A DNA stretch of 64,000 bases from an uncultured Gammaproteobacteria bacterium (GTDB lineage: Bacteria > Pseudomonadota > Gammaproteobacteria > Pseudomonadales > Pseudohongiellaceae). Position numbers and translations under genes: made by a program. Below the pieces are notes generated by a model that saw only the letters and a program-made list of their open reading frames with translations, ran no database searches and was not told where the DNA came from. Positions 1-64,000 of the stretch are shown here, in pieces. Where the stretch lies: the NCBI GenBank assembly GCA_913031035.1, contig CAJWGN010000003.1, positions 1-64,000 of the forward strand, read 5' to 3'. Position 1 is the first letter of the stretch. Each line of letters begins with the position of its first letter.

Positions 1-399
1 GCGGAAATCCCCGCAGCCAATGGCCAAGGTAATGCCCGCAGCATTGTCAGAGCGCAAACCGCCATGGCGAATGGCGGAGTCGCCTTTGGTAAAACGCTGA
101 TGTCAGAAGCCGGCACAAGACGAATCTTCGAACAACAATCTAAAGGGCGGGACTTAGTATTAGGAGTCCCCATTGTTTTTGGCATGGGTTATGGACTAAA
201 TAGTGACAAGGTACCCATTAGCCCAAACAAAAACACTTGTTACTGGGGTGGCTGGGGCGGCTCATCTGTGGTGATTGATCAAGACGAAGGGCTGTGTTTT
301 TCTTACGTGATGAATCGAATGGAGTCAGGTCTGTTAGGTGACCCTCGAGGAGCAGGGCTGGCCGCGGCCATGTATGCTTCGCAGATTAGAGGGCAGTAA
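1..399 (+). CDS. Serine hydrolase of the beta-lactamase family, C-terminal part
   Basis: This is the 3' end of a gene that begins before the window; the frame is open from base 1 to a TAA at 397-399. The visible 132 residues fit the C-terminal part of class C beta-lactamase/esterase-like serine hydrolases. The segment YWGGWGGSS occupies the place of the family's third catalytic motif (H/KxG-like, near the end of the fold) and is followed by the usual strand VVIDQDEGLCFSYVMNRM. The upstream SxxK and YxN motifs lie outside the window, so activity and substrate cannot be judged. These proteins are often esterases or peptidases rather than true beta-lactamases. Confidence 0.75.
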   Translation, partial: AEIPAANGQGNARSIVRAQTAMANGGVAFGKTLMSEAGTRRIFEQQSKGRDLVLGVPIVFGMGYGLNSDKVPISPNKNTCYWGGWGGSSVVIDQDEGLCFSYVMNRMESGLLGDPRGAGLAAAMYASQIRGQ

Positions 400-612
400 A
401 TAAGGAAACAGGTAAGGGTGTTCTGTTAACTTAATAAAATAACTATTCTGATGCCAAGCTTAATTTATTAGCTTATCAGTGCTCCAAAGCGTTTCATCTG
501 ACCCCTCTCTTTATTTTTCTAAGGGGGGCTGCAGCCGTATTTTCACTTCGACCCTGCTTACTTTCTCATTCTGTCTTTTTACTCATGCCTGACCTTTTTG
601 TTCTTACTTGTC

Positions 613-2184
613 TTAGTTAGGGATATCGGCATCTTGAGCTTCCCGAATGATCTCGGCGCCATCTTGATCTAACAGAAACCCTAGAGAGACAAGCTCCCTG
701 ACGCTGTTCATGACAGCGTTAACATAGGCGCTGTGTGTTGGATAAAGCTCCTTTAGTTTTTCAGGGCTAAAAGGTATTTCATGGCCGGCAATACGGCAGA
801 AGGATTCTCCGGTGGAGTTGCCGTTCCATGTGCTAGTGGCTACATCCACATAGGGTGAACGGAGGCCGCCGATGACATTGCCGTGTTCATCTAGCACGGG
901 CTGGCCATCGACTACTTGAATCAGATCAGCCCGGGGTGGGGCGATATCATTGCGCGCCCATTGATCCAACCAAACCAGGGCGGTATTGAATGCCAGTCTG
1001 TTTGGAAAGCGACTACGTGGGCCTTCATTGCAAGCTAAGGGGGGCACTGCACGGCCGGCTTTTAAAAGATCTGCAGGCTTTGCTCCCCAGTAAAGCTCAT
1101 CCGGTGATGCATGGCCGGAGCCAGCTACCTCATAGCGTCGGAATTGATTGCTTGGGGAATCACTGTCCGCCTGCCTGCTGGCAATACCAAACAAGTAGTC
1201 AGACTGACTCATAATATGAATGACCGGTACGCCCGCATTTTCAATGGGTCGGCGCGGATCATCCCTAGCTATTCTTGGGGCGCATTGATTAATTGACGAG
1301 GGGCCGCTGGACACGGCAACCAGATAGCCGTCAAACAGTGACGTGCCTCGTGCCTTGATTACTTCTGGATGAATGGCATTGATATAGGTGTAAAGAAAAC
1401 TACCGGTCTGTGAATAACCCCAAGCGTAGAGCTTATCTGCGATGCTCTCCGAGGAGTTATAGCGAAACGGATTTGCGCTGTCGGCGCTGCGTAGCCAAGA
1501 GCCTACTTGGGTATGAATATCCCATATTAATCCGTTTTCGTTGGCTTGTGTGGTGTCTCTGCTAACTTCACAGTTCAGCGGGTCGCTAGCAGCCAGAGGG
1601 TTCGCCCAAGATAAAGGCGCGTATCGTTGGGCATCGAATTGCTTTAATGTCTCCACCGCAATTGGTTTGGCCGTTATGCCTACCCAGGCATCGCCGTTTC
1701 GCAGTATCTGTTTATGAGAAATTGCCCACGCTATATTGAGATCAAATAGGTTGGACGGGTTAAGCATCTCGACGATGACGTTACCACTGAAGCGGGCTGC
1801 GTTTACTGGGCGGCGAATCAGCAGGCGAGTTGTATAGGGAACATCCGGGGTGCGAATTTCTAATTTACCGCGCTCTGGCCAATCATAAACGTTGGCGTTA
1901 CCGCTGATAAAAAATTCTTCTTCGACGTATCCAAATTCCGCCATATTCTGTGGCTGCAAAGTATGTCCAGCAGCCCCAAAGGGATGAGATTCAGGTGTAA
2001 CCGGCACGGGTCCGGTAACCTGCGTGGAGGCAGATGTATAGTTTGCAGAGTTTTGTGGCTGGGAGTAAAGTGTTGCACAGTGCAGCGTTAGCGAGAGGAG
2101 TCCTGCCAGGCTTAATAACCTCCCAGCAGCTTTTGTGCCTCCTAACTTGGATAGTGTGCTTGCAGATGAATGCAATAATCCCAT
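613..2184 (-). CDS. Exported alpha/beta hydrolase domain protein
   Basis: A 523-residue protein. The N-terminus has a hydrophobic segment at about residues 22-40 (LLSLAGLLSLTLHCATLYSQ), consistent with a signal peptide. The nucleophile-elbow motif GYSQTG lies near residue 255, and a late His (GSGHASPDE) could complete the triad. The overall pattern resembles the large alpha/beta hydrolase domain family (Abhydrolase_10 type) found in marine and steroid-degrading proteobacteria. It is probably a periplasmic esterase; the substrate is unknown. The gene is monocistronic, with 613 empty bases upstream. The ATG at 2184 has a weak GGTAG ribosome site. Confidence 0.7.
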   Translation of the reverse strand: MGLLHSSASTLSKLGGTKAAGRLLSLAGLLSLTLHCATLYSQPQNSANYTSASTQVTGPVPVTPESHPFGAAGHTLQPQNMAEFGYVEEEFFISGNANVYDWPERGKLEIRTPDVPYTTRLLIRRPVNAARFSGNVIVEMLNPSNLFDLNIAWAISHKQILRNGDAWVGITAKPIAVETLKQFDAQRYAPLSWANPLAASDPLNCEVSRDTTQANENGLIWDIHTQVGSWLRSADSANPFRYNSSESIADKLYAWGYSQTGSFLYTYINAIHPEVIKARGTSLFDGYLVAVSSGPSSINQCAPRIARDDPRRPIENAGVPVIHIMSQSDYLFGIASRQADSDSPSNQFRRYEVAGSGHASPDELYWGAKPADLLKAGRAVPPLACNEGPRSRFPNRLAFNTALVWLDQWARNDIAPPRADLIQVVDGQPVLDEHGNVIGGLRSPYVDVATSTWNGNSTGESFCRIAGHEIPFSPEKLKELYPTHSAYVNAVMNSVRELVSLGFLLDQDGAEIIREAQDADIPN

Positions 2185-2797
2185 AAATTTCTACCTGATT
2201 AATTTTTGTTATTGGGTCTGCAGGTTCGGCAGCTAGGCTAAGCTTAAGTAGCTTCCAAGAGAAAAACAAACGTTATTTGGCCGGTAGGGGCCTGATAAGT
2301 TAGCTGCTTCGATTCAGAAATCCTGTATCACAAACCACTATATGGCCATCCCCCTTTCCTCAGTAAAAGATACGCTGTTCGGCATTTCGCAAGCTCTGCA
2401 TTAAAGCCAGCTTGCGCTGTAAGATAAAACTTAAATAAATTGGAATTACTGTCCAAAAATATGCGCGTCCGTTTTATAGCTGTATGCGTTGGGTGCAAGC
2501 TCAGGGCAATGGTAGGTAACAAATTGCTAATAGCTGGTGCTGATAGTGAAGGGTGCCAGAGAGTGTTTTTTTAGCCCTTATAGTTTTACTCGAAGGAATT
2601 AGGAGTTTTATATTCCGCCTGAATTCAGAGCTAGCAGCGGATCAAAAGGTAGCCCGTTGGTGGCGTTGGGCTTTGCCGGGTTATAACAGTTTAGGTTTGC
2701 AGCTTCGGGGCTTAGACAGTGCCGGGAGACAGCCAACTTTGGAGCTGTTCAGCTGGATTCTTCAGATTTATAAATGTACCGAACTGTTAGCGCAAGC
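2185..2797. other. Intergenic region without a supported gene
   Basis: 613 bases between the start of the hydrolase gene and the 3' end of the amidohydrolase gene. Open frames on both strands (for example a GTG-initiated plus-strand frame from 2553) lack a ribosome site and resemble no known family. It must hold the promoter of the minus-strand hydrolase gene, but I cannot pinpoint it. Confidence 0.5.
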
Positions 2798-4336
2798 TTA
2801 ACGCCGCAGCACTTGTCCCGATCTAGCCCCGGTAGGTTCGCCTTTATCAAGGACGAGCACACCGTTAACCCATACTTTTTCTACGCCGCTGGAAAGCACC
2901 TGCCCGTCTCTTATGCTCGCATGGTCTTGCATAGTCTCAGGATCGAAAAGAACTAGGTCGGCTTTGAACCCAGGTTGAATAATGCCTCTATCGGTAAAGC
3001 CCATATGCAGGGCCGCCCTTGATGTCATCGCTTCGACTGCCTTCTCGACACTTAACACGCTGCTGCCGCGAACATAGTTCGCGAATATTCTGGGGAAAGT
3101 GCCGTAGCCTCGCGGATGCCCCTGAAACCCTCCATCGCTTGAGATATTGATATGCGGCCATTGAGCGAACGTTTCAATATCTCTTTCACTCATGGATCTT
3201 CCCATGATCGATTCGGCTGACCTGTCATCGTTTGCCGCTGACCAGATCTGGGCCTCTTTCATTAAGTTTGACAGAGTCTGCACTTCAGTTGTACCTCGCA
3301 GAAGCGCAATCTCAGCAACCGATTTGTTCACATAGCTAGGGTCAGGTTCGAAGTGAGTAAAAATAATCCCATTGGCAGGAGTTAGTTCGTCTAGGACGTA
3401 TTTTATCTCCTCCAAATCGTCCGCATCTCGATTAGGCAGTAGCACCCAGATGGTGGACTGCCAGTATTCGTAAGGATAGAGATCGGCAGTGATGTCTATT
3501 CCTTCCGCCCGAGCCCCATTAAGTAACCCAAGCATACGCTCAGATTGACCCCATAGGCCCTTCGCTGCGAGCTTAATATGTGACACTTGCACCGGCATGC
3601 CGGTTTCCCTGCCAATGTTTATAATCTCATCGACTGCGTCCCAGACGAAACGATCTTCAGAGCGCATATGAGAGATGTATCTGCCGCCGATCTTAGCTGT
3701 GTCTTTCGCGAGGGTGAGCACTTCCTCGCGGGTAGAGTACAGACCGGGCTCATACTCCAATCCGGTAGAGAGTCCTAGCGCTCCTGAGTCCATCTCAGAT
3801 TTAAGCAGCGCTTGCATGGCGGCGATCTCTGCGCTGCTTGCCTGTTGATTGGCATTCTGGCCCATCACCTCCTCGCGCAGTGTATTGTGCCCGACATAGG
3901 AGGCGAAATTAACGGCGCTGGGATTCGCATCAAAATCGTCAAACAAGTTTTGCAGGGGCAGAGAGTGGCCCCCATCCTGGCCGAATACCGAAGTTGTTAT
4001 GCCTTGGGTTAATAGCGGCAGAGCATCTCGATTATCAGCGAGTCCAACATCGTGATGACTATGTGTATCGATAAAGCCGGGTGCAATAACTAGGCCGCCG
4101 GCATCGATAATCTGTTCACCCTCTAAAGCTTCCAACGCACCGATGGCGACAATGTATTGGTCTTTAATTCTCACTGCGCCGGTGCTCCTTAGCCCTCCTG
4201 TGCCATCCACAATAATGGCGTTTTTGATAAGAATGCTTGAAGAATTTAAGGAGGGCGCTGTGGTAAATTGCGAACAGCCGCTTATGAGTAAAGCGCAAAG
4301 TAAGCATAGCCAATTGCAGGGTGGTTTGTTGTGCAT
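2798..4336 (-). CDS. N-acyl-D-amino-acid deacylase family amidohydrolase (lipoprotein)
   Basis: A 512-residue metal-dependent amidohydrolase. The N-terminus LLCALLISGCSQ is a lipobox, so the mature protein should be a membrane-anchored lipoprotein. The metal motif DTHSHHD sits near residue 92. YISHMRSE and VQVSHIK near residues 220-255 match the D-aminoacylase branch, which hydrolyses N-acyl-D-amino acids. The C-terminal SGVEKVWVNGVLVLDKGEPTG segment is the usual beta-sandwich end of the amidohydrolase superfamily, so the gene looks complete. The exact substrate is not determined; dihydropyrimidinase-like or dipeptidase activity cannot be excluded. Confidence 0.8.
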   Translation of the reverse strand: MHNKPPCNWLCLLCALLISGCSQFTTAPSLNSSSILIKNAIIVDGTGGLRSTGAVRIKDQYIVAIGALEALEGEQIIDAGGLVIAPGFIDTHSHHDVGLADNRDALPLLTQGITTSVFGQDGGHSLPLQNLFDDFDANPSAVNFASYVGHNTLREEVMGQNANQQASSAEIAAMQALLKSEMDSGALGLSTGLEYEPGLYSTREEVLTLAKDTAKIGGRYISHMRSEDRFVWDAVDEIINIGRETGMPVQVSHIKLAAKGLWGQSERMLGLLNGARAEGIDITADLYPYEYWQSTIWVLLPNRDADDLEEIKYVLDELTPANGIIFTHFEPDPSYVNKSVAEIALLRGTTEVQTLSNLMKEAQIWSAANDDRSAESIMGRSMSERDIETFAQWPHINISSDGGFQGHPRGYGTFPRIFANYVRGSSVLSVEKAVEAMTSRAALHMGFTDRGIIQPGFKADLVLFDPETMQDHASIRDGQVLSSGVEKVWVNGVLVLDKGEPTGARSGQVLRR

Positions 4337-4377
4337 TAGGTTATTTCCCGGTTCGGTTGAATCTCAAATTTATAATG

Positions 4378-4950
4378 TTAACTGGCAGTCATCCCACAGT
4401 TTGAGCGAGGATGGGCTCTTTGATTAGGAGCGGTGTGCCCAAGACTGTCTGATTTCGCGAGTCGATCTCTATTCCTTTTTAAGCCATTCTCATACGCTGC
4501 GCAATCTTTGGCCCTAGTGCTGTCACCAAGCTTGTCCAATTTGCATAGATTCTTGTTCAAGCTGAGCAGAACTTCGATAGATTTTTTGCCTATTTCGGTT
4601 TCATAGATATCGAGGAGCCCTTGAATTTCTGCAAGCGTGAAATACTTGTCATAAAGTGGAAAGAATAGGTTTTCAATAGACCCGCTGGCCGTCTCCGCAG
4701 CCATCACCACCTGAACTTCTTTGGTGACGATTACAAGCGCTCTGGGGTGGATATCGGGGCAGGTTTGCTGAAGTACCGTTGTCATCTGTTATGTCATGGC
4801 TTGTCCGAATTGCTCGCCAACTTGCAACGCGCCGGTGACTCTCATTAGCTCTTCAATTGCTGCCTGTTTGTCTGGGTCGATGGCTGAGTCTTGCGCTGTA
4901 GCGGGGAGAGTCAGTAGGGCTAGGATTAGCAAAATAAACGGTTTGGTCAT
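4378..4950 (-). pseudogene. DUF2059 protein gene interrupted by an in-frame TAA
   Basis: Two minus-strand frames in the same register form one DUF2059-like protein of about 190 residues split by a single stop. The first part starts at the ATG at 4950 (ribosome site AAGAGG) and encodes 53 residues, including a signal peptide ending ATA-QD, then reaches TAA at 4791-4789. Without the stop it continues directly through QMTTVLQQ into the DUF2059 core (FFPLYDKYFTLAEIQGLLDIYE) and ends at 4378. The missing residue was probably Gln or Lys, one base change from TAA. The downstream part has an ATG at 4785 but no signal peptide. Alternatives are a sequencing error, or readthrough, since CAG follows the stop. 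Confidence 0.75.
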
Positions 4951-4970
4951 TGGGAAGCCTCTTTTGACGG

Positions 4971-5009
4971 GTTCTATTGGCCTGTTCTATTGACCCGTTC
5001 TACCGATCT
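4971..5009. repeat. Three imperfect 13-bp tandem repeats
   Basis: Units at 4971-4983 (GTTCTATTGGCCT), 4984-4996 (GTTCTATTGACCC) and 4997-5009 (GTTCTACCGATCT). They lie just upstream of the broken DUF2059 gene and so overlap its promoter region. No known protein-binding motif was recognised. Confidence 0.7.
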
Positions 5010-5611
5010 GTTTTCAGTCTATATCTACTGACACAGAATCACCATGAGAATAGGGGTGGGTCAACTTGACTAAAAGCGCCGATAGATTATCTCCGGTAAA
5101 TGAATTAGCGCTCTGGGTGGGCCTTTTCTGCAGTAACTGCGTCAGCTAACTGCTATAAATGGCGATAGCTCATGGCTCTACTAGAGTGCTCTGATTGGTA
5201 ATGTAGAGCTTGGGCCTCAATAACTGCTCCAATGATTCCTGAGGTGAACTCGACTATGAACCGAGTTTTGCGTCGTTAATGGATAGCAGTCAGAGTAAGT
5301 ACTCTACCGCCTTGCCTGACCCAGCCAAGAAGTTTCAACATCCGAATCTCCTCTGACTTGGGCAGCGGTTACTAACCGGTTACCATGTATGTCATCTCGG
5401 AGCCGCGACCTGTTTACCTCGTCAATTGAGGTTTCATAACTAAAAGAATAATGACAAGAATCATTCATCAGCTCATGCAAGGAATAGACGGCCGAGTTCG
5501 GGAAAGGTCAGTCACGTCGTTAATTTTCGCTATGACGCGCGCTACAGTGCAAACGTTTAACTAACACTATCAAAAGTCGCAAACTGCCTCGGCGGTTTCA
5601 AGGAACAAGGA
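5010..5611. other. Intergenic region before selO
   Basis: About 600 bases without a supported gene, tRNA or recognisable repeat. It separates the DUF2059 remnant (minus) from selO (plus) and should contain the selO promoter. I see no clear consensus promoter. Confidence 0.45.
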
Positions 5612-7111
5612 ATGCAAGAACCAACCGCTCCATTTTGTTTTAGCAACAGTTACGCTGAAGAACTGCTAGATTTCTACGTCGAGTGTCAGCCGATGGCTGT
5701 TCAGGAGCCAGAACTGCTGCAATTCAACGCCTCACTCGCCACCGAACTTGGATTAGGTCTAGAGGCGCTGGTCTCACAGGACTTGGCTCAGGTTTTCTCG
5801 GGACAGACATTGCTGGATGGCTCTCGCCCGCTCGCACAAGCCTATGCTGGGCATCAGTTTGGCGGATTCTCCCCTCAGTTGGGTGACGGACGCGGCTTGC
5901 TGTTGGGTGAGGTGGCAGGGTCCAATGGAGATCGCAGGGACATTGCTTTAAAAGGTTCCGGGCCGACGGCGTTTTCTCGCGGCGGCGACGGTAAGGCGGC
6001 GGTTGGAGCGGTACTGCGTGAATACCTGATCGGGGAGGCAATGCACTGTCTTGGTATTCCGACCACGCGTGCCTTGGCGGCGGTTGCCACAGGCGAATTA
6101 GTGTATCGCGAGCGACCTTTGCCCGGGGCGATCCTTACTCGCGTCGCTGCCAGCCATATTCGCGTTGGAACATTTCAGTTTTTTGCAGCACGGCAGCGAT
6201 GGGATCAGGTTCGTCAGTTGGCCAACTATGCTATCGAGCGGCACGATCCGCAGATCAGTGCCGACAACGATAATGATCCCGACCGTTATCTAGCGCTCCT
6301 GCAAGAGGTCTCCGAACGTCAAGCCGCTTTGATCGCGAATTGGATGCTGGTTGGGTTCATTCACGGTGTTATGAACACCGACAACATGGCTATCTCTGGT
6401 GAGACGATTGACTATGGTCCTTGCGCTTACATGGAATCTTTTAGCCCGGATGCAGTATTCAGTTCGATTGATCAACAAGGGCGCTACGCCTATAAAAATC
6501 AGCCGCAGATAGCTCAGTGGAATTTGACTCGATTGGCCGAGACATTGCTTCCGTTGATTGATGAAGACGATCCTGAGGGCGCCGTCCCGAAAGTGGAAGC
6601 GATCCTGAACGATTTTATACCTCACTATGAAAAGCTATGGTTAGCTGGTGCGCAAAACAAACTAGGATTAGAAAACCCCAGTTCGGATATCGACGGCGAC
6701 AAGTTGCTGGTGAAGGATTGGCTGAATTTGCTGAAGGTGCACTCGGTTGACTACACGCTGGCGTGGCGAAGGCTTGCGGACGCCGCTGATGGTAATTTGC
6801 AAAAACTTGAAGCGTTGTTTCCTGCCGGAGATATACTCGCTGACTGGCTAGCTCGCTGGCATCAAAGGACTGCCCAGCAGTCTGCATCGGACACGGCTGA
6901 GAGAATGCGTTCGGTTAACCCAATCTACATCCCGCGTAACCATTTGGTAGAAGAAGCTTTAGATGCAGCATCTGAGGGTGACTTGGCGCCATTCGAGGAA
7001 TTGCTTGCGGTGCTTAAAACTCCCTTTGAAGAGAGGCCAACGCTTTCGCGCTACGCGACACCGGCGCCTAAAGAGTTTATGGACCAGTATGAGACATTCT
7101 GCGGCACTTAG
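5612..7111 (+). CDS. selO: Protein adenylyltransferase SelO (YdiU family)
   Basis: A 499-residue pseudokinase-fold enzyme that transfers AMP from ATP to Ser, Thr or Tyr of target proteins, known in E. coli for redox-linked AMPylation. Visible motifs are AGHQFGGFSPQLGDGR near residues 79-94, the nucleotide-binding Lys in ALKGSG at about 114, the Glu in LREYLIGEA, and the metal/catalytic segments MNTDNM and DYGPC. A C-terminal Cys (FCGT end) occupies the region of the selenocysteine in eukaryotic homologues. The ATG at 5612 is preceded by AAGGAACAAGGA. Length is close to that of the E. coli protein. The gene stands alone, convergent with the suf operon. Confidence 0.95.
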   Translation: MQEPTAPFCFSNSYAEELLDFYVECQPMAVQEPELLQFNASLATELGLGLEALVSQDLAQVFSGQTLLDGSRPLAQAYAGHQFGGFSPQLGDGRGLLLGEVAGSNGDRRDIALKGSGPTAFSRGGDGKAAVGAVLREYLIGEAMHCLGIPTTRALAAVATGELVYRERPLPGAILTRVAASHIRVGTFQFFAARQRWDQVRQLANYAIERHDPQISADNDNDPDRYLALLQEVSERQAALIANWMLVGFIHGVMNTDNMAISGETIDYGPCAYMESFSPDAVFSSIDQQGRYAYKNQPQIAQWNLTRLAETLLPLIDEDDPEGAVPKVEAILNDFIPHYEKLWLAGAQNKLGLENPSSDIDGDKLLVKDWLNLLKVHSVDYTLAWRRLADAADGNLQKLEALFPAGDILADWLARWHQRTAQQSASDTAERMRSVNPIYIPRNHLVEEALDAASEGDLAPFEELLAVLKTPFEERPTLSRYATPAPKEFMDQYETFCGT

Positions 7112-7356
7112 TTTTAAGGGGTAGTACGGAGTTTTAAGCAGTCTCGAACGGCCTCAATTTTCGGGATTGGGGTATGCGGAAAAAGACAACCATTAGGGCT
7201 TTCGTGTTTGCTAGTTGCTGATATGATTAAAGGTAGTAGCCGCTGTATTGCGTGAGAGTAGTTGGACGAGAGTCAGTAGGTGGTCGGTGGTCGAGCAATT
7301 GCTCCGACATCTTGGAGCCTTACAGCATAGTCATTTTCTGCCAGGATGTTGGACCG

Positions 7357-7809
7357 TTAAGCCGCTTGCGCAGTTGCTAGTTTTTGGATCTTACTGATCA
7401 TCGAGCGCAGGCCGTTACCGCGCGTTGGTGAAATATGGCGGAACAAATCTAGCCGTTCAAATAGCTTGTCAATATCCGTTGCCAGCAAATCTGCTGGTGT
7501 GCGGTTGTTCAGCGCCACTAGAATAATCGCTGCTAGTCCGCGCACAATGATGGCGTCGGAATCGATCAACAGAAGAAGTTTACCGCTGTCTTTGTCGTAA
7601 TGGTGGATTAGCCACACCTGGCTCTGGCAGCCGTGAACATAGTTTACTTCTGTGCGCTGGGATTCTGGAAACGGCGGCAACTGCTTGCCCAGATCAATTA
7701 TAAAGGCGTAGCGGTCTTCCCAGTCGTCGAGAAACTCAAAGGCGTCGAAGACATCTTCCAATGTGGTGCTGGTACCCAGCGAGTTGTTGTTAAAATCACT
7801 GGCGTTCAT
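7357..7809 (-). CDS. sufE: Cysteine desulfuration protein SufE
   Basis: SufE accepts persulfide sulfur from SufS and passes it to the SufBCD scaffold. The persulfide Cys is at about residue 61 in VNYVHGCQSQVW, the family signature. The start is taken at the ATG at 7809, giving 150 residues. That start overlaps the sufT stop by one base (TAATG), so the two are probably translationally coupled; the longer upstream frame lies inside sufT. It is the last gene of the minus-strand suf operon. Confidence 0.95.
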   Translation of the reverse strand: MNASDFNNNSLGTSTTLEDVFDAFEFLDDWEDRYAFIIDLGKQLPPFPESQRTEVNYVHGCQSQVWLIHHYDKDSGKLLLLIDSDAIIVRGLAAIILVALNNRTPADLLATDIDKLFERLDLFRHISPTRGNGLRSMISKIQKLATAQAA

Positions 7810-8351
7810 TAAATCATTCCTAGTTCCAGTTTGGCTTCGTCGGAGAGCATGTCTTTGCTCCACAGTGGATCAAAGGTTATTTCTACGGTAACTTTGTCTA
7901 CATTGGGTACGTGTTCTAGCTTAGTTTTTACGTCCATGGCAATCACCGGGCCCATGCCGCAGCCGGCGGCTGTAAGGGTCATGGTAATTTCAACGTGGTT
8001 GCCCACTTCGGGATCTTTCTCTATCTTACAGCTGTAAATCAGGCCCATTTCTACCACGCTGACGGGGATTTCTGGGTCGTAGCAGTTGCCCATGGCTTCC
8101 CACAGCTGATCTTCGTTGACTGAGCCGTCGTCTGTAGCTTCAAAGCTACTGACCTGTGGCTCTTTTCCTAAAGCATCGGCGTCGTAGCCTTCAATGCGCG
8201 CCATATTGCCGTTTACCGCTACGGTATAGGTGCCACCTAGCGACTGGGTGATGCTAATGAAGGAATTCGCCGGAATCATGATTTCCGTACCTGATGGCAC
8301 AAGGAGTGCTTCTACCTCGCGTGTGGTTACTACAACTTCCCGTTCTTCCAT
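7809..8351 (-). CDS. sufT: Fe-S maturation factor SufT (MIP18/DUF59 family)
   Basis: A 180-residue protein with an N-terminal extension (about residues 1-95) followed by a MIP18-like domain with YDPEIPVSVVEMGLIYSCKIE. A Cys in GCGMGPVIAMDVK further on is typical. SufT helps deliver Fe-S clusters to client proteins under high demand. It starts 11 bases after sufA and overlaps sufE by one base, in the common sufA-sufT-sufE order. Confidence 0.92.
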   Translation of the reverse strand: MEEREVVVTTREVEALLVPSGTEIMIPANSFISITQSLGGTYTVAVNGNMARIEGYDADALGKEPQVSSFEATDDGSVNEDQLWEAMGNCYDPEIPVSVVEMGLIYSCKIEKDPEVGNHVEITMTLTAAGCGMGPVIAMDVKTKLEHVPNVDKVTVEITFDPLWSKDMLSDEAKLELGMI

Positions 8352-8362
8352 CTTCTACTCCG

Positions 8363-8722
8363 TCACGTCACTGTGAAGCTTTCGCCGCAGCCGCATTCTG
8401 CTGTGGCGTTGGGGTTACGAAATTCAAAAGTGGAGTTTACCCCTGCAGTGACAAAATCTATTTCAATACCGTTCACTAGTGGTAAGTGTATGGTTTTTAC
8501 AAACACGTCTACGCCGTCGAGATGAAAAATCTGATCTTCCTTGCTGGATTCTTCCACCCATTGGGTTTCGTACTTGAAGCCGGAGCATCCGCTTTCTCGA
8601 ATCGCTAAGCGAATGCCTAAGGCCTCCGGGTTTTTTTTCAACTGCTTGCGAACGTGCTCGATCGCGCTGGGAGTCATCGTAACTGCAACCGCAGCGGTCG
8701 GATTGAATATTTGAGCTGTCAT
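8363..8722 (-). CDS. sufA: Fe-S cluster A-type carrier SufA
   Basis: A 119-residue A-type carrier that receives clusters from the SufBCD scaffold and transfers them to apoproteins. The three ligand cysteines are visible at about residues 46 (ESGCSG), 110 and 112 (CGCGESF). The start at 8722 is decided by a strong GGAGGTGG ribosome site; the longer upstream frame overlaps sufS and lacks such a site. Within the operon it lies 13 bases after sufS. It could also be called ErpA/IscA-like, but context favours SufA. Confidence 0.92.
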   Translation of the reverse strand: MTAQIFNPTAAVAVTMTPSAIEHVRKQLKKNPEALGIRLAIRESGCSGFKYETQWVEESSKEDQIFHLDGVDVFVKTIHLPLVNGIEIDFVTAGVNSTFEFRNPNATAECGCGESFTVT

Positions 8723-8735
8723 GATTCCACCTCCA

Positions 8736-9986
8736 TTAGGCAAACAGACGTTGTATTTTTTGCAGAGCTGCAAACAGCTGCTCAACTTCTTCCTGCGTAT
8801 TGTAAAACGCAAATGAAGCCCGCGCCGTGCCGGGAAGTCCGTAAAGCTCCATCAAAGGCATGGCACAGAGATGGCCAGTGCGCACGGCTATACCCTGCTG
8901 ATCTAGTAGAGTACCAATATCACTGGGGTGAAGCCCGTCAATTTTGAACGACATTAGCGGCACTTTATTAGCCGCAGTGCCAATTACCGTCATGCCAGGT
9001 ACGCTGGGCACTAGTTCGTTGGCGCGCTGCAGCAGTCCGTTCTCGGCGACTTCCATCGCGCTTCGGTCTAGGTTTGCCAGATAATCAATAGCTGCGCCTA
9101 ATCCGACGGCCTCGCCAATAGCCGGTGTGCCAGCTTCGAATTTGTAGGGCAGTGTGTTGTACGTGGTGCCTGCAAAACTAACCTTTTCTATCATTTCGCC
9201 GCCGCCTTGCCAGGGGGGCATGGCTTCCAGCAATTCAACTTTGCCGTACAGCACGCCAATGCCAGTGGGACCGAACAGCTTGTGGGCTGAAAACACGTAG
9301 AAATCGCAATCCAGCGCCGTAACGTCGGGCTGAAAATGTGGTACCGCTTGAGCGCCGTCGATCAGCGTGATCACCCCATGAGCTTTGGCTTTAGCTACCA
9401 TCTCGGCAACTGGGTTTATGGTGCCCAAAACATTGGAGACGTGTGTGATGGCGAGTATGCGGGTGCGCTCACTGAGTAGCGAGTCGTAAGACTCCATATC
9501 CAACTCGCCATTTGGGGTGAGTTCAATGGGGACTACCTTGGCGCCTGTGCGCTCGGCCAGCATCTGCCACGGTACAATATTGGCGTGGTGTTCCATCTGA
9601 CTTAGTAAGATTTCATCACCTGGCTTGAGCTGCGCTGCGAGGCCATGGGCGACTAAATTGATCGCTTCAGTGGTGCCCCGAGTCCATATGATCTGTTGTG
9701 CACTGGCTGCGTTCAGAAACTGCTGGACCTTGATGCGGGCGCCTTCAAAAGCGTCGGTGGCGCGGTCACCTAGGGTGTGAGCGCCGCGATGTACATTGGA
9801 GTGCATTTCTCGGTAGTAGCTGTCCATAGCCTGCAAAACCGCTTCTGGGCGTTGCGACGAGGCGCCGTTGTCCAAGTATACCAATGGTTTGCCATTCACC
9901 TGCTGGGAGAGTATCGGAAAATCTCCACGTACCGCCTGAACGTCAAACAACGGCTGGGTGGTCTGTGCTACGGATGCAGTATTCAT
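8736..9986 (-). CDS. sufS: Cysteine desulfurase SufS
   Basis: A PLP-dependent group II desulfurase of 416 residues that releases sulfur from L-cysteine as an enzyme-bound persulfide. The PLP lysine is about residue 236 in FSAHKLFGPTG, with TRGTTEAINLVA for phosphate binding. The catalytic Cys is about residue 374 in RTGHLCAMP, the SufS-type loop. Five bases separate it from sufD. Length and motifs are standard. Confidence 0.96.
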   Translation of the reverse strand: MNTASVAQTTQPLFDVQAVRGDFPILSQQVNGKPLVYLDNGASSQRPEAVLQAMDSYYREMHSNVHRGAHTLGDRATDAFEGARIKVQQFLNAASAQQIIWTRGTTEAINLVAHGLAAQLKPGDEILLSQMEHHANIVPWQMLAERTGAKVVPIELTPNGELDMESYDSLLSERTRILAITHVSNVLGTINPVAEMVAKAKAHGVITLIDGAQAVPHFQPDVTALDCDFYVFSAHKLFGPTGIGVLYGKVELLEAMPPWQGGGEMIEKVSFAGTTYNTLPYKFEAGTPAIGEAVGLGAAIDYLANLDRSAMEVAENGLLQRANELVPSVPGMTVIGTAANKVPLMSFKIDGLHPSDIGTLLDQQGIAVRTGHLCAMPLMELYGLPGTARASFAFYNTQEEVEQLFAALQKIQRLFA

Positions 9987-9991
9987 ACCCG

Positions 9992-11290
9992 TTATACCTC
10001 CTGAAATGCCTGATCGAAAAACTGGTTTAGGCCGATGTTGGCTGATTCACGCACCTGCTCTACCGGAATCTGGTCGACCAGCTCATTGATAAATGCCATG
10101 GTCAATAGCACCTTGGCATCACGACGGCTAAGGCCTCGGGATACCAAATAGAATATTGACTCGTCATCAAGCCGGCCGATGGTTGCGCCGTGAGCACACT
10201 TTACATCGTCGGCGTATATTTCTAGCTCCGGTTTAGTATCGATTTCCGCGCCGTTAGTGAGCAATAGATTTTTATTGCTCATGTTGGCGTTGGATTTCTG
10301 CGCATCCTGGTGAATGTGAATACGGCCGTTAAAAATAGCATGGGACTTGTCTGCCGCAATATTGCGGTAGGTTTCCTCGCTGTTGCAGTTGGCAGCAACA
10401 TGCTCGATGGTGGTGTGGTTGTCGTAATGCTGAGTGCCTTGGGTTACTACAACTCCATTGAGTTTGCACTCGGCGCCTTCGCCTTCAAGGCGAACATGGA
10501 GATCGTGCCGGCGTAAGGTGCCGCCAAAGCCGACGCTGTGGCTCTCGAAGCGTGAACTGCGCTGCTGACGCACGCCGGTTGTGCCCATGTGCTGAACAGC
10601 TTGGCCTTCGGTGTTCAGGCGAATACTGGTCACATTAGCGCCATCGTCGAGGTTGAATTCGGTAGTCGTGTTGACCATTACCGAGCAGTCACCGCTGGAT
10701 ACGTAATCTTCCACCACGGTGAGTTGGCTGTTGCGACCTACGGCCACCAAAATGCGAGGGTAGGCGGAACCACTATGACTGGCTGTAGTATGGTGAATTA
10801 CAAACAGCGGTTGGTCTAAAACGGTATTGGGTTTGAGTTGAATCAGCAGGCCGTCTTCAAAGCGTGCGCCGTTGAGCTGTGACAGATTTACTGAGCCGGA
10901 TTTAGCCGGCTGATCACTGATAGATTTGCCTATTAGATCGGCGGCAAGTGCAGCGTCATCTACGTCGAGCTCGCTGAAGCGCTGAATGCTCAGACCTTCT
11001 ATAGATGGATAGTTGCTGACCTCGGGGCGCACAACACCGTTGACTAGAACTACGGTGTAGCCCGAAATATCCGCAGCTTCGACACTGGCGTCAGAAGGCA
11101 AAGAGCTAGCCATTTCGTCGGTCAGTTTTAGGTGCTTGGCAGAGTATTTCCAGTTTTCAGTTCTGCGCGTGGGCAGTAATAAGTCCGCCAAAGAGCTGGC
11201 CCTATCAAAGCGTAGCGCCAGAAGCGTTGTCGGCAGCGCCTGTCCTGCCGGTTGCAGAAAGGCGCTGGAAAGCATGGGTGCAGTTTTCAT
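9992..11290 (-). CDS. sufD: Fe-S cluster scaffold component SufD
   Basis: A 432-residue beta-helix protein that pairs with SufB in the SufBC2D scaffold, where it contributes to iron acquisition and cluster assembly. The C-terminal core has the family signatures KPELEIYADDVKCAHGATIG and YLVSRGLSRRDAKVLL, including the His and Cys of the SufB-SufD interface. The N-terminal third is variable, as is normal. It starts 15 bases after sufC. Confidence 0.95.
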   Translation of the reverse strand: MKTAPMLSSAFLQPAGQALPTTLLALRFDRASSLADLLLPTRRTENWKYSAKHLKLTDEMASSLPSDASVEAADISGYTVVLVNGVVRPEVSNYPSIEGLSIQRFSELDVDDAALAADLIGKSISDQPAKSGSVNLSQLNGARFEDGLLIQLKPNTVLDQPLFVIHHTTASHSGSAYPRILVAVGRNSQLTVVEDYVSSGDCSVMVNTTTEFNLDDGANVTSIRLNTEGQAVQHMGTTGVRQQRSSRFESHSVGFGGTLRRHDLHVRLEGEGAECKLNGVVVTQGTQHYDNHTTIEHVAANCNSEETYRNIAADKSHAIFNGRIHIHQDAQKSNANMSNKNLLLTNGAEIDTKPELEIYADDVKCAHGATIGRLDDESIFYLVSRGLSRRDAKVLLTMAFINELVDQIPVEQVRESANIGLNQFFDQAFQEV

Positions 11291-11305
11291 TACGCGACCT
11301 CTTGA

Positions 11306-12070
11306 TTATTGGTTGGCAACAGCTTCGTCTTTGATTCCGAGCCAGCCGTAGCCTTTTGCCTCTAACTCTAGGGCCAGCTCGGCGCTGCCAGATTTGATTA
11401 TTTTCCCATCGGCCAGAACATGCACGTAATCTGGAACAATATGGTCTAGTAAGCGCTGGTAGTGGGTAATCATGATGATGCAGCGATCGGGTGCACGCAG
11501 GGCGTTGACGCCGTCAGAAACAACTTTCAGGGCGTCGATATCCAGGCCAGAATCGGTTTCATCTAAAATGGCTAGTTTCGGCTGTAGCAATAGCGCTTGC
11601 ATGATTTCATTACGTTTCTTTTCTCCACCGGAGAAACCTTCGTTAACGCCGCGCTTCAGAAAGGCTGGGTCAAGGTCTACCTGTTTGGAAACTTCTTTGG
11701 CCAGCTTCATGAATTCTGCTGCGTTCATGTCCTCTTTGCTATGGTGCTTGCGCATGGCATTAACTGCGGTGCGCAGAAATTGCAGATTACTGACACCGGG
11801 AATTTCAACTGGGTACTGAAACGCCAAAAATACGCCTTCCCGAGCACGCTCTTCGGTAGCTAGGTCCAACAAGTTGTCGCCGTTAAGGAAAACTTCGCCT
11901 GCAGTGACATCAAATGCCTCGTTACCTGCCAGCACCTGTGACAGGGTGCTTTTGCCAGAGCCGTTGGGGCCCATGATGGCATGGACTTCGCCGGCTTTGA
12001 TTTCCAAGTTGATGCCGTTGAGGATCTGTTTACCCTCGACGCAGGCGTGTAGGTTTTTGATGCTTAGCAT
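11306..12070 (-). CDS. sufC: Fe-S assembly ATPase SufC
   Basis: An ABC-type ATPase of 254 residues that drives conformational change in the SufBCD complex. Walker A GPNGSGKS is at residues 34-41, the signature is GFSGGEKKRNE, and Walker B with the catalytic acid is LAILDETDSGLD. The start is set at the ATG at 12070, which matches the usual SufC N-terminus (MLSIKNLH). It is 195 bases from sufB, the only wide gap in the operon. Confidence 0.96.
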   Translation of the reverse strand: MLSIKNLHACVEGKQILNGINLEIKAGEVHAIMGPNGSGKSTLSQVLAGNEAFDVTAGEVFLNGDNLLDLATEERAREGVFLAFQYPVEIPGVSNLQFLRTAVNAMRKHHSKEDMNAAEFMKLAKEVSKQVDLDPAFLKRGVNEGFSGGEKKRNEIMQALLLQPKLAILDETDSGLDIDALKVVSDGVNALRAPDRCIIMITHYQRLLDHIVPDYVHVLADGKIIKSGSAELALELEAKGYGWLGIKDEAVANQ

Positions 12071-12127
12071 TTGCAGTTCTCTCTTGTAGCTTTGAATTCG
12101 GGTCAATAAAATCTGGTTTAAAAGATA

Positions 12128-12185
12128 TAGCTCACTAAAATCTAGCTCACTAAGATCGGGTCTAATAAATCGGGTCTAATAAAGA
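12128..12185. repeat. Two pairs of tandem repeats between sufB and sufC
   Basis: Units TAGCTCACTAAAATC (12128-12142) and TAGCTCACTAAGATC (12143-12157) are followed by GGGTCTAATAAATC (12158-12171) and GGGTCTAATAAAGA (12172-12185). They fill the centre of the sufB-sufC spacer. The composition is AT-rich and no known operator was recognised; the array has the look of short replication-slippage duplications. Confidence 0.75.
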
Positions 12186-12265
12186 AGTAGCTTAATTAAA
12201 ACCAGCCCAATCAAACAACGTGTCCATTAAATATAGACTCCAAGTCAGATTTGGCTGGCTAAACA

Positions 12266-13714
12266 TTAACCTACAGAGCCTTCTAGGCTGACTTCCAGTA
12301 GCTTGCCGGCTTCTACCGCAAACTCCATAGGAAGCTCTTTGAACACTTCTTTACAGAAGCCGTTAACGATCATAGATACAGCTTGCTCAGGTTCTATGCC
12401 GCGCTGGCGGCATAGAAACATCTGTTCCTCGCTGACTTTTGAAGTGGTTGCTTCGTGTTCTACGATTGCTGACTTGTTCTTGCTTTCTATATACGGAAAC
12501 GTGTGGGCGCCACAGCGGTCGCCGATCAGCAATGAGTCGCATTGAGTGAAGTTTCGAGCCCCTTCGGCTCCCGGATTGAACTTCACGAGGCCACGGTAAG
12601 CGTTGGAGCTGCGCCCTGCGGAAATGCCCTTTGAAATCACTGTGCTGCGTGTGTTTTTACCGAGATGGATCATTTTTGTGCCGGTATCGGCTTGCTGGTA
12701 GTTATGGGTAAGGGCGACCGAATAGAACTCACCCACGCTGTTGTCACCGCGAAGGATGCAGCTGGGGTACTTCCAAGTGATAGCGGAGCCGGTTTCGACC
12801 TGAGTCCAAGATACTTTGGAGTTTTTGCCGTTGCAGGCGGCGCGCTTGGTAACAAAGTTATAGATGCCGCCTTTGCCTGTTTCATCACCCGGGTACCAGT
12901 TTTGCACGGTGGAGTATTTAATTTGAGCATCGTCCAGAAGCACCAGCTCCACGACCGCGGCGTGGAGTTGGTTTTCATCCCGCATGGGTGCGGTGCAGCC
13001 TTCGAGATAGCTAACATAGCTTCCTTCGTCGGCGATGATTAGGGTGCGCTCAAACTGGCCTGTGTTGGCGGCGTTGATGCGGAAGTAGGTAGATAACTCT
13101 AATGGGCAGCGCACACCTTTAGGGATATAGACAAAGGAACCGTCTGAGAACACCGCTGAGTTCAGCGCAGCAAAGTAGTTGTCAGCCACGGGAACAACAC
13201 TGCCTAGGTACTTCTTCACCAGCTCAGGGTATTTTTGTAGGGCTTCTGAAATAGGGCAAAAGATAACGCCGGCTTTTTCTAGAGGCTCTTTAAACGTGGT
13301 GGCAACAGAGACAGAATCGAATACCGCATCTACAGCAACACCGGCCAGTTTGGCTCGTTCGTGCAGTGGGATGCCTAGTTTTTCATAAGTGCGCAGCAGC
13401 TCTGGGTCGACTTCGTCCAGGCTCTGAGGCATATCTTCCGGGCGTTTGGGCGCGGAATAATAGGAAATATCGTTGTATTTAACCTTTGGGTAATCAACGT
13501 GTGCCCATTCTGGCTCCTCCATTTCCAACCAGCGGCGATAGGCTTTGAGTCGCCACTCAAGCATGAACTCGGGTTCTTGTTTGAGGTTTGAAAGGCGGCG
13601 AATTACGTCTTCACTGAGGCCTGGCTCAAAAGTGTCTGATTCGATCTCAGTCACGAAGCCATGTTCGTACTCCCGCTTGATGAGTTCTCTCACCTCTTGA
13701 TCTGTGGTCGCCAT
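12266..13714 (-). CDS. sufB: Fe-S cluster scaffold protein SufB
   Basis: A 482-residue scaffold on which SufS/SufE-derived sulfur and iron are assembled. Diagnostic segments are [27 protein letters not shown] and [20 protein letters not shown], followed by a conserved Cys in [12 protein letters not shown]. It is the first gene of the operon sufBCDSATE. No iscR, sufR or other regulator gene precedes it, but an IscR-type operator lies about 115 bases upstream. Length is typical. Confidence 0.97.
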
Positions 13715-13819
13715 AAATAGTCGCTCCGTTTTTTCTAATCGTGGGCTGTGATGCCCTTACATTTGAATTTGCCGTCAACTGTGGGGGTTGTCGAGCTGAT
13801 TCTTTGATTGCGAGACCAA

Positions 13820-13848
13820 ATTATACAATACCCGACTAATTTAGTCAG
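13820..13848 (-). promoter_or_regulatory. Predicted suf operon promoter
   Basis: On the minus strand a perfect -10 hexamer TATAAT (13825-13820) lies 17 bases downstream of CTGACT (13848-13843), a 4/6 match to the -35 consensus. This places the start of transcription near 13812, about 100 bases before the sufB ATG. Confidence 0.65.
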
Positions 13849-13852
13849 GTAT
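13828..13852. promoter_or_regulatory. IscR type 1 operator overlapping the suf promoter
   Basis: The 25-bp element has half-sites ATACCCGACT and AGTCAGGTAT separated by AATTT. It fits every position of the type 1 IscR consensus as I recall it (ATAsyyGACTr-www-yAGTCrrsTAT). It covers the predicted -35 and spacer, so a bound [2Fe-2S]-IscR should block RNA polymerase and derepression should follow cluster shortage. The iscR gene itself is not in the window. Confidence 0.85.
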
Positions 13853-13905
13853 TAAATAGAGCAAAACCGCACTATATCGCAAACCGCCTAGAAAGTGGAC
13901 CGATG

Positions 13906-13974
13906 CTCAGTATGGATGCGGGCTATAAAGCAGGTAGAGTTGGTGCTCGACCCGCTTTATAGCCCGCAGCTGAG
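13906..13974. repeat. Long extragenic palindrome
   Basis: A perfect 15-bp inverted repeat TGCGGGCTATAAAGC (13917-13931) and GCTTTATAGCCCGCA (13954-13968) with a 22-base loop. An outer CTCAG (13906-13910) and CTGAG (13970-13974) pair extends the stem. There is no T-run on either side, so it is not a canonical terminator. It lies upstream of the suf promoter and could be a REP-like element or the footprint of a small mobile repeat. Confidence 0.75.
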
Positions 13975-14648
13975 TGAGCCGTTTCTTGTCTCGATGCTTG
14001 GTTTTTCGGTGTCGTGGAAAGTTAAAGCTAGCGCCATGCTAATCGGCTATGTCATGCAAACGGCAGGTTATTTATTCTCGCAGCCATGAAACGACCAACT
14101 GCCTACTTATAGACCACATGTTATAGACGCATGTGGAAATAATCGCTTGGGTTTAGTGGGGCTACTGTCTTTAAAAAGCATCAAGAATTAAGAGAATTGG
14201 TTTTGGTAGGTCGAGCATAGCTTGGCGAGGCTGGAGATTAGGGTAGTGGCTACCTATTCTTAGGGCTTAAATCTGGCAGTTTCAGGTTAGGAGGTGTGGA
14301 ATACAAAGTTCAAGTCATTGGGCAAAAACGATCAAAAAACTGCATTAGAGTTTGTCAAAAAAAAGGGTTTTTAAGCTCGGTGCTAATAGCAGGATTTTGG
14401 CCGGCAATTCTTGGTATTCAAGACTTAGCTGTGATTTTGTCTAGCGAAGGGGTACCTAGTGGCTTTATTTGTCAGAGTTTTGGGGTGTATTAATCAGGTT
14501 TGTGGAAATCCTCAGCTGTTATGGCTGAGGAAATTTACTGAGCGTTAAAAGCAGAGCCTAGATAAAAGCGGAAGTCGGTGTCAGAGTAAATACTCCAGCA
14601 CTAGCTCAGAGCACTAACTCCAACACCGACCCGTTTTGGTCCTAGGGG
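13975..14648. other. Intergenic region between ettA end and suf promoter region
   Basis: About 670 bases with no supported gene; short plus-strand frames here lack ribosome sites and family resemblance. A clean hairpin CCTCAGC/GCTGAGG with a 7-base loop lies at 14510-14530. An 8-bp pair GTCGGTGT/ACACCGAC brackets about 14574-14631, downstream of ettA, and may be part of its transcription end. Neither has a clear U-tract. Confidence 0.45.
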
Positions 14649-16319
14649 CTAAACGCTGAGCTTTTTATATTTGATCCGAGTCGGTTCGGCACCGTCTCCA
14701 AGCCTTTTGCGGCGTTCTGTTTCATAGTCCGTATAGTTACCTTCATGCCAGACCACTTCGCTGTCCCCTTCAAAAGCTAGGATGTGAGTGCAAATGCGGT
14801 CTAAAAACCAGCGATCGTGAGATACCACAATGGCGCAGCCGGGGAATGCCAAGATACCTTCTTCCAGAGCGCGCAGTGTTTCCACGTCGAGGTCGTTAGT
14901 AGGCTCATCGAGTAATAGCACGTTACCGCCGCGCTTAAGCAGCTTGGCCATATGGAGCCTGTTCCGCTCGCCGCCGGATAAATCTTTGACGAATTTCTGC
15001 TGGTCGCCACCCCGAAAGTTAAAGCGGCTAGCATAGGCTCTTGAAGACACTTCATACCTGCCAACTTGAATCTGTTCTTGCTCGTCCGAGATTTCCTGCC
15101 ACACGGTGTTATCACCGTTCAGTTCATCGCGGCTTTGGTCTACATAGGCAAGCTCAACAGTTTCCCCTAGATCAATAGTGCCGCTGTCGGGCTGCTCGGA
15201 GCCTACTAACATACGCAAAAAAGTGGTTTTACCGGCGCCGTTGCCGCCGATGATGCCAACAATACTGCCTTTGGGAACCGAAAAAGTTAGATCTTCGATT
15301 AAGCTTTTATCGCCGAAGGCTTTGCTTAACTTGTTTACTTCAAGAACCTTGTCACCTAGGCGCTGTCCCGGCGGGATATACAGTTCCTGAGTTTCATTGC
15401 GCTTCTGAAAATCTTGTGAGTTGAGCTCTTCGAAGCGTGCGATTCTTGCCTTGCTCTTGGACTGGCGGCCTTTGGGATTGGAACGCACCCACTCTAATTC
15501 GGATTTGATTGTGCGCTCGTGAGCGGCTTCTTTTTTGGCCTCCGTCTGCAGTCGACTTTCTTTCGTCTCTAACCATGTCGTGTAATTGCCCTCGTAAGGG
15601 ATACCGTGGCCGCGGTCGAGTTCCAGAATCCAGCCTGCAGCATTGTCGAGGAAGTAACGGTCGTGGGTAATTGCCACAACTGTGCCTGTGTAATCTTGTA
15701 GGAACCGCTCGAGCCACGCCACACTGGCCGCGTCCAAATGGTTGGTTGGTTCGTCGAGCAAAAGCATATCTGGCTTGGATAGCAATAAACGACATAGCGC
15801 GACCCGGCGTTTTTCTCCGCCGGATAAAAGGGAAACGTCTGCCTCCCATGGTGGCAGGCGCAAAGCATCCGCTGCTCGCTCAAGGGTTCGTTCAATTTGC
15901 CAGCCATCGACGGCATCAATCTCATTTTGCAGGTTGCCTTGCTGCTCCAGCAGGGACGTCATCTCATCGTCGCTCATGGGTTCGGCGAATTTGTCACTGA
16001 TGGCGTTGAACTGCTCGACCAGGTTGATAATCTCCTTGACGCCCTGTTGGACGTTGCCGCGAACGTCGGTAGTTTCATCGAGTTCCGGTTCCTGGGGTAA
16101 ATAGCCCACTTTAAGATCCGGCTGGGGTCTGGCTTCGCCGTTAAACTCAGTATCTAGTCCAGCCATGATTCTCAGCAAAGTCGATTTACCAGAGCCGTTG
16201 AGCCCAAGTACTCCAATTTTTGCGCCTGGGAAAAAAGACAGAGATATATCTTTGAGAATCTCACGCTTGGGAGGAACGACTTTGCCAACCTGATGCATGG
16301 TGTAAACAAACTGGGCCAT
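14649..16319 (-). CDS. ettA: Energy-dependent translational throttle ABC-F protein EttA
   Basis: A 556-residue ABC-F protein with two ATPase domains. EttA binds the ribosomal E site and couples the first elongation step to the ATP/ADP ratio. The first Walker A is GLNGSGKST (about residues 39-47) and the second GGNGAGKTT (about 358-366). The signatures LSGGEKRRVAL and LSGGERNRLHM and both Walker B segments with LLLDEPTN are intact. The linker ends in YIPPGQRLGDKVLEV, as in EttA rather than Uup or YheS. There are no membrane segments. It is divergent from glyA. Confidence 0.96.
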   Translation of the reverse strand: MAQFVYTMHQVGKVVPPKREILKDISLSFFPGAKIGVLGLNGSGKSTLLRIMAGLDTEFNGEARPQPDLKVGYLPQEPELDETTDVRGNVQQGVKEIINLVEQFNAISDKFAEPMSDDEMTSLLEQQGNLQNEIDAVDGWQIERTLERAADALRLPPWEADVSLLSGGEKRRVALCRLLLSKPDMLLLDEPTNHLDAASVAWLERFLQDYTGTVVAITHDRYFLDNAAGWILELDRGHGIPYEGNYTTWLETKESRLQTEAKKEAAHERTIKSELEWVRSNPKGRQSKSKARIARFEELNSQDFQKRNETQELYIPPGQRLGDKVLEVNKLSKAFGDKSLIEDLTFSVPKGSIVGIIGGNGAGKTTFLRMLVGSEQPDSGTIDLGETVELAYVDQSRDELNGDNTVWQEISDEQEQIQVGRYEVSSRAYASRFNFRGGDQQKFVKDLSGGERNRLHMAKLLKRGGNVLLLDEPTNDLDVETLRALEEGILAFPGCAIVVSHDRWFLDRICTHILAFEGDSEVVWHEGNYTDYETERRKRLGDGAEPTRIKYKKLSV

Positions 16320-16480
16320 TTCATAAAACCTTGCTAAAAAAATAGATCGTCATTATGGCATAGCTGTTGTCAATTTGGGTGCCAAAACCCTTGTTAGTGA
16401 CTAGATTTCGGGTGCTCATCGCACGGTCATCATGTAGAATGTCGCCTTCTCAAAACGCCTCAACTACCATGGAGACTTCG

Positions 16481-17737
16481 ATGTTTAATTCCGATATGAG
16501 TATTTCTGAGTTTGATCCGGAAATCAGCGCTGCTATCGAAGCTGAGCGTACTCGGCAAGAGCAGCACATTGAATTAATAGCCTCAGAAAACCACGCCAGT
16601 CCGCTCATTTTTGAGGCGCAAGGTTCGGTTTTGACCAATAAGTATGCTGAGGGCTATCCGGGCAAGCGCTATTACGGTGGCTGTGAGCATGCGGACGTGG
16701 TGGAGACTCTCGCCATTGACCGTGTTAAAAAACTATACGGTGCCGATTACGCGAATGTTCAGCCCCATTCTGGTTCGCAGGCGAATGCCGCGGCTTACAT
16801 GGCATTGATCAAGCCTGGCGACACAATCCTTGGTATGAGTTTGGCGGACGGTGGTCATTTAACTCATGGTGCTAGTGTGAGTTTTTCTGGCCGTATCTAT
16901 AATGCGGTGCAATACGGCATCACTGAAACCGGTGAGATTGACTACGATCAAGTTAACGCGCTTGCCCAAGAACACAAACCCAAATTAATCGTAGCAGGTT
17001 TCTCAGCTTACTCACGAATCATAGACTGGCAGCGTTTTAGAGATATTGCCGACAGTGTGGGGGCTTACTTTTTAGTGGACATGGCCCATGTTTCTGGTTT
17101 GATAGCCGCTGGAGTTTACCCAAGTCCGGTTAACATAGCCGACGTTACGACCTCTACGACTCACAAGACTTTACGCGGGCCTCGCGGTGGTATCATTTTA
17201 GCGAAGTCCAACCCTGAGCTTGAGAAGAAGCTCAATTTTGCAGTTTTCCCTGAAAGCCAGGGCGGTCCCCTTATGCATGTTATTGCCGCCAAGGCGATCT
17301 GCTTCAAAGAGGCTATGAGTCCTGACTTTAAGATCTACCAACAGCAGGTGGTCAAAAACGCACAGCTCATGGCGAAAATATTTATCGAGCGTGGCTACGA
17401 TATTATCTCTGGTGGCACTGATGATCATCTTTTTTTGTTGAGTTTGATTCGTCAGGGGATAACCGGTAAAGCGGCTGATGCAGCTCTTGGACGCGCTAAT
17501 ATAACGGTGAATAAAAACGCGGTTCCAAATGACCCTAACCCTCCTTTTGTCACTAGCGGATTGCGCATTGGTACGCCAGCAATTACTACTCGCGGATTTA
17601 AGGAAGCCGAAATTAGCGATCTCACTAGCTGGATTTGTGATGTTCTCGATAACATAGAAGACGAGACGGTTATCAACGACGTAAAAGAAAAAGTGCTTAA
17701 ACTTTGCGCTAATTTTCCTGTCTACATGTCTTCTTAA
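16481..17737 (+). CDS. glyA: Serine hydroxymethyltransferase
   Basis: A PLP enzyme interconverting serine and glycine while loading one-carbon units onto tetrahydrofolate. The PLP lysine lies in [13 protein letters not shown], and [11 protein letters not shown] and [15 protein letters not shown] are classic SHMT motifs. The start is set at the ATG at 16481, preceded by GGAG six bases upstream, giving 418 residues, close to the E. coli length. A longer in-frame extension upstream is not SHMT-like. It is followed after 82 bases by nrdR, a common pairing. Confidence 0.96.
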
Positions 17738-17819
17738 CAGGAGATGTAAGTGCTCAGCTAGGGCTGGTTTTAGTGATAGGGCTAAACGGCAACAATCTAT
17801 ACTGAATGAAAGGTTATTT

Positions 17820-18281
17820 ATGCATTGTCCATTTTGTAGCGCAGTAGATACTAAAGTTATTGATTCGAGACTGGTTACAGAGGGCAATCACGTTCGAAGG
17901 CGTCGCGAGTGCGTTACTTGTCAAGAGCGTTTTACAACCTACGAGTCTGCCGAATTAGTAATGCCTCGAATTATTAAGGCAGGCGGGATTCGTGAACCAT
18001 TTAATGAAGACAAATTACTTGCCGGTTTCAGTAAGGCGCTCGAGAAGCGCCCAGTCAGCATCGAAAACCTTGAAGAAGCAGTGACTCGAATTAAGGCGCA
18101 TCTGCGATCTACTGGCGAGCGAGAAATACAGTCTCGTGATGTGGGAGAGCAGGTGATGAAAGAACTTCGTCAATTAGATGAAGTTGCTTTTGTTCGTTTT
18201 GCCTCAGTTTATCGCTCGTTTAAAGATCTTAACGAATTCCGTGAAGAAATTGACCGCTTGTCTCGCGACAATTCTGATTAG
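17820..18281 (+). CDS. nrdR: Transcriptional repressor NrdR
   Basis: A 153-residue repressor of ribonucleotide reductase genes. The N-terminal zinc ribbon has CPFC (residues 3-6) and [12 protein letters not shown], and the ATP-cone starts around residue 49 ([20 protein letters not shown]). AAAGG seven bases before the ATG is a good ribosome site. It heads the riboflavin/nusB block, as in Pseudomonas. Confidence 0.97.
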
Positions 18282-18381
18282 AGTCAGATATTGTAAAATG
18301 CTCACATAGTTGGTCGGGGGCTCTGTATTTTTTTGGGGCCTGATGACTATATTCCTCTGAACTTGGCCAATCAGATTTATC

Positions 18382-19587
18382 ATGCAGATAATACCTAACG
18401 TCAAGCTAGACATTGAATTTCTTGACTGGCCAGTTCATATGGCACAGGCAATTAATCTCGCTCAAACCGTTATCAATACCGCCCCGAATCCCAGAGTGGG
18501 CTGCGTTATCCTGTGCCAAAGCGGCAAGCTTGCGCTAGGGTGGCATAAAATGCCCGGCCAGGCCCATGCCGAGATTATGGCTCTTGCCAATGCTCAAGCC
18601 AGTGGTTTGGATGTAAAAGGCGCGACTGTATTTGTAAGCCTCGAGCCTTGTGCTCACCAGGGCCGCACTGGACCCTGCGCCGAGGCCTTAGTTAATGCAG
18701 GTGTTGGTAAAGTTGTTATTGCATCTTTAGACCCGAATCCTGCTGTGGCGGGCAAAGGTGTGGCTATTATTGAATCGGCGGGTATTAAGGTTTCACACCT
18801 GTCCGATTTCGATGGGCCTGCTAGGTCGATAAATCCAGGCTTCTTCAAACGCATGGAAACCGGTTTGCCCTTTGTAAGAGTCAAACTCGCGATGAGCTTG
18901 GATGGTCGTACCGCGTTAGCCAGCGGCGAGAGCAAATGGATCACCAGCGCGCAGTCGCGCCAAGATGTTCAGAGATTACGGGCATCGGTCAGCGCTATAG
19001 TCACTGGCGTTGCATCGATACTCAAAGACGATCCGTTGATGAACGTTCGTATTGATGAGCTGGGTTTGACCGAAGCCGAGAAAGTCTCCAATCAAATGTC
19101 CCTTGGCACGCAACCTCTCCGGGTTGTCCTGGACAGTAAATTGCGCACACCCACTAACGCAAAAATTTACGGTGTAGGTTCGGTGAAAGTCTTTACTGTG
19201 GCTTCTGAACAGGAAATAGGCGCGTACAGCAAATCCATTCCGACTACTTGCAACGTAGAGATCATTGGCACCGCAGCGACTCTTGTTCAGGGTCAAAAAA
19301 GAGTCAATTTGCAATCTGTGCTAGAATCGCTCGCCCAAATTGAGTGCAACGAAATATTAGTAGAGGCGGGATCTATTTTGTGCGGCGCCTTTGTTGACGC
19401 TAATTTAGTCGATGAGTTGGTGGTTTACATAGCCCCTAAACTGTTAGGTGCAACGTCAAAGCCACTGCTTGACCTTAAAGAGCTGAGCCAATTGGCTCAG
19501 GCCCCAGAGTTCAAAGTTGGCGAGTTAAGCCAAATTGGGGAAGATATTAAGATTACTTTTCATCCCCAGCGGCTCACTTCAAAGTGA
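18382..19587 (+). CDS. ribD: Riboflavin biosynthesis deaminase/reductase RibD
   Basis: A bifunctional enzyme acting on the pyrimidine product of GTP cyclohydrolase II: deamination, then side-chain reduction. The deaminase domain has the zinc motif GQAHAEIMAL and PCAHQGRTGPC. The reductase domain starts near residue 170 with VKLAMSLDGRTAL and contains ILVEAGSILCGAF. At 401 residues it is slightly longer than usual. An internal ATG at 18439 (MAQAINLAQ) would match the family start better, and no strong ribosome site decides between them. Confidence 0.93.
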   Translation: MQIIPNVKLDIEFLDWPVHMAQAINLAQTVINTAPNPRVGCVILCQSGKLALGWHKMPGQAHAEIMALANAQASGLDVKGATVFVSLEPCAHQGRTGPCAEALVNAGVGKVVIASLDPNPAVAGKGVAIIESAGIKVSHLSDFDGPARSINPGFFKRMETGLPFVRVKLAMSLDGRTALASGESKWITSAQSRQDVQRLRASVSAIVTGVASILKDDPLMNVRIDELGLTEAEKVSNQMSLGTQPLRVVLDSKLRTPTNAKIYGVGSVKVFTVASEQEIGAYSKSIPTTCNVEIIGTAATLVQGQKRVNLQSVLESLAQIECNEILVEAGSILCGAFVDANLVDELVVYIAPKLLGATSKPLLDLKELSQLAQAPEFKVGELSQIGEDIKITFHPQRLTSK

Positions 19588-19682
19588 CGCTGAATAGAAA
19601 GAGAGTAGGTTAAAGTTAATACGGGGCCTTCTAATGATGGAAGTGCTGTCTAAAAGTTAGTAGATAGAGATGAGTTAAAAGA

Positions 19683-20339
19683 ATGTTTACTGGAATCATA
19701 GAAGCCATCGGAAGTGTTAAAAGCCTGCAGGAAATCAAATCCGAATGGAGGCTAGTGCTCAAGACTGAAAAACTGGACATGTCTGATGTAAAACTTGGAG
19801 ACTCAATCGCGGTTAGCGGCTGCTGTTTGACAGTTGTAGAAATGTCCGATTCAAGCTTTGGAGCTGACGTATCAAATGAGACTTTACGCTGCACATCGCT
19901 AGGCTCGTTAAAACCCGGGTCACGGGTCAATTTGGAAAAAGCCATGATGGCTACTGATCGTTTTGGTGGACATATCGTGAGTGGGCATGTCGATGGTGTT
20001 GGAAAATTAGCCACCAGCAGCCAAGAAGGTCAAAGTATCAAACTGACTTTTACAGTGCCGGAAGACTTAAGAAAATACATCGCTGCAAAAGGTTCGATAT
20101 GTATTGATGGTACCAGCCTGACGGTCAATGAAGTATCTGCGAATAGTTTTTCGATTAATGTTATCCCTCATACTCAAGAAGAAACGATTATCGGTGAATA
20201 CGGTGTCGGTCGAGTAGTCAATTTGGAAGTTGATTTGGTGGCTCGCTATTTAGAACGGCTGATGACTGGAGCTCAAGAGTCTACTGGGGGTGGGATTACC
20301 AAAGACTATTTGATGGAGCACGGGTTTGGTAAGTCTTAG
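19683..20339 (+). CDS. ribE: Riboflavin synthase, alpha subunit
   Basis: A 218-residue enzyme that dismutates two molecules of 6,7-dimethyl-8-ribityllumazine to riboflavin. It starts with MFTGIIEAIGSV and contains the two tandem lumazine-binding beta-barrel domains; GCCLTV and DGTSLTVNEV mark the equivalent strands of each. GGHIVSGHVDGVG is present. In Pseudomonas nomenclature it is ribC. Confidence 0.96.
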   Translation: MFTGIIEAIGSVKSLQEIKSEWRLVLKTEKLDMSDVKLGDSIAVSGCCLTVVEMSDSSFGADVSNETLRCTSLGSLKPGSRVNLEKAMMATDRFGGHIVSGHVDGVGKLATSSQEGQSIKLTFTVPEDLRKYIAAKGSICIDGTSLTVNEVSANSFSINVIPHTQEETIIGEYGVGRVVNLEVDLVARYLERLMTGAQESTGGGITKDYLMEHGFGKS

Positions 20340-20432
20340 AGATTTAAGCCATTTACTTGCACTACTTATCATTCGCAAAACAGCATTTTCGCCATTTTAT
20401 AAACGACGATTAAAAGAGTTAGATTTTTGCCC

Positions 20433-21560
20433 ATGGAATTGAATTCAATAGAAGAAATAATAGACGACCTCCGCCAAGGCAAAATGGTTGTGTTGATGGA
20501 TGATGAGGATCGCGAGAACGAAGGTGATCTTGTCATCGCGGCAGAGCGAGTGCGGACAGAAGATGTTAATTTCATGGCAACAAACGCAAGAGGTTTGATC
20601 TGCCTGACCTTAACTCCTGAGCGGTGCAAGTATTTGAAGTTGCCATTAATGGTGGATGACAACAATACGCCCTATGAAACCAATTTTACTGTTTCGATCG
20701 AAGCGGCCAGTGGCGTTACCACAGGAATCTCCGCGGCAGATAGAGCAAGAACAATTCAAGTGGCTGTGAGTCGAGATAGTCAGCCTGAGGATATTGTTCA
20801 GCCTGGACACGTGTTTCCAATTATGGCTCAGCCCGGTGGAGTGCTTCGCCGAGCAGGGCACACCGAAGCTGGATGTGATCTCGCAAGAATGGCAGGATAT
20901 TCAGCGTCATCTGCAATCGTAGAGATAATGAATGAAGATGGCTCTATGGCTAGAAGGCCTGACCTCGAGGTGTTTGCCAAAAAGCATGGGCTGAAAATCG
21001 GAACTATTGCAGACCTGATTCACTACCGTATTGCCAACGAGCATACGGTGGAGAGGACGGAATCAAATGTTTTACAAACAGAGCATGGCGAGTTTAACGT
21101 ACACACCTACAAAGATTCTCTCAGTGGCAGTACGCATTTGGCCTTTGTAAAAGGCGAAATTGAAGCCGGAGAGCCTTGTTTGGTGAGAGTGCATATTCCT
21201 AATACCGTTCGAGATACTTGTGAAGTCTTTAATTCTGGTCGAACCAGTTGGTCTTTTGCTTCGGCATTAAAACGAATCAATGAAGAGGGCAAAGGAGTTG
21301 CTGTGCTGCTGTCTGAAGAAGACTATGGCCAAAACATGGCTCATAATCTGGCAACAGCCGTTGGTTCCCCTGGTGAGGCCCAGCCGACCAGCAGAACCGG
21401 TAGTGATCTAACCATAGGGACGGGTTCTCAAATACTTCGGGACGTAGGAGTGGGGAAGATGAGATTACTTAGTTTTCCCGCGCGCTTTAATGCTATTTCC
21501 GGCTTTGATTTAGAAGTTGTCGATTTTGTGGCATTTGATCGTGAAGGCTTGGATGAATAA
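20433..21560 (+). CDS. ribB: DHBP synthase with degenerate GTP cyclohydrolase II-like domain (RibBX type)
   Basis: The N-terminal about 205 residues are a complete 3,4-dihydroxy-2-butanone 4-phosphate synthase: DDEDRENEGDL metal site, RAGHTEAGCDLARMAG and the STI-like region. The C-terminal half has the GTP cyclohydrolase II fold pattern. However, where the zinc cysteines and catalytic loop of RibA are expected it reads VRDTCEVFNSGRTSW, and the GRGIGL loop is replaced by SEEDYGQN. That half is therefore probably inactive, as in RibBX proteins. A canonical RibA is encoded at the end of the block. The start at the ATG at 20433 (MELNSIEE) follows the family. Confidence 0.9.
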   Translation: MELNSIEEIIDDLRQGKMVVLMDDEDRENEGDLVIAAERVRTEDVNFMATNARGLICLTLTPERCKYLKLPLMVDDNNTPYETNFTVSIEAASGVTTGISAADRARTIQVAVSRDSQPEDIVQPGHVFPIMAQPGGVLRRAGHTEAGCDLARMAGYSASSAIVEIMNEDGSMARRPDLEVFAKKHGLKIGTIADLIHYRIANEHTVERTESNVLQTEHGEFNVHTYKDSLSGSTHLAFVKGEIEAGEPCLVRVHIPNTVRDTCEVFNSGRTSWSFASALKRINEEGKGVAVLLSEEDYGQNMAHNLATAVGSPGEAQPTSRTGSDLTIGTGSQILRDVGVGKMRLLSFPARFNAISGFDLEVVDFVAFDREGLDE

Positions 21561-21617
21561 TTATAAAAATTTTGGATTTTTAATCTCGCCATGCGAGCAA
21601 TGCAATAGGGATTGGAT

Positions 21618-22094
21618 ATGAACATTAGAACTATTGAAGGTAACTATAACAACGCTTCAGCAAAATATGCCATCACGGTAACTCGCTGGAATAGCTTCAT
21701 TGTTGATCGCCTTTTAGACGGAGCGTTAGAAGCGTTAAAGATGCATGGTGTTAGCGAGAAAGACATCACCATCATTAAGGTGCCTGGTGCATTTGAATTG
21801 CCACTGGCGGTCAAAAAGCTGTTGGCATCAGAATCATTCGATGCAGTGATTGCATTGGGGGCAGTGATTCGTGGCGGTACCCCGCATTTTGATTATGTGG
21901 CAGGCGAGTGCGTTAAAGGCTTGAGTCACGTTAGCCTTGATAGCTCAGTGCCGGTCACCTTCGGTGTCTTAACGGTTGATTCAATTGAGCAAGCAATTGA
22001 GCGAGCGGGCACTAAAGCGGGAAACAAAGGTGAAGAAGCAGCGCTCACGGCGATGGAAATGGTCAGTCTTTCACGCCAGTTGGAAGTTAAGTGA
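21618..22094 (+). CDS. ribH: 6,7-dimethyl-8-ribityllumazine synthase
   Basis: A 158-residue lumazine synthase condensing the RibD product with dihydroxybutanone phosphate. Motifs are [44 protein letters not shown] and VPVTFGVLT. The start is the ATG at 21618 with AGGG upstream; a TTG two codons earlier is possible. Its stop overlaps the GTG start of nusB by four bases (GTGA). Confidence 0.96.
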
Positions 22095-22570
22095 GCGCTG
22101 AAAAAAAGCCTTCTTCGGTCGCGTCAACTCGCTCAAACCAAAAGCGAATTCCTTTAGTCCAGCGCCGTAAAGCCCGTCGGGTTATTTTGCAGGCGGTTTA
22201 TCAGTGGTTAATGACGCAAGACAATCCCAAGGACATCGCTAAACAATACCGCGAAGAAACGGAAGGGAAAGTTGACTGGGATTATTTTGGTGAAATATTC
22301 GTCGAAATCCCAGCACAGGTCGAACAGCTCAATGAGCACCTGGCACCAGTAATAGATAGGGAGTTAAAGTCATTAGACCCTATCGAGAAGGCTTTGCTGT
22401 ATCTCGGCACATACGAGTTGGCTTTCCGAATAGATGTACCTTATCGAGTGGTGATCAATGAGTGTGTCGAGCTTGCTAAAGTGTTTGGCGCCACCGATGG
22501 TCATAAATACATAAACGGCGTATTGGATAAGTTGGCGAAAACTTTAAGGGCAGTAGAGCGCAGTGCCTAA
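22091..22570 (+). CDS. nusB: Transcription antitermination factor NusB
   Basis: A 159-residue all-alpha RNA-binding factor of the rRNA antitermination complex. [17 protein letters not shown] near residue 26 is the family N-terminal helix, and [32 protein letters not shown] the C-terminal signature. The short basic N-terminal tail is extra. Translation starts at a GTG overlapping the ribH stop, so coupling is likely. Confidence 0.95.
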
Positions 22571-22736
22571 TGTGTAGTCTGAACTATTGGGTTAGGGAAA
22601 TCTGGCCCTTTGTATTGGAAAGGTTGTTGTTTCTTTATTTTTAATATTATCTGCAGCGCCATCTGCTTTTCTATTTCTTAACTTTGGCCTAATTAACGTT
22701 TAACGATCAGTAAGCTATCACTTCACTGTTGCTACT

Positions 22737-23774
22737 ATGAGTCTTTCCGAATTCGACACTATATCGCAGTACTTCAATAGCGCTAAGCTAGGCTTTAGCC
22801 GAAGCGGCGTTAGCGTAGGAATTGGTGATGATGGCGCGGTAATCGAGTCTCCGCAAGGAGCGCCTATTAGCATGTCTATGGACTTGCTTGTAGAAGGCGT
22901 TCACTTCCCTGTCAAAGCAGAGGGTCGGCACGTTGCAAGTAGGGCGCTGGCAGTTAATCTCAGTGACTTAAGCGCGATGACAGCAAGACCTCTGTGCTTT
23001 ACCCTGGGCTTGTCTTTGCCAAGTTTAGACAATGATTGGCTTGAAGGATTTAGTGAAGGTCTGTCCTCAATGGCCAAGCGCTTTGACTGTCCTTTGGTGG
23101 GAGGAGACTTAACCCGCTCACCGGCTGGAACGCCGATAGTGATTGCGATACAAGTTCATGGATACCATCTCGACAATGCTCCGGTTTTAAGAAGCACCGC
23201 TCAAAGTGGCGATGGCGTATTTGTAACCGGGACATTAGGTGACGGTGCAATTGGGCTGTGCAGTTTGGGTTTGCAATCCCATTTAGGAAGTTCGATTGCT
23301 TTAGACCTTGCCGCTCTTAGTGAGGAGCATCGAGCCTACCTCAGCGGTGCTTACTATGCGCCAGAGCCCCGAATAGACTTCGCGCTAGCTGCGGCCAGTT
23401 TGATGACAGCCTGTATCGACATCTCTGATGGTTTGGTGGGCGATCTAGGCCATATACTTGCCGGCAGTGGGGTTGGTGCAACAGTGAATAGCACTCTAAT
23501 CCCATATTCACTTGCCGCGCTGGCTCATGTTAGTTTGGAGGGCCGCTTACAGGCTGCGCTGTATGGCGGCGATGACTACGAGCTTTGCTTTACAGCCCCT
23601 GCACATGTGACGGAGCAACTTTACCGGATTGCTGCCAGTCACAATTTAGGCCTGCAGAAGATTGGCGAGATTACTCCGGGGAGCAAGCTGCGCCTGCTAA
23701 ATGGGAGTGGCATTGAAATTCTAAGCCACAATCAAGCTTATCAGCACTTTGCTCCGAGGGCTTCAGGGCAGTAG
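22737..23774 (+). CDS. thiL: Thiamine-monophosphate kinase
   Basis: A 345-residue kinase forming thiamine diphosphate from thiamine monophosphate. The metal/ATP motifs GIGDDGAVI (about residues 30-38), SMDLLVEGVHF, ALAVNLSDLSAM and GDLTRSPAG are intact, as is CIDISDGLVGDLGHI. It sits between nusB and pgpA, the usual gammaproteobacterial location, after a 166-base gap in which I see no thiamine riboswitch. Confidence 0.95.
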   Translation: MSLSEFDTISQYFNSAKLGFSRSGVSVGIGDDGAVIESPQGAPISMSMDLLVEGVHFPVKAEGRHVASRALAVNLSDLSAMTARPLCFTLGLSLPSLDNDWLEGFSEGLSSMAKRFDCPLVGGDLTRSPAGTPIVIAIQVHGYHLDNAPVLRSTAQSGDGVFVTGTLGDGAIGLCSLGLQSHLGSSIALDLAALSEEHRAYLSGAYYAPEPRIDFALAAASLMTACIDISDGLVGDLGHILAGSGVGATVNSTLIPYSLAALAHVSLEGRLQAALYGGDDYELCFTAPAHVTEQLYRIAASHNLGLQKIGEITPGSKLRLLNGSGIEILSHNQAYQHFAPRASGQ

Positions 23775-23819
23775 TATTGCATTTGATTAATATAGAACAG
23801 CTAGCTAACCCCCAATGAC

Positions 23820-24305
23820 ATGTTTGCTATGAACAGTGCCCCAAAATCAGTTTGGCGCAATCCTATACATTTCCTTGCCTTTGGCTTGGGCAGCGGGGCA
23901 TCGCCTTATGCGCCAGGAACCTCTGGCACTGCAATGGCAGTAGCGATTTACTGTTTGCTGCCTGAAATGTCAGTGTTGGGCTACGCGGTATTCCTTGTAA
24001 TAACCAGTTTGGTAGGCATTTATCTTTGTGACAAGACCTCCAAAGATCTTGGTGTTCACGATCATGGAGGCATAGTCTGGGACGAATTTGTAGGCTATTG
24101 GATTACTATGTTTCTAGCCCCTAGCGGCTGGATTTGGATAATATTGGGCTTCATATTTTTTCGTATTTTCGATATATGGAAGCCATGGCCCATAAAATGG
24201 GTGGACAAAGAAGTTCATGGGGGCGTTGGAATCATGCTAGATGACATTTTAGCAGGTATAATAGCGGCTCTGTGTATCCAAGCTCTGGCATTTTGGTTGC
24301 TGTGA
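23820..24305 (+). CDS. pgpA: Phosphatidylglycerophosphatase A
   Basis: A 161-residue inner-membrane phosphatase that removes phosphate from phosphatidylglycerophosphate. GLGSGASPYAPGTSGT near the N-terminus and DEFVGYWITMFLAPSGW are family motifs; several hydrophobic segments are visible. ATGs at 23820 and 23829 are both possible starts. Confidence 0.94.
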   Translation: MFAMNSAPKSVWRNPIHFLAFGLGSGASPYAPGTSGTAMAVAIYCLLPEMSVLGYAVFLVITSLVGIYLCDKTSKDLGVHDHGGIVWDEFVGYWITMFLAPSGWIWIILGFIFFRIFDIWKPWPIKWVDKEVHGGVGIMLDDILAGIIAALCIQALAFWLL

Positions 24306-24362
24306 GGTCTATAGATATAAAAGTAGTTGGCAATTCACATTGCCCGTAAAGAGGAAAATCTG

Positions 24363-24947
24363 TTGCCAGTAACCTTTGCCGCATCGGCTCAACTGCCCAC
24401 CCAGTGGGGGCTATTCACTATCCACGGATTCGAAGAAACAGCCACTAGAAAAGAACATGTGGCTCTGGTGTTAGGCGATATAGATTCAGTAGACTCTGTG
24501 TTGTGCCGGGTTCACTCTGAATGCCTGACGGGCGACTGTATGTTTAGTTTGCGCTGCGACTGTGGGCCTCAATTGCAGCACGCTATGCAGGCGGTGGCGC
24601 AAGCGGGAAGTGGCATAATCCTCTATCTACGCCAAGAAGGCCGAGGTATTGGCTTGCTAAATAAAATTAAAGCTTACGCGTTGCAGGACTCAGGCGCAGA
24701 TACGGTAGAGGCCAACGAACAGTTGGGTTTTGATGCCGATGGTCGTGAGTATGCTATCTGCAAACCCATGTTTGAGCACTTCAAGGTCGGCAAGGTTAAG
24801 TTAATGACGAACAATCCTCGCAAAGTCGAAGCACTCGAGAGCATGGGTGTGCAGGTGACCGAGATTGTTCCTATCCATATGGGTTCAAACCCTCACAATG
24901 AAAGCTACCTGGCTGTTAAGGTCGATAAGCTTGGTCATATGATGTAG
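24363..24947 (+). CDS. ribA: GTP cyclohydrolase II
   Basis: A canonical 194-residue RibA opening the imidazole ring of GTP. The zinc cysteines are in [16 protein letters not shown] and the catalytic loop in [25 protein letters not shown] is also present. The start is placed at the TTG at 24363, preceded by AGAGGA, because this gives exactly ten residues before LPTQWG, as in E. coli; an upstream TTG at 24327 would add twelve residues. Its presence complements the degenerate domain of the RibB protein nearby. Confidence 0.94.
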
Positions 24948-25028
24948 TTGAATTGAGATTGGTGTAGCTGAAATTCGCGTCATCATATTCATCATGGCTT
25001 CTATTTAGTTTGCAGAGAGTTAACCTTT

Positions 25029-25715
25029 TTGAGCGCCATAGACTTACCACCACAAAAACGCATTACTATTGATTTCATTCGTCACGGAGAGCCTGAGGGT
25101 GGGGACATCTTGCGGGGAAGAGTAAACCCGGTGCTGACAGCCCAAGGCTGGTCTCAAATGCGCAACGCAGCCGCATTGGATGGTAGCCACAAAGCATCAG
25201 CTCTTACTCCTCCTTGGACTCACATAATCTCTTCACCACTTTTACGCTGTCGCGAGTTCGCTGACCGCACTGCTGGCTCAGTTAAACTATCAGCTAGCAT
25301 AGAGGATCAGTGGCAGGAAATTGACTATGGCGATTGGGATGGAATGTTGATCAGTGATTGGCGTAAGGTCGCTGCTGAGCAATTCAAAGCGTTTCAGACA
25401 GACCTCGCCGCATTGGCGCCACCAAATGGTGAAGACTACCTTTCTTTTAAAGAAAGGATCCAATCAGCATTTGAAGGATTGGCTGAATTGCCTGATAAAA
25501 GTCATGTTCTGGTTGTGACTCATGGTGGGGTACTGCGGGTCGTGCTGCCAACCGTTCTAGGTATGCCGTTAAATAAAAGCTTTCCGCTTTTTATACCCTT
25601 CGCTTGCTATAGCAGGGTTAGTGTTGATGTTGTTGAGGGGAAAACGTATTCGGCGCTCATGTTTCACAATGGTGCCGAATACGCTGCGGGCAACTATAAG
25701 CTGGTTAAAGACTAG
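25029..25715 (+). CDS. Histidine phosphatase family protein, possible alpha-ribazole phosphatase
   Basis: A 228-residue phosphoglycerate-mutase-fold phosphatase with the phospho-His motif DFIRHGEP near residue 15, SSPLLRCREFA, and the second His in VVTHGGVLRVVLP. It lies next to the cobalamin island, convergent with cobO. A role as CobC-type alpha-ribazole-5'-phosphate phosphatase is therefore plausible, but the sequence alone does not separate it from other histidine phosphatases. It starts at TTG with AGAGAG upstream. Confidence 0.75.
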   Translation: MSAIDLPPQKRITIDFIRHGEPEGGDILRGRVNPVLTAQGWSQMRNAAALDGSHKASALTPPWTHIISSPLLRCREFADRTAGSVKLSASIEDQWQEIDYGDWDGMLISDWRKVAAEQFKAFQTDLAALAPPNGEDYLSFKERIQSAFEGLAELPDKSHVLVVTHGGVLRVVLPTVLGMPLNKSFPLFIPFACYSRVSVDVVEGKTYSALMFHNGAEYAAGNYKLVKD

Positions 25716-25732
25716 CGAGTAGACTTTATAGC

Positions 25733-25769
25733 AACTGACTTAACCCAACTGACTTAACCCAACTGATTA
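25733..25769. repeat. Tandem 14-bp repeat between convergent genes
   Basis: Two exact copies of AACTGACTTAACCC (25733-25746 and 25747-25760) and a partial third (25761-25769). The third runs into the stop codon of cobO, so the array marks the junction of the two convergent genes. Confidence 0.85.
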
Positions 25770-26375
25770 GTAGTCGATTCCTTTCTGAACTTTGACTCCA
25801 TCATAAAACGCATGCTTAGATTCACCTAATTCGGTAACCGTGTCGGCAATTTCAATAAGTTCTTTTGAGGCACTGCGACCGGTAACGATAACGTGCTGCA
25901 TCGGAGGGCGGTTTTCTAATGCGCTAATCACCATCTCCTTGTCGAGATAGCCATAGGTGAGCATGTAAGTGAGCTCATCCAGCAAAACTACGTCAACATC
26001 CTTATTGTTCAATAGCTCAGCTGCTTTTTCCCATGTAGCCACCGCGGCAGCAATGTCTGCCTCACGGTCTTGGGTCTCCCAGGTGAAGCCAGTGTTCATG
26101 ACATGAAATTCAACCTGTGGGTGATCTTGAAACAAAAGATGCTCGCCGGTTTCCCACACGCCCTTAATGAATTGAATGACTCCGCAGCGTAAGCCGTGAC
26201 CAACGCTGCGGGCCAGCATGCCAAATGCAGAAGAACTTTTACCCTTACCGTTCCCGGTGAGGACTATCATAAGACCCTTATCAATAGTTGCTTGTGCAAT
26301 TTTGCCATCGATATGGGCTTTTTTACGTTCCATTGCTTTCTTATGACGTTCGTTTCTATCATTCTGCTTTGACAC
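25767..26375 (-). CDS. cobO: Cob(I)yrinic acid a,c-diamide adenosyltransferase, copy 1
   Basis: A 202-residue CobO/BtuR-type corrinoid adenosyltransferase that attaches the 5'-deoxyadenosyl ligand from ATP to Co(I). The P-loop is TGNGKGKSSSAFG (about residues 40-52), with FTWETQD and VVLLDELTYML following. It starts at a GTG with GGAG six bases upstream. It lies 40 bases after btuB on the same strand and so probably shares the cobalamin riboswitch. A second copy begins the opposite operon. Confidence 0.94.
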   Translation of the reverse strand: MSKQNDRNERHKKAMERKKAHIDGKIAQATIDKGLMIVLTGNGKGKSSSAFGMLARSVGHGLRCGVIQFIKGVWETGEHLLFQDHPQVEFHVMNTGFTWETQDREADIAAAVATWEKAAELLNNKDVDVVLLDELTYMLTYGYLDKEMVISALENRPPMQHVIVTGRSASKELIEIADTVTELGESKHAFYDGVKVQKGIDY

Positions 26376-26414
26376 GTTTATCTCCGTTCATTATTAACTG
26401 AAAAGGATGCAGGC

Positions 26415-28268
26415 TTAGAAATTTAATCGAAGACCTACATAAGAGCTTCTGTCTGCTGAATTATAATCAAATATTTCTTGGTATTCTTCATCCAGAAAAT
26501 TCTCAATTCTAGCGTAGACTTCTATTGTTTCATTAATCTTGAAATTTGCATTTATATCCAACACGCCAAAGTTTTCCAAGGACACCACTCCACCTCTAAT
26601 CTCATCAATGGAGTCTTCTGAGGTGCGGTAGAACGCGTTAAAAGATAAGCGCTCATCTGTGCTCTTGTAGGAGACGCCAATATTGGTCAAGGCTTCAGGT
26701 CGACGTCTGCGTTGTAGGCCGTTGGGGCGTTCGGTGTCATTGTAAGTGTAATTGGCGTTTAGATTCCAATTACTATTAAGTGCAAAGTTGCCAGACAGTT
26801 CAACACCTTTAGACGTGCTAGTGCCGATATCTTGCAGGTAGCCGCTGAAACCCGCGATGTCAAAAACTATGGCATCTTCGATCTTTTGATCAAAGTAAAC
26901 AGCTTCCAATTTAAGGCGTGTCCCGGCATAGTATTCAACACCAATCTCAAAGCCTTGGCTATTTTCTTCTTTAAGCGTTACCAGCGAGGCCGGAGGAGAC
27001 GAAAATGCGCCTGCGTTATACGCAACTTCGGCGGGTGCTGGTGCTCGAAAACCCGTTCCGAAACTCGATTTGAATTTAATCGTATCGGTGGAGTTAAGCT
27101 CCATCAAATAAGCGCCGGTTACTCGGTAGCTTGTGTGTTCACCGAACTCGTCGTTGTCATCTTGACGCACACCGGCAGTGAAAAACAGTGTTTCCGAAAA
27201 CTTGCTAAGGGCCTCAACGTAAAAGCCCTTATTATCGCGAGTCGCATTATTGTTGCTTTCTTCTTCTAGATCTACACCAAACACAAGGTCGAGTTGTTCA
27301 AGGCTCTTAAGTTGGCCGACGTATTCCCAGCGCTCTAATTCGCCAAGTGCGGTAAAAGACGAAACACCAAGGGCAAGATTGTCTCGATCACTTTCTGTAT
27401 TGGAATATGCCAAGGAATGACTCATAGATTCGGTAGAGTAAACTGCGCCGAGTCGGGTGGCTTGTAATTCAGAGATCGAATTACAGTCGTGAACTGTGCC
27501 GCCGGAGAAACAGCCGTCAAATTGTGCGTTGGCATCTACGTCACGATGCACTAAGTCGATTCTCAAATTCTCTGAGACGTTGAGACCGAATCGGGCGTGA
27601 ATAGTGTCGTTATCGTAGCCGTCGTCATCCATTAAAACATTGTCTGAATCTCGGGTATTAAAGCCGTCAACCTCTAAAGTGCTAGCAGCTATAAAAAAGT
27701 CGACTGTGTCGTTGCCGCCGCTTATATCGCCTGAAACTTGAGTTGTTCCAAAGCTACCCGATTGCATGTCTATGTTGCCGTCAAGCCCTTTACTGCCGCG
27801 GCTTGAGGTGATGTTGATAACTCCACCTGCGTCGGCGCCGAAGCTCAATCCCTGTGGTCCGCGGAGTATTTCAACTCGGTCTATACCTGAGCTCACGACA
27901 TGTTGAAGCTGAGGGCCAACTTGAGTGCCGCTGGGGTCAGCAAGCTTCAAGCCATCAAAGCGTAAAAGGGTTCTAAATCCTTCTTCACCACGAATACGTA
28001 AAGAGGTCGCAGCGCCTATGCCGCCATTGCGAGAGACGCTGACCGCAGGAAGTTGACGAATAATGTCAGTAAGAGATTGATTGCCGCGTGCGGTGATTTC
28101 TTCTTTTGTTAAGATTGATACAGAAGTGCCAACTTGCTTGACAGGTACCGGTATGCGGTTAGCGACGACGATGATTTCTTCTAATGGGTCGGTCGATTGT
28201 GCAAGTGCGTTGTGGCTCAACAGCAATGCCGCTGCCACTGTAGAAAGGGTAAAAGGTAAGCTTTTCAT
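26415..28268 (-). CDS. btuB: TonB-dependent vitamin B12 receptor BtuB
   Basis: A 617-residue outer-membrane receptor. It has a signal peptide ending HNALAQ, the TonB box EEIIVVANR, a plug domain with VEILRGPQGLSFGADAGGVINI, a 22-strand-type barrel and a terminal aromatic residue (VGLRLNF). The identification as BtuB rests on a barrel length and plug like E. coli BtuB and on the cobalamin riboswitch directly upstream. The start is the ATG at 28268 with GGGA six bases before; a TTG four codons earlier is also open. Confidence 0.92.
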   Translation of the reverse strand: MKSLPFTLSTVAAALLLSHNALAQSTDPLEEIIVVANRIPVPVKQVGTSVSILTKEEITARGNQSLTDIIRQLPAVSVSRNGGIGAATSLRIRGEEGFRTLLRFDGLKLADPSGTQVGPQLQHVVSSGIDRVEILRGPQGLSFGADAGGVINITSSRGSKGLDGNIDMQSGSFGTTQVSGDISGGNDTVDFFIAASTLEVDGFNTRDSDNVLMDDDGYDNDTIHARFGLNVSENLRIDLVHRDVDANAQFDGCFSGGTVHDCNSISELQATRLGAVYSTESMSHSLAYSNTESDRDNLALGVSSFTALGELERWEYVGQLKSLEQLDLVFGVDLEEESNNNATRDNKGFYVEALSKFSETLFFTAGVRQDDNDEFGEHTSYRVTGAYLMELNSTDTIKFKSSFGTGFRAPAPAEVAYNAGAFSSPPASLVTLKEENSQGFEIGVEYYAGTRLKLEAVYFDQKIEDAIVFDIAGFSGYLQDIGTSTSKGVELSGNFALNSNWNLNANYTYNDTERPNGLQRRRRPEALTNIGVSYKSTDERLSFNAFYRTSEDSIDEIRGGVVSLENFGVLDINANFKINETIEVYARIENFLDEEYQEIFDYNSADRSSYVGLRLNF

Positions 28269-28374
28269 TTTAGTTCCCAATGAATCTGCGGGCCTAATCG
28301 CTAATGCGAAGGCTAATAAGTTTCAGGTTCAGTAGGGAGGGAATAGGCAGGAGAATCCTGATAACAAGATTCCT

Positions 28375-28540
28375 CCACTGATGTAGCCCTCCGCTGCATC
28401 TGGTAGTGACTTTATGTAGGCTGGTATCGGACTTGCTTTTGAAACCCGTATCGAGGTTTCAGCGGCTTACCGTTGCGGGGGCAGTGTTGGATTTACACCA
28501 ACTTCCCAATTAAGTCAGCCGACCTAGCGCTGGCACCTAA
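28375..28540 (-). ncRNA. Cobalamin riboswitch upstream of btuB
   Basis: On the minus strand the hallmark elements appear in order: GGTGCC near 28539, GGGAAGTTGGTGTAAATCC, the almost invariant CTGCCCCCGCAACGGTAA, and AGTCCGATACCAGCC. A hairpin with arms GGAGGAATC and GATTCTCC follows at about 28377-28349. It should lower btuB-cobO expression when adenosylcobalamin is plentiful. Confidence 0.93.
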
Positions 28541-28685
28541 TAAAGAATGTTCGTATCAGAGCACCAAGATGGTCTGGTTCGGACAGCGAGGAGTCTATAG
28601 ACAAGCATTTGGTGAGTCAATTGACATCTATAGACTGGATCTTTGACAGTTCGAAGGACTAGTCTCTATAATCACCACAGTTTTA

Positions 28686-28900
28686 GGTGCCTGTATGATG
28701 GTTGAAATCAGTACAGGGTAAACGGGAACGCAGGTGATATTGAGCTTTACGGCTCACAAATCCTGGGCTGCCCCCGCAACGGTAACTTCTCATGGCATTT
28801 GTCATTGGAATAAGCCCGACACCGGCCTGAGCTATGTGATTCTCATATCTTGCAGCAATGCGTCTGAGTATCGCTCGGTAATAAGCGGAGGGCTTATCTG
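28686..28900 (+). ncRNA. Cobalamin riboswitch upstream of the cob operon
   Basis: The plus-strand elements are GGTGCC at 28686, a GGGAACGCAGGTG-like segment, GGCTGCCCCCGCAACGGTAA near 28770, and AAGCCCGACACCGGCC. A possible expression-platform hairpin ATAAGC/GCTTAT lies near 28880-28897. It is oriented towards the ten-gene plus-strand operon starting at 29032 and is divergent from the btuB riboswitch, with about 145 bases between the two. Confidence 0.93.
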
Positions 28901-29031
28901 AATCGATCAAGGAATAGTCTTTTCCTGATTTTTTCTCATCCCTTCTTTCAAATCATTGGCCAGAGCTCTCAGCTTATGGGTTTTGCCGATAGTTTCCCCT
29001 GCTTTTCTAGTACTGCGATGGACTGAAAAAA

Positions 29032-29622
29032 ATGGCTAGCCACAAAGAAAAAATGCAAAAACAGAAAGAAAAGGTGGACGCAAACATCGCCAAAGCGGAA
29101 ATCGACCGCGGCACTGTTTTATTGCTCACAGGCAATGGCAAAGGTAAAAGTAGTTCTGCCTTTGGTATGGTGCTGCGCTGTTTAGGACACGGCTATAGGG
29201 TTGGTATTGCACAGTTTATTAAGGGCACTTATTTCACTGGCGAGAAAGAATTTTTAGCACCCATGACCGATATGATTGAATTTCATCAAATGGGTACTGG
29301 TTTTACCTGGGAGACACAGGATAAATCTCAAGATATTGAAGCGGCCAAAAAACTCTGGGTCATCGTTGAAAAGATGCTTAAAGATGAATCGCTCTATTTG
29401 GTTGTTCTCGACGAGCTTACCTATATGATCGCTTATAACTACCTCGATGAAGACGTGATTATCGATGCGATTAGAAATCGCCCGGAGTCACAAAGCGTGG
29501 TTATTACCGGACGTGGTGGTGGTGCAGCCCTCAAAGATTTCGCAGATACTGTATCCGAAATAAAAGCAATAAAACATGCCTACCAAGCTGGCATTAAGAT
29601 GCGCAATGGGATTGACCTTTGA
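29032..29622 (+). CDS. cobO: Cob(I)yrinic acid a,c-diamide adenosyltransferase, copy 2
   Basis: A 196-residue paralogue of the CobO on the other side of the riboswitch pair. The P-loop TGNGKGKSSSAFG, GTGFTWETQD and VVLDELTYMI are all intact. The two proteins differ at many positions, so this is not a recent exact duplication. It is first in the plus-strand operon, 28 bases before cobQ. The ATG at 29032 follows an A-rich stretch without a good ribosome site. Confidence 0.93.
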   Translation: MASHKEKMQKQKEKVDANIAKAEIDRGTVLLLTGNGKGKSSSAFGMVLRCLGHGYRVGIAQFIKGTYFTGEKEFLAPMTDMIEFHQMGTGFTWETQDKSQDIEAAKKLWVIVEKMLKDESLYLVVLDELTYMIAYNYLDEDVIIDAIRNRPESQSVVITGRGGGAALKDFADTVSEIKAIKHAYQAGIKMRNGIDL

Positions 29623-29650
29623 TGGTTTATTTCTGTAGAACGAAACCGTA

Positions 29651-31174
29651 ATGCCTAGCGTAACTTTAATGGTACAAGGTACGACCTCGGATGCAGGGAA
29701 ATCTGTATTGGTAGCTGGTCTTTGCCGATTGCTCGCACGCAGGCAAGTTAAGGTCGCGCCGTTTAAGCCTCAAAACATGGCGCTTAATAGCGCGGTTACG
29801 ATCGAAGGTGGCGAAATAGGTAGAGCGCAAGCGGTGCAGGCCCAAGCCTGTTTCCTGGAGCCGCGCAATGATATGAATCCGATTTTGATTAAGCCCGAAG
29901 CGGATAGCTTCGCCCAGATTATTGTGCTTGGGCAGGTTCTAGAAACCATGGATGCCCAGTCATACCATGCTTATAAGAAGACCGCGCTAAGCTTTGTTCT
30001 GGAATCTCACGTCAGATTGGAAAAAGAATTTGAATTCATTGTCGTTGAAGGCGCTGGCAGTCCGGCTGAGATAAACCTACGGGCAAATGACATAGCCAAT
30101 ATGGGTTTCGCAGAGGCTGTTGATTGCCCTGTGGTTTTAATAGCGGATATTGACCGTGGCGGTGTTTTCGCGACAGTAGTGGGAACTCTCGAACTACTAT
30201 CCGAATCTGAGCGCGGCCGCGTCTGCGGTATTGTCATTAACCGGTTTCGCGGTGATATTAAATTACTTGAATCAGGTCTACGCTGGCTGGAGGATAAAGT
30301 GGGCAAGCCAGTTATAGGGGTTTTGCCGTACTTGAAAGAATTTTACCTAGATGCAGAAGATGCAATTAACGCAAAGCAGCTATTAGACCTAGAGGTTTCT
30401 CATCTAAAAGTCGCGGTTATCGTTTTTCCGAGAATCAGCAACCACACAGATTTTGATCCGCTTCGTTTGCACCCTCAGGTTGACCTTACTTATCTGTCAC
30501 CTGCGGATAGAATCCCTGAGTGTGACTTGCTTATTTTACCTGGTTCGAAAAGTGTTAGATCGGATTTGGCCCTATTGGTTAAAAACGGAGGTGCAGACAA
30601 TATTGCTCGTCATTTGCGCTACGGCGGAAAGCTGTTAGGTATCTGTGGTGGTTTTCAAATGTTGGGCGAGGGTATTGATGATAGCAACGGCGTCGAAAGC
30701 GTGTCCGGCATTTCTGAAGGTCTAGGATTTTTGGAAATGAAGACTATCCTCAAGCCCAGCAAGCAATTGCGGCAGCGTGAGGGCACATTGAGTTTTAGCA
30801 AAGCCCGTGCGGTCGGTTATGAAATCCACTGCGGTGAATCTAGTGGCCCAGCTTTAAATCAGCCATTTATTCGATTTGTAGACGGTTCATCTGACGGGGC
30901 TCTAAGCGGTGATGGTCAGATCATTGGGACCTATTTGCACGGTCTTTTTGATGACCCTGCCTCAGCAAAGGCGTTGCTTTCATGGGCGGGTCTCGACAGC
31001 TTGCACCGGGTCGACGTGGCAGAAATACGGGAACAACAGTTGGAACGTCTCGCTGATGCTTTAGAGGAGCACGTCGAGGTGGAAAAGCTTTTTCCAGCGG
31101 TATTTAATCGAACCGAGCTAGAAGAAAAATTCACCCAAAGCGGCAGAACAAGGCAGGTCCCTTGGAGAGAATAA
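29651..31174 (+). CDS. cobQ: Cobyric acid synthase
   Basis: A 507-residue glutamine-dependent amidotransferase that amidates side chains b, d, e and g of adenosylcobyrinate a,c-diamide. The N-terminal ATP domain has [19 protein letters not shown] and [13 protein letters not shown]. The C-terminal glutaminase-like domain has the nucleophile in [14 protein letters not shown] and the His in [10 protein letters not shown]. Also called cbiP. Its last 13 bases overlap the btuC start. Confidence 0.96.
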
Positions 31175-32208
31175 ACCATCGATCGGTTATCTTTTTTTTG
31201 CTGTGCGTGCTGCCACTGATAGTGTTGGTGTACTTGTCTGTAGGGCCTAGTTGGATTCCTCCATGGCGTATATTCTCGCTGCTAGGCGATACTGTGAATG
31301 TTGATTCGACGGTGATTCGTGAAGCCACGATTGTTAGCGCCATTCGTTTGCCTAGAGTGTTAATGGCTGCCTTTGTTGGGGCCTGCCTTGCATGCTGTGG
31401 AGCGGCGATGCAGGGACTTTTTAGGAATCCGCTTGCCGATCCCTCGCTAATTGGTGTGTCTAGTGGTGCCTCAGCCGGAGCCAGTTTTATGATTGTTTTT
31501 GGCGCAGCCTGGCTAGATAGTAGCCAAGTACTCGGCCTGTCTATGGTAAGTGTCGGTGCTGTAGCCGGCGCGGTGGTGGCTGTATTTCTAGTCTACAAGT
31601 TGGCTACCGATAGCTACGGTACATCGGTAATAACAATGCTCTTATCTGGTGTCGCGATCAGCGCCGTGGCAAGTGCGCTGAATAGCATGTTTAGCTATTT
31701 TGCCGATAGCGAAATGCTACGAAGAATAAACGTTTGGGAGATGGGAAACTTAGATGGCGCCAGCTGGGAGCGGGTGGCTCTCATTGCTGTTGTTGCCGGT
31801 GTCTTACTGTGGCGTTTGCCTAGGCACGCTTTGGCGTTAAATGCATTTCTACTCGGCGAGTCCGAAGCGCGGTACCTTGGGATCAATGTTGATTGGGTTA
31901 AAAAGGAACTAGTTTTACTAACCGCCCTTGCTGTCGGGATTAGCGTTGTGATTTCTGGAAACATTGCTTTTGTAGGGCTCGTGGTTCCTCACATCTTGCG
32001 TGGCTTTATCGGCCCAGATCATCGCTACTTATTGCCAAGCTGTGCCTTGGCAGGCGCGATGCTGCTGATAGTGGCCGATATGATTGCGAGAACAATTATT
32101 GCCCCGGCAGAGCTTCCCGCTGGAATTTTGACTTCACTGGTGGGTGCCCCAGTTTTCTTTTATTTGCTGGTAAAAAGTAAATCGCTTAATAACCCTGAGC
32201 GGCTTTAA
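31162..32208 (+). CDS. btuC: Cobalamin ABC transporter permease BtuC (FecCD family)
   Basis: A 348-residue multi-spanning permease with [23 protein letters not shown], the FecCD-family signature, and the cytoplasmic loop LGINV that contacts the ATPase. [23 protein letters not shown] is also typical. Assignment to B12 rather than siderophore or haem rests on the operon. The TTG start at 31162 overlaps cobQ. Confidence 0.9.
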
Positions 32209-32228
32209 GGCACGGTAAAAATATTCCA

Positions 32229-33002
32229 ATGACACTTAAAATTCATAACGTAACAGCTAAAATTAGCTCCGCCATATCGCTTGTTGATATTGAGGTTGAG
32301 GTTGAGGCAGGCAGTGTCACTGTCGTTATTGGCCCCAACGGAGCTGGCAAGACTAGCTTGTTGAGAGCTATTTGCAGTGACCTACCTTTTAGCGAAGGGG
32401 TGATTACGTTAAACGACAAAGTTATTTCTCAGTGGGATGCCCAGTCCAAGGCCACGCTACTGGCTATATTGCCCCAACGATCTTCTCTCGAATTTCCTTT
32501 CACTGTTGAGGAAGTCGTAACCATGGGGAGAATTCCTCATAGCACTTCCAATAGTCAGAATCGTGACATCGTCAACAAGGCTTTGGCGCTGGTGGATTGT
32601 AATCATCTTATTGCTCGCTCATTTATTAATCTGTCCGGTGGCGAGAAACAGCGAGTGCAACTTGCTCGGGTGGCTGCTCAGGTTTGGGATGCAGTCGATG
32701 CCGGTGATCGCTGCCTCATCTTAGATGAACCAACCGCTTCATTGGATCTCGCTCATCAGGAAATGGTTGTTCGGATGTTCGAGTTTTTCGCAGCACAGGG
32801 TGTCGCTATATTAGTTGTATTGCATGACTTAAATTTAGCAGCTAAATGCGCCAGTCAAATTTTAGTACTCAAGGATGGTCGCAGTGCAGCATTAGGTAAA
32901 CCTGAAACGGTTTTGACTGAGGAAATGCTGAAAGATGTTTTTAGTATTTCAGCTAAAGTGATAAGCAATCCAGTGAACGGTAAACCAATGGTGGTGACAT
33001 GA
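32229..33002 (+). CDS. btuD: Cobalamin ABC transporter ATPase BtuD
   Basis: A 257-residue ATPase with Walker A GPNGAGKTS (about residues 35-43), signature LSGGEKQRVQLARV and Walker B RCLILDEPTASLDLAHQ. It resembles HmuV/FecE/BtuD-type importer ATPases. Its stop overlaps the cobU start by four bases (ATGA). Confidence 0.9.
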   Translation: MTLKIHNVTAKISSAISLVDIEVEVEAGSVTVVIGPNGAGKTSLLRAICSDLPFSEGVITLNDKVISQWDAQSKATLLAILPQRSSLEFPFTVEEVVTMGRIPHSTSNSQNRDIVNKALALVDCNHLIARSFINLSGGEKQRVQLARVAAQVWDAVDAGDRCLILDEPTASLDLAHQEMVVRMFEFFAAQGVAILVVLHDLNLAAKCASQILVLKDGRSAALGKPETVLTEEMLKDVFSISAKVISNPVNGKPMVVT

Positions 33003-33580
33003 ATAAGCCGCCAAAATCTTTAACCAACCTACATTTTATTTTAGGTGGTGCTCGTTCCGGTAAAAGCCGTTTAGCGTTGGCAAGCGCTCAACAGATTGCA
33101 AGCAGCAGCGGTGCATCGCTTGTTTTCATTGCCACAGCGACTGCAAATGATGAAGAGATGCGCAAACGTATCGAAAAACATCAGGCTGAAAGGGTTTCCA
33201 CTAACGGTGAAAACCCCTGGGCTCTTGTAGAGGAGCCATTACATCTAGCCAGATCACTGCTTCAAAACGATGGCAAGGGAAAAGTAATAGTAGTGGACTG
33301 TTTGACGCTTTGGATAAGCAACTGCCTTCATCACAATGTATGGGATAAACACCAAGACGAGCTGTTGAATTGCCTAGAGCAGTTGAAATGTGAGGTGATT
33401 TTTGTCAGCAATGAAACTGGCCTAGGTATCGTACCGATGGGCGAACTGACAAGGCAATATGTTGATGCCAGTGGGTTTTTTCACCAGCGTATGGCTCAGC
33501 ATTGCGCCCATGTCATTTTTACCGTCGCGGGCTTGCCCCATATTCTAAAAGATGAACGACAGTTAAAAGACAGTGTGTAA
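32999..33580 (+). CDS. cobU: Adenosylcobinamide kinase/guanylyltransferase
   Basis: A 193-residue bifunctional enzyme phosphorylating adenosylcobinamide and then forming adenosylcobinamide-GDP. The P-loop is GGARSGKSRLAL (about residues 16-27). VVDCLTLWISNCL and VSNETGLGIVPMGELTRQYVDASG are family motifs. It is translationally coupled to btuD. Confidence 0.95.
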   Translation: MNKPPKSLTNLHFILGGARSGKSRLALASAQQIASSSGASLVFIATATANDEEMRKRIEKHQAERVSTNGENPWALVEEPLHLARSLLQNDGKGKVIVVDCLTLWISNCLHHNVWDKHQDELLNCLEQLKCEVIFVSNETGLGIVPMGELTRQYVDASGFFHQRMAQHCAHVIFTVAGLPHILKDERQLKDSV

Positions 33581-33620
33581 GCCAGTCAGACTGCAATTGT
33601 ACTTTTAGATTAGGAAACAC

Positions 33621-34658
33621 ATGACTAAGCGTTGGTACCACAAAAAAACCAAGACAATCGACAGCGAAGCAATTACTGGCGCATTGGTTAGGCAGGCAGC
33701 CCTTACCAAGCCAGCAGGATCACTTGGTCGCTTAGAGGAGATCGGCGTCAATTTTTCTGGTTGGCAAAGCACCGAAAAACCGTCTTTGGATAGAGTTCAA
33801 ATTGCTGTGTTCGCAGCAGACCACGGCATTGCCGAGGCAGGCGTTTCTGCTTTTCCGCAGCAGGTGACGGTGGAGATGGTGAAAAATTTCGCTCATGGCG
33901 GCGCTGCAATTTCAGTTCTGGCGAAGCAGTGGGGTGCACGTTTTTCTATTATAAATATGGGTACAGTTTTTCCTTGTGAGGAGTTGCCCGGGCTTATTTC
34001 TAGCCCCGTTGCAGCGGGCACTCATAATTTCGCCAAGCAAGCTGCGATGTCATCCGCCCAGCTTGAGCAAGCCTTGCTCCGCGGTTCCGAGGCTGTATTG
34101 GATGACAGCCAGATATTTATTGGTGGAGAGATGGGCATAGCTAACACCACGTCGGCGGCCGCTCTGGGCTGTGCGTATCTTGGTCTGGTCGCCGTCCAGC
34201 TTACCGGTCGTGGCACAGGTATTGATGATGCAGTGTTGCACCATAAAATAAAATTAATAGATTCAGCTCTGGATCTGCATAAAGAGGTTGCAACCACTGC
34301 CTTTGAAAAGCTTCGCTGTTTTGGTGGTTTTGAGATAGCGGCGCTAGCAGGTGCCTACATTGCCTGTGCCCAAAAAGGTGTGCCGGTGCTGGTTGATGGT
34401 TTTATTAGTACCGCAGCGGCAGTGGCAGCAGTGTCTCTGAATTCCGGCGTTCGCGATTGGATGCTATTTAGCCATTATTCGCAAGAGTCTGGTCACAGGC
34501 ATCTGCTAGGTTTTTTGGATGCCAGCCCTTTGCTAGATTTTCAAATGCGGTTAGGCGAAGGCAGTGGTGCGGCACTTTGCGTGCCGCTACTTCAGTCGGC
34601 GTGTTTACTACAGTCCGAAATGGCTACCTTTGGGGAAGCCGCAGTGAGGGTAAACTAG
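33621..34658 (+). CDS. cobT: Nicotinate-nucleotide--dimethylbenzimidazole phosphoribosyltransferase
   Basis: A 345-residue enzyme activating the lower-ligand base to alpha-ribazole phosphate. TKPAGSLGRLEE near residue 32, FAADHGI, GEMGIANTTSAAA and the catalytic Glu in RLGEGSGAAL near the end are all present. AGGAAACAC precedes the ATG. No bluB for making dimethylbenzimidazole is visible in the window. Confidence 0.96.
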   Translation: MTKRWYHKKTKTIDSEAITGALVRQAALTKPAGSLGRLEEIGVNFSGWQSTEKPSLDRVQIAVFAADHGIAEAGVSAFPQQVTVEMVKNFAHGGAAISVLAKQWGARFSIINMGTVFPCEELPGLISSPVAAGTHNFAKQAAMSSAQLEQALLRGSEAVLDDSQIFIGGEMGIANTTSAAALGCAYLGLVAVQLTGRGTGIDDAVLHHKIKLIDSALDLHKEVATTAFEKLRCFGGFEIAALAGAYIACAQKGVPVLVDGFISTAAAVAAVSLNSGVRDWMLFSHYSQESGHRHLLGFLDASPLLDFQMRLGEGSGAALCVPLLQSACLLQSEMATFGEAAVRVN

Positions 34659-34661
34659 CGT

Positions 34662-35462
34662 ATGAATGACAGTGATGAACAAGTAGGGTCTGCCAAGAGC
34701 GAAAAGCTCAATGCATGGGGCCGAGCCTATGAGTCACTGCGCACGGCTTTAGGCTTCTTAACTCAAATTCCCGTTGGTAGTGATGTGCGCTTCGATGATG
34801 ATTCTATTCGCTATTCAATTCTTTTTTATCCTGTTATTGGTTTGCTGTTAGGCATTGTCATTTACTTCGCTGCCAGCTTAATGCCGTTCACCTTGATTTT
34901 AAACTCGGCACTGATCATATGCTTGTTAGTCGTGCTAACTGGCGGGCTTCATCTCGACGGCCTAGCCGATTGCACAGATGCTTGGTTTGGGGGGATGGGC
35001 GATAAAGTAAGAACTCTCGAGATCATGAAAGATTCCCATAGTGGGGCCATGGCTGCCGTGTCAGTGTCGATGTTTCTCATTGTTAAAACAGCAGCGGTTT
35101 ATGAAGTGCTCGAAGCTGAGCAATTTGCACTGTTGATTTTGGCGCCAGTACTTTCCCGCCTTTCCGTGCTTGGCTTGTTTATATCTACTCCCTACATTGG
35201 CCTCGGGCCAATCGGCAAAGCAATCTCCACATCTAACCCCACCCATCTTTATGTGACATTGATTGCAACTGTTGTGCTGTGTTTCTTCGTGATTCCAGAG
35301 GGAGGGTTAATTCTGCTGTTGGTACTCGTTTTTGGACTTGCCTTGCTGCTTCGAAAACTTATGCTAGCCCGCTTGCAAGGGTTTACTGGAGACTGTGCCG
35401 GTGCTCAAATTGAATTGCTCGAAGCTTTTGTATTAATTGGTGGCAGTCTTGTGGTGTCTTAA
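34662..35462 (+). CDS. cobS: Adenosylcobinamide-GDP ribazoletransferase (cobalamin synthase)
   Basis: A 266-residue inner-membrane enzyme joining adenosylcobinamide-GDP to alpha-ribazole or its phosphate. LGFLTQIPVG at the N-terminus, GGLHLDGLADCTDAWFGG and the multiple hydrophobic segments are characteristic. It starts three bases after cobT. Confidence 0.94.
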   Translation: MNDSDEQVGSAKSEKLNAWGRAYESLRTALGFLTQIPVGSDVRFDDDSIRYSILFYPVIGLLLGIVIYFAASLMPFTLILNSALIICLLVVLTGGLHLDGLADCTDAWFGGMGDKVRTLEIMKDSHSGAMAAVSVSMFLIVKTAAVYEVLEAEQFALLILAPVLSRLSVLGLFISTPYIGLGPIGKAISTSNPTHLYVTLIATVVLCFFVIPEGGLILLLVLVFGLALLLRKLMLARLQGFTGDCAGAQIELLEAFVLIGGSLVVS

Positions 35463-35463
35463 T

Positions 35464-36417
35464 TTGGAATCAGCGGGGGTGGCGATGGCTTTTGCTCTTG
35501 CCATCGATTATTTGTTTGGTGAGCCTAAGCGGCTCCATCCCCTCGTTGGGTTTGGCGCTATAGCAAGCTGGATAGAATCCGTCCTTAATGGAAAATCGGC
35601 AGTGAAAAGTTCCAGCGTTTCCAGATTAAATGGCGCTCTTGGCTGGATATTATTGTGTATTCCGTTGCCGATAATTTTAGCCAGCGTTCTTATTAAACTC
35701 TCGTCATCATGGGCTTTCTTGCTATCCGTATTCAGTCTGTATCTTTGTATCGCGCCTAACAGTCTTGCTAAACATGCCTATGCAATCGAGGGTAGCCTTG
35801 CGAAAAATGATATTGAAAAGTCGCGAGTAGCACTGGGCGCAATTGTGAGCCGTGATTGTGGGGAATTAGATTCCAAGCAAATTGCGGCGGGATCAGTCGA
35901 ATCTGTATTAGAGAATGGCAGCGATGCAGTGATAGCACCGCTTTTTTGGTATTTTCTATTCGGTGCTCCGGGCGTTGTATTCTACCGATTAGCGAACACT
36001 CTCGATGCTATGTGGGGCTATAGAACTAAGCGTTTCAATAACTTTGGCTTCGCTGCGGCCAAACTGGACGACCTTTTAAATTGGGTGCCTGCTCGTTGTT
36101 GTGCCTTTCTCTATGGTGCAGGGGGCAATTTCTTAAAAGCCATAGGGTGTTGGCAAAGCCAAGCTAAGCATTGGTCAAGCCCAAATGCAGGCCCAGTAAT
36201 GGCAAGTGGAGCGGGTGCCCTAAACTTAGTCATCGGAGGCCGCGCTTCTTATCATGGGCAAGAAGAGTCACGCCCAGTTTTAGGAGTTGGAGAAATACCC
36301 GATACAGGGGATATTCGGCGTAGTGTGAATTTGGTTAACAGGGCAACGGCCTATTTTGTTTCAGTAATTTTACTTTGGGAGCTAGGCCTTTGTTATCTCG
36401 CCACGGTGGCAATCTAG
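35464..36417 (+). CDS. cbiB: Adenosylcobinamide-phosphate synthase CbiB
   Basis: An about 317-residue membrane protein that links (R)-1-aminopropan-2-ol phosphate to adenosylcobyric acid. DYLFGEPKRLHPLVGFG near the N-terminus and ALGAIVSRDCGELDSKQIAAGSVESVLEN are signatures. The start is uncertain: TTG 35464, just after the cobS stop, fits the usual N-terminal length; TTG 35437 inside cobS and ATG 35485 are alternatives. Also called cobD in aerobic-pathway naming. Confidence 0.9.
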   Translation: MESAGVAMAFALAIDYLFGEPKRLHPLVGFGAIASWIESVLNGKSAVKSSSVSRLNGALGWILLCIPLPIILASVLIKLSSSWAFLLSVFSLYLCIAPNSLAKHAYAIEGSLAKNDIEKSRVALGAIVSRDCGELDSKQIAAGSVESVLENGSDAVIAPLFWYFLFGAPGVVFYRLANTLDAMWGYRTKRFNNFGFAAAKLDDLLNWVPARCCAFLYGAGGNFLKAIGCWQSQAKHWSSPNAGPVMASGAGALNLVIGGRASYHGQEESRPVLGVGEIPDTGDIRRSVNLVNRATAYFVSVILLWELGLCYLATVAI

Positions 36418-37448
36418 TCGCGGCTTCTGCGGAATTTGGTATTCCAAAGGAGCGATGGATAGATTTATCTACGGGAATAAGCCCTTGGGTTTGGCCTGTG
36501 TCTGATATCCCTGATGCAGTCTGGCAACGTTTGCCTTGTGAAGATAATGATCTAGAAATTGCTGCGGGGCTTGCCTATGGCTGTGAGCCCAGTGCAGTGC
36601 TTGCTGTGCCGGGTTCGCAATATGCGATTCACAAGATACCCGATATCGTTTCTAGCTTAGTGTCGATATCCGCTTCGACAAACAAAGAGCGCGCAGTGGC
36701 TATACCCACAGTGGGTTACCGGGAGCACAAACTGTCATGGGAATCAGCTGGGTTTGATATTTTGACTTACTCTAGCGAAACTCAGTTACTTGAAATGGTG
36801 AATAAAGAACTGATTCAGTGCGCTGTAGTAATCAACCCAAATAACCCAACAACTCAAACGATGGCTCCGAAAACCCTGTTATTGATCGCTTCTATACTGG
36901 CTGCTCGTCAGGGCTTTCTGATTGTAGATGAAGCCTTTGTCGATGTGAATCCAGAACTCAGTGTTAGCCACTGTTGCCCAGCGCCAGGATTGATAGTGCT
37001 GCGGTCGGTTGGGAAGTTTTTTGGATTGGCTGGTATTCGACTAGGCTTTATTTTGGGTGATCAAGGTTTTCTCGCGAGGATTAAGAGATCCTTGCCTCTG
37101 TGGACAGTCACTACAGTATCGCGGTGGCTGGGAGAACAGGCGCTGTCCGATACTGATTGGCAGTTGAGGCAACGGAGTAGGCTCAGAACACAAAGCGAGG
37201 AGTGGATGGAATTGATAGCGATCCGATATCCCGATTTATCCCTGCAGCTAAACCCTTTGTTCGTCACAGCCGCCTGCGAGCCTAAAGAATCCTTGAGGAT
37301 TTACCAATCACTGGCCAAATTAGGCATATTGGTTCGCTTGTTTACTTTGGAGGAAGGTTTCAGTGGGCTTAGGTTTGGCCTGCCGAGTGAAACTGAATGT
37401 CAGGAATTTGAAAAGAGGTTTAGCGAATCCCCAACCGCATTCGCTTAA
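36375..37448 (+). CDS. cobC: Threonine-phosphate decarboxylase (CobC/CobD-type aminotransferase fold)
   Basis: A 357-residue PLP enzyme making aminopropanol phosphate from threonine phosphate for CbiB. HGGNLVAASAEFGIP and WIDLSTGISP are the usual N-terminal signature. VINPNNPTTQTM and the PLP Lys in VGKFFGLAGIRLGF follow. It starts at a TTG, overlapping cbiB by 43 bases; a TTG at 36390 is an alternative. Confidence 0.9.
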   Translation: MGARPLLSRHGGNLVAASAEFGIPKERWIDLSTGISPWVWPVSDIPDAVWQRLPCEDNDLEIAAGLAYGCEPSAVLAVPGSQYAIHKIPDIVSSLVSISASTNKERAVAIPTVGYREHKLSWESAGFDILTYSSETQLLEMVNKELIQCAVVINPNNPTTQTMAPKTLLLIASILAARQGFLIVDEAFVDVNPELSVSHCCPAPGLIVLRSVGKFFGLAGIRLGFILGDQGFLARIKRSLPLWTVTTVSRWLGEQALSDTDWQLRQRSRLRTQSEEWMELIAIRYPDLSLQLNPLFVTAACEPKESLRIYQSLAKLGILVRLFTLEEGFSGLRFGLPSETECQEFEKRFSESPTAFA

Positions 37449-37457
37449 AGAAGAATT

Positions 37458-38387
37458 ATGATGAGACTAAAAAATATTACTGTGAGAAGGCCTAGAATCT
37501 TTACTGAGCTGAGCAGTTTAAGTTTGTTCTTCGGGCTGTTCCTGCCTGCTTTCGGTGTCGCTCAAATCAGTGTGATTGATGACTTTGGTAATACTGTTAC
37601 TTTACAAGAACCTGCTAAGCGAATAGTCAGCTTGGCACCTCATATTACCGAAACGCTTTATGCGGCAGGCGCCGGCGACAATATAATTGCGACGGTACGT
37701 TACAGTGACTATCCTCCAGCGGCGTTAGATATTCCGATCATTGGATCTTACAAAGAGGTGTCTTATGAGTCGTTGCTCAGCATGAATCCAGATTTAGTGA
37801 TTGTATGGGCTAGTGGCAACGGAGATGAGATCACCGCGAGAATCAAAAGTTTGGGCCTTACTGTTTTTCTGGATGAGCCGCGAGAATTAGAAGACATTGC
37901 GTCTTCACTGCGCCGGTTTGGCAAGCTTACCGGTAACGAAGAGATAGCCGACGCGGAGGCGGATAGTTTCATGAAGAAGCTTGTCGTTCTAAGGCAGGAT
38001 TATAATGAGGATGAAATCCTTGATGTATTCTACCAAGTTTGGAATGACCCGTTGACCACACTGAACGGAGATCATCTTATCTCCAACATTATTCGCCTTT
38101 GCGGCGGACGCAATATCTTTGCAGATGTCATTCCTTTGGCTCCTGTTGTTAACGCTGAATCTGTCCTAACTGCCGACCCTCAAGTTATAGTGGTCAGTGG
38201 TATGGGTAGCGACCGCCCTGAGTGGCTGGATGAATGGAAAGCTTGGCCGGGCTTAGCAGCAAATGATAATGACCAGCTTCACTATATCCCGCCAGACCTA
38301 CTCCAGCGAAATTCACCGAGGGTGATACAAGGCGCCCAACTATTGTGTGAGATACTTTCAAAAGCGAGAACTGTTTACTCTCAGTAA
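37458..38387 (+). CDS. btuF: Periplasmic cobalamin-binding protein BtuF
   Basis: A 309-residue substrate-binding protein with a signal peptide ending GVAQ and a two-lobe class III fold: RIVSLAPHITETLYAAGAGD, YSDYPPAA, ESLLSMNPDLVIVW. It delivers corrinoid to BtuCD. It is the last gene of the riboswitch-controlled operon, ten bases after cobC, with AAGAAG before the ATG. Confidence 0.92.
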   Translation: MMRLKNITVRRPRIFTELSSLSLFFGLFLPAFGVAQISVIDDFGNTVTLQEPAKRIVSLAPHITETLYAAGAGDNIIATVRYSDYPPAALDIPIIGSYKEVSYESLLSMNPDLVIVWASGNGDEITARIKSLGLTVFLDEPRELEDIASSLRRFGKLTGNEEIADAEADSFMKKLVVLRQDYNEDEILDVFYQVWNDPLTTLNGDHLISNIIRLCGGRNIFADVIPLAPVVNAESVLTADPQVIVVSGMGSDRPEWLDEWKAWPGLAANDNDQLHYIPPDLLQRNSPRVIQGAQLLCEILSKARTVYSQ

Positions 38388-38563
38388 TCTACTAACTGTG
38401 TTTTAAATGCCGTTTATTTTTTGTATTCATGAATTTCTTATGTATCCCATGGAGAGCCGATTCAACGAATCGACTGTTCATTAATTTTACATAAGCTGAT
38501 AACTTATAGAAAAAGCGCTACCAACAAGCGTCATAACAATAACTATTGGGACTATTGCCAGCT

Positions 38564-39010
38564 ATGTTCATCTGGCTAGAAAATACCTCGCTCGCTCTCT
38601 GGGTTAGCGAATCCTACTATGCCTATCCAGCACTGCTTAGCCTTCATATAGTTGGCTTGGCAATGGTTGTGGGCCTGACTTCTATGCAGAACTTAAAGCT
38701 GCTGGGTCTGTTTTTTGGACTGACATTAGCGGGGCAGTCTGCCCTGATAAAGTTGGCGCTGGCAGGGTTTTGCTTAAACTTATTTTCTGGACTGTTGCTA
38801 TTCTCGTCTCAAGCGAGCTACCTGATCACCAGTTTGCCTTTCCTGCTTAAGATAAGCTTTATCGCCACTGCTATGGTGGTGTCAGTATTGATTCAAGTGC
38901 GAATTAAAAGCTCGCTGTCAGCAAGTTCATCTTTGAAAGCTCTAGCGCTGGCTTCGTTGATGCTGTGGTCATCTGCAATTATTGCCGGGCGATTAATCGC
39001 CTATGTGTAG
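38564..39010 (+). CDS. Four-helix membrane protein, first of a tandem pair
   Basis: A 148-residue protein with about four predicted membrane helices and few charged residues. LLSLHIVGLAMVVGLTSMQNLKLLGL and the RLIAYV end recall DUF6644-type membrane proteins, tentatively. It starts at the ATG at 38564. The next gene encodes a similar architecture. Function unknown; the position 176 bases after btuF does not prove a link to cobalamin. Confidence 0.6.
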   Translation: MFIWLENTSLALWVSESYYAYPALLSLHIVGLAMVVGLTSMQNLKLLGLFFGLTLAGQSALIKLALAGFCLNLFSGLLLFSSQASYLITSLPFLLKISFIATAMVVSVLIQVRIKSSLSASSSLKALALASLMLWSSAIIAGRLIAYV

Positions 39011-39022
39011 GGGGCAATAAGC

Positions 39023-39505
39023 ATGTTGGAATCATTCGCTATAGCCATTGTCGACAGCTCGTTGACTCAGTGGATACAAATAAACTATTGGTTGTGGCCG
39101 GTACTGGAGATTGCTCACTTTATGGGCTTATCTTTGTTAATCGGCGGTCTACTGATTGTGGATTTGAGTTTGGCGGGATTGCTACAGCTGCAGCTATCGG
39201 CAACTCATAAGCTGCTTCCAGTTGTGTTGATTGGTTTTGGTATCAACCTAGTGACGGGAATTTTATTCTTTTACGGCGACCCTGTGCGCTACTCGGTAAA
39301 CATTGGGTTTCAGATTAAGATGTGCCTAATTGGCTTAGCTGGAATTAACGCACTTTTCTATCACTGGAAGCTAAGCCCTTTGATGGCAGATTGGAACTCT
39401 GAGTCTCGGCCCCCGCTCGCAAAACTGATAGCAATTACTTCGCTCACAGCCTGGATGGGGGTTTTGTTGTTCGGAAGACTTATTCCCTACGTCGGCACTG
39501 GCTAG
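39023..39505 (+). CDS. Four-helix membrane protein, second of a tandem pair
   Basis: A 160-residue membrane protein with the same layout as its upstream neighbour: an N-terminal segment, then IAHFMGLSLLIGGLLIVDLSLAGLL, central hydrophobic helices, and the end LFGRLIPYV. The shared (R)LI(A/P)YV ending supports a common ancestor. GGGGGC upstream of the ATG is the ribosome site. Twelve bases separate the two genes, so they are probably co-transcribed. Confidence 0.65.
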   Translation: MLESFAIAIVDSSLTQWIQINYWLWPVLEIAHFMGLSLLIGGLLIVDLSLAGLLQLQLSATHKLLPVVLIGFGINLVTGILFFYGDPVRYSVNIGFQIKMCLIGLAGINALFYHWKLSPLMADWNSESRPPLAKLIAITSLTAWMGVLLFGRLIPYVGTG

Positions 39506-39529
39506 CTAAGGTCCCTTAGTTTGTCGAAT

Positions 39530-40285
39530 TTAGTCATCATACTTGGAGGGAAAGAATCGCACCGATGCTCTTGACGCTTCCGCGTCACAGTCGTAAACAT
39601 CTAGCTTGTAACCCTTGGCTGCCGGTAGCCAACGTGTGGTGTAGGACGCAGGCTCAAGCAGAAACATCGGGTCTTCCAAGGTCAGGGTCATGTTCAGCTG
39701 TTCACCATCTATGGAATACTTTTCAGTCAGAATTTTTTGTGCTGAGGAAGGAATGCCGTTGTAATCATCAAAGCCCGCAATGTCAAAAACAAAATGGGTT
39801 GTGGTGACTATCAAAGTATCGTCTTCGTATACGCCAACTGAAAATCCCTGCAAGCTAAAATCTATAGCAGACGGTTCGCGCCCGTCCAACCAAACTGTAC
39901 GTAGTTGATCGTCTTTCTCATACCGCAGTAAGACTCGATCAGGCCACTGAGTGATTTGCATATGATAAGGGTCATATTGAATCGCAGGCGACGAAGCAGG
40001 TTGGCAATCATACTTTGGCGCGACTGTTTCTTCCCAGACTTCTTGATAGGCCTTGGCACGGGCATTTAGCTTGGGAAAGTTGGTTTCGTTCCATGGCATA
40101 TCAACGCCGTTTACCGGGCGCACACTAAAACCGCCGTCCCAAACTCCTTCAAGGTCAGGAATTGTGTCAAATCTTTGGGCCTGCACCTGATTTGTAGCCA
40201 GAGATAGCGCTAGGGCTGCCGTAAGCGTTAAGCTCGTCATTGAATTTGAATATAGGTTGGATCTCAAAGAAGTAAATAAGGTCAT
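39530..40285 (-). CDS. Exported protein of unknown function paired with DUF6152
   Basis: A 251-residue protein with a signal peptide ending QVQAQ. The mature part opens with IPDLEGVWDG and includes a beta-rich lipocalin-like pattern (TVWLDGREPSAID, TLIVTTTHFVFDIAGFDD, LTEKYSIDGEQLNMTLTLEDP). Such DLxGVW proteins often accompany DUF6152 genes, as here. GAGGAG six bases before the ATG is a strong ribosome site. The enzyme or ligand role is unknown. Confidence 0.65.
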   Translation of the reverse strand: MTLFTSLRSNLYSNSMTSLTLTAALALSLATNQVQAQRFDTIPDLEGVWDGGFSVRPVNGVDMPWNETNFPKLNARAKAYQEVWEETVAPKYDCQPASSPAIQYDPYHMQITQWPDRVLLRYEKDDQLRTVWLDGREPSAIDFSLQGFSVGVYEDDTLIVTTTHFVFDIAGFDDYNGIPSSAQKILTEKYSIDGEQLNMTLTLEDPMFLLEPASYTTRWLPAAKGYKLDVYDCDAEASRASVRFFPSKYDD

Positions 40286-40302
40286 CGTTTTCTCCTCGCA
40301 GC

Positions 40303-40725
40303 TTAGCGGTTTGAATCGCGTTCTTGAACGCCGCGGCCGGCAACAATAGGGCTGCCATCTTCACGAGTCATTCGCACACAGCATATCCCATAGGAGCCTT
40401 TTGCTCGCGAGCGTTGGCCATTCATTTTGACTACCGTGCCGATGGTTAGCGACTCAGGGGTCCAGCCTACTCGGCGCAAACTAACCGGCGCTCCTAGCTC
40501 GACTTGCCACTCAACTGTTTGACCATCATCACCGGGCCCATCAAGATATAGAAAGGCGTGAGGATTTCTGAACACAAAACGGCTAACAGGGCCTTCAATC
40601 TCAACTCTTGTGTCCGGATCATAAAATGGAGCGCTAGCATGGTGGGCTATAACAGGTGCGACTAGGAGGGCTGCACTAACAGCGGAGGCGGCTGCAATGG
40701 CCACTAAAAAACGAGGGGTCTTCAT
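40303..40725 (-). CDS. DUF6152 family exported protein
   Basis: A 140-residue protein: signal peptide ending VIAHH, then HHASAPFYDPDTRVEIEGPVSRFVFRNPHAFLYLD, the DUF6152 pattern with an NPH motif. The start at 40725 has AAGGA upstream and fits the signal peptide; the longer frame is rejected. It is first in a two-gene unit with the DLxGVW protein, 17 bases apart. Function unknown. Confidence 0.75.
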   Translation of the reverse strand: MKTPRFLVAIAAASAVSAALLVAPVIAHHASAPFYDPDTRVEIEGPVSRFVFRNPHAFLYLDGPGDDGQTVEWQVELGAPVSLRRVGWTPESLTIGTVVKMNGQRSRAKGSYGICCVRMTREDGSPIVAGRGVQERDSNR

Positions 40726-41305
40726 AGCTAATTCCTTTTCAAGGCTTCTTGTTGTTAGGTTCAGTCTACAGGATTTTATCGAACTTGGAAAAAGAGCTAT
40801 CGGGCGGGGCGCTGGGCTGTCCGCTAGGTTTGTTTTGTGGGGTATTTTACTTAGACGCAACAGGTCTATTTTATAGGTGGGTTAAGAAAGTCAGGCTCAA
40901 ATGGCAGCAATACCCAAAAAGACAGACTATTACATGAGCCGCTCGGTCTTAAAGAGCAGACTTTTGGGTCAGCTTTCTTAGAGGAATGCCAAGACGAGGA
41001 ATAAGTAGGCCAATAGCTATGTTGAGAAAATCATTAAAACTCGCTGCCATGCCCCCAAAGCAGCTGGGCGTGTATTGACGATACATTGCATTACGTGGAA
41101 TAGTGTCGTTCAAATTCCACCGAGTTGGATGATCAATACTAAATTTTCTATTCAGCAATCGCTAATCGAAGAATTCGGGCGCACCGAATAAGGGTGTGTA
41201 AGAATCTAGCAGCTAAGCTCGAAAAACTTTTTCATTGTTGCAAATAGGTTGGTTCTACAAGCCGCTTGACCAGACATGGCATCAAAGAACTTAAAGAGAA
41301 AAGAT
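40726..41305. other. Intergenic region
   Basis: About 580 bases between the divergent DUF6152 gene and the next plus-strand gene. It should hold both promoters. I see no RNA gene, repeat or convincing short gene. Confidence 0.4.
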
Positions 41306-41935
41306 ATGAATCTTGAAAAATTAAAGCATGCCGAAAGAACCTTTTTTGAACGTTTTCCAGGCGGCTTTGCACATCCTGAAATGCAAGCAATAGCCAAGAA
41401 GCACAAAGTGGATAAGATGGTCGAGTTCACGCAGGCTAGCTTCGCTAAAAAGAATTTTCGAGACACAATAGATATCCTTGATAATTGGATAAAGCTGGTT
41501 AGCCGCTCGTCAATGATCTCGATCTTTGAAAAGCCTAAGTTTAAAGAATTTGTGAATTCCTTGACCCCCAAAGAAAAGAACCTGTTGGTTGCGGGATTGA
41601 AGAATCAGCTGCACGGTTCGGAAGAGAAAGGCTTTGAGACAATACTTGATCTGATGAAAATGGCTAGGCTGGCAAAGTGGTCACTGATCAGTATTTGCCC
41701 GGTATACTTTAGGCCGCAAGATGCGGTATTTGTTAAGCCTACAACTGCAAAAGGTGTGATTGCCTACTTTGAGCTTGAGGATCTAGTCTATAGACCGCAG
41801 CCGAGCTGGGATTTTTATGAGGCCTATCACTGCGCCATTACTACAATGAAAACAAAGGTAGATCCCGCGCTCGCCCCGAACAGTGCAGCGTTCTCCGGAT
41901 TTTTAATGATGAGCCTTCCGCAAGTCACCAAGTAG
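41306..41935 (+). CDS. Protein of unknown function
   Basis: A 209-residue soluble protein, lysine-rich in the first half, mostly helical by composition, without signal peptide or membrane segment. I recognise no family. The segment FFERFPGGFAHPEM, near the N-terminus, is a good tag for a search. The start at 41306 is chosen for the purine-rich AAAGAGAAAAGAT upstream; an ATG at 41276 is also open. It stands alone, between the DUF6152 pair and a TonB receptor. Confidence 0.65.
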   Translation: MNLEKLKHAERTFFERFPGGFAHPEMQAIAKKHKVDKMVEFTQASFAKKNFRDTIDILDNWIKLVSRSSMISIFEKPKFKEFVNSLTPKEKNLLVAGLKNQLHGSEEKGFETILDLMKMARLAKWSLISICPVYFRPQDAVFVKPTTAKGVIAYFELEDLVYRPQPSWDFYEAYHCAITTMKTKVDPALAPNSAAFSGFLMMSLPQVTK

Positions 41936-42363
41936 TTTTTAGCTTTCTAGAGTCATTTTTTTGCTCTGGGCTTTTGCAAATTTTTGGAAAGCTTGCTGAT
42001 GGCTATTGGTTTTTCTTGCTCAATTTAGCGCAGTCGGTGATTCATTCTGATCTCTACTAAATTTTATCTGGTGTGGGTTTATTCGACCCCGGCTGTTTTA
42101 TCTTCTTTGGCCCAGCTAAGTAATTAATAAAAGATAAGTGCCCCCTAACTGGTTTTCACCCCGCTTCTGACACCGGTCCCAGACAGTGAGAACCTTTGTT
42201 TTGTCAAATCGGACTGTCTTAAAACTTTAATTTCCCTGCCATATCTATGTAATAAAAATCAGTCAGCCTATTACTCGGGCCAAACAAGCTGAATACAGAA
42301 TCCATAAGCTTTTAACAGACTTAGGGTTTTGGCCCATCACTAACTAACTCAAAATTAATAGGG
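41936..42363. other. Intergenic region before the TonB receptor gene
   Basis: 428 bases without a supported gene. AT-rich towards the receptor gene, and presumably its promoter and leader. No riboswitch or Fur-like palindrome was recognised. Confidence 0.4.
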
Positions 42364-44694
42364 ATGCTCATGCGCGATTTACCCACAATGTTGTTCTGTT
42401 TAAGTGTCAATGGTGTTCTGTTTTCTGCCGCTGCCGTTGCCCAAGTAAAAGAGGGTGCTATCGAGCAGATCACTGTAACTGCTCAAAAAAGAGAGCAATC
42501 AGTATTAGATGTACCGGTGACTATGGATGTGATTTCAGGAGATTTCCTTGATCGCACAAATACAACAGAGCTTGATGATTTGTCTAGATTTCTGCCCAAT
42601 GTGGTGATTCAAGAGCAAGGTGTAAGCCTGCCTTCGTTTAGTATCAGAGGGATCACGGACGACTCGGCAAGCATTACCTCGACACCCCGTATCTCTGTGT
42701 TCCAGGATGGAATTGATATCAGCAAGAAAACGGTTTCTAGCGTTTCTCTATATGATATCGAACGCATCGAGGTATTGAAGGGGCCGCAGCCAACCTTATT
42801 TGGCGCGGCAGCAGCAAACGGCGCGGTCAGTGTAATCTCGGCTCGACCAAGCAATGAATTTGAAGCCCAGGGCAGGCTTGCTGCAAACTCTCTGAATGGT
42901 ATCGACTTTAGAGGCATGATTAACACGCCCATAAATGATGTCTTGGCGTTTCGTTTAGCAACTGTGTACCGGGATCAAGAGGGTCAGATAGACAACCTTG
43001 CCTGTGGACCTGATTCATACAATCCTTCAGGGTTTATTGCCGATGCTAAAGGTGTGTCTCGCGCCTGCAGTGGCGGAGATTTGAATGGAGTGTCGGTAGC
43101 TGCTTTTCGCGCGACCCTGCAGGCTGAATTGGATAATACGACCTTATTGTTTCGCGCTTCAATGGAAACCAACGACCAGCCCGGCATCTCATTTAAAAGT
43201 GGTTCAATTGCGCCATTGAACGGGACAACTAACCCCTTTTCTGACGCTGAATTGGGTCTCGGGTCGTTAATTGGTATAGACAGAGATTTGTCGTCGTTTG
43301 ATGTTGCGGTTACCCATAGCTTCAATGACAAGCTCGAACTCACCGTTGATGGCTATGTGAAAGACGTTGAATTGTCTGAGTACTTTGATGCCGATGGAAC
43401 AGGCTTGAGAATTCAAGATGCTTTTTTTGAAAATAATGCTGATCTTTCAGGTTTTGGTGCGCGCTTAGTTTATAGGTCAGGTGATCGATTTGAGGGTTTC
43501 CTCGGGTTCTCATCAACCCAAGACGAGTCTGTTTTGCCTTTTGTTCAGTTGGTAGACCCTGTCCTGAGAGATACGTTCGATGCCCGATTGGCTGAATTGG
43601 AAATTGAATTCCCCAACGTTTCGCTGATAAACGATGTCAGCACTACCGCCTCAATTGAGCAGACAGAGGCGGTTCGGGAGATGCTGGTTGATTCGCTTTT
43701 TAATGCAGATGGGAGTCCAATTAGTGACCCGTCAACCTCTGCTACTGAAATAAGGGGGCCCTTTACATTTGAAGGCGATTTAGAAATTAACTCATTGGTG
43801 GCGGAAGGCTCCTATGGGTTCACTGATCAGCTTACACTCACCGCTGGTGTTCGCTATATTGATGAAACTCGATTTTCGAAAGACACCTTTTTTAACACCT
43901 TTTCCGCACAAGGAGCGCGAGACTTTTCCGCTACGCTGCCTCGTGTTTCTTTGAATTATAACTACAGTGACGATATATCACTCTATTTTAACTATGCGCA
44001 AGGCCGTCGCTCCCCGGTGGTCGATGTTAATCCTTTTGGTGCTACCTCAATAATAGATCCGGAGACCGTGGACAGTTACGATCTTGGCCTTAAGTACTAC
44101 GGCGAGAGCTTGTCTATTACCGCAGCGATATTTGCCTACACCTATAAAGATTTCCAGGAAAGCTTCACAGATGCTCAAACATTCGAAAGCGTCACGGTAA
44201 CCGTTGGTGATTCTGACATGTATGGTTTTGAAGCGAGCGTGGATTATGCGCTCGATGATTCCGTAAGAGTTGGCGCCAATCTTGGTCTGCTTGATGCGCA
44301 GTTTGATGATAATACAGAGGCAGGGGCTAGATTCGATTACGGTGGAAATACCTTTCGGTTGGCCCCTGAGGTGAGTTCCTCACTATTTCTTAATAAGTCT
44401 TTCAATCTGGGAGGCTATGAAATGGAGTTCGAACTAATCAGCTCTTTTCAGTCTGAAGTCTTCTTTGATAGCAGTAATCGTCCAGAGCTTGCTCAGGATG
44501 CATACTGGATAAGCGATGTATCAATAAAGCTCAATAACGATAAAAGTAAATGGAGGTTTGAGTTATTTGCAGACAATATTTTTGACGAGGAATATTTAAT
44601 TGATGCTGGCAACACCGGCGGGGGATTTGGCATCCCGACATTCGTGGCAGGGATGCCGTTTGTCGGTGGCGTGCGGGTTTATGCTGATTACTGA
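42364..44694 (+). CDS. TonB-dependent outer-membrane receptor
   Basis: A 776-residue receptor with a signal peptide ending AAVAQ, a TonB-box region IEQITVTAQKREQ, the plug domain (RIEVLKGPQPTLFGAAAANGAVSVIS) and a beta-barrel ending in an aromatic residue (VRVYADY). The ITVTAQKR N-terminus is typical of the sterol/polyaromatic- or siderophore-type receptors abundant in marine gammaproteobacteria; the ligand cannot be read from the sequence. No riboswitch precedes it and no regulator or transporter gene is adjacent. Confidence 0.88.
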   Translation: MLMRDLPTMLFCLSVNGVLFSAAAVAQVKEGAIEQITVTAQKREQSVLDVPVTMDVISGDFLDRTNTTELDDLSRFLPNVVIQEQGVSLPSFSIRGITDDSASITSTPRISVFQDGIDISKKTVSSVSLYDIERIEVLKGPQPTLFGAAAANGAVSVISARPSNEFEAQGRLAANSLNGIDFRGMINTPINDVLAFRLATVYRDQEGQIDNLACGPDSYNPSGFIADAKGVSRACSGGDLNGVSVAAFRATLQAELDNTTLLFRASMETNDQPGISFKSGSIAPLNGTTNPFSDAELGLGSLIGIDRDLSSFDVAVTHSFNDKLELTVDGYVKDVELSEYFDADGTGLRIQDAFFENNADLSGFGARLVYRSGDRFEGFLGFSSTQDESVLPFVQLVDPVLRDTFDARLAELEIEFPNVSLINDVSTTASIEQTEAVREMLVDSLFNADGSPISDPSTSATEIRGPFTFEGDLEINSLVAEGSYGFTDQLTLTAGVRYIDETRFSKDTFFNTFSAQGARDFSATLPRVSLNYNYSDDISLYFNYAQGRRSPVVDVNPFGATSIIDPETVDSYDLGLKYYGESLSITAAIFAYTYKDFQESFTDAQTFESVTVTVGDSDMYGFEASVDYALDDSVRVGANLGLLDAQFDDNTEAGARFDYGGNTFRLAPEVSSSLFLNKSFNLGGYEMEFELISSFQSEVFFDSSNRPELAQDAYWISDVSIKLNNDKSKWRFELFADNIFDEEYLIDAGNTGGGFGIPTFVAGMPFVGGVRVYADY

Positions 44695-44704
44695 TAAAGA
44701 TTAA

Positions 44705-44760
44705 AAGCAGAAAACAGGGCGTCAGACGTGGGTTTGGCGCTGTCTTCTCTGCTTGTTTTG
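44705..44760 (+). terminator. Possible terminator after the TonB receptor gene
   Basis: AAGCAGA (44705-44711) pairs with TCTGCTT (44748-44754), with a further ACAG/CTGT pairing inside, followed by GTTTTG. The stem is interrupted and the T-run short, so this is tentative. Confidence 0.4.
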
Positions 44761-44819
44761 ATTGCCTTGGGAAATCATCCTATCTAGCCATTCGGCCTAG
44801 TTACCTCAGGGATTTTCCT

Positions 44820-46736
44820 CTAAATCGCTTCAGACTGAATCTTACAAGCCTGCAATTTAGTCTGAATTGCCTTGGTTATCGATTTAGAATCTAGTCCGGC
44901 ATTCTCTAGCATTTGTGGCACTTTGCCATGGTCGAGAAATTTGTCTGGCAGTCCTAAGTTCAGCACCGAGATTTGATGATTCTCTTGCAACAGAAATTCA
45001 TTAACAGCAGAACCAGCTCCACCAAGAATAGTATTTTCCTCTACGGTTACGATAAGTTGATGGGTAGCCGCCAACTCTCCTATCAAGTCTGCGTCAAGAG
45101 GTTTAACAAAGCGCATATCAATAACAGTGGCATTCAATTGTTCAGCTGCAGTGAGAGCTGGCTGAACCATGCTGCCGAAGGCTAGGATCGCAATCGTCTT
45201 GCCCTCGCGTCGACTGATTCCTTTGCCAATCGCCACGGTTTCTAGTGACTGGGGTATTTGCGCGCCGGGTCCTTTACCCCTAGGGTAACGAACTGCGGTA
45301 GGGCCTTTGTATTCAAACCCAGTAGAGAGGAGCTTGAACGTTTCAGCCTCATCACTTGGCGCCATAACAATCATATTAGGAATGCAGCGTAAGTAGCTCA
45401 GATCAAAACTGCCGGCATGTGTTGGACCGTCTTCCCCAACCAGGCCTGCCCGGTCAATGGCAAACATGACATCAAGGTTTTGCAGGGCCACATCGTGAAT
45501 CAATTGATCATAGGCCCTTTGCAGGAAAGTAGAGTAAATGGCGACCACGGGCTTGAGTCCATCGCAAGCCATTCCCGCTGCAAATGTCACCGCGTGTTGC
45601 TCGGCGATAGCCACGTCATGGAATCTGTTCGGGAAACGTTCTGCAAAATCTTTCATTCCAGAACCTTCGCCCATTGCTGGCGTTATACCGACGGTTAGTT
45701 CATTGTGCTCGGCTTGCAAACAAAGCCAGTCACCAAAAACTTTGGAATAATTGGGAGAGGGTGGGCTGTTTTTATCAGCTACCGGCTTGGCTTCTTTCTC
45801 TTTTACAGTTTCGATTTTGCTGAGCGCGTGCATGCCAAAAGGGTCTAGCTCTGAGGCGGTGTAGCCTTTGCCTTTTTGAGTGACCACATGAAGTAGTTGA
45901 GGTCCGCGCAGAGTTTTAATATTGCTTAAAATCTCGACTAGCCCAGCAGTGTCATGGCCATCTACTAGACCAATATAGTTAAAACCTATTTCTTCAAAAA
46001 GGGTGCCAGGTGACACCATGCCTTTCATGTATTCTTCGGCGCGGTGGACAGCCTTTAATGCAGGAGGAATCTTTGAGAGAACTCTTTTACTGCCTTTGCG
46101 GATAAAATTGTAGGGCTTGCTAGCCCACATGCGCGCAAAATAGCTGGACATGCCGCCAACGTTATTAGAAATCGACATATTGTTATCGTTGAGAATGACC
46201 AGAACATTGTCATCAAGATAGCCAGCATGATTGAGGGCTTCAAAAGCCATGCCTGCTGTCATCGCGCCATCGCCGATAACGGCTATGCAGTAATTGTCGT
46301 CGCCCTGAAGCCTGGCTGCGACCATCATTCCAAGGGCTGCGCTTATAGAGGTGCTGGAGTGACCAACACCAAAGGTATCATAGGGGCTTTCGCTTCGGCT
46401 TGGGAAGGCGGCCAAACCACCGGCTTGGCGCATAGTGAGCATTTTATCTCTGCGTCCGGTTAGTATTTTGTGCGGGTAGGCTTGGTGCCCTACATCCCAA
46501 ACTAGGCGGTCATCAGGAGTATTGAAGACATAGTGCAGGGCTATAGTGAGCTCGACCACGCCCAGTCCAGCACCAAAATGGCCGCCGGTTTGGCCTACGG
46601 AATAGAGTAAAAATAGACGTAATTCTTCCGCCAGCTCGGCAAGCTGGCCGATCTCTAGCTCCCTCAGATCGTGGGGTGAATTAATTTGATCTAACATCGG
46701 TGTGTCAGGTCTGGTAACTGGTATTTCGTCTAACAT
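44820..46736 (-). CDS. dxs: 1-deoxy-D-xylulose-5-phosphate synthase
   Basis: A 638-residue thiamine-diphosphate enzyme making DXP from pyruvate and glyceraldehyde 3-phosphate, the first step of the MEP isoprenoid pathway. [16 protein letters not shown], the ThDP motif [18 protein letters not shown] with NDNNMSIS, and [18 protein letters not shown] are all intact. It is last in the minus-strand set xseB-ispA-dxs, 109 bases after ispA. Confidence 0.97.
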
Positions 46737-46845
46737 GAATGTATTTCAACTCTCAGAGCAATTTTTAAGGTTTCAGCGGTTAAGCTAATCATAAATCCGC
46801 GAATAGGCTAAGTCGGAAGCTTTGGAGGCTAATTAACGACCTCGA

Positions 46846-47748
46846 TTAGTTTTTTCTGGTTATGATATAGCTGGCAAGTTCGCGCAGCGGCTGGGCGGCG
46901 TCGTCAAAGCCATCTAACTCGGCGATTGCGGCTTCACAGAGTTCAGCAGCCCGCTGCTTGGCCTGCTGCAGTCCCAGTAATGATACATACGTTGGCTTAT
47001 GTAGTTCCCGATCTGATCCTTGGGGCTTTCCCAGTGTTTCGGTATCGCTGGTTTCGTCTAGGATGTCGTCATGGACCTGAAATGCCAAGCCAATGCGCTG
47101 AGCATATCTGGTTAGAGCGGTAACATGCTCATCTTTCACCTTTGGGTTGCTGAGCGCGCCTAGAATTGCGCAACATTGGATTAACTCACCGGTTTTCAGT
47201 TGGTGCATAATTTCCAATTGCTCCAGAGTCAAGTCTTGACCTGCCGCTGAAAAATCGACTGCTTGGCCGCCAGCCATGCCCATCGCTCCTGTCGCTTTGC
47301 CGAACAATCTGATCATTCGCAAATTTACGGCAGGGCTCACGGAGAGCGTTTTTCTGGTAAGTACCTCAAACGCCAAGCTTTGCAGGGAGTCTCCGACTAA
47401 AATCGCGGTGGCTTCATCGTATTGCTTGTGGACCGTGGGTTTCCCTCGACGTAAGTCGTCGTCATCCATCGCCGGTAAGTCATCATGAACCAAAGAATAA
47501 CTGTGAAGTAACTCAACGGCTAATGCCGCTGAATCTGCTGATTCAATTCTTCCACCGACCGCGATGGCGCTGGCATAGACAAGAATGGCGCGTATTCGCT
47601 TGCCGCCATTAAGGCAGGCATAGTTCATAGCCTCTCCCAAGCGTCTGCTTGGGTATTCTCGCTGTAGTTCAGCCGCTAACAAATCGTTGCTGCGCGCTGC
47701 GTACAGGGCAATGAATTCATGAAATGTCGAGCTGTTTGGAGACGGCAT
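46846..47748 (-). CDS. ispA: Farnesyl diphosphate synthase (polyprenyl synthetase)
   Basis: A 300-residue prenyltransferase condensing isopentenyl units to C15. The first Asp-rich motif is DDLPAMDDDDLRRGKPTVH and the second DDILDETSDTETLGK. NGGKRIRAILVYA is also present. It lies five bases after xseB and precedes dxs, which supplies the same pathway. Confidence 0.96.
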   Translation of the reverse strand: MPSPNSSTFHEFIALYAARSNDLLAAELQREYPSRRLGEAMNYACLNGGKRIRAILVYASAIAVGGRIESADSAALAVELLHSYSLVHDDLPAMDDDDLRRGKPTVHKQYDEATAILVGDSLQSLAFEVLTRKTLSVSPAVNLRMIRLFGKATGAMGMAGGQAVDFSAAGQDLTLEQLEIMHQLKTGELIQCCAILGALSNPKVKDEHVTALTRYAQRIGLAFQVHDDILDETSDTETLGKPQGSDRELHKPTYVSLLGLQQAKQRAAELCEAAIAELDGFDDAAQPLRELASYIITRKN

Positions 47749-47753
47749 GAAAA

Positions 47754-47996
47754 CTACTCGTCGTCTTCTAAGACGTCGAGATCTTCAGTATCACCATGTT
47801 CATTGATTAGTATTTGCACTTTTTGCTCCGCCACTTGCAATGCTGTTTGACAGTCTCGGGTCAGTTTTATGCCTTTTTCGAATGCTTTTAACGAATCTTC
47901 AAGGCTCAGCTCACCTTCTTCCATCGAAGAAACTAAGGTCTCTAGATCCGCTAGCGTTTTCTCGAAATCAAAGCTTTCAGGTTTGCTCTTTGCCAT
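47754..47996 (-). CDS. xseB: Exodeoxyribonuclease VII small subunit
   Basis: An 80-residue subunit with [34 protein letters not shown], the complete family core. The acidic tail is normal. The start is the ATG at 47996 (MAKSKPES). The large subunit gene xseA is not in the window. It is first in the xseB-ispA-dxs unit. Confidence 0.95.
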
Positions 47997-48320
47997 TTGC
48001 GGTACCGGTAATTGAAGCGTTGTTGGAAACAAACTCGATTATACGTCAACTTTAACTGAATGCATCTTTGCTGACTATTATCCCCAGTTGTTGGGAGTGT
48101 GCTTTCGCGAGCCTTGCTGGGATAAAAATAAGCCTATTTCCGTCAATGCTAAAAAACCAAGCTAGACTTGATTAGAACAGGAGAATTCACGGCCGCGGCA
48201 TCTGCGTCGCAGGGTGATAACTTTTAGTTGTCAATAAGCTCAGGTGGGTGGGAGATCGCTCTAGTCTCCATTTATCCATCATCCATCATAGGAATTTGTA
48301 AGAGTTAAGGAAGCTTTGCA
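47997..48320. other. Divergent promoter region of xseB and pomA
   Basis: 324 bases without a supported gene, between two divergent units. Promoters for both are expected here but none is clear enough to place. Confidence 0.4.
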
Positions 48321-49082
48321 ATGGATTTAGCTACATTAATAGGACTAATAGGCGTCTGGGCCCTAATTATCGTCACCATTATGATGGGTGGCTCTGCCTA
48401 TATGTTTATCAATGTGTCTTCGATATTGATTGTTGTCGCTGGGTCGATGCTAGTGGTGATGATGAAATTCGGCATGGGCCAGTTTTTTGGCGCATTGAAA
48501 TCTGCTAGCAAGGTTTTTTTCGATAAACTAGAAAAGCCTGAGGACTTGATCGCTGAGATCGTGGAACTAGCTGATGCGGCAAGAAAAGGCGGGTTACTAT
48601 CCTTGGAAGGTAAGCAGGTTGGCAATGACTTCCTGCAAAATGGTATTCAGTTACTCGTTGATGGCCACGATCCTGAAGTTGTAAAAAACTTGCTTACAAA
48701 AGACATGAAGCAGGCTGTAGGGCGCCACGAGTGGGGCCAAAAAGTATGGCAGTCAGTGGGTGATGTAGGGCCAGCTATGGGCATGATTGGAACGCTCATC
48801 GGCCTGGTAGGCATGCTGGCGAGCATGGATGATCCTCAATCTATTGGGCCCTCAATGGCGGTTGCGTTGCTCACGACCCTATACGGAGCCATGATGGCCA
48901 ATATGTTGGCGCTGCCGATTTGCGACAAGCTAAATTTGCGTAGCTCCGAAGAGGAAACTATAAAGTCATTGATCATCGATGCGCTGCTGGGAATTCAAGC
49001 AGGGCAGAACCCGCGCGTGATTGACACGATGTTACGAACCTATTTGCCGGTCTCGCAGCGCGCTGTGGAAGCGACAGCCTAG
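48321..49082 (+). CDS. pomA: Flagellar motor stator protein PomA (MotA family)
   Basis: A 253-residue stator subunit with four membrane helices. MDLATLIGLIG at the start, ILIVVAGSMLVVMMKFGMGQFF, MGMIGTLIGLVGMLASMDDP and ALLTTLYGAMMANM follow the Vibrio PomA pattern closely, including equal length. This suggests sodium rather than proton coupling, though that is inference. AAGGAAG precedes the ATG. It forms a unit with pomB. Confidence 0.92.
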   Translation: MDLATLIGLIGVWALIIVTIMMGGSAYMFINVSSILIVVAGSMLVVMMKFGMGQFFGALKSASKVFFDKLEKPEDLIAEIVELADAARKGGLLSLEGKQVGNDFLQNGIQLLVDGHDPEVVKNLLTKDMKQAVGRHEWGQKVWQSVGDVGPAMGMIGTLIGLVGMLASMDDPQSIGPSMAVALLTTLYGAMMANMLALPICDKLNLRSSEEETIKSLIIDALLGIQAGQNPRVIDTMLRTYLPVSQRAVEATA

Positions 49083-49156
49083 AATTAACCAGAAATTTAT
49101 AGAACCGTACGAATAGCCAACAGCCCTAGCGGGCAATGCCCAGAAGAGTCTAGTTC

Positions 49157-50140
49157 ATGGAAGCCGAAGAAACTGAATGTCCAGATTGTCCTGCCGGCAT
49201 CCCCGCATGGGTGATGACGTTCGCGGATTTGATGTCTCTTCTTATGTGTTTTTTCGTGTTGCTGCTTTCATTTTCAGAAATGGATGCGCTTAAATTTAAG
49301 CGTCTAGCCGGTTCGATGGCACAAGCATTCGGTGTGCAAAACCAGCTTGATGTGGATGATATTCCGAAGGGAACAAGTATTATCGCGCAAGAATTCAGTC
49401 CCGCAATCCCGGATCCCACTCCCATCAATGAAATCTACCAGTCGACCCGAGAGATTACCGAAAGCACTCTCGATTTTCATGAAGCCAACATCTTTGATGT
49501 TGAGCAAGGTATTGATGGGCAATCCGAGGGGGTTGCGCTTCCTATTGTTGAAAAGCTCGAGGAGTTAGTCCAAGAGACTCAGTCCGATGCAGCCGAGCTA
49601 TCCGAGGCGCTGGAGATACAGATCGTTCGAGGAGAGCTGGAGGTAGAATCGGAAGGCCGAAGAATTGTCGTGCGGATAAAAGAGCGGGGATCGTTCGCCC
49701 CCGGCACAGCAGATTTGGCTTCAGACTACTACGCGGTTATCGCAGTAATTCGCGAAGTTATAGCGAAGCGAGAAGGAGCGGTGGCCGTAGAGGGACATAC
49801 AGACGATATCAATATTCGCAGCAATAGATTTAGGTCTAATTGGGATTTGTCTGCGATGCGAGCAGTGTCAGTTGCCCAAGAGCTTTTTATAGACAATGTG
49901 CTCGATTCTCGGCGCTTTGCGGTAACAGGTTTTGCCGATGCCCAGCCTTTGGTGCCTAACGATTCGGCTCAAAATAGAGACCGTAATCGGCGCGTGGAAA
50001 TAGTGATTCGACAAGCTATTGATCCTACTTTACAAGAACAAATAGAAGCTTTGAAGAACGTCGATCCAGAGCTCTATCAGAGTTTTGGCTTGGAAGCGCA
50101 GTCAGGTATCTATAATTTACCGCCGTCCAGCATTTTTTAG
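49157..50140 (+). CDS. pomB: Flagellar motor stator protein PomB (MotB family)
   Basis: A 327-residue protein. One N-terminal membrane helix contains the ion-binding Asp in VMTFADLMSLLMCFFVLLLSFSEMD. A linker follows, then a C-terminal OmpA-like peptidoglycan-binding domain from about residue 190 (AVEGHTDDINIRSNRFRSNWDLSAMRA, NRDRNRRVEIVI). It anchors the stator to the cell wall. It starts 74 bases after pomA. No other flagellar gene is in the window. Confidence 0.94.
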   Translation: MEAEETECPDCPAGIPAWVMTFADLMSLLMCFFVLLLSFSEMDALKFKRLAGSMAQAFGVQNQLDVDDIPKGTSIIAQEFSPAIPDPTPINEIYQSTREITESTLDFHEANIFDVEQGIDGQSEGVALPIVEKLEELVQETQSDAAELSEALEIQIVRGELEVESEGRRIVVRIKERGSFAPGTADLASDYYAVIAVIREVIAKREGAVAVEGHTDDINIRSNRFRSNWDLSAMRAVSVAQELFIDNVLDSRRFAVTGFADAQPLVPNDSAQNRDRNRRVEIVIRQAIDPTLQEQIEALKNVDPELYQSFGLEAQSGIYNLPPSSIF

Positions 50141-50172
50141 TCTAGGCTATAAGGGGCGAGTACTAAAATACA

Positions 50173-50805
50173 GTGCAGCAGAAAATAATGGGTTGGGCTA
50201 TGGATACAAATAAAAATACTATCGAAGGCAGGGGCTACTTCAGAATAACTGACTGGATGGGCTTTGAGTATAGAGCTCTGGATGAAGAGGAGTACCACCG
50301 TCTAAGAAAAGTTAGTCAATATGCAGAGGTGCCCGCCTTAGACGAGCTTGCTGAAATCGATCGGCAGCTTCAGTTAGCCCTCACCAGACTTGAGATAAAA
50401 TCACCGTATGCGGCAGATTTAGGGAAGCTGCTTAATAAGAAAATCCAACTGATCATGCAGAAAACTAGTATCGCTAAAGATTTGGTTGATTTGGATGACT
50501 TTGAACAAACTCAGGTCGACATTAGTGCAACTGGCATGGCTTTTCCGTCTGTCAGGGCAGTCAGCGCAGGGAAGCCGGTGCAGGTTGATTTGGTTTTACA
50601 ATCGGGCCGTCAGCATTTAAAACTGTTAGCTAAAGTAGTGAGTTGCGAATTAGATAATGAATCATTGGCTGATGGTGATCCGCTGCACACTCATTTAATA
50701 AGAGTGATTTTCTCTGACATGAGTGAAAACATTAGCGAATTTTTAATACAATATCTGGTTAAGCGTCAGGGTGCGTTATTAAAGCTAGGCCGCGTTAATA
50801 GATAG
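50173..50805 (+). CDS. PilZ-like domain protein downstream of pomAB
   Basis: A 210-residue soluble protein. The first half is helical. The second half contains VDISATGMAFPSVRAVSAGKPVQVDL, which matches the (D/N)xSxxG strand of c-di-GMP-binding PilZ domains; the upstream RxxxR motif is not obvious, so ligand binding is uncertain. The start is taken at the GTG at 50173; ATGs at 50188 and 50200 are alternatives. Position directly after pomB suggests a part in motor control. Confidence 0.65.
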   Translation: MQQKIMGWAMDTNKNTIEGRGYFRITDWMGFEYRALDEEEYHRLRKVSQYAEVPALDELAEIDRQLQLALTRLEIKSPYAADLGKLLNKKIQLIMQKTSIAKDLVDLDDFEQTQVDISATGMAFPSVRAVSAGKPVQVDLVLQSGRQHLKLLAKVVSCELDNESLADGDPLHTHLIRVIFSDMSENISEFLIQYLVKRQGALLKLGRVNR

Positions 50806-50876
50806 AGCCAGGCTGCTTTAATAAAAAAGTTATTGTGGTTTATTCATCCGCAAAGACCCGCTTCGAATTGATCTCA

Positions 50877-51155
50877 TCATACCGTTGTAAATTTCGCACG
50901 CACAAGAATCTGGCGTTGAAGCTCTTCCTCTACACAGTGCTCTAAATCATCCTGAGTTAGGTCTCGGTCAAGCAGACGTGCTGTCAGATTTTGGATAAAA
51001 TCTTCGCTGATATAGTCTGGGTGGGCGCCAAGTTCTGCGAATTTCTGAAGAGAGCAGTCAATAGTCGATACTAGCTGCAAATACACTTTCTGCATATCTG
51101 GCGGTAAGCTTATTAGATCTTTCAATAAAGCGATTTCTTTGATGGTTTGCGACAT
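50877..51155 (-). CDS. Small protein of unknown function
   Basis: A 92-residue soluble, helix-rich and acidic protein, from MSQTIKEIALL. The frame stays open ten more codons upstream. No family recognised. Convergent with the PilZ-like gene and on the same strand as the next small gene. Confidence 0.45.
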   Translation of the reverse strand: MSQTIKEIALLKDLISLPPDMQKVYLQLVSTIDCSLQKFAELGAHPDYISEDFIQNLTARLLDRDLTQDDLEHCVEEELQRQILVRAKFTTV

Positions 51156-51241
51156 AACGAGGTCCGCGACCTTAAGCTCCCGCAAAGTGTAACGCCGGCT
51201 TTAACTCAGACCATGGCGGTTTTATCACTGCCTCTAATAGT

Positions 51242-51442
51242 TTAAGAGCAGCGCTTTTTTAATTCGTTTTGAAAAAATATTTTTAGATCTCGCAGCTTGC
51301 GAGCATCCACCGGGCTATTGTGGAGAGCCTTGAGATTGTTATTAATGTTGTTGATAAGGTTGTGGATACGGTCGACTTCCATACTAGAGGCCTCCAGCTG
51401 CTCTAGTTCGTCTCTTTGCCACCCGTTTGCTGATTTGCGCAA
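51242..51442 (-). CDS. Small coiled-coil-like protein of unknown function
   Basis: A 66-residue charged protein (EASSMEVDRIHNLINNINNN) with heptad-like spacing. It starts at a TTG with AAGGA eight bases upstream. It lies 86 bases before the other small minus-strand gene, so the two may be one unit. No function assigned. Confidence 0.45.
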   Translation of the reverse strand: MRKSANGWQRDELEQLEASSMEVDRIHNLINNINNNLKALHNSPVDARKLRDLKIFFQNELKKRCS

Positions 51443-51609
51443 CGTCTAAGTCCTTTTGATTCTAGGTTCATCTACATTAAGCCTAGTTCAGAAATGGCAG
51501 TGCTTCCACTTTCCTTCTCGCAGTACAGTAGGAGGTAATTGACGGGATACCTTTGGCCAACTACTCTTAGGTTGTTTTCGCCTCCATTTTTTATGCACGC
51601 CGGCTAACT

Positions 51610-52401
51610 ATGACTGAAGAATCTATCGCAAACCCGTTCGATAAACCCTATTTACCCAAGGATTGGCGCATAGCTGCAGGTGTGCTGCTAACTATCCTTT
51701 GGTTCGCATTTTTAGCTATATACATCGCAAAGAATGTAGGTTGGTATAACTTTCTCGACCTGCCCATAGCTGAAATGGGTGCTTTTCTAGAAGGAGCCTT
51801 CGCGTTTTTAGCATTTCTTTGGCTGGTGATCGGTTTGTTTGTGCAGCAATCGGTGCTGGCTCAAAATAACGAAGAGCTTAGACGCAATAACCTGCATTCA
51901 GAGAAGCAAACCCAGGCTATCGCGGCCACCGAGTTAAATGCCCGCCAAGAAACTTTTTTCAAAATATCTGAAGCCACTCGCAGACAGCTTGGTGCGGTTT
52001 GCGGGTTGCTTTTGATTTCCAGCCAGGGTCCGATGGCTAATAACACAATTACCTCCGAGCAACTTTCAGAGCTTTGGAAGCAGTTTGCAAGTGGCGATAG
52101 TGAAGTGTTTTCTCGAAGATTTTTAACCATGGCAACAATCGAAGGCGTCGACTACTTGGATTTGTTTTACGGTACAGACATCCGGCGAAACCACGCAGAA
52201 AATTTTATCGTCGGGTTTGATCGACTAATCAATTTAGCTCGCGACTGCGACACTGACAATATTATACTGGATTCAATGTTGTATTCAGCCCATGGGTTAT
52301 TAGACGGGCGAATACGGGAACTACATCCCGATATAAAATTTAAAGCGCTTACGGGTACTAATTCACAAGTCTATCTGGAGGAAATTTCTCAGAAGGGCTA
52401 G
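51610..52401 (+). CDS. Two-helix membrane protein of unknown function
   Basis: A 263-residue protein with membrane helices at about residues 21-40 and 60-82 (GAFLEGAFAFLAFLWLVIG). A charged coiled-coil segment (QNNEELRRNN) and a soluble C-terminal domain follow. The GxFLxGxFAxLAFLWLVxG segment recurs in many uncharacterised bacterial membrane proteins, some near defence loci. No defence partner is seen here. Confidence 0.7.
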   Translation: MTEESIANPFDKPYLPKDWRIAAGVLLTILWFAFLAIYIAKNVGWYNFLDLPIAEMGAFLEGAFAFLAFLWLVIGLFVQQSVLAQNNEELRRNNLHSEKQTQAIAATELNARQETFFKISEATRRQLGAVCGLLLISSQGPMANNTITSEQLSELWKQFASGDSEVFSRRFLTMATIEGVDYLDLFYGTDIRRNHAENFIVGFDRLINLARDCDTDNIILDSMLYSAHGLLDGRIRELHPDIKFKALTGTNSQVYLEEISQKG

Positions 52402-52480
52402 TTGTAACGCTGTCGCAGCCGATAAGCTTTAACAACAAATAATGAGAGCGGTTTATCTAAATCGCAAAAAGGGGAAGGGT

Positions 52481-52864
52481 ATGGAATTAGTCTTTATTGT
52501 GACGTGCTTGATTTTGATTGAATACATGGTGTTCGGTTTTTTAGTAGGAAGGGCGCGTGCTAAGTACAACGTGCCGGCGCCTGCAACAAGTGGCGATCCA
52601 ATTTTTGAGCGTTATTGGCGCGTTCACCAAAATACATTGGAGCAGCTGGTAATATTTTTACCAAGCATGCTAATGTTTGCTTATTTAGCTAACCCCTCCT
52701 ATGCAGCGATTGCGGGGGTTTTATTTTTCGTTGGTCGATTACTCTACTTGCGCGGCTATGTGTCAGACCCAAGTTCTCGCGGTCCAGGGTTTTTAATCGG
52801 ATTTGTTGCGACAGTATTCGTATTAATTGGAAGTCTCGTGCACGCGGTTATGAATCTGCTGTAA
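52481..52864 (+). CDS. MAPEG family membrane protein
   Basis: A 127-residue, four-helix protein with YNVPAPATSGDPIFERYWRVHQNTLEQLVIFLPS, the MAPEG signature including the RxxRxHxN-like stretch, and FVGRLLYLRGYVSDPSSRGPGF. MAPEG proteins include glutathione transferases and eicosanoid enzymes; bacterial members are mostly uncharacterised. The start is the ATG at 52481 with GGGAAGGG just upstream. Confidence 0.85.
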   Translation: MELVFIVTCLILIEYMVFGFLVGRARAKYNVPAPATSGDPIFERYWRVHQNTLEQLVIFLPSMLMFAYLANPSYAAIAGVLFFVGRLLYLRGYVSDPSSRGPGFLIGFVATVFVLIGSLVHAVMNLL

Positions 52865-52947
52865 TTCTTTCTTTAAGAGCTAGTGAGTACGAGAACAATG
52901 AATCACGCTCACTGTTTTACAAAATTTCAAAGAATGAGAAAGGCAGT

Positions 52948-54465
52948 TTAAGAATCTTTTAGCTGTCGGCGGACTTCCTCAGTTAGCGTGCGGAAGTCAG
53001 TTTTACCGCTACCCATTCTTGGGAAGTTTGATACCACGATATAAGATTTGGGCAGGGCGATATTAGGAAGCTCTTTACTGAGCTTTTTCTGAATTTCGCT
53101 TTGTTCAATTTTTGCACTGGTGATAGCGACAATCCTCGAGCCTCGCTTTGCGTCAGGAATTTCTACCGCACAGCATTCAACGCTTTCTGGTGTTATTTCA
53201 TTGAGGGCTTCTTCTACCATCACCAGAGATATCATTTCGCCTCCAATTTTGACAAAGCGTTTGAGGCGGCCCTTGTGCCAGAGATATCCATCCGCATCGA
53301 GATAGCCCAAATCGCCGGTATCGTACCAGCCAGACTTCAAGCGCAATGATGACTCTTCGACATCATTAAGGTAGCCCTCCATGACGCCGTCACCTTTGAC
53401 TAGTATTTTTCCTACCTCTCCAGCGGGACATTCAGCGCCTGTTTCGAAGCTCTCTATTTTCACTACAGTATTAGGGATGGGAATGCCGATGCTGCCGGGT
53501 CTGTTCGCTTGCCTAGGGTTCACTGAAATAACGGGAGAGGTTTCCGTGGTGCCATAGCCTTCAAATATCTCAAGCTGATGTTTGTCTCGATAAAGCGTGC
53601 GCAAAGATTCAGGGCATTTGTCTGCGCCGGAAACAGTCAACACTACGCTTTTGAAATCTCCAGCGCTGGACTGTCGCGCATACCCTTCCAGAAACAAAGG
53701 CGTGCCAATAAGCAATTCTGGCTCGGTTTCTTTGATTATGCTTGCAACAGTCTTAAATTCTAAGGGGTTCGCATAAGTAATTGATGTCATTCCCAGGCAC
53801 ATAGGAGTCCAAAGACTTATGGTAAGACCAAATACATGAAAATAGGGCAATACTGCCAGCAGTCGGTCCATGCTGTGGACGTCCATCATGTCGCAAAAAG
53901 CATCGATGTTGGAAAGCAAATTGCCCTGAGTCAGCTGAACGACTTTGGGGTCTTTTTCACTGCCGCTGGTAAATAAAATGACCGCTGGTTTTGACAGATC
54001 ATGAGATCCGGTTAGGCGTTTAAGTAACGCAACAGGTGCTTTGCTTTTAATGAGCCCGAGTACTTTCTCGAGCTTGCCTAGGTTGGCCATTATGTCTTCT
54101 ATGAAAACCATGCCAGGTAATTCAGGGCAGCCAGTTTTCTCTAGTAGAGGCCGGGTGGTGATGACGGTTTTAAAGTCGCACTGTTGCTGGGCATATACAT
54201 AATTTTTTTCGGCGCCGGTAGAGTAATTAATCATCACCGGGGTGAGACCACCCATTACCGACCCTATGACAGCAAGGGCGGCCCCTGCGGAGGTCGGCAG
54301 CATAATTCCTATGCGGTCTGTTTCTAATTTTCTGAACCGACGTGAAAGAATAAGTGAACCAAGCAGAGCTTGATTAAAGGTGATGTCTTTATCTGTGGTG
54401 CGGTCAACAAAGGCGACTTTGGAAGGGTTTTTAAGGGCAGAATTAATAAATCGATGTTGTAGCAT
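52948..54465 (-). CDS. AMP-dependent acyl-CoA/acyl-ACP synthetase
   Basis: A 505-residue adenylate-forming enzyme. The AMP-binding P-loop is ILFTSGSEKDPKVV near residue 166, followed by EGYGTTETSPVIS, YDTGDLGYLDADGYLWHKGRLKRFVKIGGEMIS, and the catalytic Lys near the end (MGSGKTD). IGIMLPTSAGAALAVIGSVMGGLTPVMINYS resembles the synthetase half of Aas, suggesting lysophospholipid or fatty-acid activation. Alternatively it is a free-standing fatty-acyl-CoA ligase. Confidence 0.88.
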   Translation of the reverse strand: MLQHRFINSALKNPSKVAFVDRTTDKDITFNQALLGSLILSRRFRKLETDRIGIMLPTSAGAALAVIGSVMGGLTPVMINYSTGAEKNYVYAQQQCDFKTVITTRPLLEKTGCPELPGMVFIEDIMANLGKLEKVLGLIKSKAPVALLKRLTGSHDLSKPAVILFTSGSEKDPKVVQLTQGNLLSNIDAFCDMMDVHSMDRLLAVLPYFHVFGLTISLWTPMCLGMTSITYANPLEFKTVASIIKETEPELLIGTPLFLEGYARQSSAGDFKSVVLTVSGADKCPESLRTLYRDKHQLEIFEGYGTTETSPVISVNPRQANRPGSIGIPIPNTVVKIESFETGAECPAGEVGKILVKGDGVMEGYLNDVEESSLRLKSGWYDTGDLGYLDADGYLWHKGRLKRFVKIGGEMISLVMVEEALNEITPESVECCAVEIPDAKRGSRIVAITSAKIEQSEIQKKLSKELPNIALPKSYIVVSNFPRMGSGKTDFRTLTEEVRRQLKDS

Positions 54466-54823
54466 GAGTCAATATTATATTAACTTCGTCCAGCTTGGAA
54501 CCGCAAAGGCTCAATGATATGAGTGGCGCTGAGTATAATTTTAGAACCTACTGGCAGTACAGGCCTGTGGTTGCCTGCTTTAATTAGGTGTTGGGATTAA
54601 TTGCGAGGGCTTTTTTCGCTGAGATTTATCGCTGCCCCTTAATCGCTGCTATTCCGAGGACAGCAGAGGCTAGTGTCTTAAAAAGACTCCAGCGCAGCTA
54701 TCTATAACGTCGCTTAACACGGGGGTAATTCTCTCTGTATCTAGTCAAATGTGCCCATAGCGGTCGAGCTTGCACATCGATAGGCTCAGCCCTAAACTGC
54801 GCGGTCTGTAAACTTGTGAGTCA
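54466..54823. other. Divergent promoter region
   Basis: 358 bases between the synthetase gene (minus) and the VTT-domain gene (plus). No RNA gene, repeat or short gene is supported. Confidence 0.4.
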
Positions 54824-55396
54824 TTGCATTCAGTGATTAAACATTTCAACACTCTTTGGTTAGCCCTGGTCGCAGTGTTTCTGCTTTTACTAGCGTTTAA
54901 TCCAGCATTGGTAAGCCGAGAATCTATCTCGGCATTGCTAGGTCAGCTGGGCACATCGGCTCTTATTGTCTACATATTGCTTTCGTTGACCCGGGCGTTG
55001 GTCATGATTCCGTCTACCCCTTTTATACTCGCCGGTGCAATTTCCTTCCCGCAGATGCCAGTGACCATCTTTGTGATTTCCTATATAGGTGTTGTGGTCG
55101 GGACGCTCTTGATATACAGTTTTCCGGCTTTTGGAAGCTATGACCAGTATCTGGAAGCGAAATATCCCAAGCAGATTGGTGTTATCAAAGGGAAAATGCA
55201 GGGTCGTTACTCTTTTTGGATTGTAATCGGCTGGTCTTTTTTTCCTTTAGTGCCAACAGATCTGATTTGTTATGTAGCAGGTATAGCTAAGATGTCTTAT
55301 AAAAAATTAGTAGCTGCGGTTGTTATCGGAGAATTGCCGGTTGTGACATTCTACGTTTTTGCAGGTGTTGAGTTAGGTGAGTGGTTGAGAGTATGA
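54824..55396 (+). CDS. VTT/DedA-like (TVP38/TMEM64 family) membrane protein
   Basis: A 190-residue protein with several membrane helices. ALVMIPSTPFILAGAISFP, YIGVVVGTLLIYSFPAFG and WSFFPLVPTDLICYVAGIAKMSYKKL follow the VTT-domain pattern with its re-entrant helices. Such proteins are linked to lipid scrambling or flipping. Start TTG 54824 or GTG 54833. Its stop overlaps the methyltransferase start (ATGA). Confidence 0.85.
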   Translation: MHSVIKHFNTLWLALVAVFLLLLAFNPALVSRESISALLGQLGTSALIVYILLSLTRALVMIPSTPFILAGAISFPQMPVTIFVISYIGVVVGTLLIYSFPAFGSYDQYLEAKYPKQIGVIKGKMQGRYSFWIVIGWSFFPLVPTDLICYVAGIAKMSYKKLVAAVVIGELPVVTFYVFAGVELGEWLRV

Positions 55397-55953
55397 CAGC
55401 ACAACAAAAATTTAGAGACTCGATAGAACTCATAAAAAGCTTTAAAACCTCTGGGACAATTACCCCAAGTTCGCCGCGTCTTATACGGCGGCTACTTGGC
55501 TCAATAGAGTTTGAGTCTGCCAATTGTATAGTTGAGCTTGGACCGGGCAATGGCTGTGTGACTAAGGCGTTACTCGCGAAAATGAGCCCTGGCAGCACTC
55601 TGATCAGTTTTGAGCTCAACACGGATTTCGTAAACGAGCTCGTGTTGATTGGTGATTCACGCTTACATGTGGTTAATGCTTGCGCGTCTTCCATAAGAGA
55701 AGTGCTTGACGAGTTAGGTATTGAGCAGGTTGATCATATTGTGTCTAGTTTGCCACTTGCGCTAATTGATGATGACGTGGTCAAGACGATATTGCACAGC
55801 GCAAAAAGCAATCTTCGCGAAGGCGGGCGATTTTTACAATACCAGTACAGTTTGAAAAATTATGGTGATGTAAAACCCATGTTCAGCGACGTTACTCTGC
55901 GCTTTACTCTTCGCAACATGCCCCCCGCATTTGTCTATGATTGCGTGAAATAA
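55393..55953 (+). CDS. SAM-dependent methyltransferase, phospholipid N-methyltransferase-like
   Basis: A 186-residue class I methyltransferase. The SAM motif is IVELGPGNGCVTKALL (about residues 47-62), followed by the acid in LISFELNTDF and VDHIVSSLPLALI. The FKTSGTITPSSPRLIRRLL N-terminus resembles PmtA-type phosphatidylethanolamine N-methyltransferases and KsgA-like enzymes. The ATG at 55393 sits inside the stop of the VTT gene, so the two are co-translated, suggesting a joint membrane-lipid role. Confidence 0.8.
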   Translation: MTAQQKFRDSIELIKSFKTSGTITPSSPRLIRRLLGSIEFESANCIVELGPGNGCVTKALLAKMSPGSTLISFELNTDFVNELVLIGDSRLHVVNACASSIREVLDELGIEQVDHIVSSLPLALIDDDVVKTILHSAKSNLREGGRFLQYQYSLKNYGDVKPMFSDVTLRFTLRNMPPAFVYDCVK

Positions 55954-55972
55954 AGCCCTATCCTCTAAGCCC

Positions 55973-56527
55973 TTATTCTATAAAAAAAATGCCAGAAACT
56001 TCCACGCAGGCATCCAACGGTAGTGAATTAGCGCCTAACGCTAACCGAGTATGTTTTCCTGCGTCTCCAAACACGTCGACCATAAGGTTTGATACGCCAT
56101 TAACGACTGTGGACTGACCCGTAAAGTCATTGTCGCAAGCAACAAAACCTTGTAAGCGAACACACTGTCTCACTCTATCTAAATCACCTTCGCAGGCGCC
56201 TTTTAAAGCCGCCAGCATATTGATTCCACACTGCTTGGCTGCCGCTTGAGCATCTTCGACACTTACCTCACTTGGCACTTTTCCAGGGTGCATTAACTCG
56301 CCGTTCAAAAATGGGAGTTGTCCGGCAATATAGACCATATTGCCAGCAAGTTGATAGGCGACATAGTTTGCCACTGGGGCGGGGACAGGGGGGAGCTTAA
56401 TGCCAAGTTCAGCTAAACGGTTTTCGACGCGATTTGATTGTTGTGCATAAGCCAAGGGTATTGCACTTGCAAAGGTCAGCAGTGCGCTAGCTTGGAGAAT
56501 TTTTCGTCGGGATTTTTCGACTTTCAT
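55973..56527 (-). CDS. RidA family protein with Tat-type signal peptide
   Basis: A 184-residue protein. Residues about 6-28 read SRRKILQ followed by a hydrophobic stretch ending AYAQQ, a twin-arginine-type signal. The mature part is a RidA/YjgF fold (YIAGQLPFLNGELM, RVRQCVRLQGFVACDNDF, ALGANSLPLDACVEVSGIF). The Arg of the classical RidA active site is not evident at LPLDACVEV. The start at 56527 has GAGG six bases upstream. RidA proteins are normally cytoplasmic, so export is unusual. Confidence 0.82.
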   Translation of the reverse strand: MKVEKSRRKILQASALLTFASAIPLAYAQQSNRVENRLAELGIKLPPVPAPVANYVAYQLAGNMVYIAGQLPFLNGELMHPGKVPSEVSVEDAQAAAKQCGINMLAALKGACEGDLDRVRQCVRLQGFVACDNDFTGQSTVVNGVSNLMVDVFGDAGKHTRLALGANSLPLDACVEVSGIFFIE

Positions 56528-56606
56528 TACGATCCTCAATGTACGGTTGGTTTTAAATTTAACTTTAAATAAATCCGATTCTACCGGTTTTACTAAGGAG
56601 CTATCA

Positions 56607-56696
56607 ATGACTTTTCAGTTGTTTCCATTTCTGATGATCCTTGAAGGCTTGTTGGGCTGGGCGTACACTTATAGACACTTTTTTGGACCGCGGTAG
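56607..56696 (+). CDS. Possible 29-residue small hydrophobic protein
   Basis: A short frame with a strong TAAGGAG site six bases before its ATG and a TAG at 56694-56696. The product starts MTFQLFPFLMILEGLLGWAY and ends RHFFGPR, a likely single membrane helix with a basic end. It lies 33 bases before the peroxiredoxin gene on the same strand. It is a candidate only, since small frames can arise by chance. Confidence 0.45.
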   Translation: MTFQLFPFLMILEGLLGWAYTYRHFFGPR

Positions 56697-56729
56697 TAGG
56701 CTAACACCAGCCTATTTAAGGAGAATGCT

Positions 56730-57389
56730 ATGGAATTACGAATAAACAATGAAGCGCCAAATTTTACGGCTGAGACCACACAGGGGAAAATAGATTTCCA
56801 TGAGTGGCTTGGTGATCAATGGGGTCTATTATTCTCTCATCCAAAAGACTTCACTCCAGTATGTACGACAGAGCTTGGTTATATGGCAGGTCTGGAAAAA
56901 GAGTTTGCTAGCCGTAATTGTAAAGTCATTGGTCTGAGCGTTGATGCTGTGGAAAATCATGCGCTCTGGGCAAAAGATATCGAGGAAACTCAAGGCCATG
57001 CGGTAAAATTTCCTATGATTGGTGACAGCGAGCTAGTCGTGGCTAAACTCTATAATATGCTTCCTGCCGATGAGCCTGGCACTAGCTCAGAAAGAACGGC
57101 GGCGAATAATGCCACGGTACGTTCAGTTTTTATCATTGGCCCTGACAAGGCCATCAAATTAATGATGACTTACCCAATGACCACGGGCAGAAATTTCGAT
57201 GAAATTCTGCGAGTTTTAGATTCGATGCAGTTAACGGCCAAACACAAAGTGGCTACCCCAGTTAACTGGAAAAATGGAGAAGACGTGATTATTGTTCCCT
57301 CGGTGTCTAATGAAGAGGCAAAAGACATGTTTCCAGATGGCTGGGATACGATCAAACCTTATCTGAGGAAGGTTGCGCAGCCAGATTAA
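56730..57389 (+). CDS. 1-Cys peroxiredoxin (Prx6 type)
   Basis: A 219-residue thiol peroxidase. The peroxidatic Cys is in FTPVCTTELGYMAGL (about residue 45), the Prx6 active site, with the Arg further on in ERTAANNATVRSVFII. No resolving Cys in the C-terminal part, so it is a 1-Cys type. The C-terminal extension (about residues 165-219) with WKNGEDVIIVPSVSNEEA is typical. AAGGAG precedes the ATG. It ends 13 bases before a strong palindrome. Confidence 0.95.
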   Translation: MELRINNEAPNFTAETTQGKIDFHEWLGDQWGLLFSHPKDFTPVCTTELGYMAGLEKEFASRNCKVIGLSVDAVENHALWAKDIEETQGHAVKFPMIGDSELVVAKLYNMLPADEPGTSSERTAANNATVRSVFIIGPDKAIKLMMTYPMTTGRNFDEILRVLDSMQLTAKHKVATPVNWKNGEDVIIVPSVSNEEAKDMFPDGWDTIKPYLRKVAQPD

Positions 57390-57402
57390 TGTTGAGCTCA
57401 AT

Positions 57403-57440
57403 GGGCGCGGTGTCGGAGTTATCACTCCGACACCGCGCCC
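57403..57440. terminator. Perfect 17-bp hairpin between convergent genes
   Basis: GGGCGCGGTGTCGGAGT (57403-57419) pairs perfectly with ACTCCGACACCGCGCCC (57424-57440) across a four-base loop TATC. It lies between the peroxiredoxin stop and the convergent quinoprotein stop. There is no clear U-tract on either strand, so it may be a bidirectional transcription end or RNA-stability element. Confidence 0.75.
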
Positions 57441-57464
57441 TCTTCCATCGACAGAAATTAAGGT

Positions 57465-59510
57465 TTAAGGGAGTTTAAATGCAACTAGTTCAGGTGTGTG
57501 TAGCCTATCCCCTATGGCAACAACGATATATTGTTCACCCTCGAACATATAGCTAATTGGTGCCCCGGTTGTTCCAGCCTCCAATTCGACCTCCCATTCA
57601 ATATCACCGTTTGACTTGTTGTAAGCCCTGAACATTGGGCCGCCGCTGTTAGTAGCAATTTCGATAGGCATTCCCACAGGGACTCGCCCTCCCGGCCTCA
57701 GATTAGTTTGGCCTTCACCTATGAACAGCAAGGTTTTAGTTAGCAGTGGAGATGGTCGGCCAGGTACCCCAAGTTTATCCAAATTCAAGTGAGCGATGGC
57801 AGGATTATCGACAGGGCCAACACCATTGGCAACCATCCAGCTATGCTCACCTGTATTCATGTTGATTGCGGTGATGCGCCCATAGGGTGGCTTAAAAAGA
57901 GGTAGGCCCTGGGGGCCGCCTATCCATCGACGTGCGCCTTTGACAAAGGCCAAGTCTGTAACCTCTGGGTCGCCAGGGAGTACGTCTGCTACAAAAGCTG
58001 AAGTAATCGAAGGAATGTAGAGATAGCCGGTTTCCGGGTCAAAGGCAGCTCCTTGGACGTCTGCTCCCCCCTGCGAACCTGGTAACTGAATAGTGCCTTG
58101 GGTCCCATTGTCAGTGCGTATAGATGGGGGGGTAAATAGTGGCCCGGTAACATAGTTGCTAAAAATCTCTAAAGCCTCAGCTCGGAGCTCCGGGGTAAAA
58201 TCGATGAGGTTCTCTTTAAGGGCTCCCTGTAAATCGAATGGGGCGGGCTTGCTGGGAAATGGCTGGGTAGGGGAAGTCACCTCGCCGGGAACAGTCGATT
58301 GAGGCACCTGCGTTTCAACCATATCCCAAACCGGCTCGCCGGTTTCACGGTTGAGCACATAGGCAAAAGCCTGCTTGGTAATCTGGGTCAGCGCCTTAAT
58401 GTCTTCACCATCGACTTTAATGTCCATCAGTATAGGTGCAGCAGGAGGATCATAGTCCCACAGGCCATGATGGACGGTTTGGAAATGCCAGACCCGCTCT
58501 CCAGTTACAGCGTTGACAGCGACAATACTTTGACTGAATAAGTTGTCGCCAATTCGATGTCCCCCGTACATGTCATTGGTGGAGGAAGATATTGGCATAT
58601 AAACAAGACCTAGCTCTTCGTCGGCGCTAAACAGCGCCCAGACCGGCGCGTGGCCGGTATAGGACCAAGACCTGTCTTGCCAAGTGTCGGTGCCAAACTG
58701 TCCTGCTTGGGGAATGGTATTGTAGGTCCAGCGCAATTCTCCGGTGCGCACGTCAAAGGCGTGCACGTCACCGCGAAAGGCTTCTTTACTATCAAAGCTA
58801 TCGGACATCGCTTGGCCGATGATCACCACGTCACGAATAACCATGGGTACACCGCCCCAGCGAAAGCGTTCAAACTCCTCTGGCATTAGCTGGAGATCAA
58901 CTCTGCCTTGGTTGCCAAATCTAAGATCGGCATCTCCGGTTTTTGCATCTAATGCGTAAAGATAGGTGCCTCGCTGGCTAAAAATTCTAGAGTTGTCTCC
59001 GTCGCTCCAAAAGGCAGCGCCGCGGGTTGGAGCCCCTGGTAAGCCCTCCAGTCCTTCGGGAGGTTGCTGTACCCACAAGGTTTCTCCAGAGCCGGGATTG
59101 AAAGCTTCCACTAAGCCGACGCCGTTAGGAATATAGCCAATACCGTCATTTATAATTGCGGCGGCAACGTAGTTACTGGAGAACCTTTGATTTGGATTCA
59201 GGTCAGTATAAAAGGAATCTAGAGCAGGCCGTTGCCAAGCGATTTGCAGTTGGTCAATATTTGATGCGTTGATTTGATCAAGGGGCGTATATTTTGTACT
59301 GCCAATGTCGCCGCCGTAGGCTTGCCACTCACCTGCGATAGCGCCGGTTTGAGCTAAAAGGTTGCTTGGATTAGCTAGCAGAAGCATTAGCAGCAGTAAT
59401 GACGAAAGTTTTGCCAGCGCCCGGGTTCCATTAAGAGTTGAGAGCTGGGCCGAGCGTGGGGTTAAGTCTCGGATTAAGTGCCGGGCCACGTGAGGTAGAG
59501 CTAATTCCAT
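57465..59510 (-). CDS. PQQ-dependent quinoprotein dehydrogenase (periplasmic)
   Basis: A 681-residue beta-propeller. The hydrophobic segment at about residues 33-54 (LAKLSSLLLLMLLLANPSNLLAQ) is a signal peptide or anchor, with an unusually long n-region. GEWQAYGGDIGSTKYTPLDQIN and the PQQ motif VHHGLWDYDPPAAP match membrane glucose-dehydrogenase-type quinoproteins, but the five-helix membrane domain of GCD is absent and no cytochrome c CxxCH is seen. The substrate, a sugar or alcohol, is unknown. No PQQ biosynthesis genes are in the window. Confidence 0.85.
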   Translation of the reverse strand: MELALPHVARHLIRDLTPRSAQLSTLNGTRALAKLSSLLLLMLLLANPSNLLAQTGAIAGEWQAYGGDIGSTKYTPLDQINASNIDQLQIAWQRPALDSFYTDLNPNQRFSSNYVAAAIINDGIGYIPNGVGLVEAFNPGSGETLWVQQPPEGLEGLPGAPTRGAAFWSDGDNSRIFSQRGTYLYALDAKTGDADLRFGNQGRVDLQLMPEEFERFRWGGVPMVIRDVVIIGQAMSDSFDSKEAFRGDVHAFDVRTGELRWTYNTIPQAGQFGTDTWQDRSWSYTGHAPVWALFSADEELGLVYMPISSSTNDMYGGHRIGDNLFSQSIVAVNAVTGERVWHFQTVHHGLWDYDPPAAPILMDIKVDGEDIKALTQITKQAFAYVLNRETGEPVWDMVETQVPQSTVPGEVTSPTQPFPSKPAPFDLQGALKENLIDFTPELRAEALEIFSNYVTGPLFTPPSIRTDNGTQGTIQLPGSQGGADVQGAAFDPETGYLYIPSITSAFVADVLPGDPEVTDLAFVKGARRWIGGPQGLPLFKPPYGRITAINMNTGEHSWMVANGVGPVDNPAIAHLNLDKLGVPGRPSPLLTKTLLFIGEGQTNLRPGGRVPVGMPIEIATNSGGPMFRAYNKSNGDIEWEVELEAGTTGAPISYMFEGEQYIVVAIGDRLHTPELVAFKLP

Positions 59511-59921
59511 GAAATCACCCTTAGTAGACTTATTATTTTAACTCGATTCTAACTAAACCTGAATTAAGAACAACCTCCTTGCGGGCTTGTTAGTAAATCC
59601 CGTACAAGCGGGCGTGTTTAATGGCCGCAAATAACAGAGCGATAACCAAGCGCGGGCACGACAGGGGGGCTAACAACGAAGAAATAAAAACAGCGAACCA
59701 ACAACTGCGCTTGCTCATTGAATGATTAGGCATTGGTGTGTTGTCTGGCGTTAGCCGATGGAGGGCTAATGAAGTCCAAGCTCGGTCTTTGAGGTTTGAA
59801 CTAATCTCCACCAAATTCAATCCAAGGTCTAGGGGATTTCAGCCGGGATGAGAATCAGGTCGTTGTTTCCGATGCTGAGTCTGAAAGTGTTTGTTGCTTA
59901 GGATACTGAACTTTCGAAAAT
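59511..59921. other. Intergenic region
   Basis: 411 bases between the quinoprotein gene and the NTF2-like gene, both minus strand. GGCTAAC (59668-59674) and GTTAGCC (59750-59756) are complementary. A minus-strand frame of 76 codons at 59590-59820 lacks a ribosome site and family resemblance. I assign no feature. Confidence 0.4.
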
Positions 59922-60413
59922 TTAATTTAGCCGAGTTCTCAAATGCTTTATCACGGCGCCGATGATAGGCAGGTTTTCATACACCACGGCGCCTAAATCA
60001 AAGTAATCCCGCTGATAATAGATTTTTCCGTTGCGGGTTTTAAGGTAGGTTGAACCTTCTACGCGGATTGTTTTTCCACCGGCCAATTTTTTATGGGTGA
60101 AAATCTGTGTCCAACTGATAAACACATCTGTGTCGCCGGCCAGCGTTTTGTGTGATTTGAACCTAAAATTATTTATATTCGAAAACGTACCGTCAATATG
60201 ACTCATTAGAGCGGTTTTGCCTTGAATACCCTGCATTGGATCCTCAAAGTAAATGTCTTCCGCGTACAACGCTGCGACTTTACTGGAGTCCCCCTCACCG
60301 AGCGATTGATAAGCACTTGCCAAGCTCTGCGACAGTTGATTGGCATTGGCTAATTCGGTTGCAGGCGTTGTTGTTAGGCTGGGATGCATAGATGAAAAGC
60401 CGTACTCATTCAA
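59922..60413 (-). CDS. NTF2-like/SnoaL-like protein of the ECF-ChrR regulon
   Basis: A 163-residue protein with a NTF2-like alpha+beta barrel: LAQAYQSLGEGD-like start, YAEDIYFEDPMQGIQGKTALMSHI, and GSTYLKTRNGKIYYQRDYFDLGAVVYE. Such SnoaL/NTF2 genes regularly adjoin ECF sigma-ChrR pairs. It is divergent from the sigma gene with a matched promoter. The function is unknown. ATG 60413 is only about ten bases from the predicted -10, so ATG 60389 is a possible true start. Confidence 0.8.
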   Translation of the reverse strand: MNEYGFSSMHPSLTTTPATELANANQLSQSLASAYQSLGEGDSSKVAALYAEDIYFEDPMQGIQGKTALMSHIDGTFSNINNFRFKSHKTLAGDTDVFISWTQIFTHKKLAGGKTIRVEGSTYLKTRNGKIYYQRDYFDLGAVVYENLPIIGAVIKHLRTRLN

Positions 60414-60423
60414 GGGTGTCTTA

Positions 60424-60453
60424 AATTAACGGCTTCTGCTAATGTTTGGATCA
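60424..60453 (-). promoter_or_regulatory. Predicted ECF sigma promoter of the NTF2-like gene
   Basis: On the minus strand TGATCC (60453-60448) is followed after exactly 18 bases by TTAATT (60429-60424). The divergent sigma promoter has the same -35, the same spacing and TTAGTT. TGATCC is the -35 of RpoE/ChrR-type ECF promoters as I recall them. Confidence 0.75.
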
Positions 60454-60478
60454 CTTATAAATAAAGCACATATTCTTG

Positions 60479-60508
60479 TGATCCGAGCCAGCAGTTATCA
60501 CGTTAGTT
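60479..60508 (+). promoter_or_regulatory. Predicted autoregulated ECF sigma promoter
   Basis: TGATCC (60479-60484), 18-base spacer, TTAGTT (60503-60508). The ATG at 60514 is only five bases after the -10, so transcription should begin at or next to the start codon, giving a leaderless message or implying a later start such as GTG 60589. Confidence 0.75.
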
Positions 60509-60513
60509 AGGTC

Positions 60514-61179
60514 ATGTATGCTCTTACCCCAAGTGTTGATAATTTTACCATTGGCTCTATTGCCGTTAAAAATAGAACAAATACGCCCGTGAATCAGATT
60601 AAACCGTTAGCAAAGAACGATCCGAACAGCGACGAGTCCCTTCTTATTGCGGTAGGGAACACGCAGGATACGAATGCTTTCAACCAACTTTTCGTCAGAT
60701 TCTCCAAAAAAATATTCGCGATGGGTATGAAACTGACCCGCAATGAGCAGGTCGCACATGACTTAGTACAAGAAGCGATGTTGACAGTATGGCAAAAAGC
60801 ACCGTTGTATGACTTAGATCGGGGTACGGCTCAGAGTTGGATATTTACGTTAACGCGTAATCGCTGTTTTGACATGCTGCGTAAACAAAAGCGTCAGCCC
60901 AACACCATCAGCGCTGATGATATTTGGCCGACCGAAGGCGACGGCGACGCAGTCTTTGTTAATGAAGAGAGAGGCTCTCTCGAAGTTGAGATAGCGCAAA
61001 TCGAACGATTTTATTCAGACCTGCCAGAAGCTCAACAGGCAGTGGTCAGGCAAATATTTGTATTAGATAGAACTCACGAAGAAGCTGCTAAGGCTCTTCA
61101 GATACCCCTCGGTACGCTCAAGTCTAGGCTTCGGCTCGGAGTGGGCAAATTAAGACAATTGATCGGACCTACACCATGA
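60514..61179 (+). CDS. rpoE: ECF RNA polymerase sigma factor (RpoE of the RpoE-ChrR type)
   Basis: A 221-residue ECF sigma factor. Region 2 has AFNQLFVRFSKKIFAMGMKL, LVQEAMLTVWQKAPLYD and WIFTLTRNRCFDMLRKQKR. Region 4 has LPEAQQAVVRQIFVLDRTHEEAAKAL and IPLGTLKSRLRLGVGKLRQ. The N-terminal about 45 residues are extra for this family, and a GTG at 60589 would shorten it. It overlaps the anti-sigma gene by four bases (ATGA), as expected for an ECF11-type pair. The matched divergent promoters suggest autoregulation. Confidence 0.92.
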   Translation: MYALTPSVDNFTIGSIAVKNRTNTPVNQIKPLAKNDPNSDESLLIAVGNTQDTNAFNQLFVRFSKKIFAMGMKLTRNEQVAHDLVQEAMLTVWQKAPLYDLDRGTAQSWIFTLTRNRCFDMLRKQKRQPNTISADDIWPTEGDGDAVFVNEERGSLEVEIAQIERFYSDLPEAQQAVVRQIFVLDRTHEEAAKALQIPLGTLKSRLRLGVGKLRQLIGPTP

Positions 61180-61880
61180 CTAACACTGCTAATTTTCACC
61201 CGTCTATTGAGCTGTTGAATGATTTCACTCAAGGCAAACTTGCCACCGGCATGAGCGTTGCGCTCTCAGCTCACCTTGAGCTTTGCGAAGCATGCCAAGA
61301 AAAATCGAGTGAGCTGGAGTCTGAGGCAGCAAAGTCTTGGGCGAAGGTCGCTGACGACCAGGTAACGCCGGACTTCTCTGACATGATCTCGACAATTGTT
61401 GGGCAAGCGCAAAACTCCGAGCAGGAGTCTGCCGGCAAACAGGAACGTCCCCCTGTCAATGAGATACACATGTTGCACCACAGCGTCACTCTTCCTCGGG
61501 TGCTAGCCAAAGCTGCGTCTCAAGGTCTGGTGTGGAAAAGACTGGCCGGGGGCATTAAGCAGGCATCGGTTATTTTAGACAACAAGACTCAATGCGAATT
61601 CATTTATATGACCCCAGGCAGCAAAGTGCCGGTGCACAGGCATCAGGGTAGTGAAGTCACATTGGTTTTAGATGGTAGCTTCAGCGATGAGTTGGGGCAC
61701 TACAAAGCATCGGACTTTATGGTTCGCACCAAGGACAATTTGCATAAACCTGCCAGTGAAGAGGGTTGTTTGTGCTTTGCGGTGTTGGATAACCCGCTGA
61801 CTTTTACTAAAGGCTTCGCCAAGCTTATGAACCCTTTCATCGGATACAAATTTCGCAAAGCCCTGGCTGCGCGCGCCTAG
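61176..61880 (+). CDS. chrR: ChrR-type zinc anti-sigma factor with C-terminal cupin
   Basis: A 234-residue anti-sigma factor. The N-terminal zinc-binding domain has HLELCEACQ, the HxxxCxxC motif. The C-terminal cupin from about residue 130 has a metal site HRHQGSE and a later His in LHKPASEEG. In Rhodobacter the two modules bind RpoE and sense singlet oxygen. The linker at about residues 70-100 is variable. It is co-translated with the sigma gene. Confidence 0.94.
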   Translation: MTNTANFHPSIELLNDFTQGKLATGMSVALSAHLELCEACQEKSSELESEAAKSWAKVADDQVTPDFSDMISTIVGQAQNSEQESAGKQERPPVNEIHMLHHSVTLPRVLAKAASQGLVWKRLAGGIKQASVILDNKTQCEFIYMTPGSKVPVHRHQGSEVTLVLDGSFSDELGHYKASDFMVRTKDNLHKPASEEGCLCFAVLDNPLTFTKGFAKLMNPFIGYKFRKALAARA

Positions 61881-61912
61881 GTTAGCTGCCGGGTAGATTG
61901 CAATTCTAAAAG

Positions 61913-61939
61913 CGGACTCATATTTGGGTCCGTTTTTTT
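61913..61939 (+). terminator. Rho-independent terminator after chrR
   Basis: CGGACTC pairs with GGGTCCG (one GU pair) across a six-base loop, followed directly by seven T. It lies 32 bases after the chrR stop and ends the sigma/anti-sigma operon. Confidence 0.85.
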
Positions 61940-62080
61940 GCTCGGGTGTTTTCTTGGCCTTGTTTGGTTTGCGACTCTCTTGTCCAGCCTGTTTTCTGAT
62001 CTCTGTGTACTCCTTAGCTCCCTTAGTTCTATTATTTCACATACCTTTTTCAGATCAGCTGGTTGTGGATCTGGCCAGTC

Positions 62081-62752
62081 CTATTTCGTTTTTTTAACCG
62101 CATCAATATTCATAGCGATGGAAATTCTTTTTCCCTGGCCGGTGTACTGGCGTACTCCGTGCCTTAGCCATGCCGGAAAAATCAGTAAGTTACCTCGCTC
62201 TAAATTTAATTCAACCTCATATTGCTGGGGCTGACCATTTGAGCCGATCAGCCTTGCTGCTGGGTTGTGCATGGCTGCCATCGGGAAACGTGGGTCTTCA
62301 ATAAAAAAAGCGCCACCAACATCTTCTGTGCGGTCTGGTTTCTCCCCTAAATCTAGATAGAGTACGCCCGCCCAAAGGTTTCCTGGATGGGCATGAGCTT
62401 GATTAAGCCCGCCATTTGACGTCACATTAGCCCACATTCGCACCGACCAATCATAGCTATCCACGGTCGATTCTTGAAAATGGCTCAGCCGTTTACATAT
62501 TCTAATCGCTGTATCTGCGAGCTTAACCGCCGCTGAGCCTCCCCAGGTCAACATGTTGGTGTCAGAGTGCCAGCCACCAATATTGGATCGATTCAGGCCG
62601 CTTGAGATCGCCATGTTCTGGATTACGGCTGCGTCCAGGTCTTCCAATAAGTGCTCTGCGTCTTTTAAGCGCGTGTAAGCCAGTGGTGTCTCAAAGAAAC
62701 CTAAGTGTTGCGCTTCAACTTTTAGCGGCGCTGTTGTTTCATGATTTCGCAT
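62081..62752 (-). CDS. 2OG-Fe(II) oxygenase family protein (TIGR02466-like)
   Basis: A 223-residue non-haem iron dioxygenase. The metal site is visible as QAHAHPGNLWAGVLYLD and the distal His in WLRHGVRQYTGQGKRISIAMNI, with Arg for 2-oxoglutarate. The N-terminus HLGFFETPLAYTRLKD fits the family, which acts on unknown substrates. The start is the ATG at 62752; a TTG at 62773 is an alternative. It lies minus strand, convergent with the chrR operon. Confidence 0.82.
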   Translation of the reverse strand: MRNHETTAPLKVEAQHLGFFETPLAYTRLKDAEHLLEDLDAAVIQNMAISSGLNRSNIGGWHSDTNMLTWGGSAAVKLADTAIRICKRLSHFQESTVDSYDWSVRMWANVTSNGGLNQAHAHPGNLWAGVLYLDLGEKPDRTEDVGGAFFIEDPRFPMAAMHNPAARLIGSNGQPQQYEVELNLERGNLLIFPAWLRHGVRQYTGQGKRISIAMNIDAVKKTK

Positions 62753-62995
62753 AGTGTGGGTAATAATACTCAAGAAAAATTACAACTGATTGACTGTGGG
62801 AACTTTATTCTCTCTCCATATCGATCGCATTAAAGATGCTCACGGGTGTAAGTGTCACAAAAATGCAAAGTAAACGTAGCACAAATGAAATATGCCCAGC
62901 CTATTATTATCGCAGCTTAATACAAAGCAGCAAGCAGTCCGAAAAACCCTAACGCTGAATAATTGAAATCACGAAAAGACTTAATAGGAGTCAAC

Positions 62996-64000
62996 ATGAA
63001 TTTTAAGCGCTCAAAACTTAGCTCAATCGCAACAGCCGTAGCAATAGTAATCACTGCTATGTCAGTACAGGCTGCTGACCAGCCTATTTTATCAACGGCT
63101 GGCGCTAGCGCAGACGCGGTGTTTACTGGTGGCGCTACGATTAACGGCGGCGCGAGCTTTCTGTCAGCGGTTCCTGCCACTGAGGCGGCCGATTTAGTTG
63201 CAACCATCAAGCCTGCTGCTACCGATGTTGGCAAAATGGGTGATTTGGTCGTTGTAGCCGAAGTCCCTGGATTGGGTTTATTCAACCTTCTGTCCGGGGG
63301 TATTTGGGTTCCCCTTGCTGATGCAGCTAACGTTCAGCCATTCGCAAGCAAAATGCTATCAGTATCCGAAAAAGTAACAGTAATTAATGGCTTAGTCGGT
63401 ATTGACACAAACCTTGCTGGCCTGACTATCAAAGCATTTGTTGGTTATTACACCGGCGGTGACCTTGCAACACTTACCTATTCTAGCACTCCAGCGGCAT
63501 TGGCAATTTCACCGGCAGTCACCCCAGGTTGTCCGGCCAATACAACCGACAGTGGCTTGAGCTTTAAGAATAAGCCCACTTGCGTCCTGTCAGGCAGAAT
63601 TACTAGCGATACGCATTTAACGGCCAACAACACTTACCTTATTAAAGGTCAGGTGATTATAGGTGAGAACACAGTCGCCGGGGAGAAGACTCAGCTAACA
63701 ATTGATGCTGGAACTTTCATTTTTAATACCGGCGGCGTTCACTTGCTAGTGATTGATCGTAACGGTCAAATTCAGGCAAATGGCAGCGCTGCCAAGCCAG
63801 TCATTTTCTCCTATGAGGGAGATGAAGATGCGACCGTTGACACTCGTGGTCAGTGGGGCGGATTGGTTATTAACGGCAGTGCGACTATTAACGAAGCAGG
63901 CGGTGTTGCCGATGGCGAGGGCGCAAGTGGCCTGTACGGCGGTACTAACGATACAGACAGCAGCGGATCGATAACCTATGTACAGGTTAAATACGCTGGC
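62996..64000 (+). CDS. Secreted beta-helix-like surface protein, 5' part
   Basis: The frame is open from the ATG at 62996 (TAGGAG six bases upstream) to the end of the window, 335 codons, so the gene is incomplete. A signal peptide ends about SVQAADQ. The mature protein is rich in Gly, Ala and Thr. From about residue 200 it has LSGRITSDTHLTANNTYLIKG, LTIDAGTFIF, WGGLVINGSATI and YVQVKYAG, the repeat style of right-handed beta-helix proteins. It is probably a surface or exported structural protein; the function is unknown. Confidence 0.8.
   Translation, partial: MNFKRSKLSSIATAVAIVITAMSVQAADQPILSTAGASADAVFTGGATINGGASFLSAVPATEAADLVATIKPAATDVGKMGDLVVVAEVPGLGLFNLLSGGIWVPLADAANVQPFASKMLSVSEKVTVINGLVGIDTNLAGLTIKAFVGYYTGGDLATLTYSSTPAALAISPAVTPGCPANTTDSGLSFKNKPTCVLSGRITSDTHLTANNTYLIKGQVIIGENTVAGEKTQLTIDAGTFIFNTGGVHLLVIDRNGQIQANGSAAKPVIFSYEGDEDATVDTRGQWGGLVINGSATINEAGGVADGEGASGLYGGTNDTDSSGSITYVQVKYAG

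Follow-up and report, generated by a model that had tools for sequence, protein, structure and literature searches.

Two cobalamin riboswitches back to back between a btuB-cobO operon and a cob/btu operon in an uncultured gammaproteobacterium of the Pseudohongiellaceae

The window, a stretch of 64,000 nucleotides from an uncultured gammaproteobacterium of the family Pseudohongiellaceae, very probably carries two independent full-length cobalamin riboswitches which lie back to back, each forming the 5' leader of a separate transcript, with corrinoid shutting each operon. When corrinoid is plentiful, each aptamer would bind it and its own operon would be turned off. The minus-strand arm would thus control outer-membrane uptake, via btuB-cobO, and the plus-strand arm inner-membrane uptake together with nucleotide-loop salvage.

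A search with Rfam gave exactly two matches at gathering level in the 64-kb window, both to the cobalamin model RF00174 (cut-off 31.5 bits), on opposite strands and facing apart. The aptamer of the btuB-cobO arm occupies 28401-28555 on the minus strand (69.1 bits, E 5.9e-15) and that of the cob/btu operon arm occupies 28669-28844 on the plus strand (60.8 bits, E 1.4e-12), both matching model positions 1-189. Both scores are well above the cut-off, confirming the original prediction of two cobalamin riboswitches back to back; neither arm fell below threshold, the outcome which had been named as counting against the pair. A common ligand for the two arms would follow from their membership of the same family. 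The 5' ends are indeed adjacent, but the distance between them, put at about 145 bases in that prediction, comes to 113 bases when taken from the Rfam bounds. The predicted transcription starts of the two arms, taken from the promoter positions, are ∼93 bases apart. The aptamers differ in length, 155 nt for the minus arm and 176 nt for the plus arm, and in their peripheral stems, as had also been claimed, the differences being in P2 and at P4, where the plus aptamer has an additional hairpin inserted. Elsewhere in the genome, the whole-genome search found a third match resembling a cobalamin riboswitch (L093, G000:C55, 9793-9926, minus strand) with an E. coli-type L5, scoring 24.3 bits and thus below the cut-off. 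It lies upstream of a gene for a 1451-aa secreted CobN-like protein, which is followed by genes for ExbB/TolQ-like and small membrane proteins, all named by reading their translations.

Each arm has a predicted promoter of its own. On the minus strand, TTGACT-17-TAGACT at 28592-28620 agrees with the consensus at 9 of 12 positions and the motif recurs upstream of other riboswitches of the lineage. On the plus strand, a predicted sigma-70 promoter, TTGACA-18-TATAAT at 28643-28672, agrees at all 12 positions and its -10 box touches the plus aptamer. The plus promoter is found at the same place in relatives, with 12/12 agreement in G057 and G052 and 11/12 in G045 and L121. Since a separate, conserved promoter serves each arm, each has its own RNA and coupling between the arms is not implied. 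Thus the single divergent control region proposed originally holds only as regards adjacency. A perfect inverted repeat, AGTCTATAGA at 28592-28601 and TCTATAGACT at 28627-28636, is present between the promoters. It was considered as a shared operator and set aside; the first of its two copies is the -10 region of the minus arm, a conserved promoter motif.

The genes behind each arm are as originally described, btuB-cobO on one side and a ten-gene cob/btu operon on the other. The minus arm is followed by a BtuB-like TonB-dependent receptor (26415-28268, minus strand; TIGR01779, E 2.7e-70, which is below the curated cut-off) and by cobO1 (25767-26375, minus strand), encoding a cob(I)yrinic acid a,c-diamide adenosyltransferase with a TIGR00708 match above cut-off. 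The plus arm is followed by a second adenosyltransferase gene, cobO2 (29032-29622, plus strand; TIGR00708 above cut-off), and then at 29651-38387 on the same strand by cobQ, btuC, btuD, cobU, cobT, cobS, cbiB, cobC and btuF in that order. The last two were named by reading their translations, the cobC-like product reading as an aminotransferase. These ten genes are co-directional with gaps of -43 to +40 bases and therefore likely form one operon. No match to CbiC, of corrin-ring synthesis, was found in the genome, the assembly being 92% complete, and this accords with salvage as opposed to complete synthesis.

For E. coli btuB and Priestia megaterium metE, a repressing mechanism of the kind proposed here for the minus arm is established, in which formation of a kissing loop stabilises P13 and so favours a hairpin hiding the ribosome site (PMC10653944). 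The minus arm would similarly be a translational switch. With ligand bound, L5 would kiss L13 and P13 would be held, so that the strand CCCTCCCTACTGAA could pair with the ribosome site of btuB, while in the ligand-free state the 3' strand of P13 would pair with this sequestering strand instead. The P13/L13 hairpin, GATGCAGCGGAGGGCTACATC, is at 28380-28400, the sequestering (anti-Shine-Dalgarno) strand is at 28328-28341 and the ribosome-site region, TTCATTGGGAA, is at 28274-28284, before the btuB ATG at 28268, all on the minus strand. On both arms the GCGG of L13 is complementary to the CCGC of L5 and kissing is predicted.

Conservation of these elements was examined in an alignment of 18 leaders, 16 being minus-arm in type and the other two belonging to a related, btuB-only type. 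P13 is paired in all 18 and the pairing of the sequestering strand with the ribosome site is conserved in relatives. Together, P13 and the sequestering helix are paired in 94.7% of cells as against 28-48% when the strands are slid by 1-3 columns. Double-changed cells numbered 9 compared to a shuffled mean of 4.8; two other covariation measures, the number of pairs changed on both sides and that of pair types, were not above shuffles in the 18 leaders. Most relatives have all 12 pairs of the sequestering helix, as against 9 of 12 for the window, and the anti-sequestor pairing of the 3' strand of P13 is complete (6/6) in 12 of the 18 leaders, the window having 4/6 in register. Energy folding of the window's minus leader gave the sequestering helix, 28274-28284 with 28328-28341, when L13 was omitted and an alternative fold when L13 was included. 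The conserved helix sequestering the btuB ribosome site is consistent with the known repressing mechanism. A different ligand-free state, in which the GGAGGG of L13 pairs with a downstream CCCTCC, was not supported. This pairing occurs in most leaders, yet against shuffled tails the median p was 0.37 with only 3 of 58 reaching 0.05, and L048, with the variant L13 GGCGGG, still keeps CCCTCC.

The plus arm is probably repressing as well. Its P13/L13 hairpin, ATAAGCGGAGGGCTTAT at 28881-28897 on the plus strand, is kept in 6/6 aligned sequences and its L13, AGCGGAGGGCT, is an exact match to that of the minus arm. Further downstream, at 28905-28930 on the plus strand (28905-28936 by the wider bounds), there is a weak terminator-like hairpin (-6.5 kcal/mol) followed by a T run. 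Of the 66 T6 runs in the window, 15 come with hairpins at least as stable as -6 kcal/mol, and the plus-arm hairpin ranks 12th of these 15; it is therefore not above chance and was discounted as evidence for an intrinsic terminator. The T run is also missing in the aligned relatives. No intrinsic terminator above chance with an antiterminator, and no other convincing platform, was found on the plus arm.

These observations bear on the proposal that the arms differ both in output logic, btuB being controlled at translation and the cob operon by transcriptional termination, and in set point, so that uptake and salvage are turned off at different B12 levels. The sequences downstream of the two aptamers do differ, the hairpin with its T run is found on the plus arm only and the plus-arm promoter is closer to consensus. 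However, a hairpin no better than the chance T-run hairpins of the window, with a T run that relatives lack, makes this proposal rather unlikely. To our knowledge, affinity is not predicted by differences in peripheral stems such as those seen here. In a panel of 38 such riboswitches, swaps of P2 or of the P6 accessory region were inconclusive for selectivity (PMC9600662). If different outputs and set points were nevertheless true, a single intergenic region would stage B12 uptake and salvage at different corrinoid levels.

It is very improbable that one arm is a decayed, non-functional relic. Both window aptamers score lower than many relatives outside the genus and P1 has non-canonical pairs in the Rfam match, but neither arm has lost its core, B12 box, P13/L13 or promoter, and for riboswitches of the genus scores are mostly in the range 42-70 bits.

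Least probable of all is that one riboswitch was recently duplicated in inverted orientation together with cobO: both arms do have cobO and a cobalamin riboswitch, and an inverted repeat (28467-28494/28758-28785) is 86% identical, but this repeat is just the conserved aptamer core, the aptamers as a whole share 51.7% identity and fall in separate clades, each with the corresponding arm of other genomes, which argues against recent local duplication. In the aptamer tree, which was built without one of the two L037 riboswitches, the window's minus arm groups with its counterparts in G045 and L121, and the plus arm lies near the cobQ-type arms. CobO1 and CobO2 are likewise only 51% identical, and CobO2 has its nearest matches in other families of the order (61-64%) while CobO1 is nearest to the genus. 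Thus the plus operon may have gained cobO2 separately.

The two independent riboswitches of the window depart from the usual arrangement in the genus, which is riboswitch-btuB-cobO-btuF adjoining the ribA region. Of the 60 genomes of the genus that were searched, one (G045) gave a divergent pair, a lower bound because the genus-wide filters were stricter, losing weak matches, and several genomes are incomplete. A further pair was found by pattern in L121, a Gammaproteobacteria record (UBA8893). In G057 and G052 a plus-type riboswitch on cobQ is divergent from a cobO without a riboswitch. In G045 (L034, 10473-10712) the cobQ match behind the plus riboswitch is only 240 bases long, which suggests a remnant. 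In L121, btuD and btuF adjoin (6161-7881), while in the window (32229-38387) cobU-cobT-cobS-cbiB-cobC lie between them; this block of genes has therefore been gained or lost there.

The arrangement was also sought more widely by scanning 85,000 genomes for an exact pattern of two back-to-back aptamer cores within one spacing range, 240-300 bases. At least 119 stretches across the alpha-, beta- and gammaproteobacteria match, compared to fewer than 10 expected from base composition (a rough calculation by hand at 65% G+C). Among the 80 matches listed are Pseudomonas, Acinetobacter, Methylophaga, Bradyrhizobium, Ancylobacter, Devosia, Sphingomonas, Rhodobacter relatives, Paraburkholderia and others. 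When 17 loci were checked with Rfam, both arms were above the cut-off in 15, L097 and L166 having one each. In Devosia sp. Root413D1 (L130, 5782-6579) three cobalamin riboswitches occur together, one on the minus strand and two in tandem on the plus strand. Given the number of matching stretches and the proportion with both arms, the arrangement is common and the window adds a further example of it: the pair is real, but its riboswitches are ordinary and the layout is a recurrent one, hence not surprising. Our literature searches gave no paper describing divergent cobalamin riboswitches as a class, and their wide recurrence in proteobacteria is a useful by-product of this analysis. The window itself is a clean instance of what would be B12-responsive control of uptake and salvage from adjoining leaders. 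Paired leaders of this kind lend themselves to asking, in a natural setting, whether two riboswitches that share a cell and its ligand pool differ in set point.

Compared to the RF00174 family in general, the window shares full-length matches on both strands, the L5 GCCCCCGC core, the B12 box, a downstream P13/L13 and cobalamin transport and salvage genes behind the riboswitches, and differs by nothing more than normal variation in P2, the P4 insertion and P6. With E. coli btuB and P. megaterium metE (PMC10653944) it has in common an L5-L13 kissing loop, here predicted, and a P13 strand able to compete with a sequestering or terminator stem, although the sequences differ and the scheme for the window is predicted from alignment only. 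The closest parallels are the divergent pairs of L121, Methylophaga (L134, L158 and L173), NORP60 (L170), Pseudomonas, Ancylobacter, Bradyrhizobium and Devosia, in which two cores lie back to back with a spacing of 240-300 bases as in the window. L121, L158 and L170 also have btuB on one side and a cob/btu operon on the other. The gene sets of each arm vary among the pairs. The plus operon of the window has cobO2 ahead of cobQ and cobU-T-S-cbiB-cobC inside, which the stretch of L121 that was read lacks.
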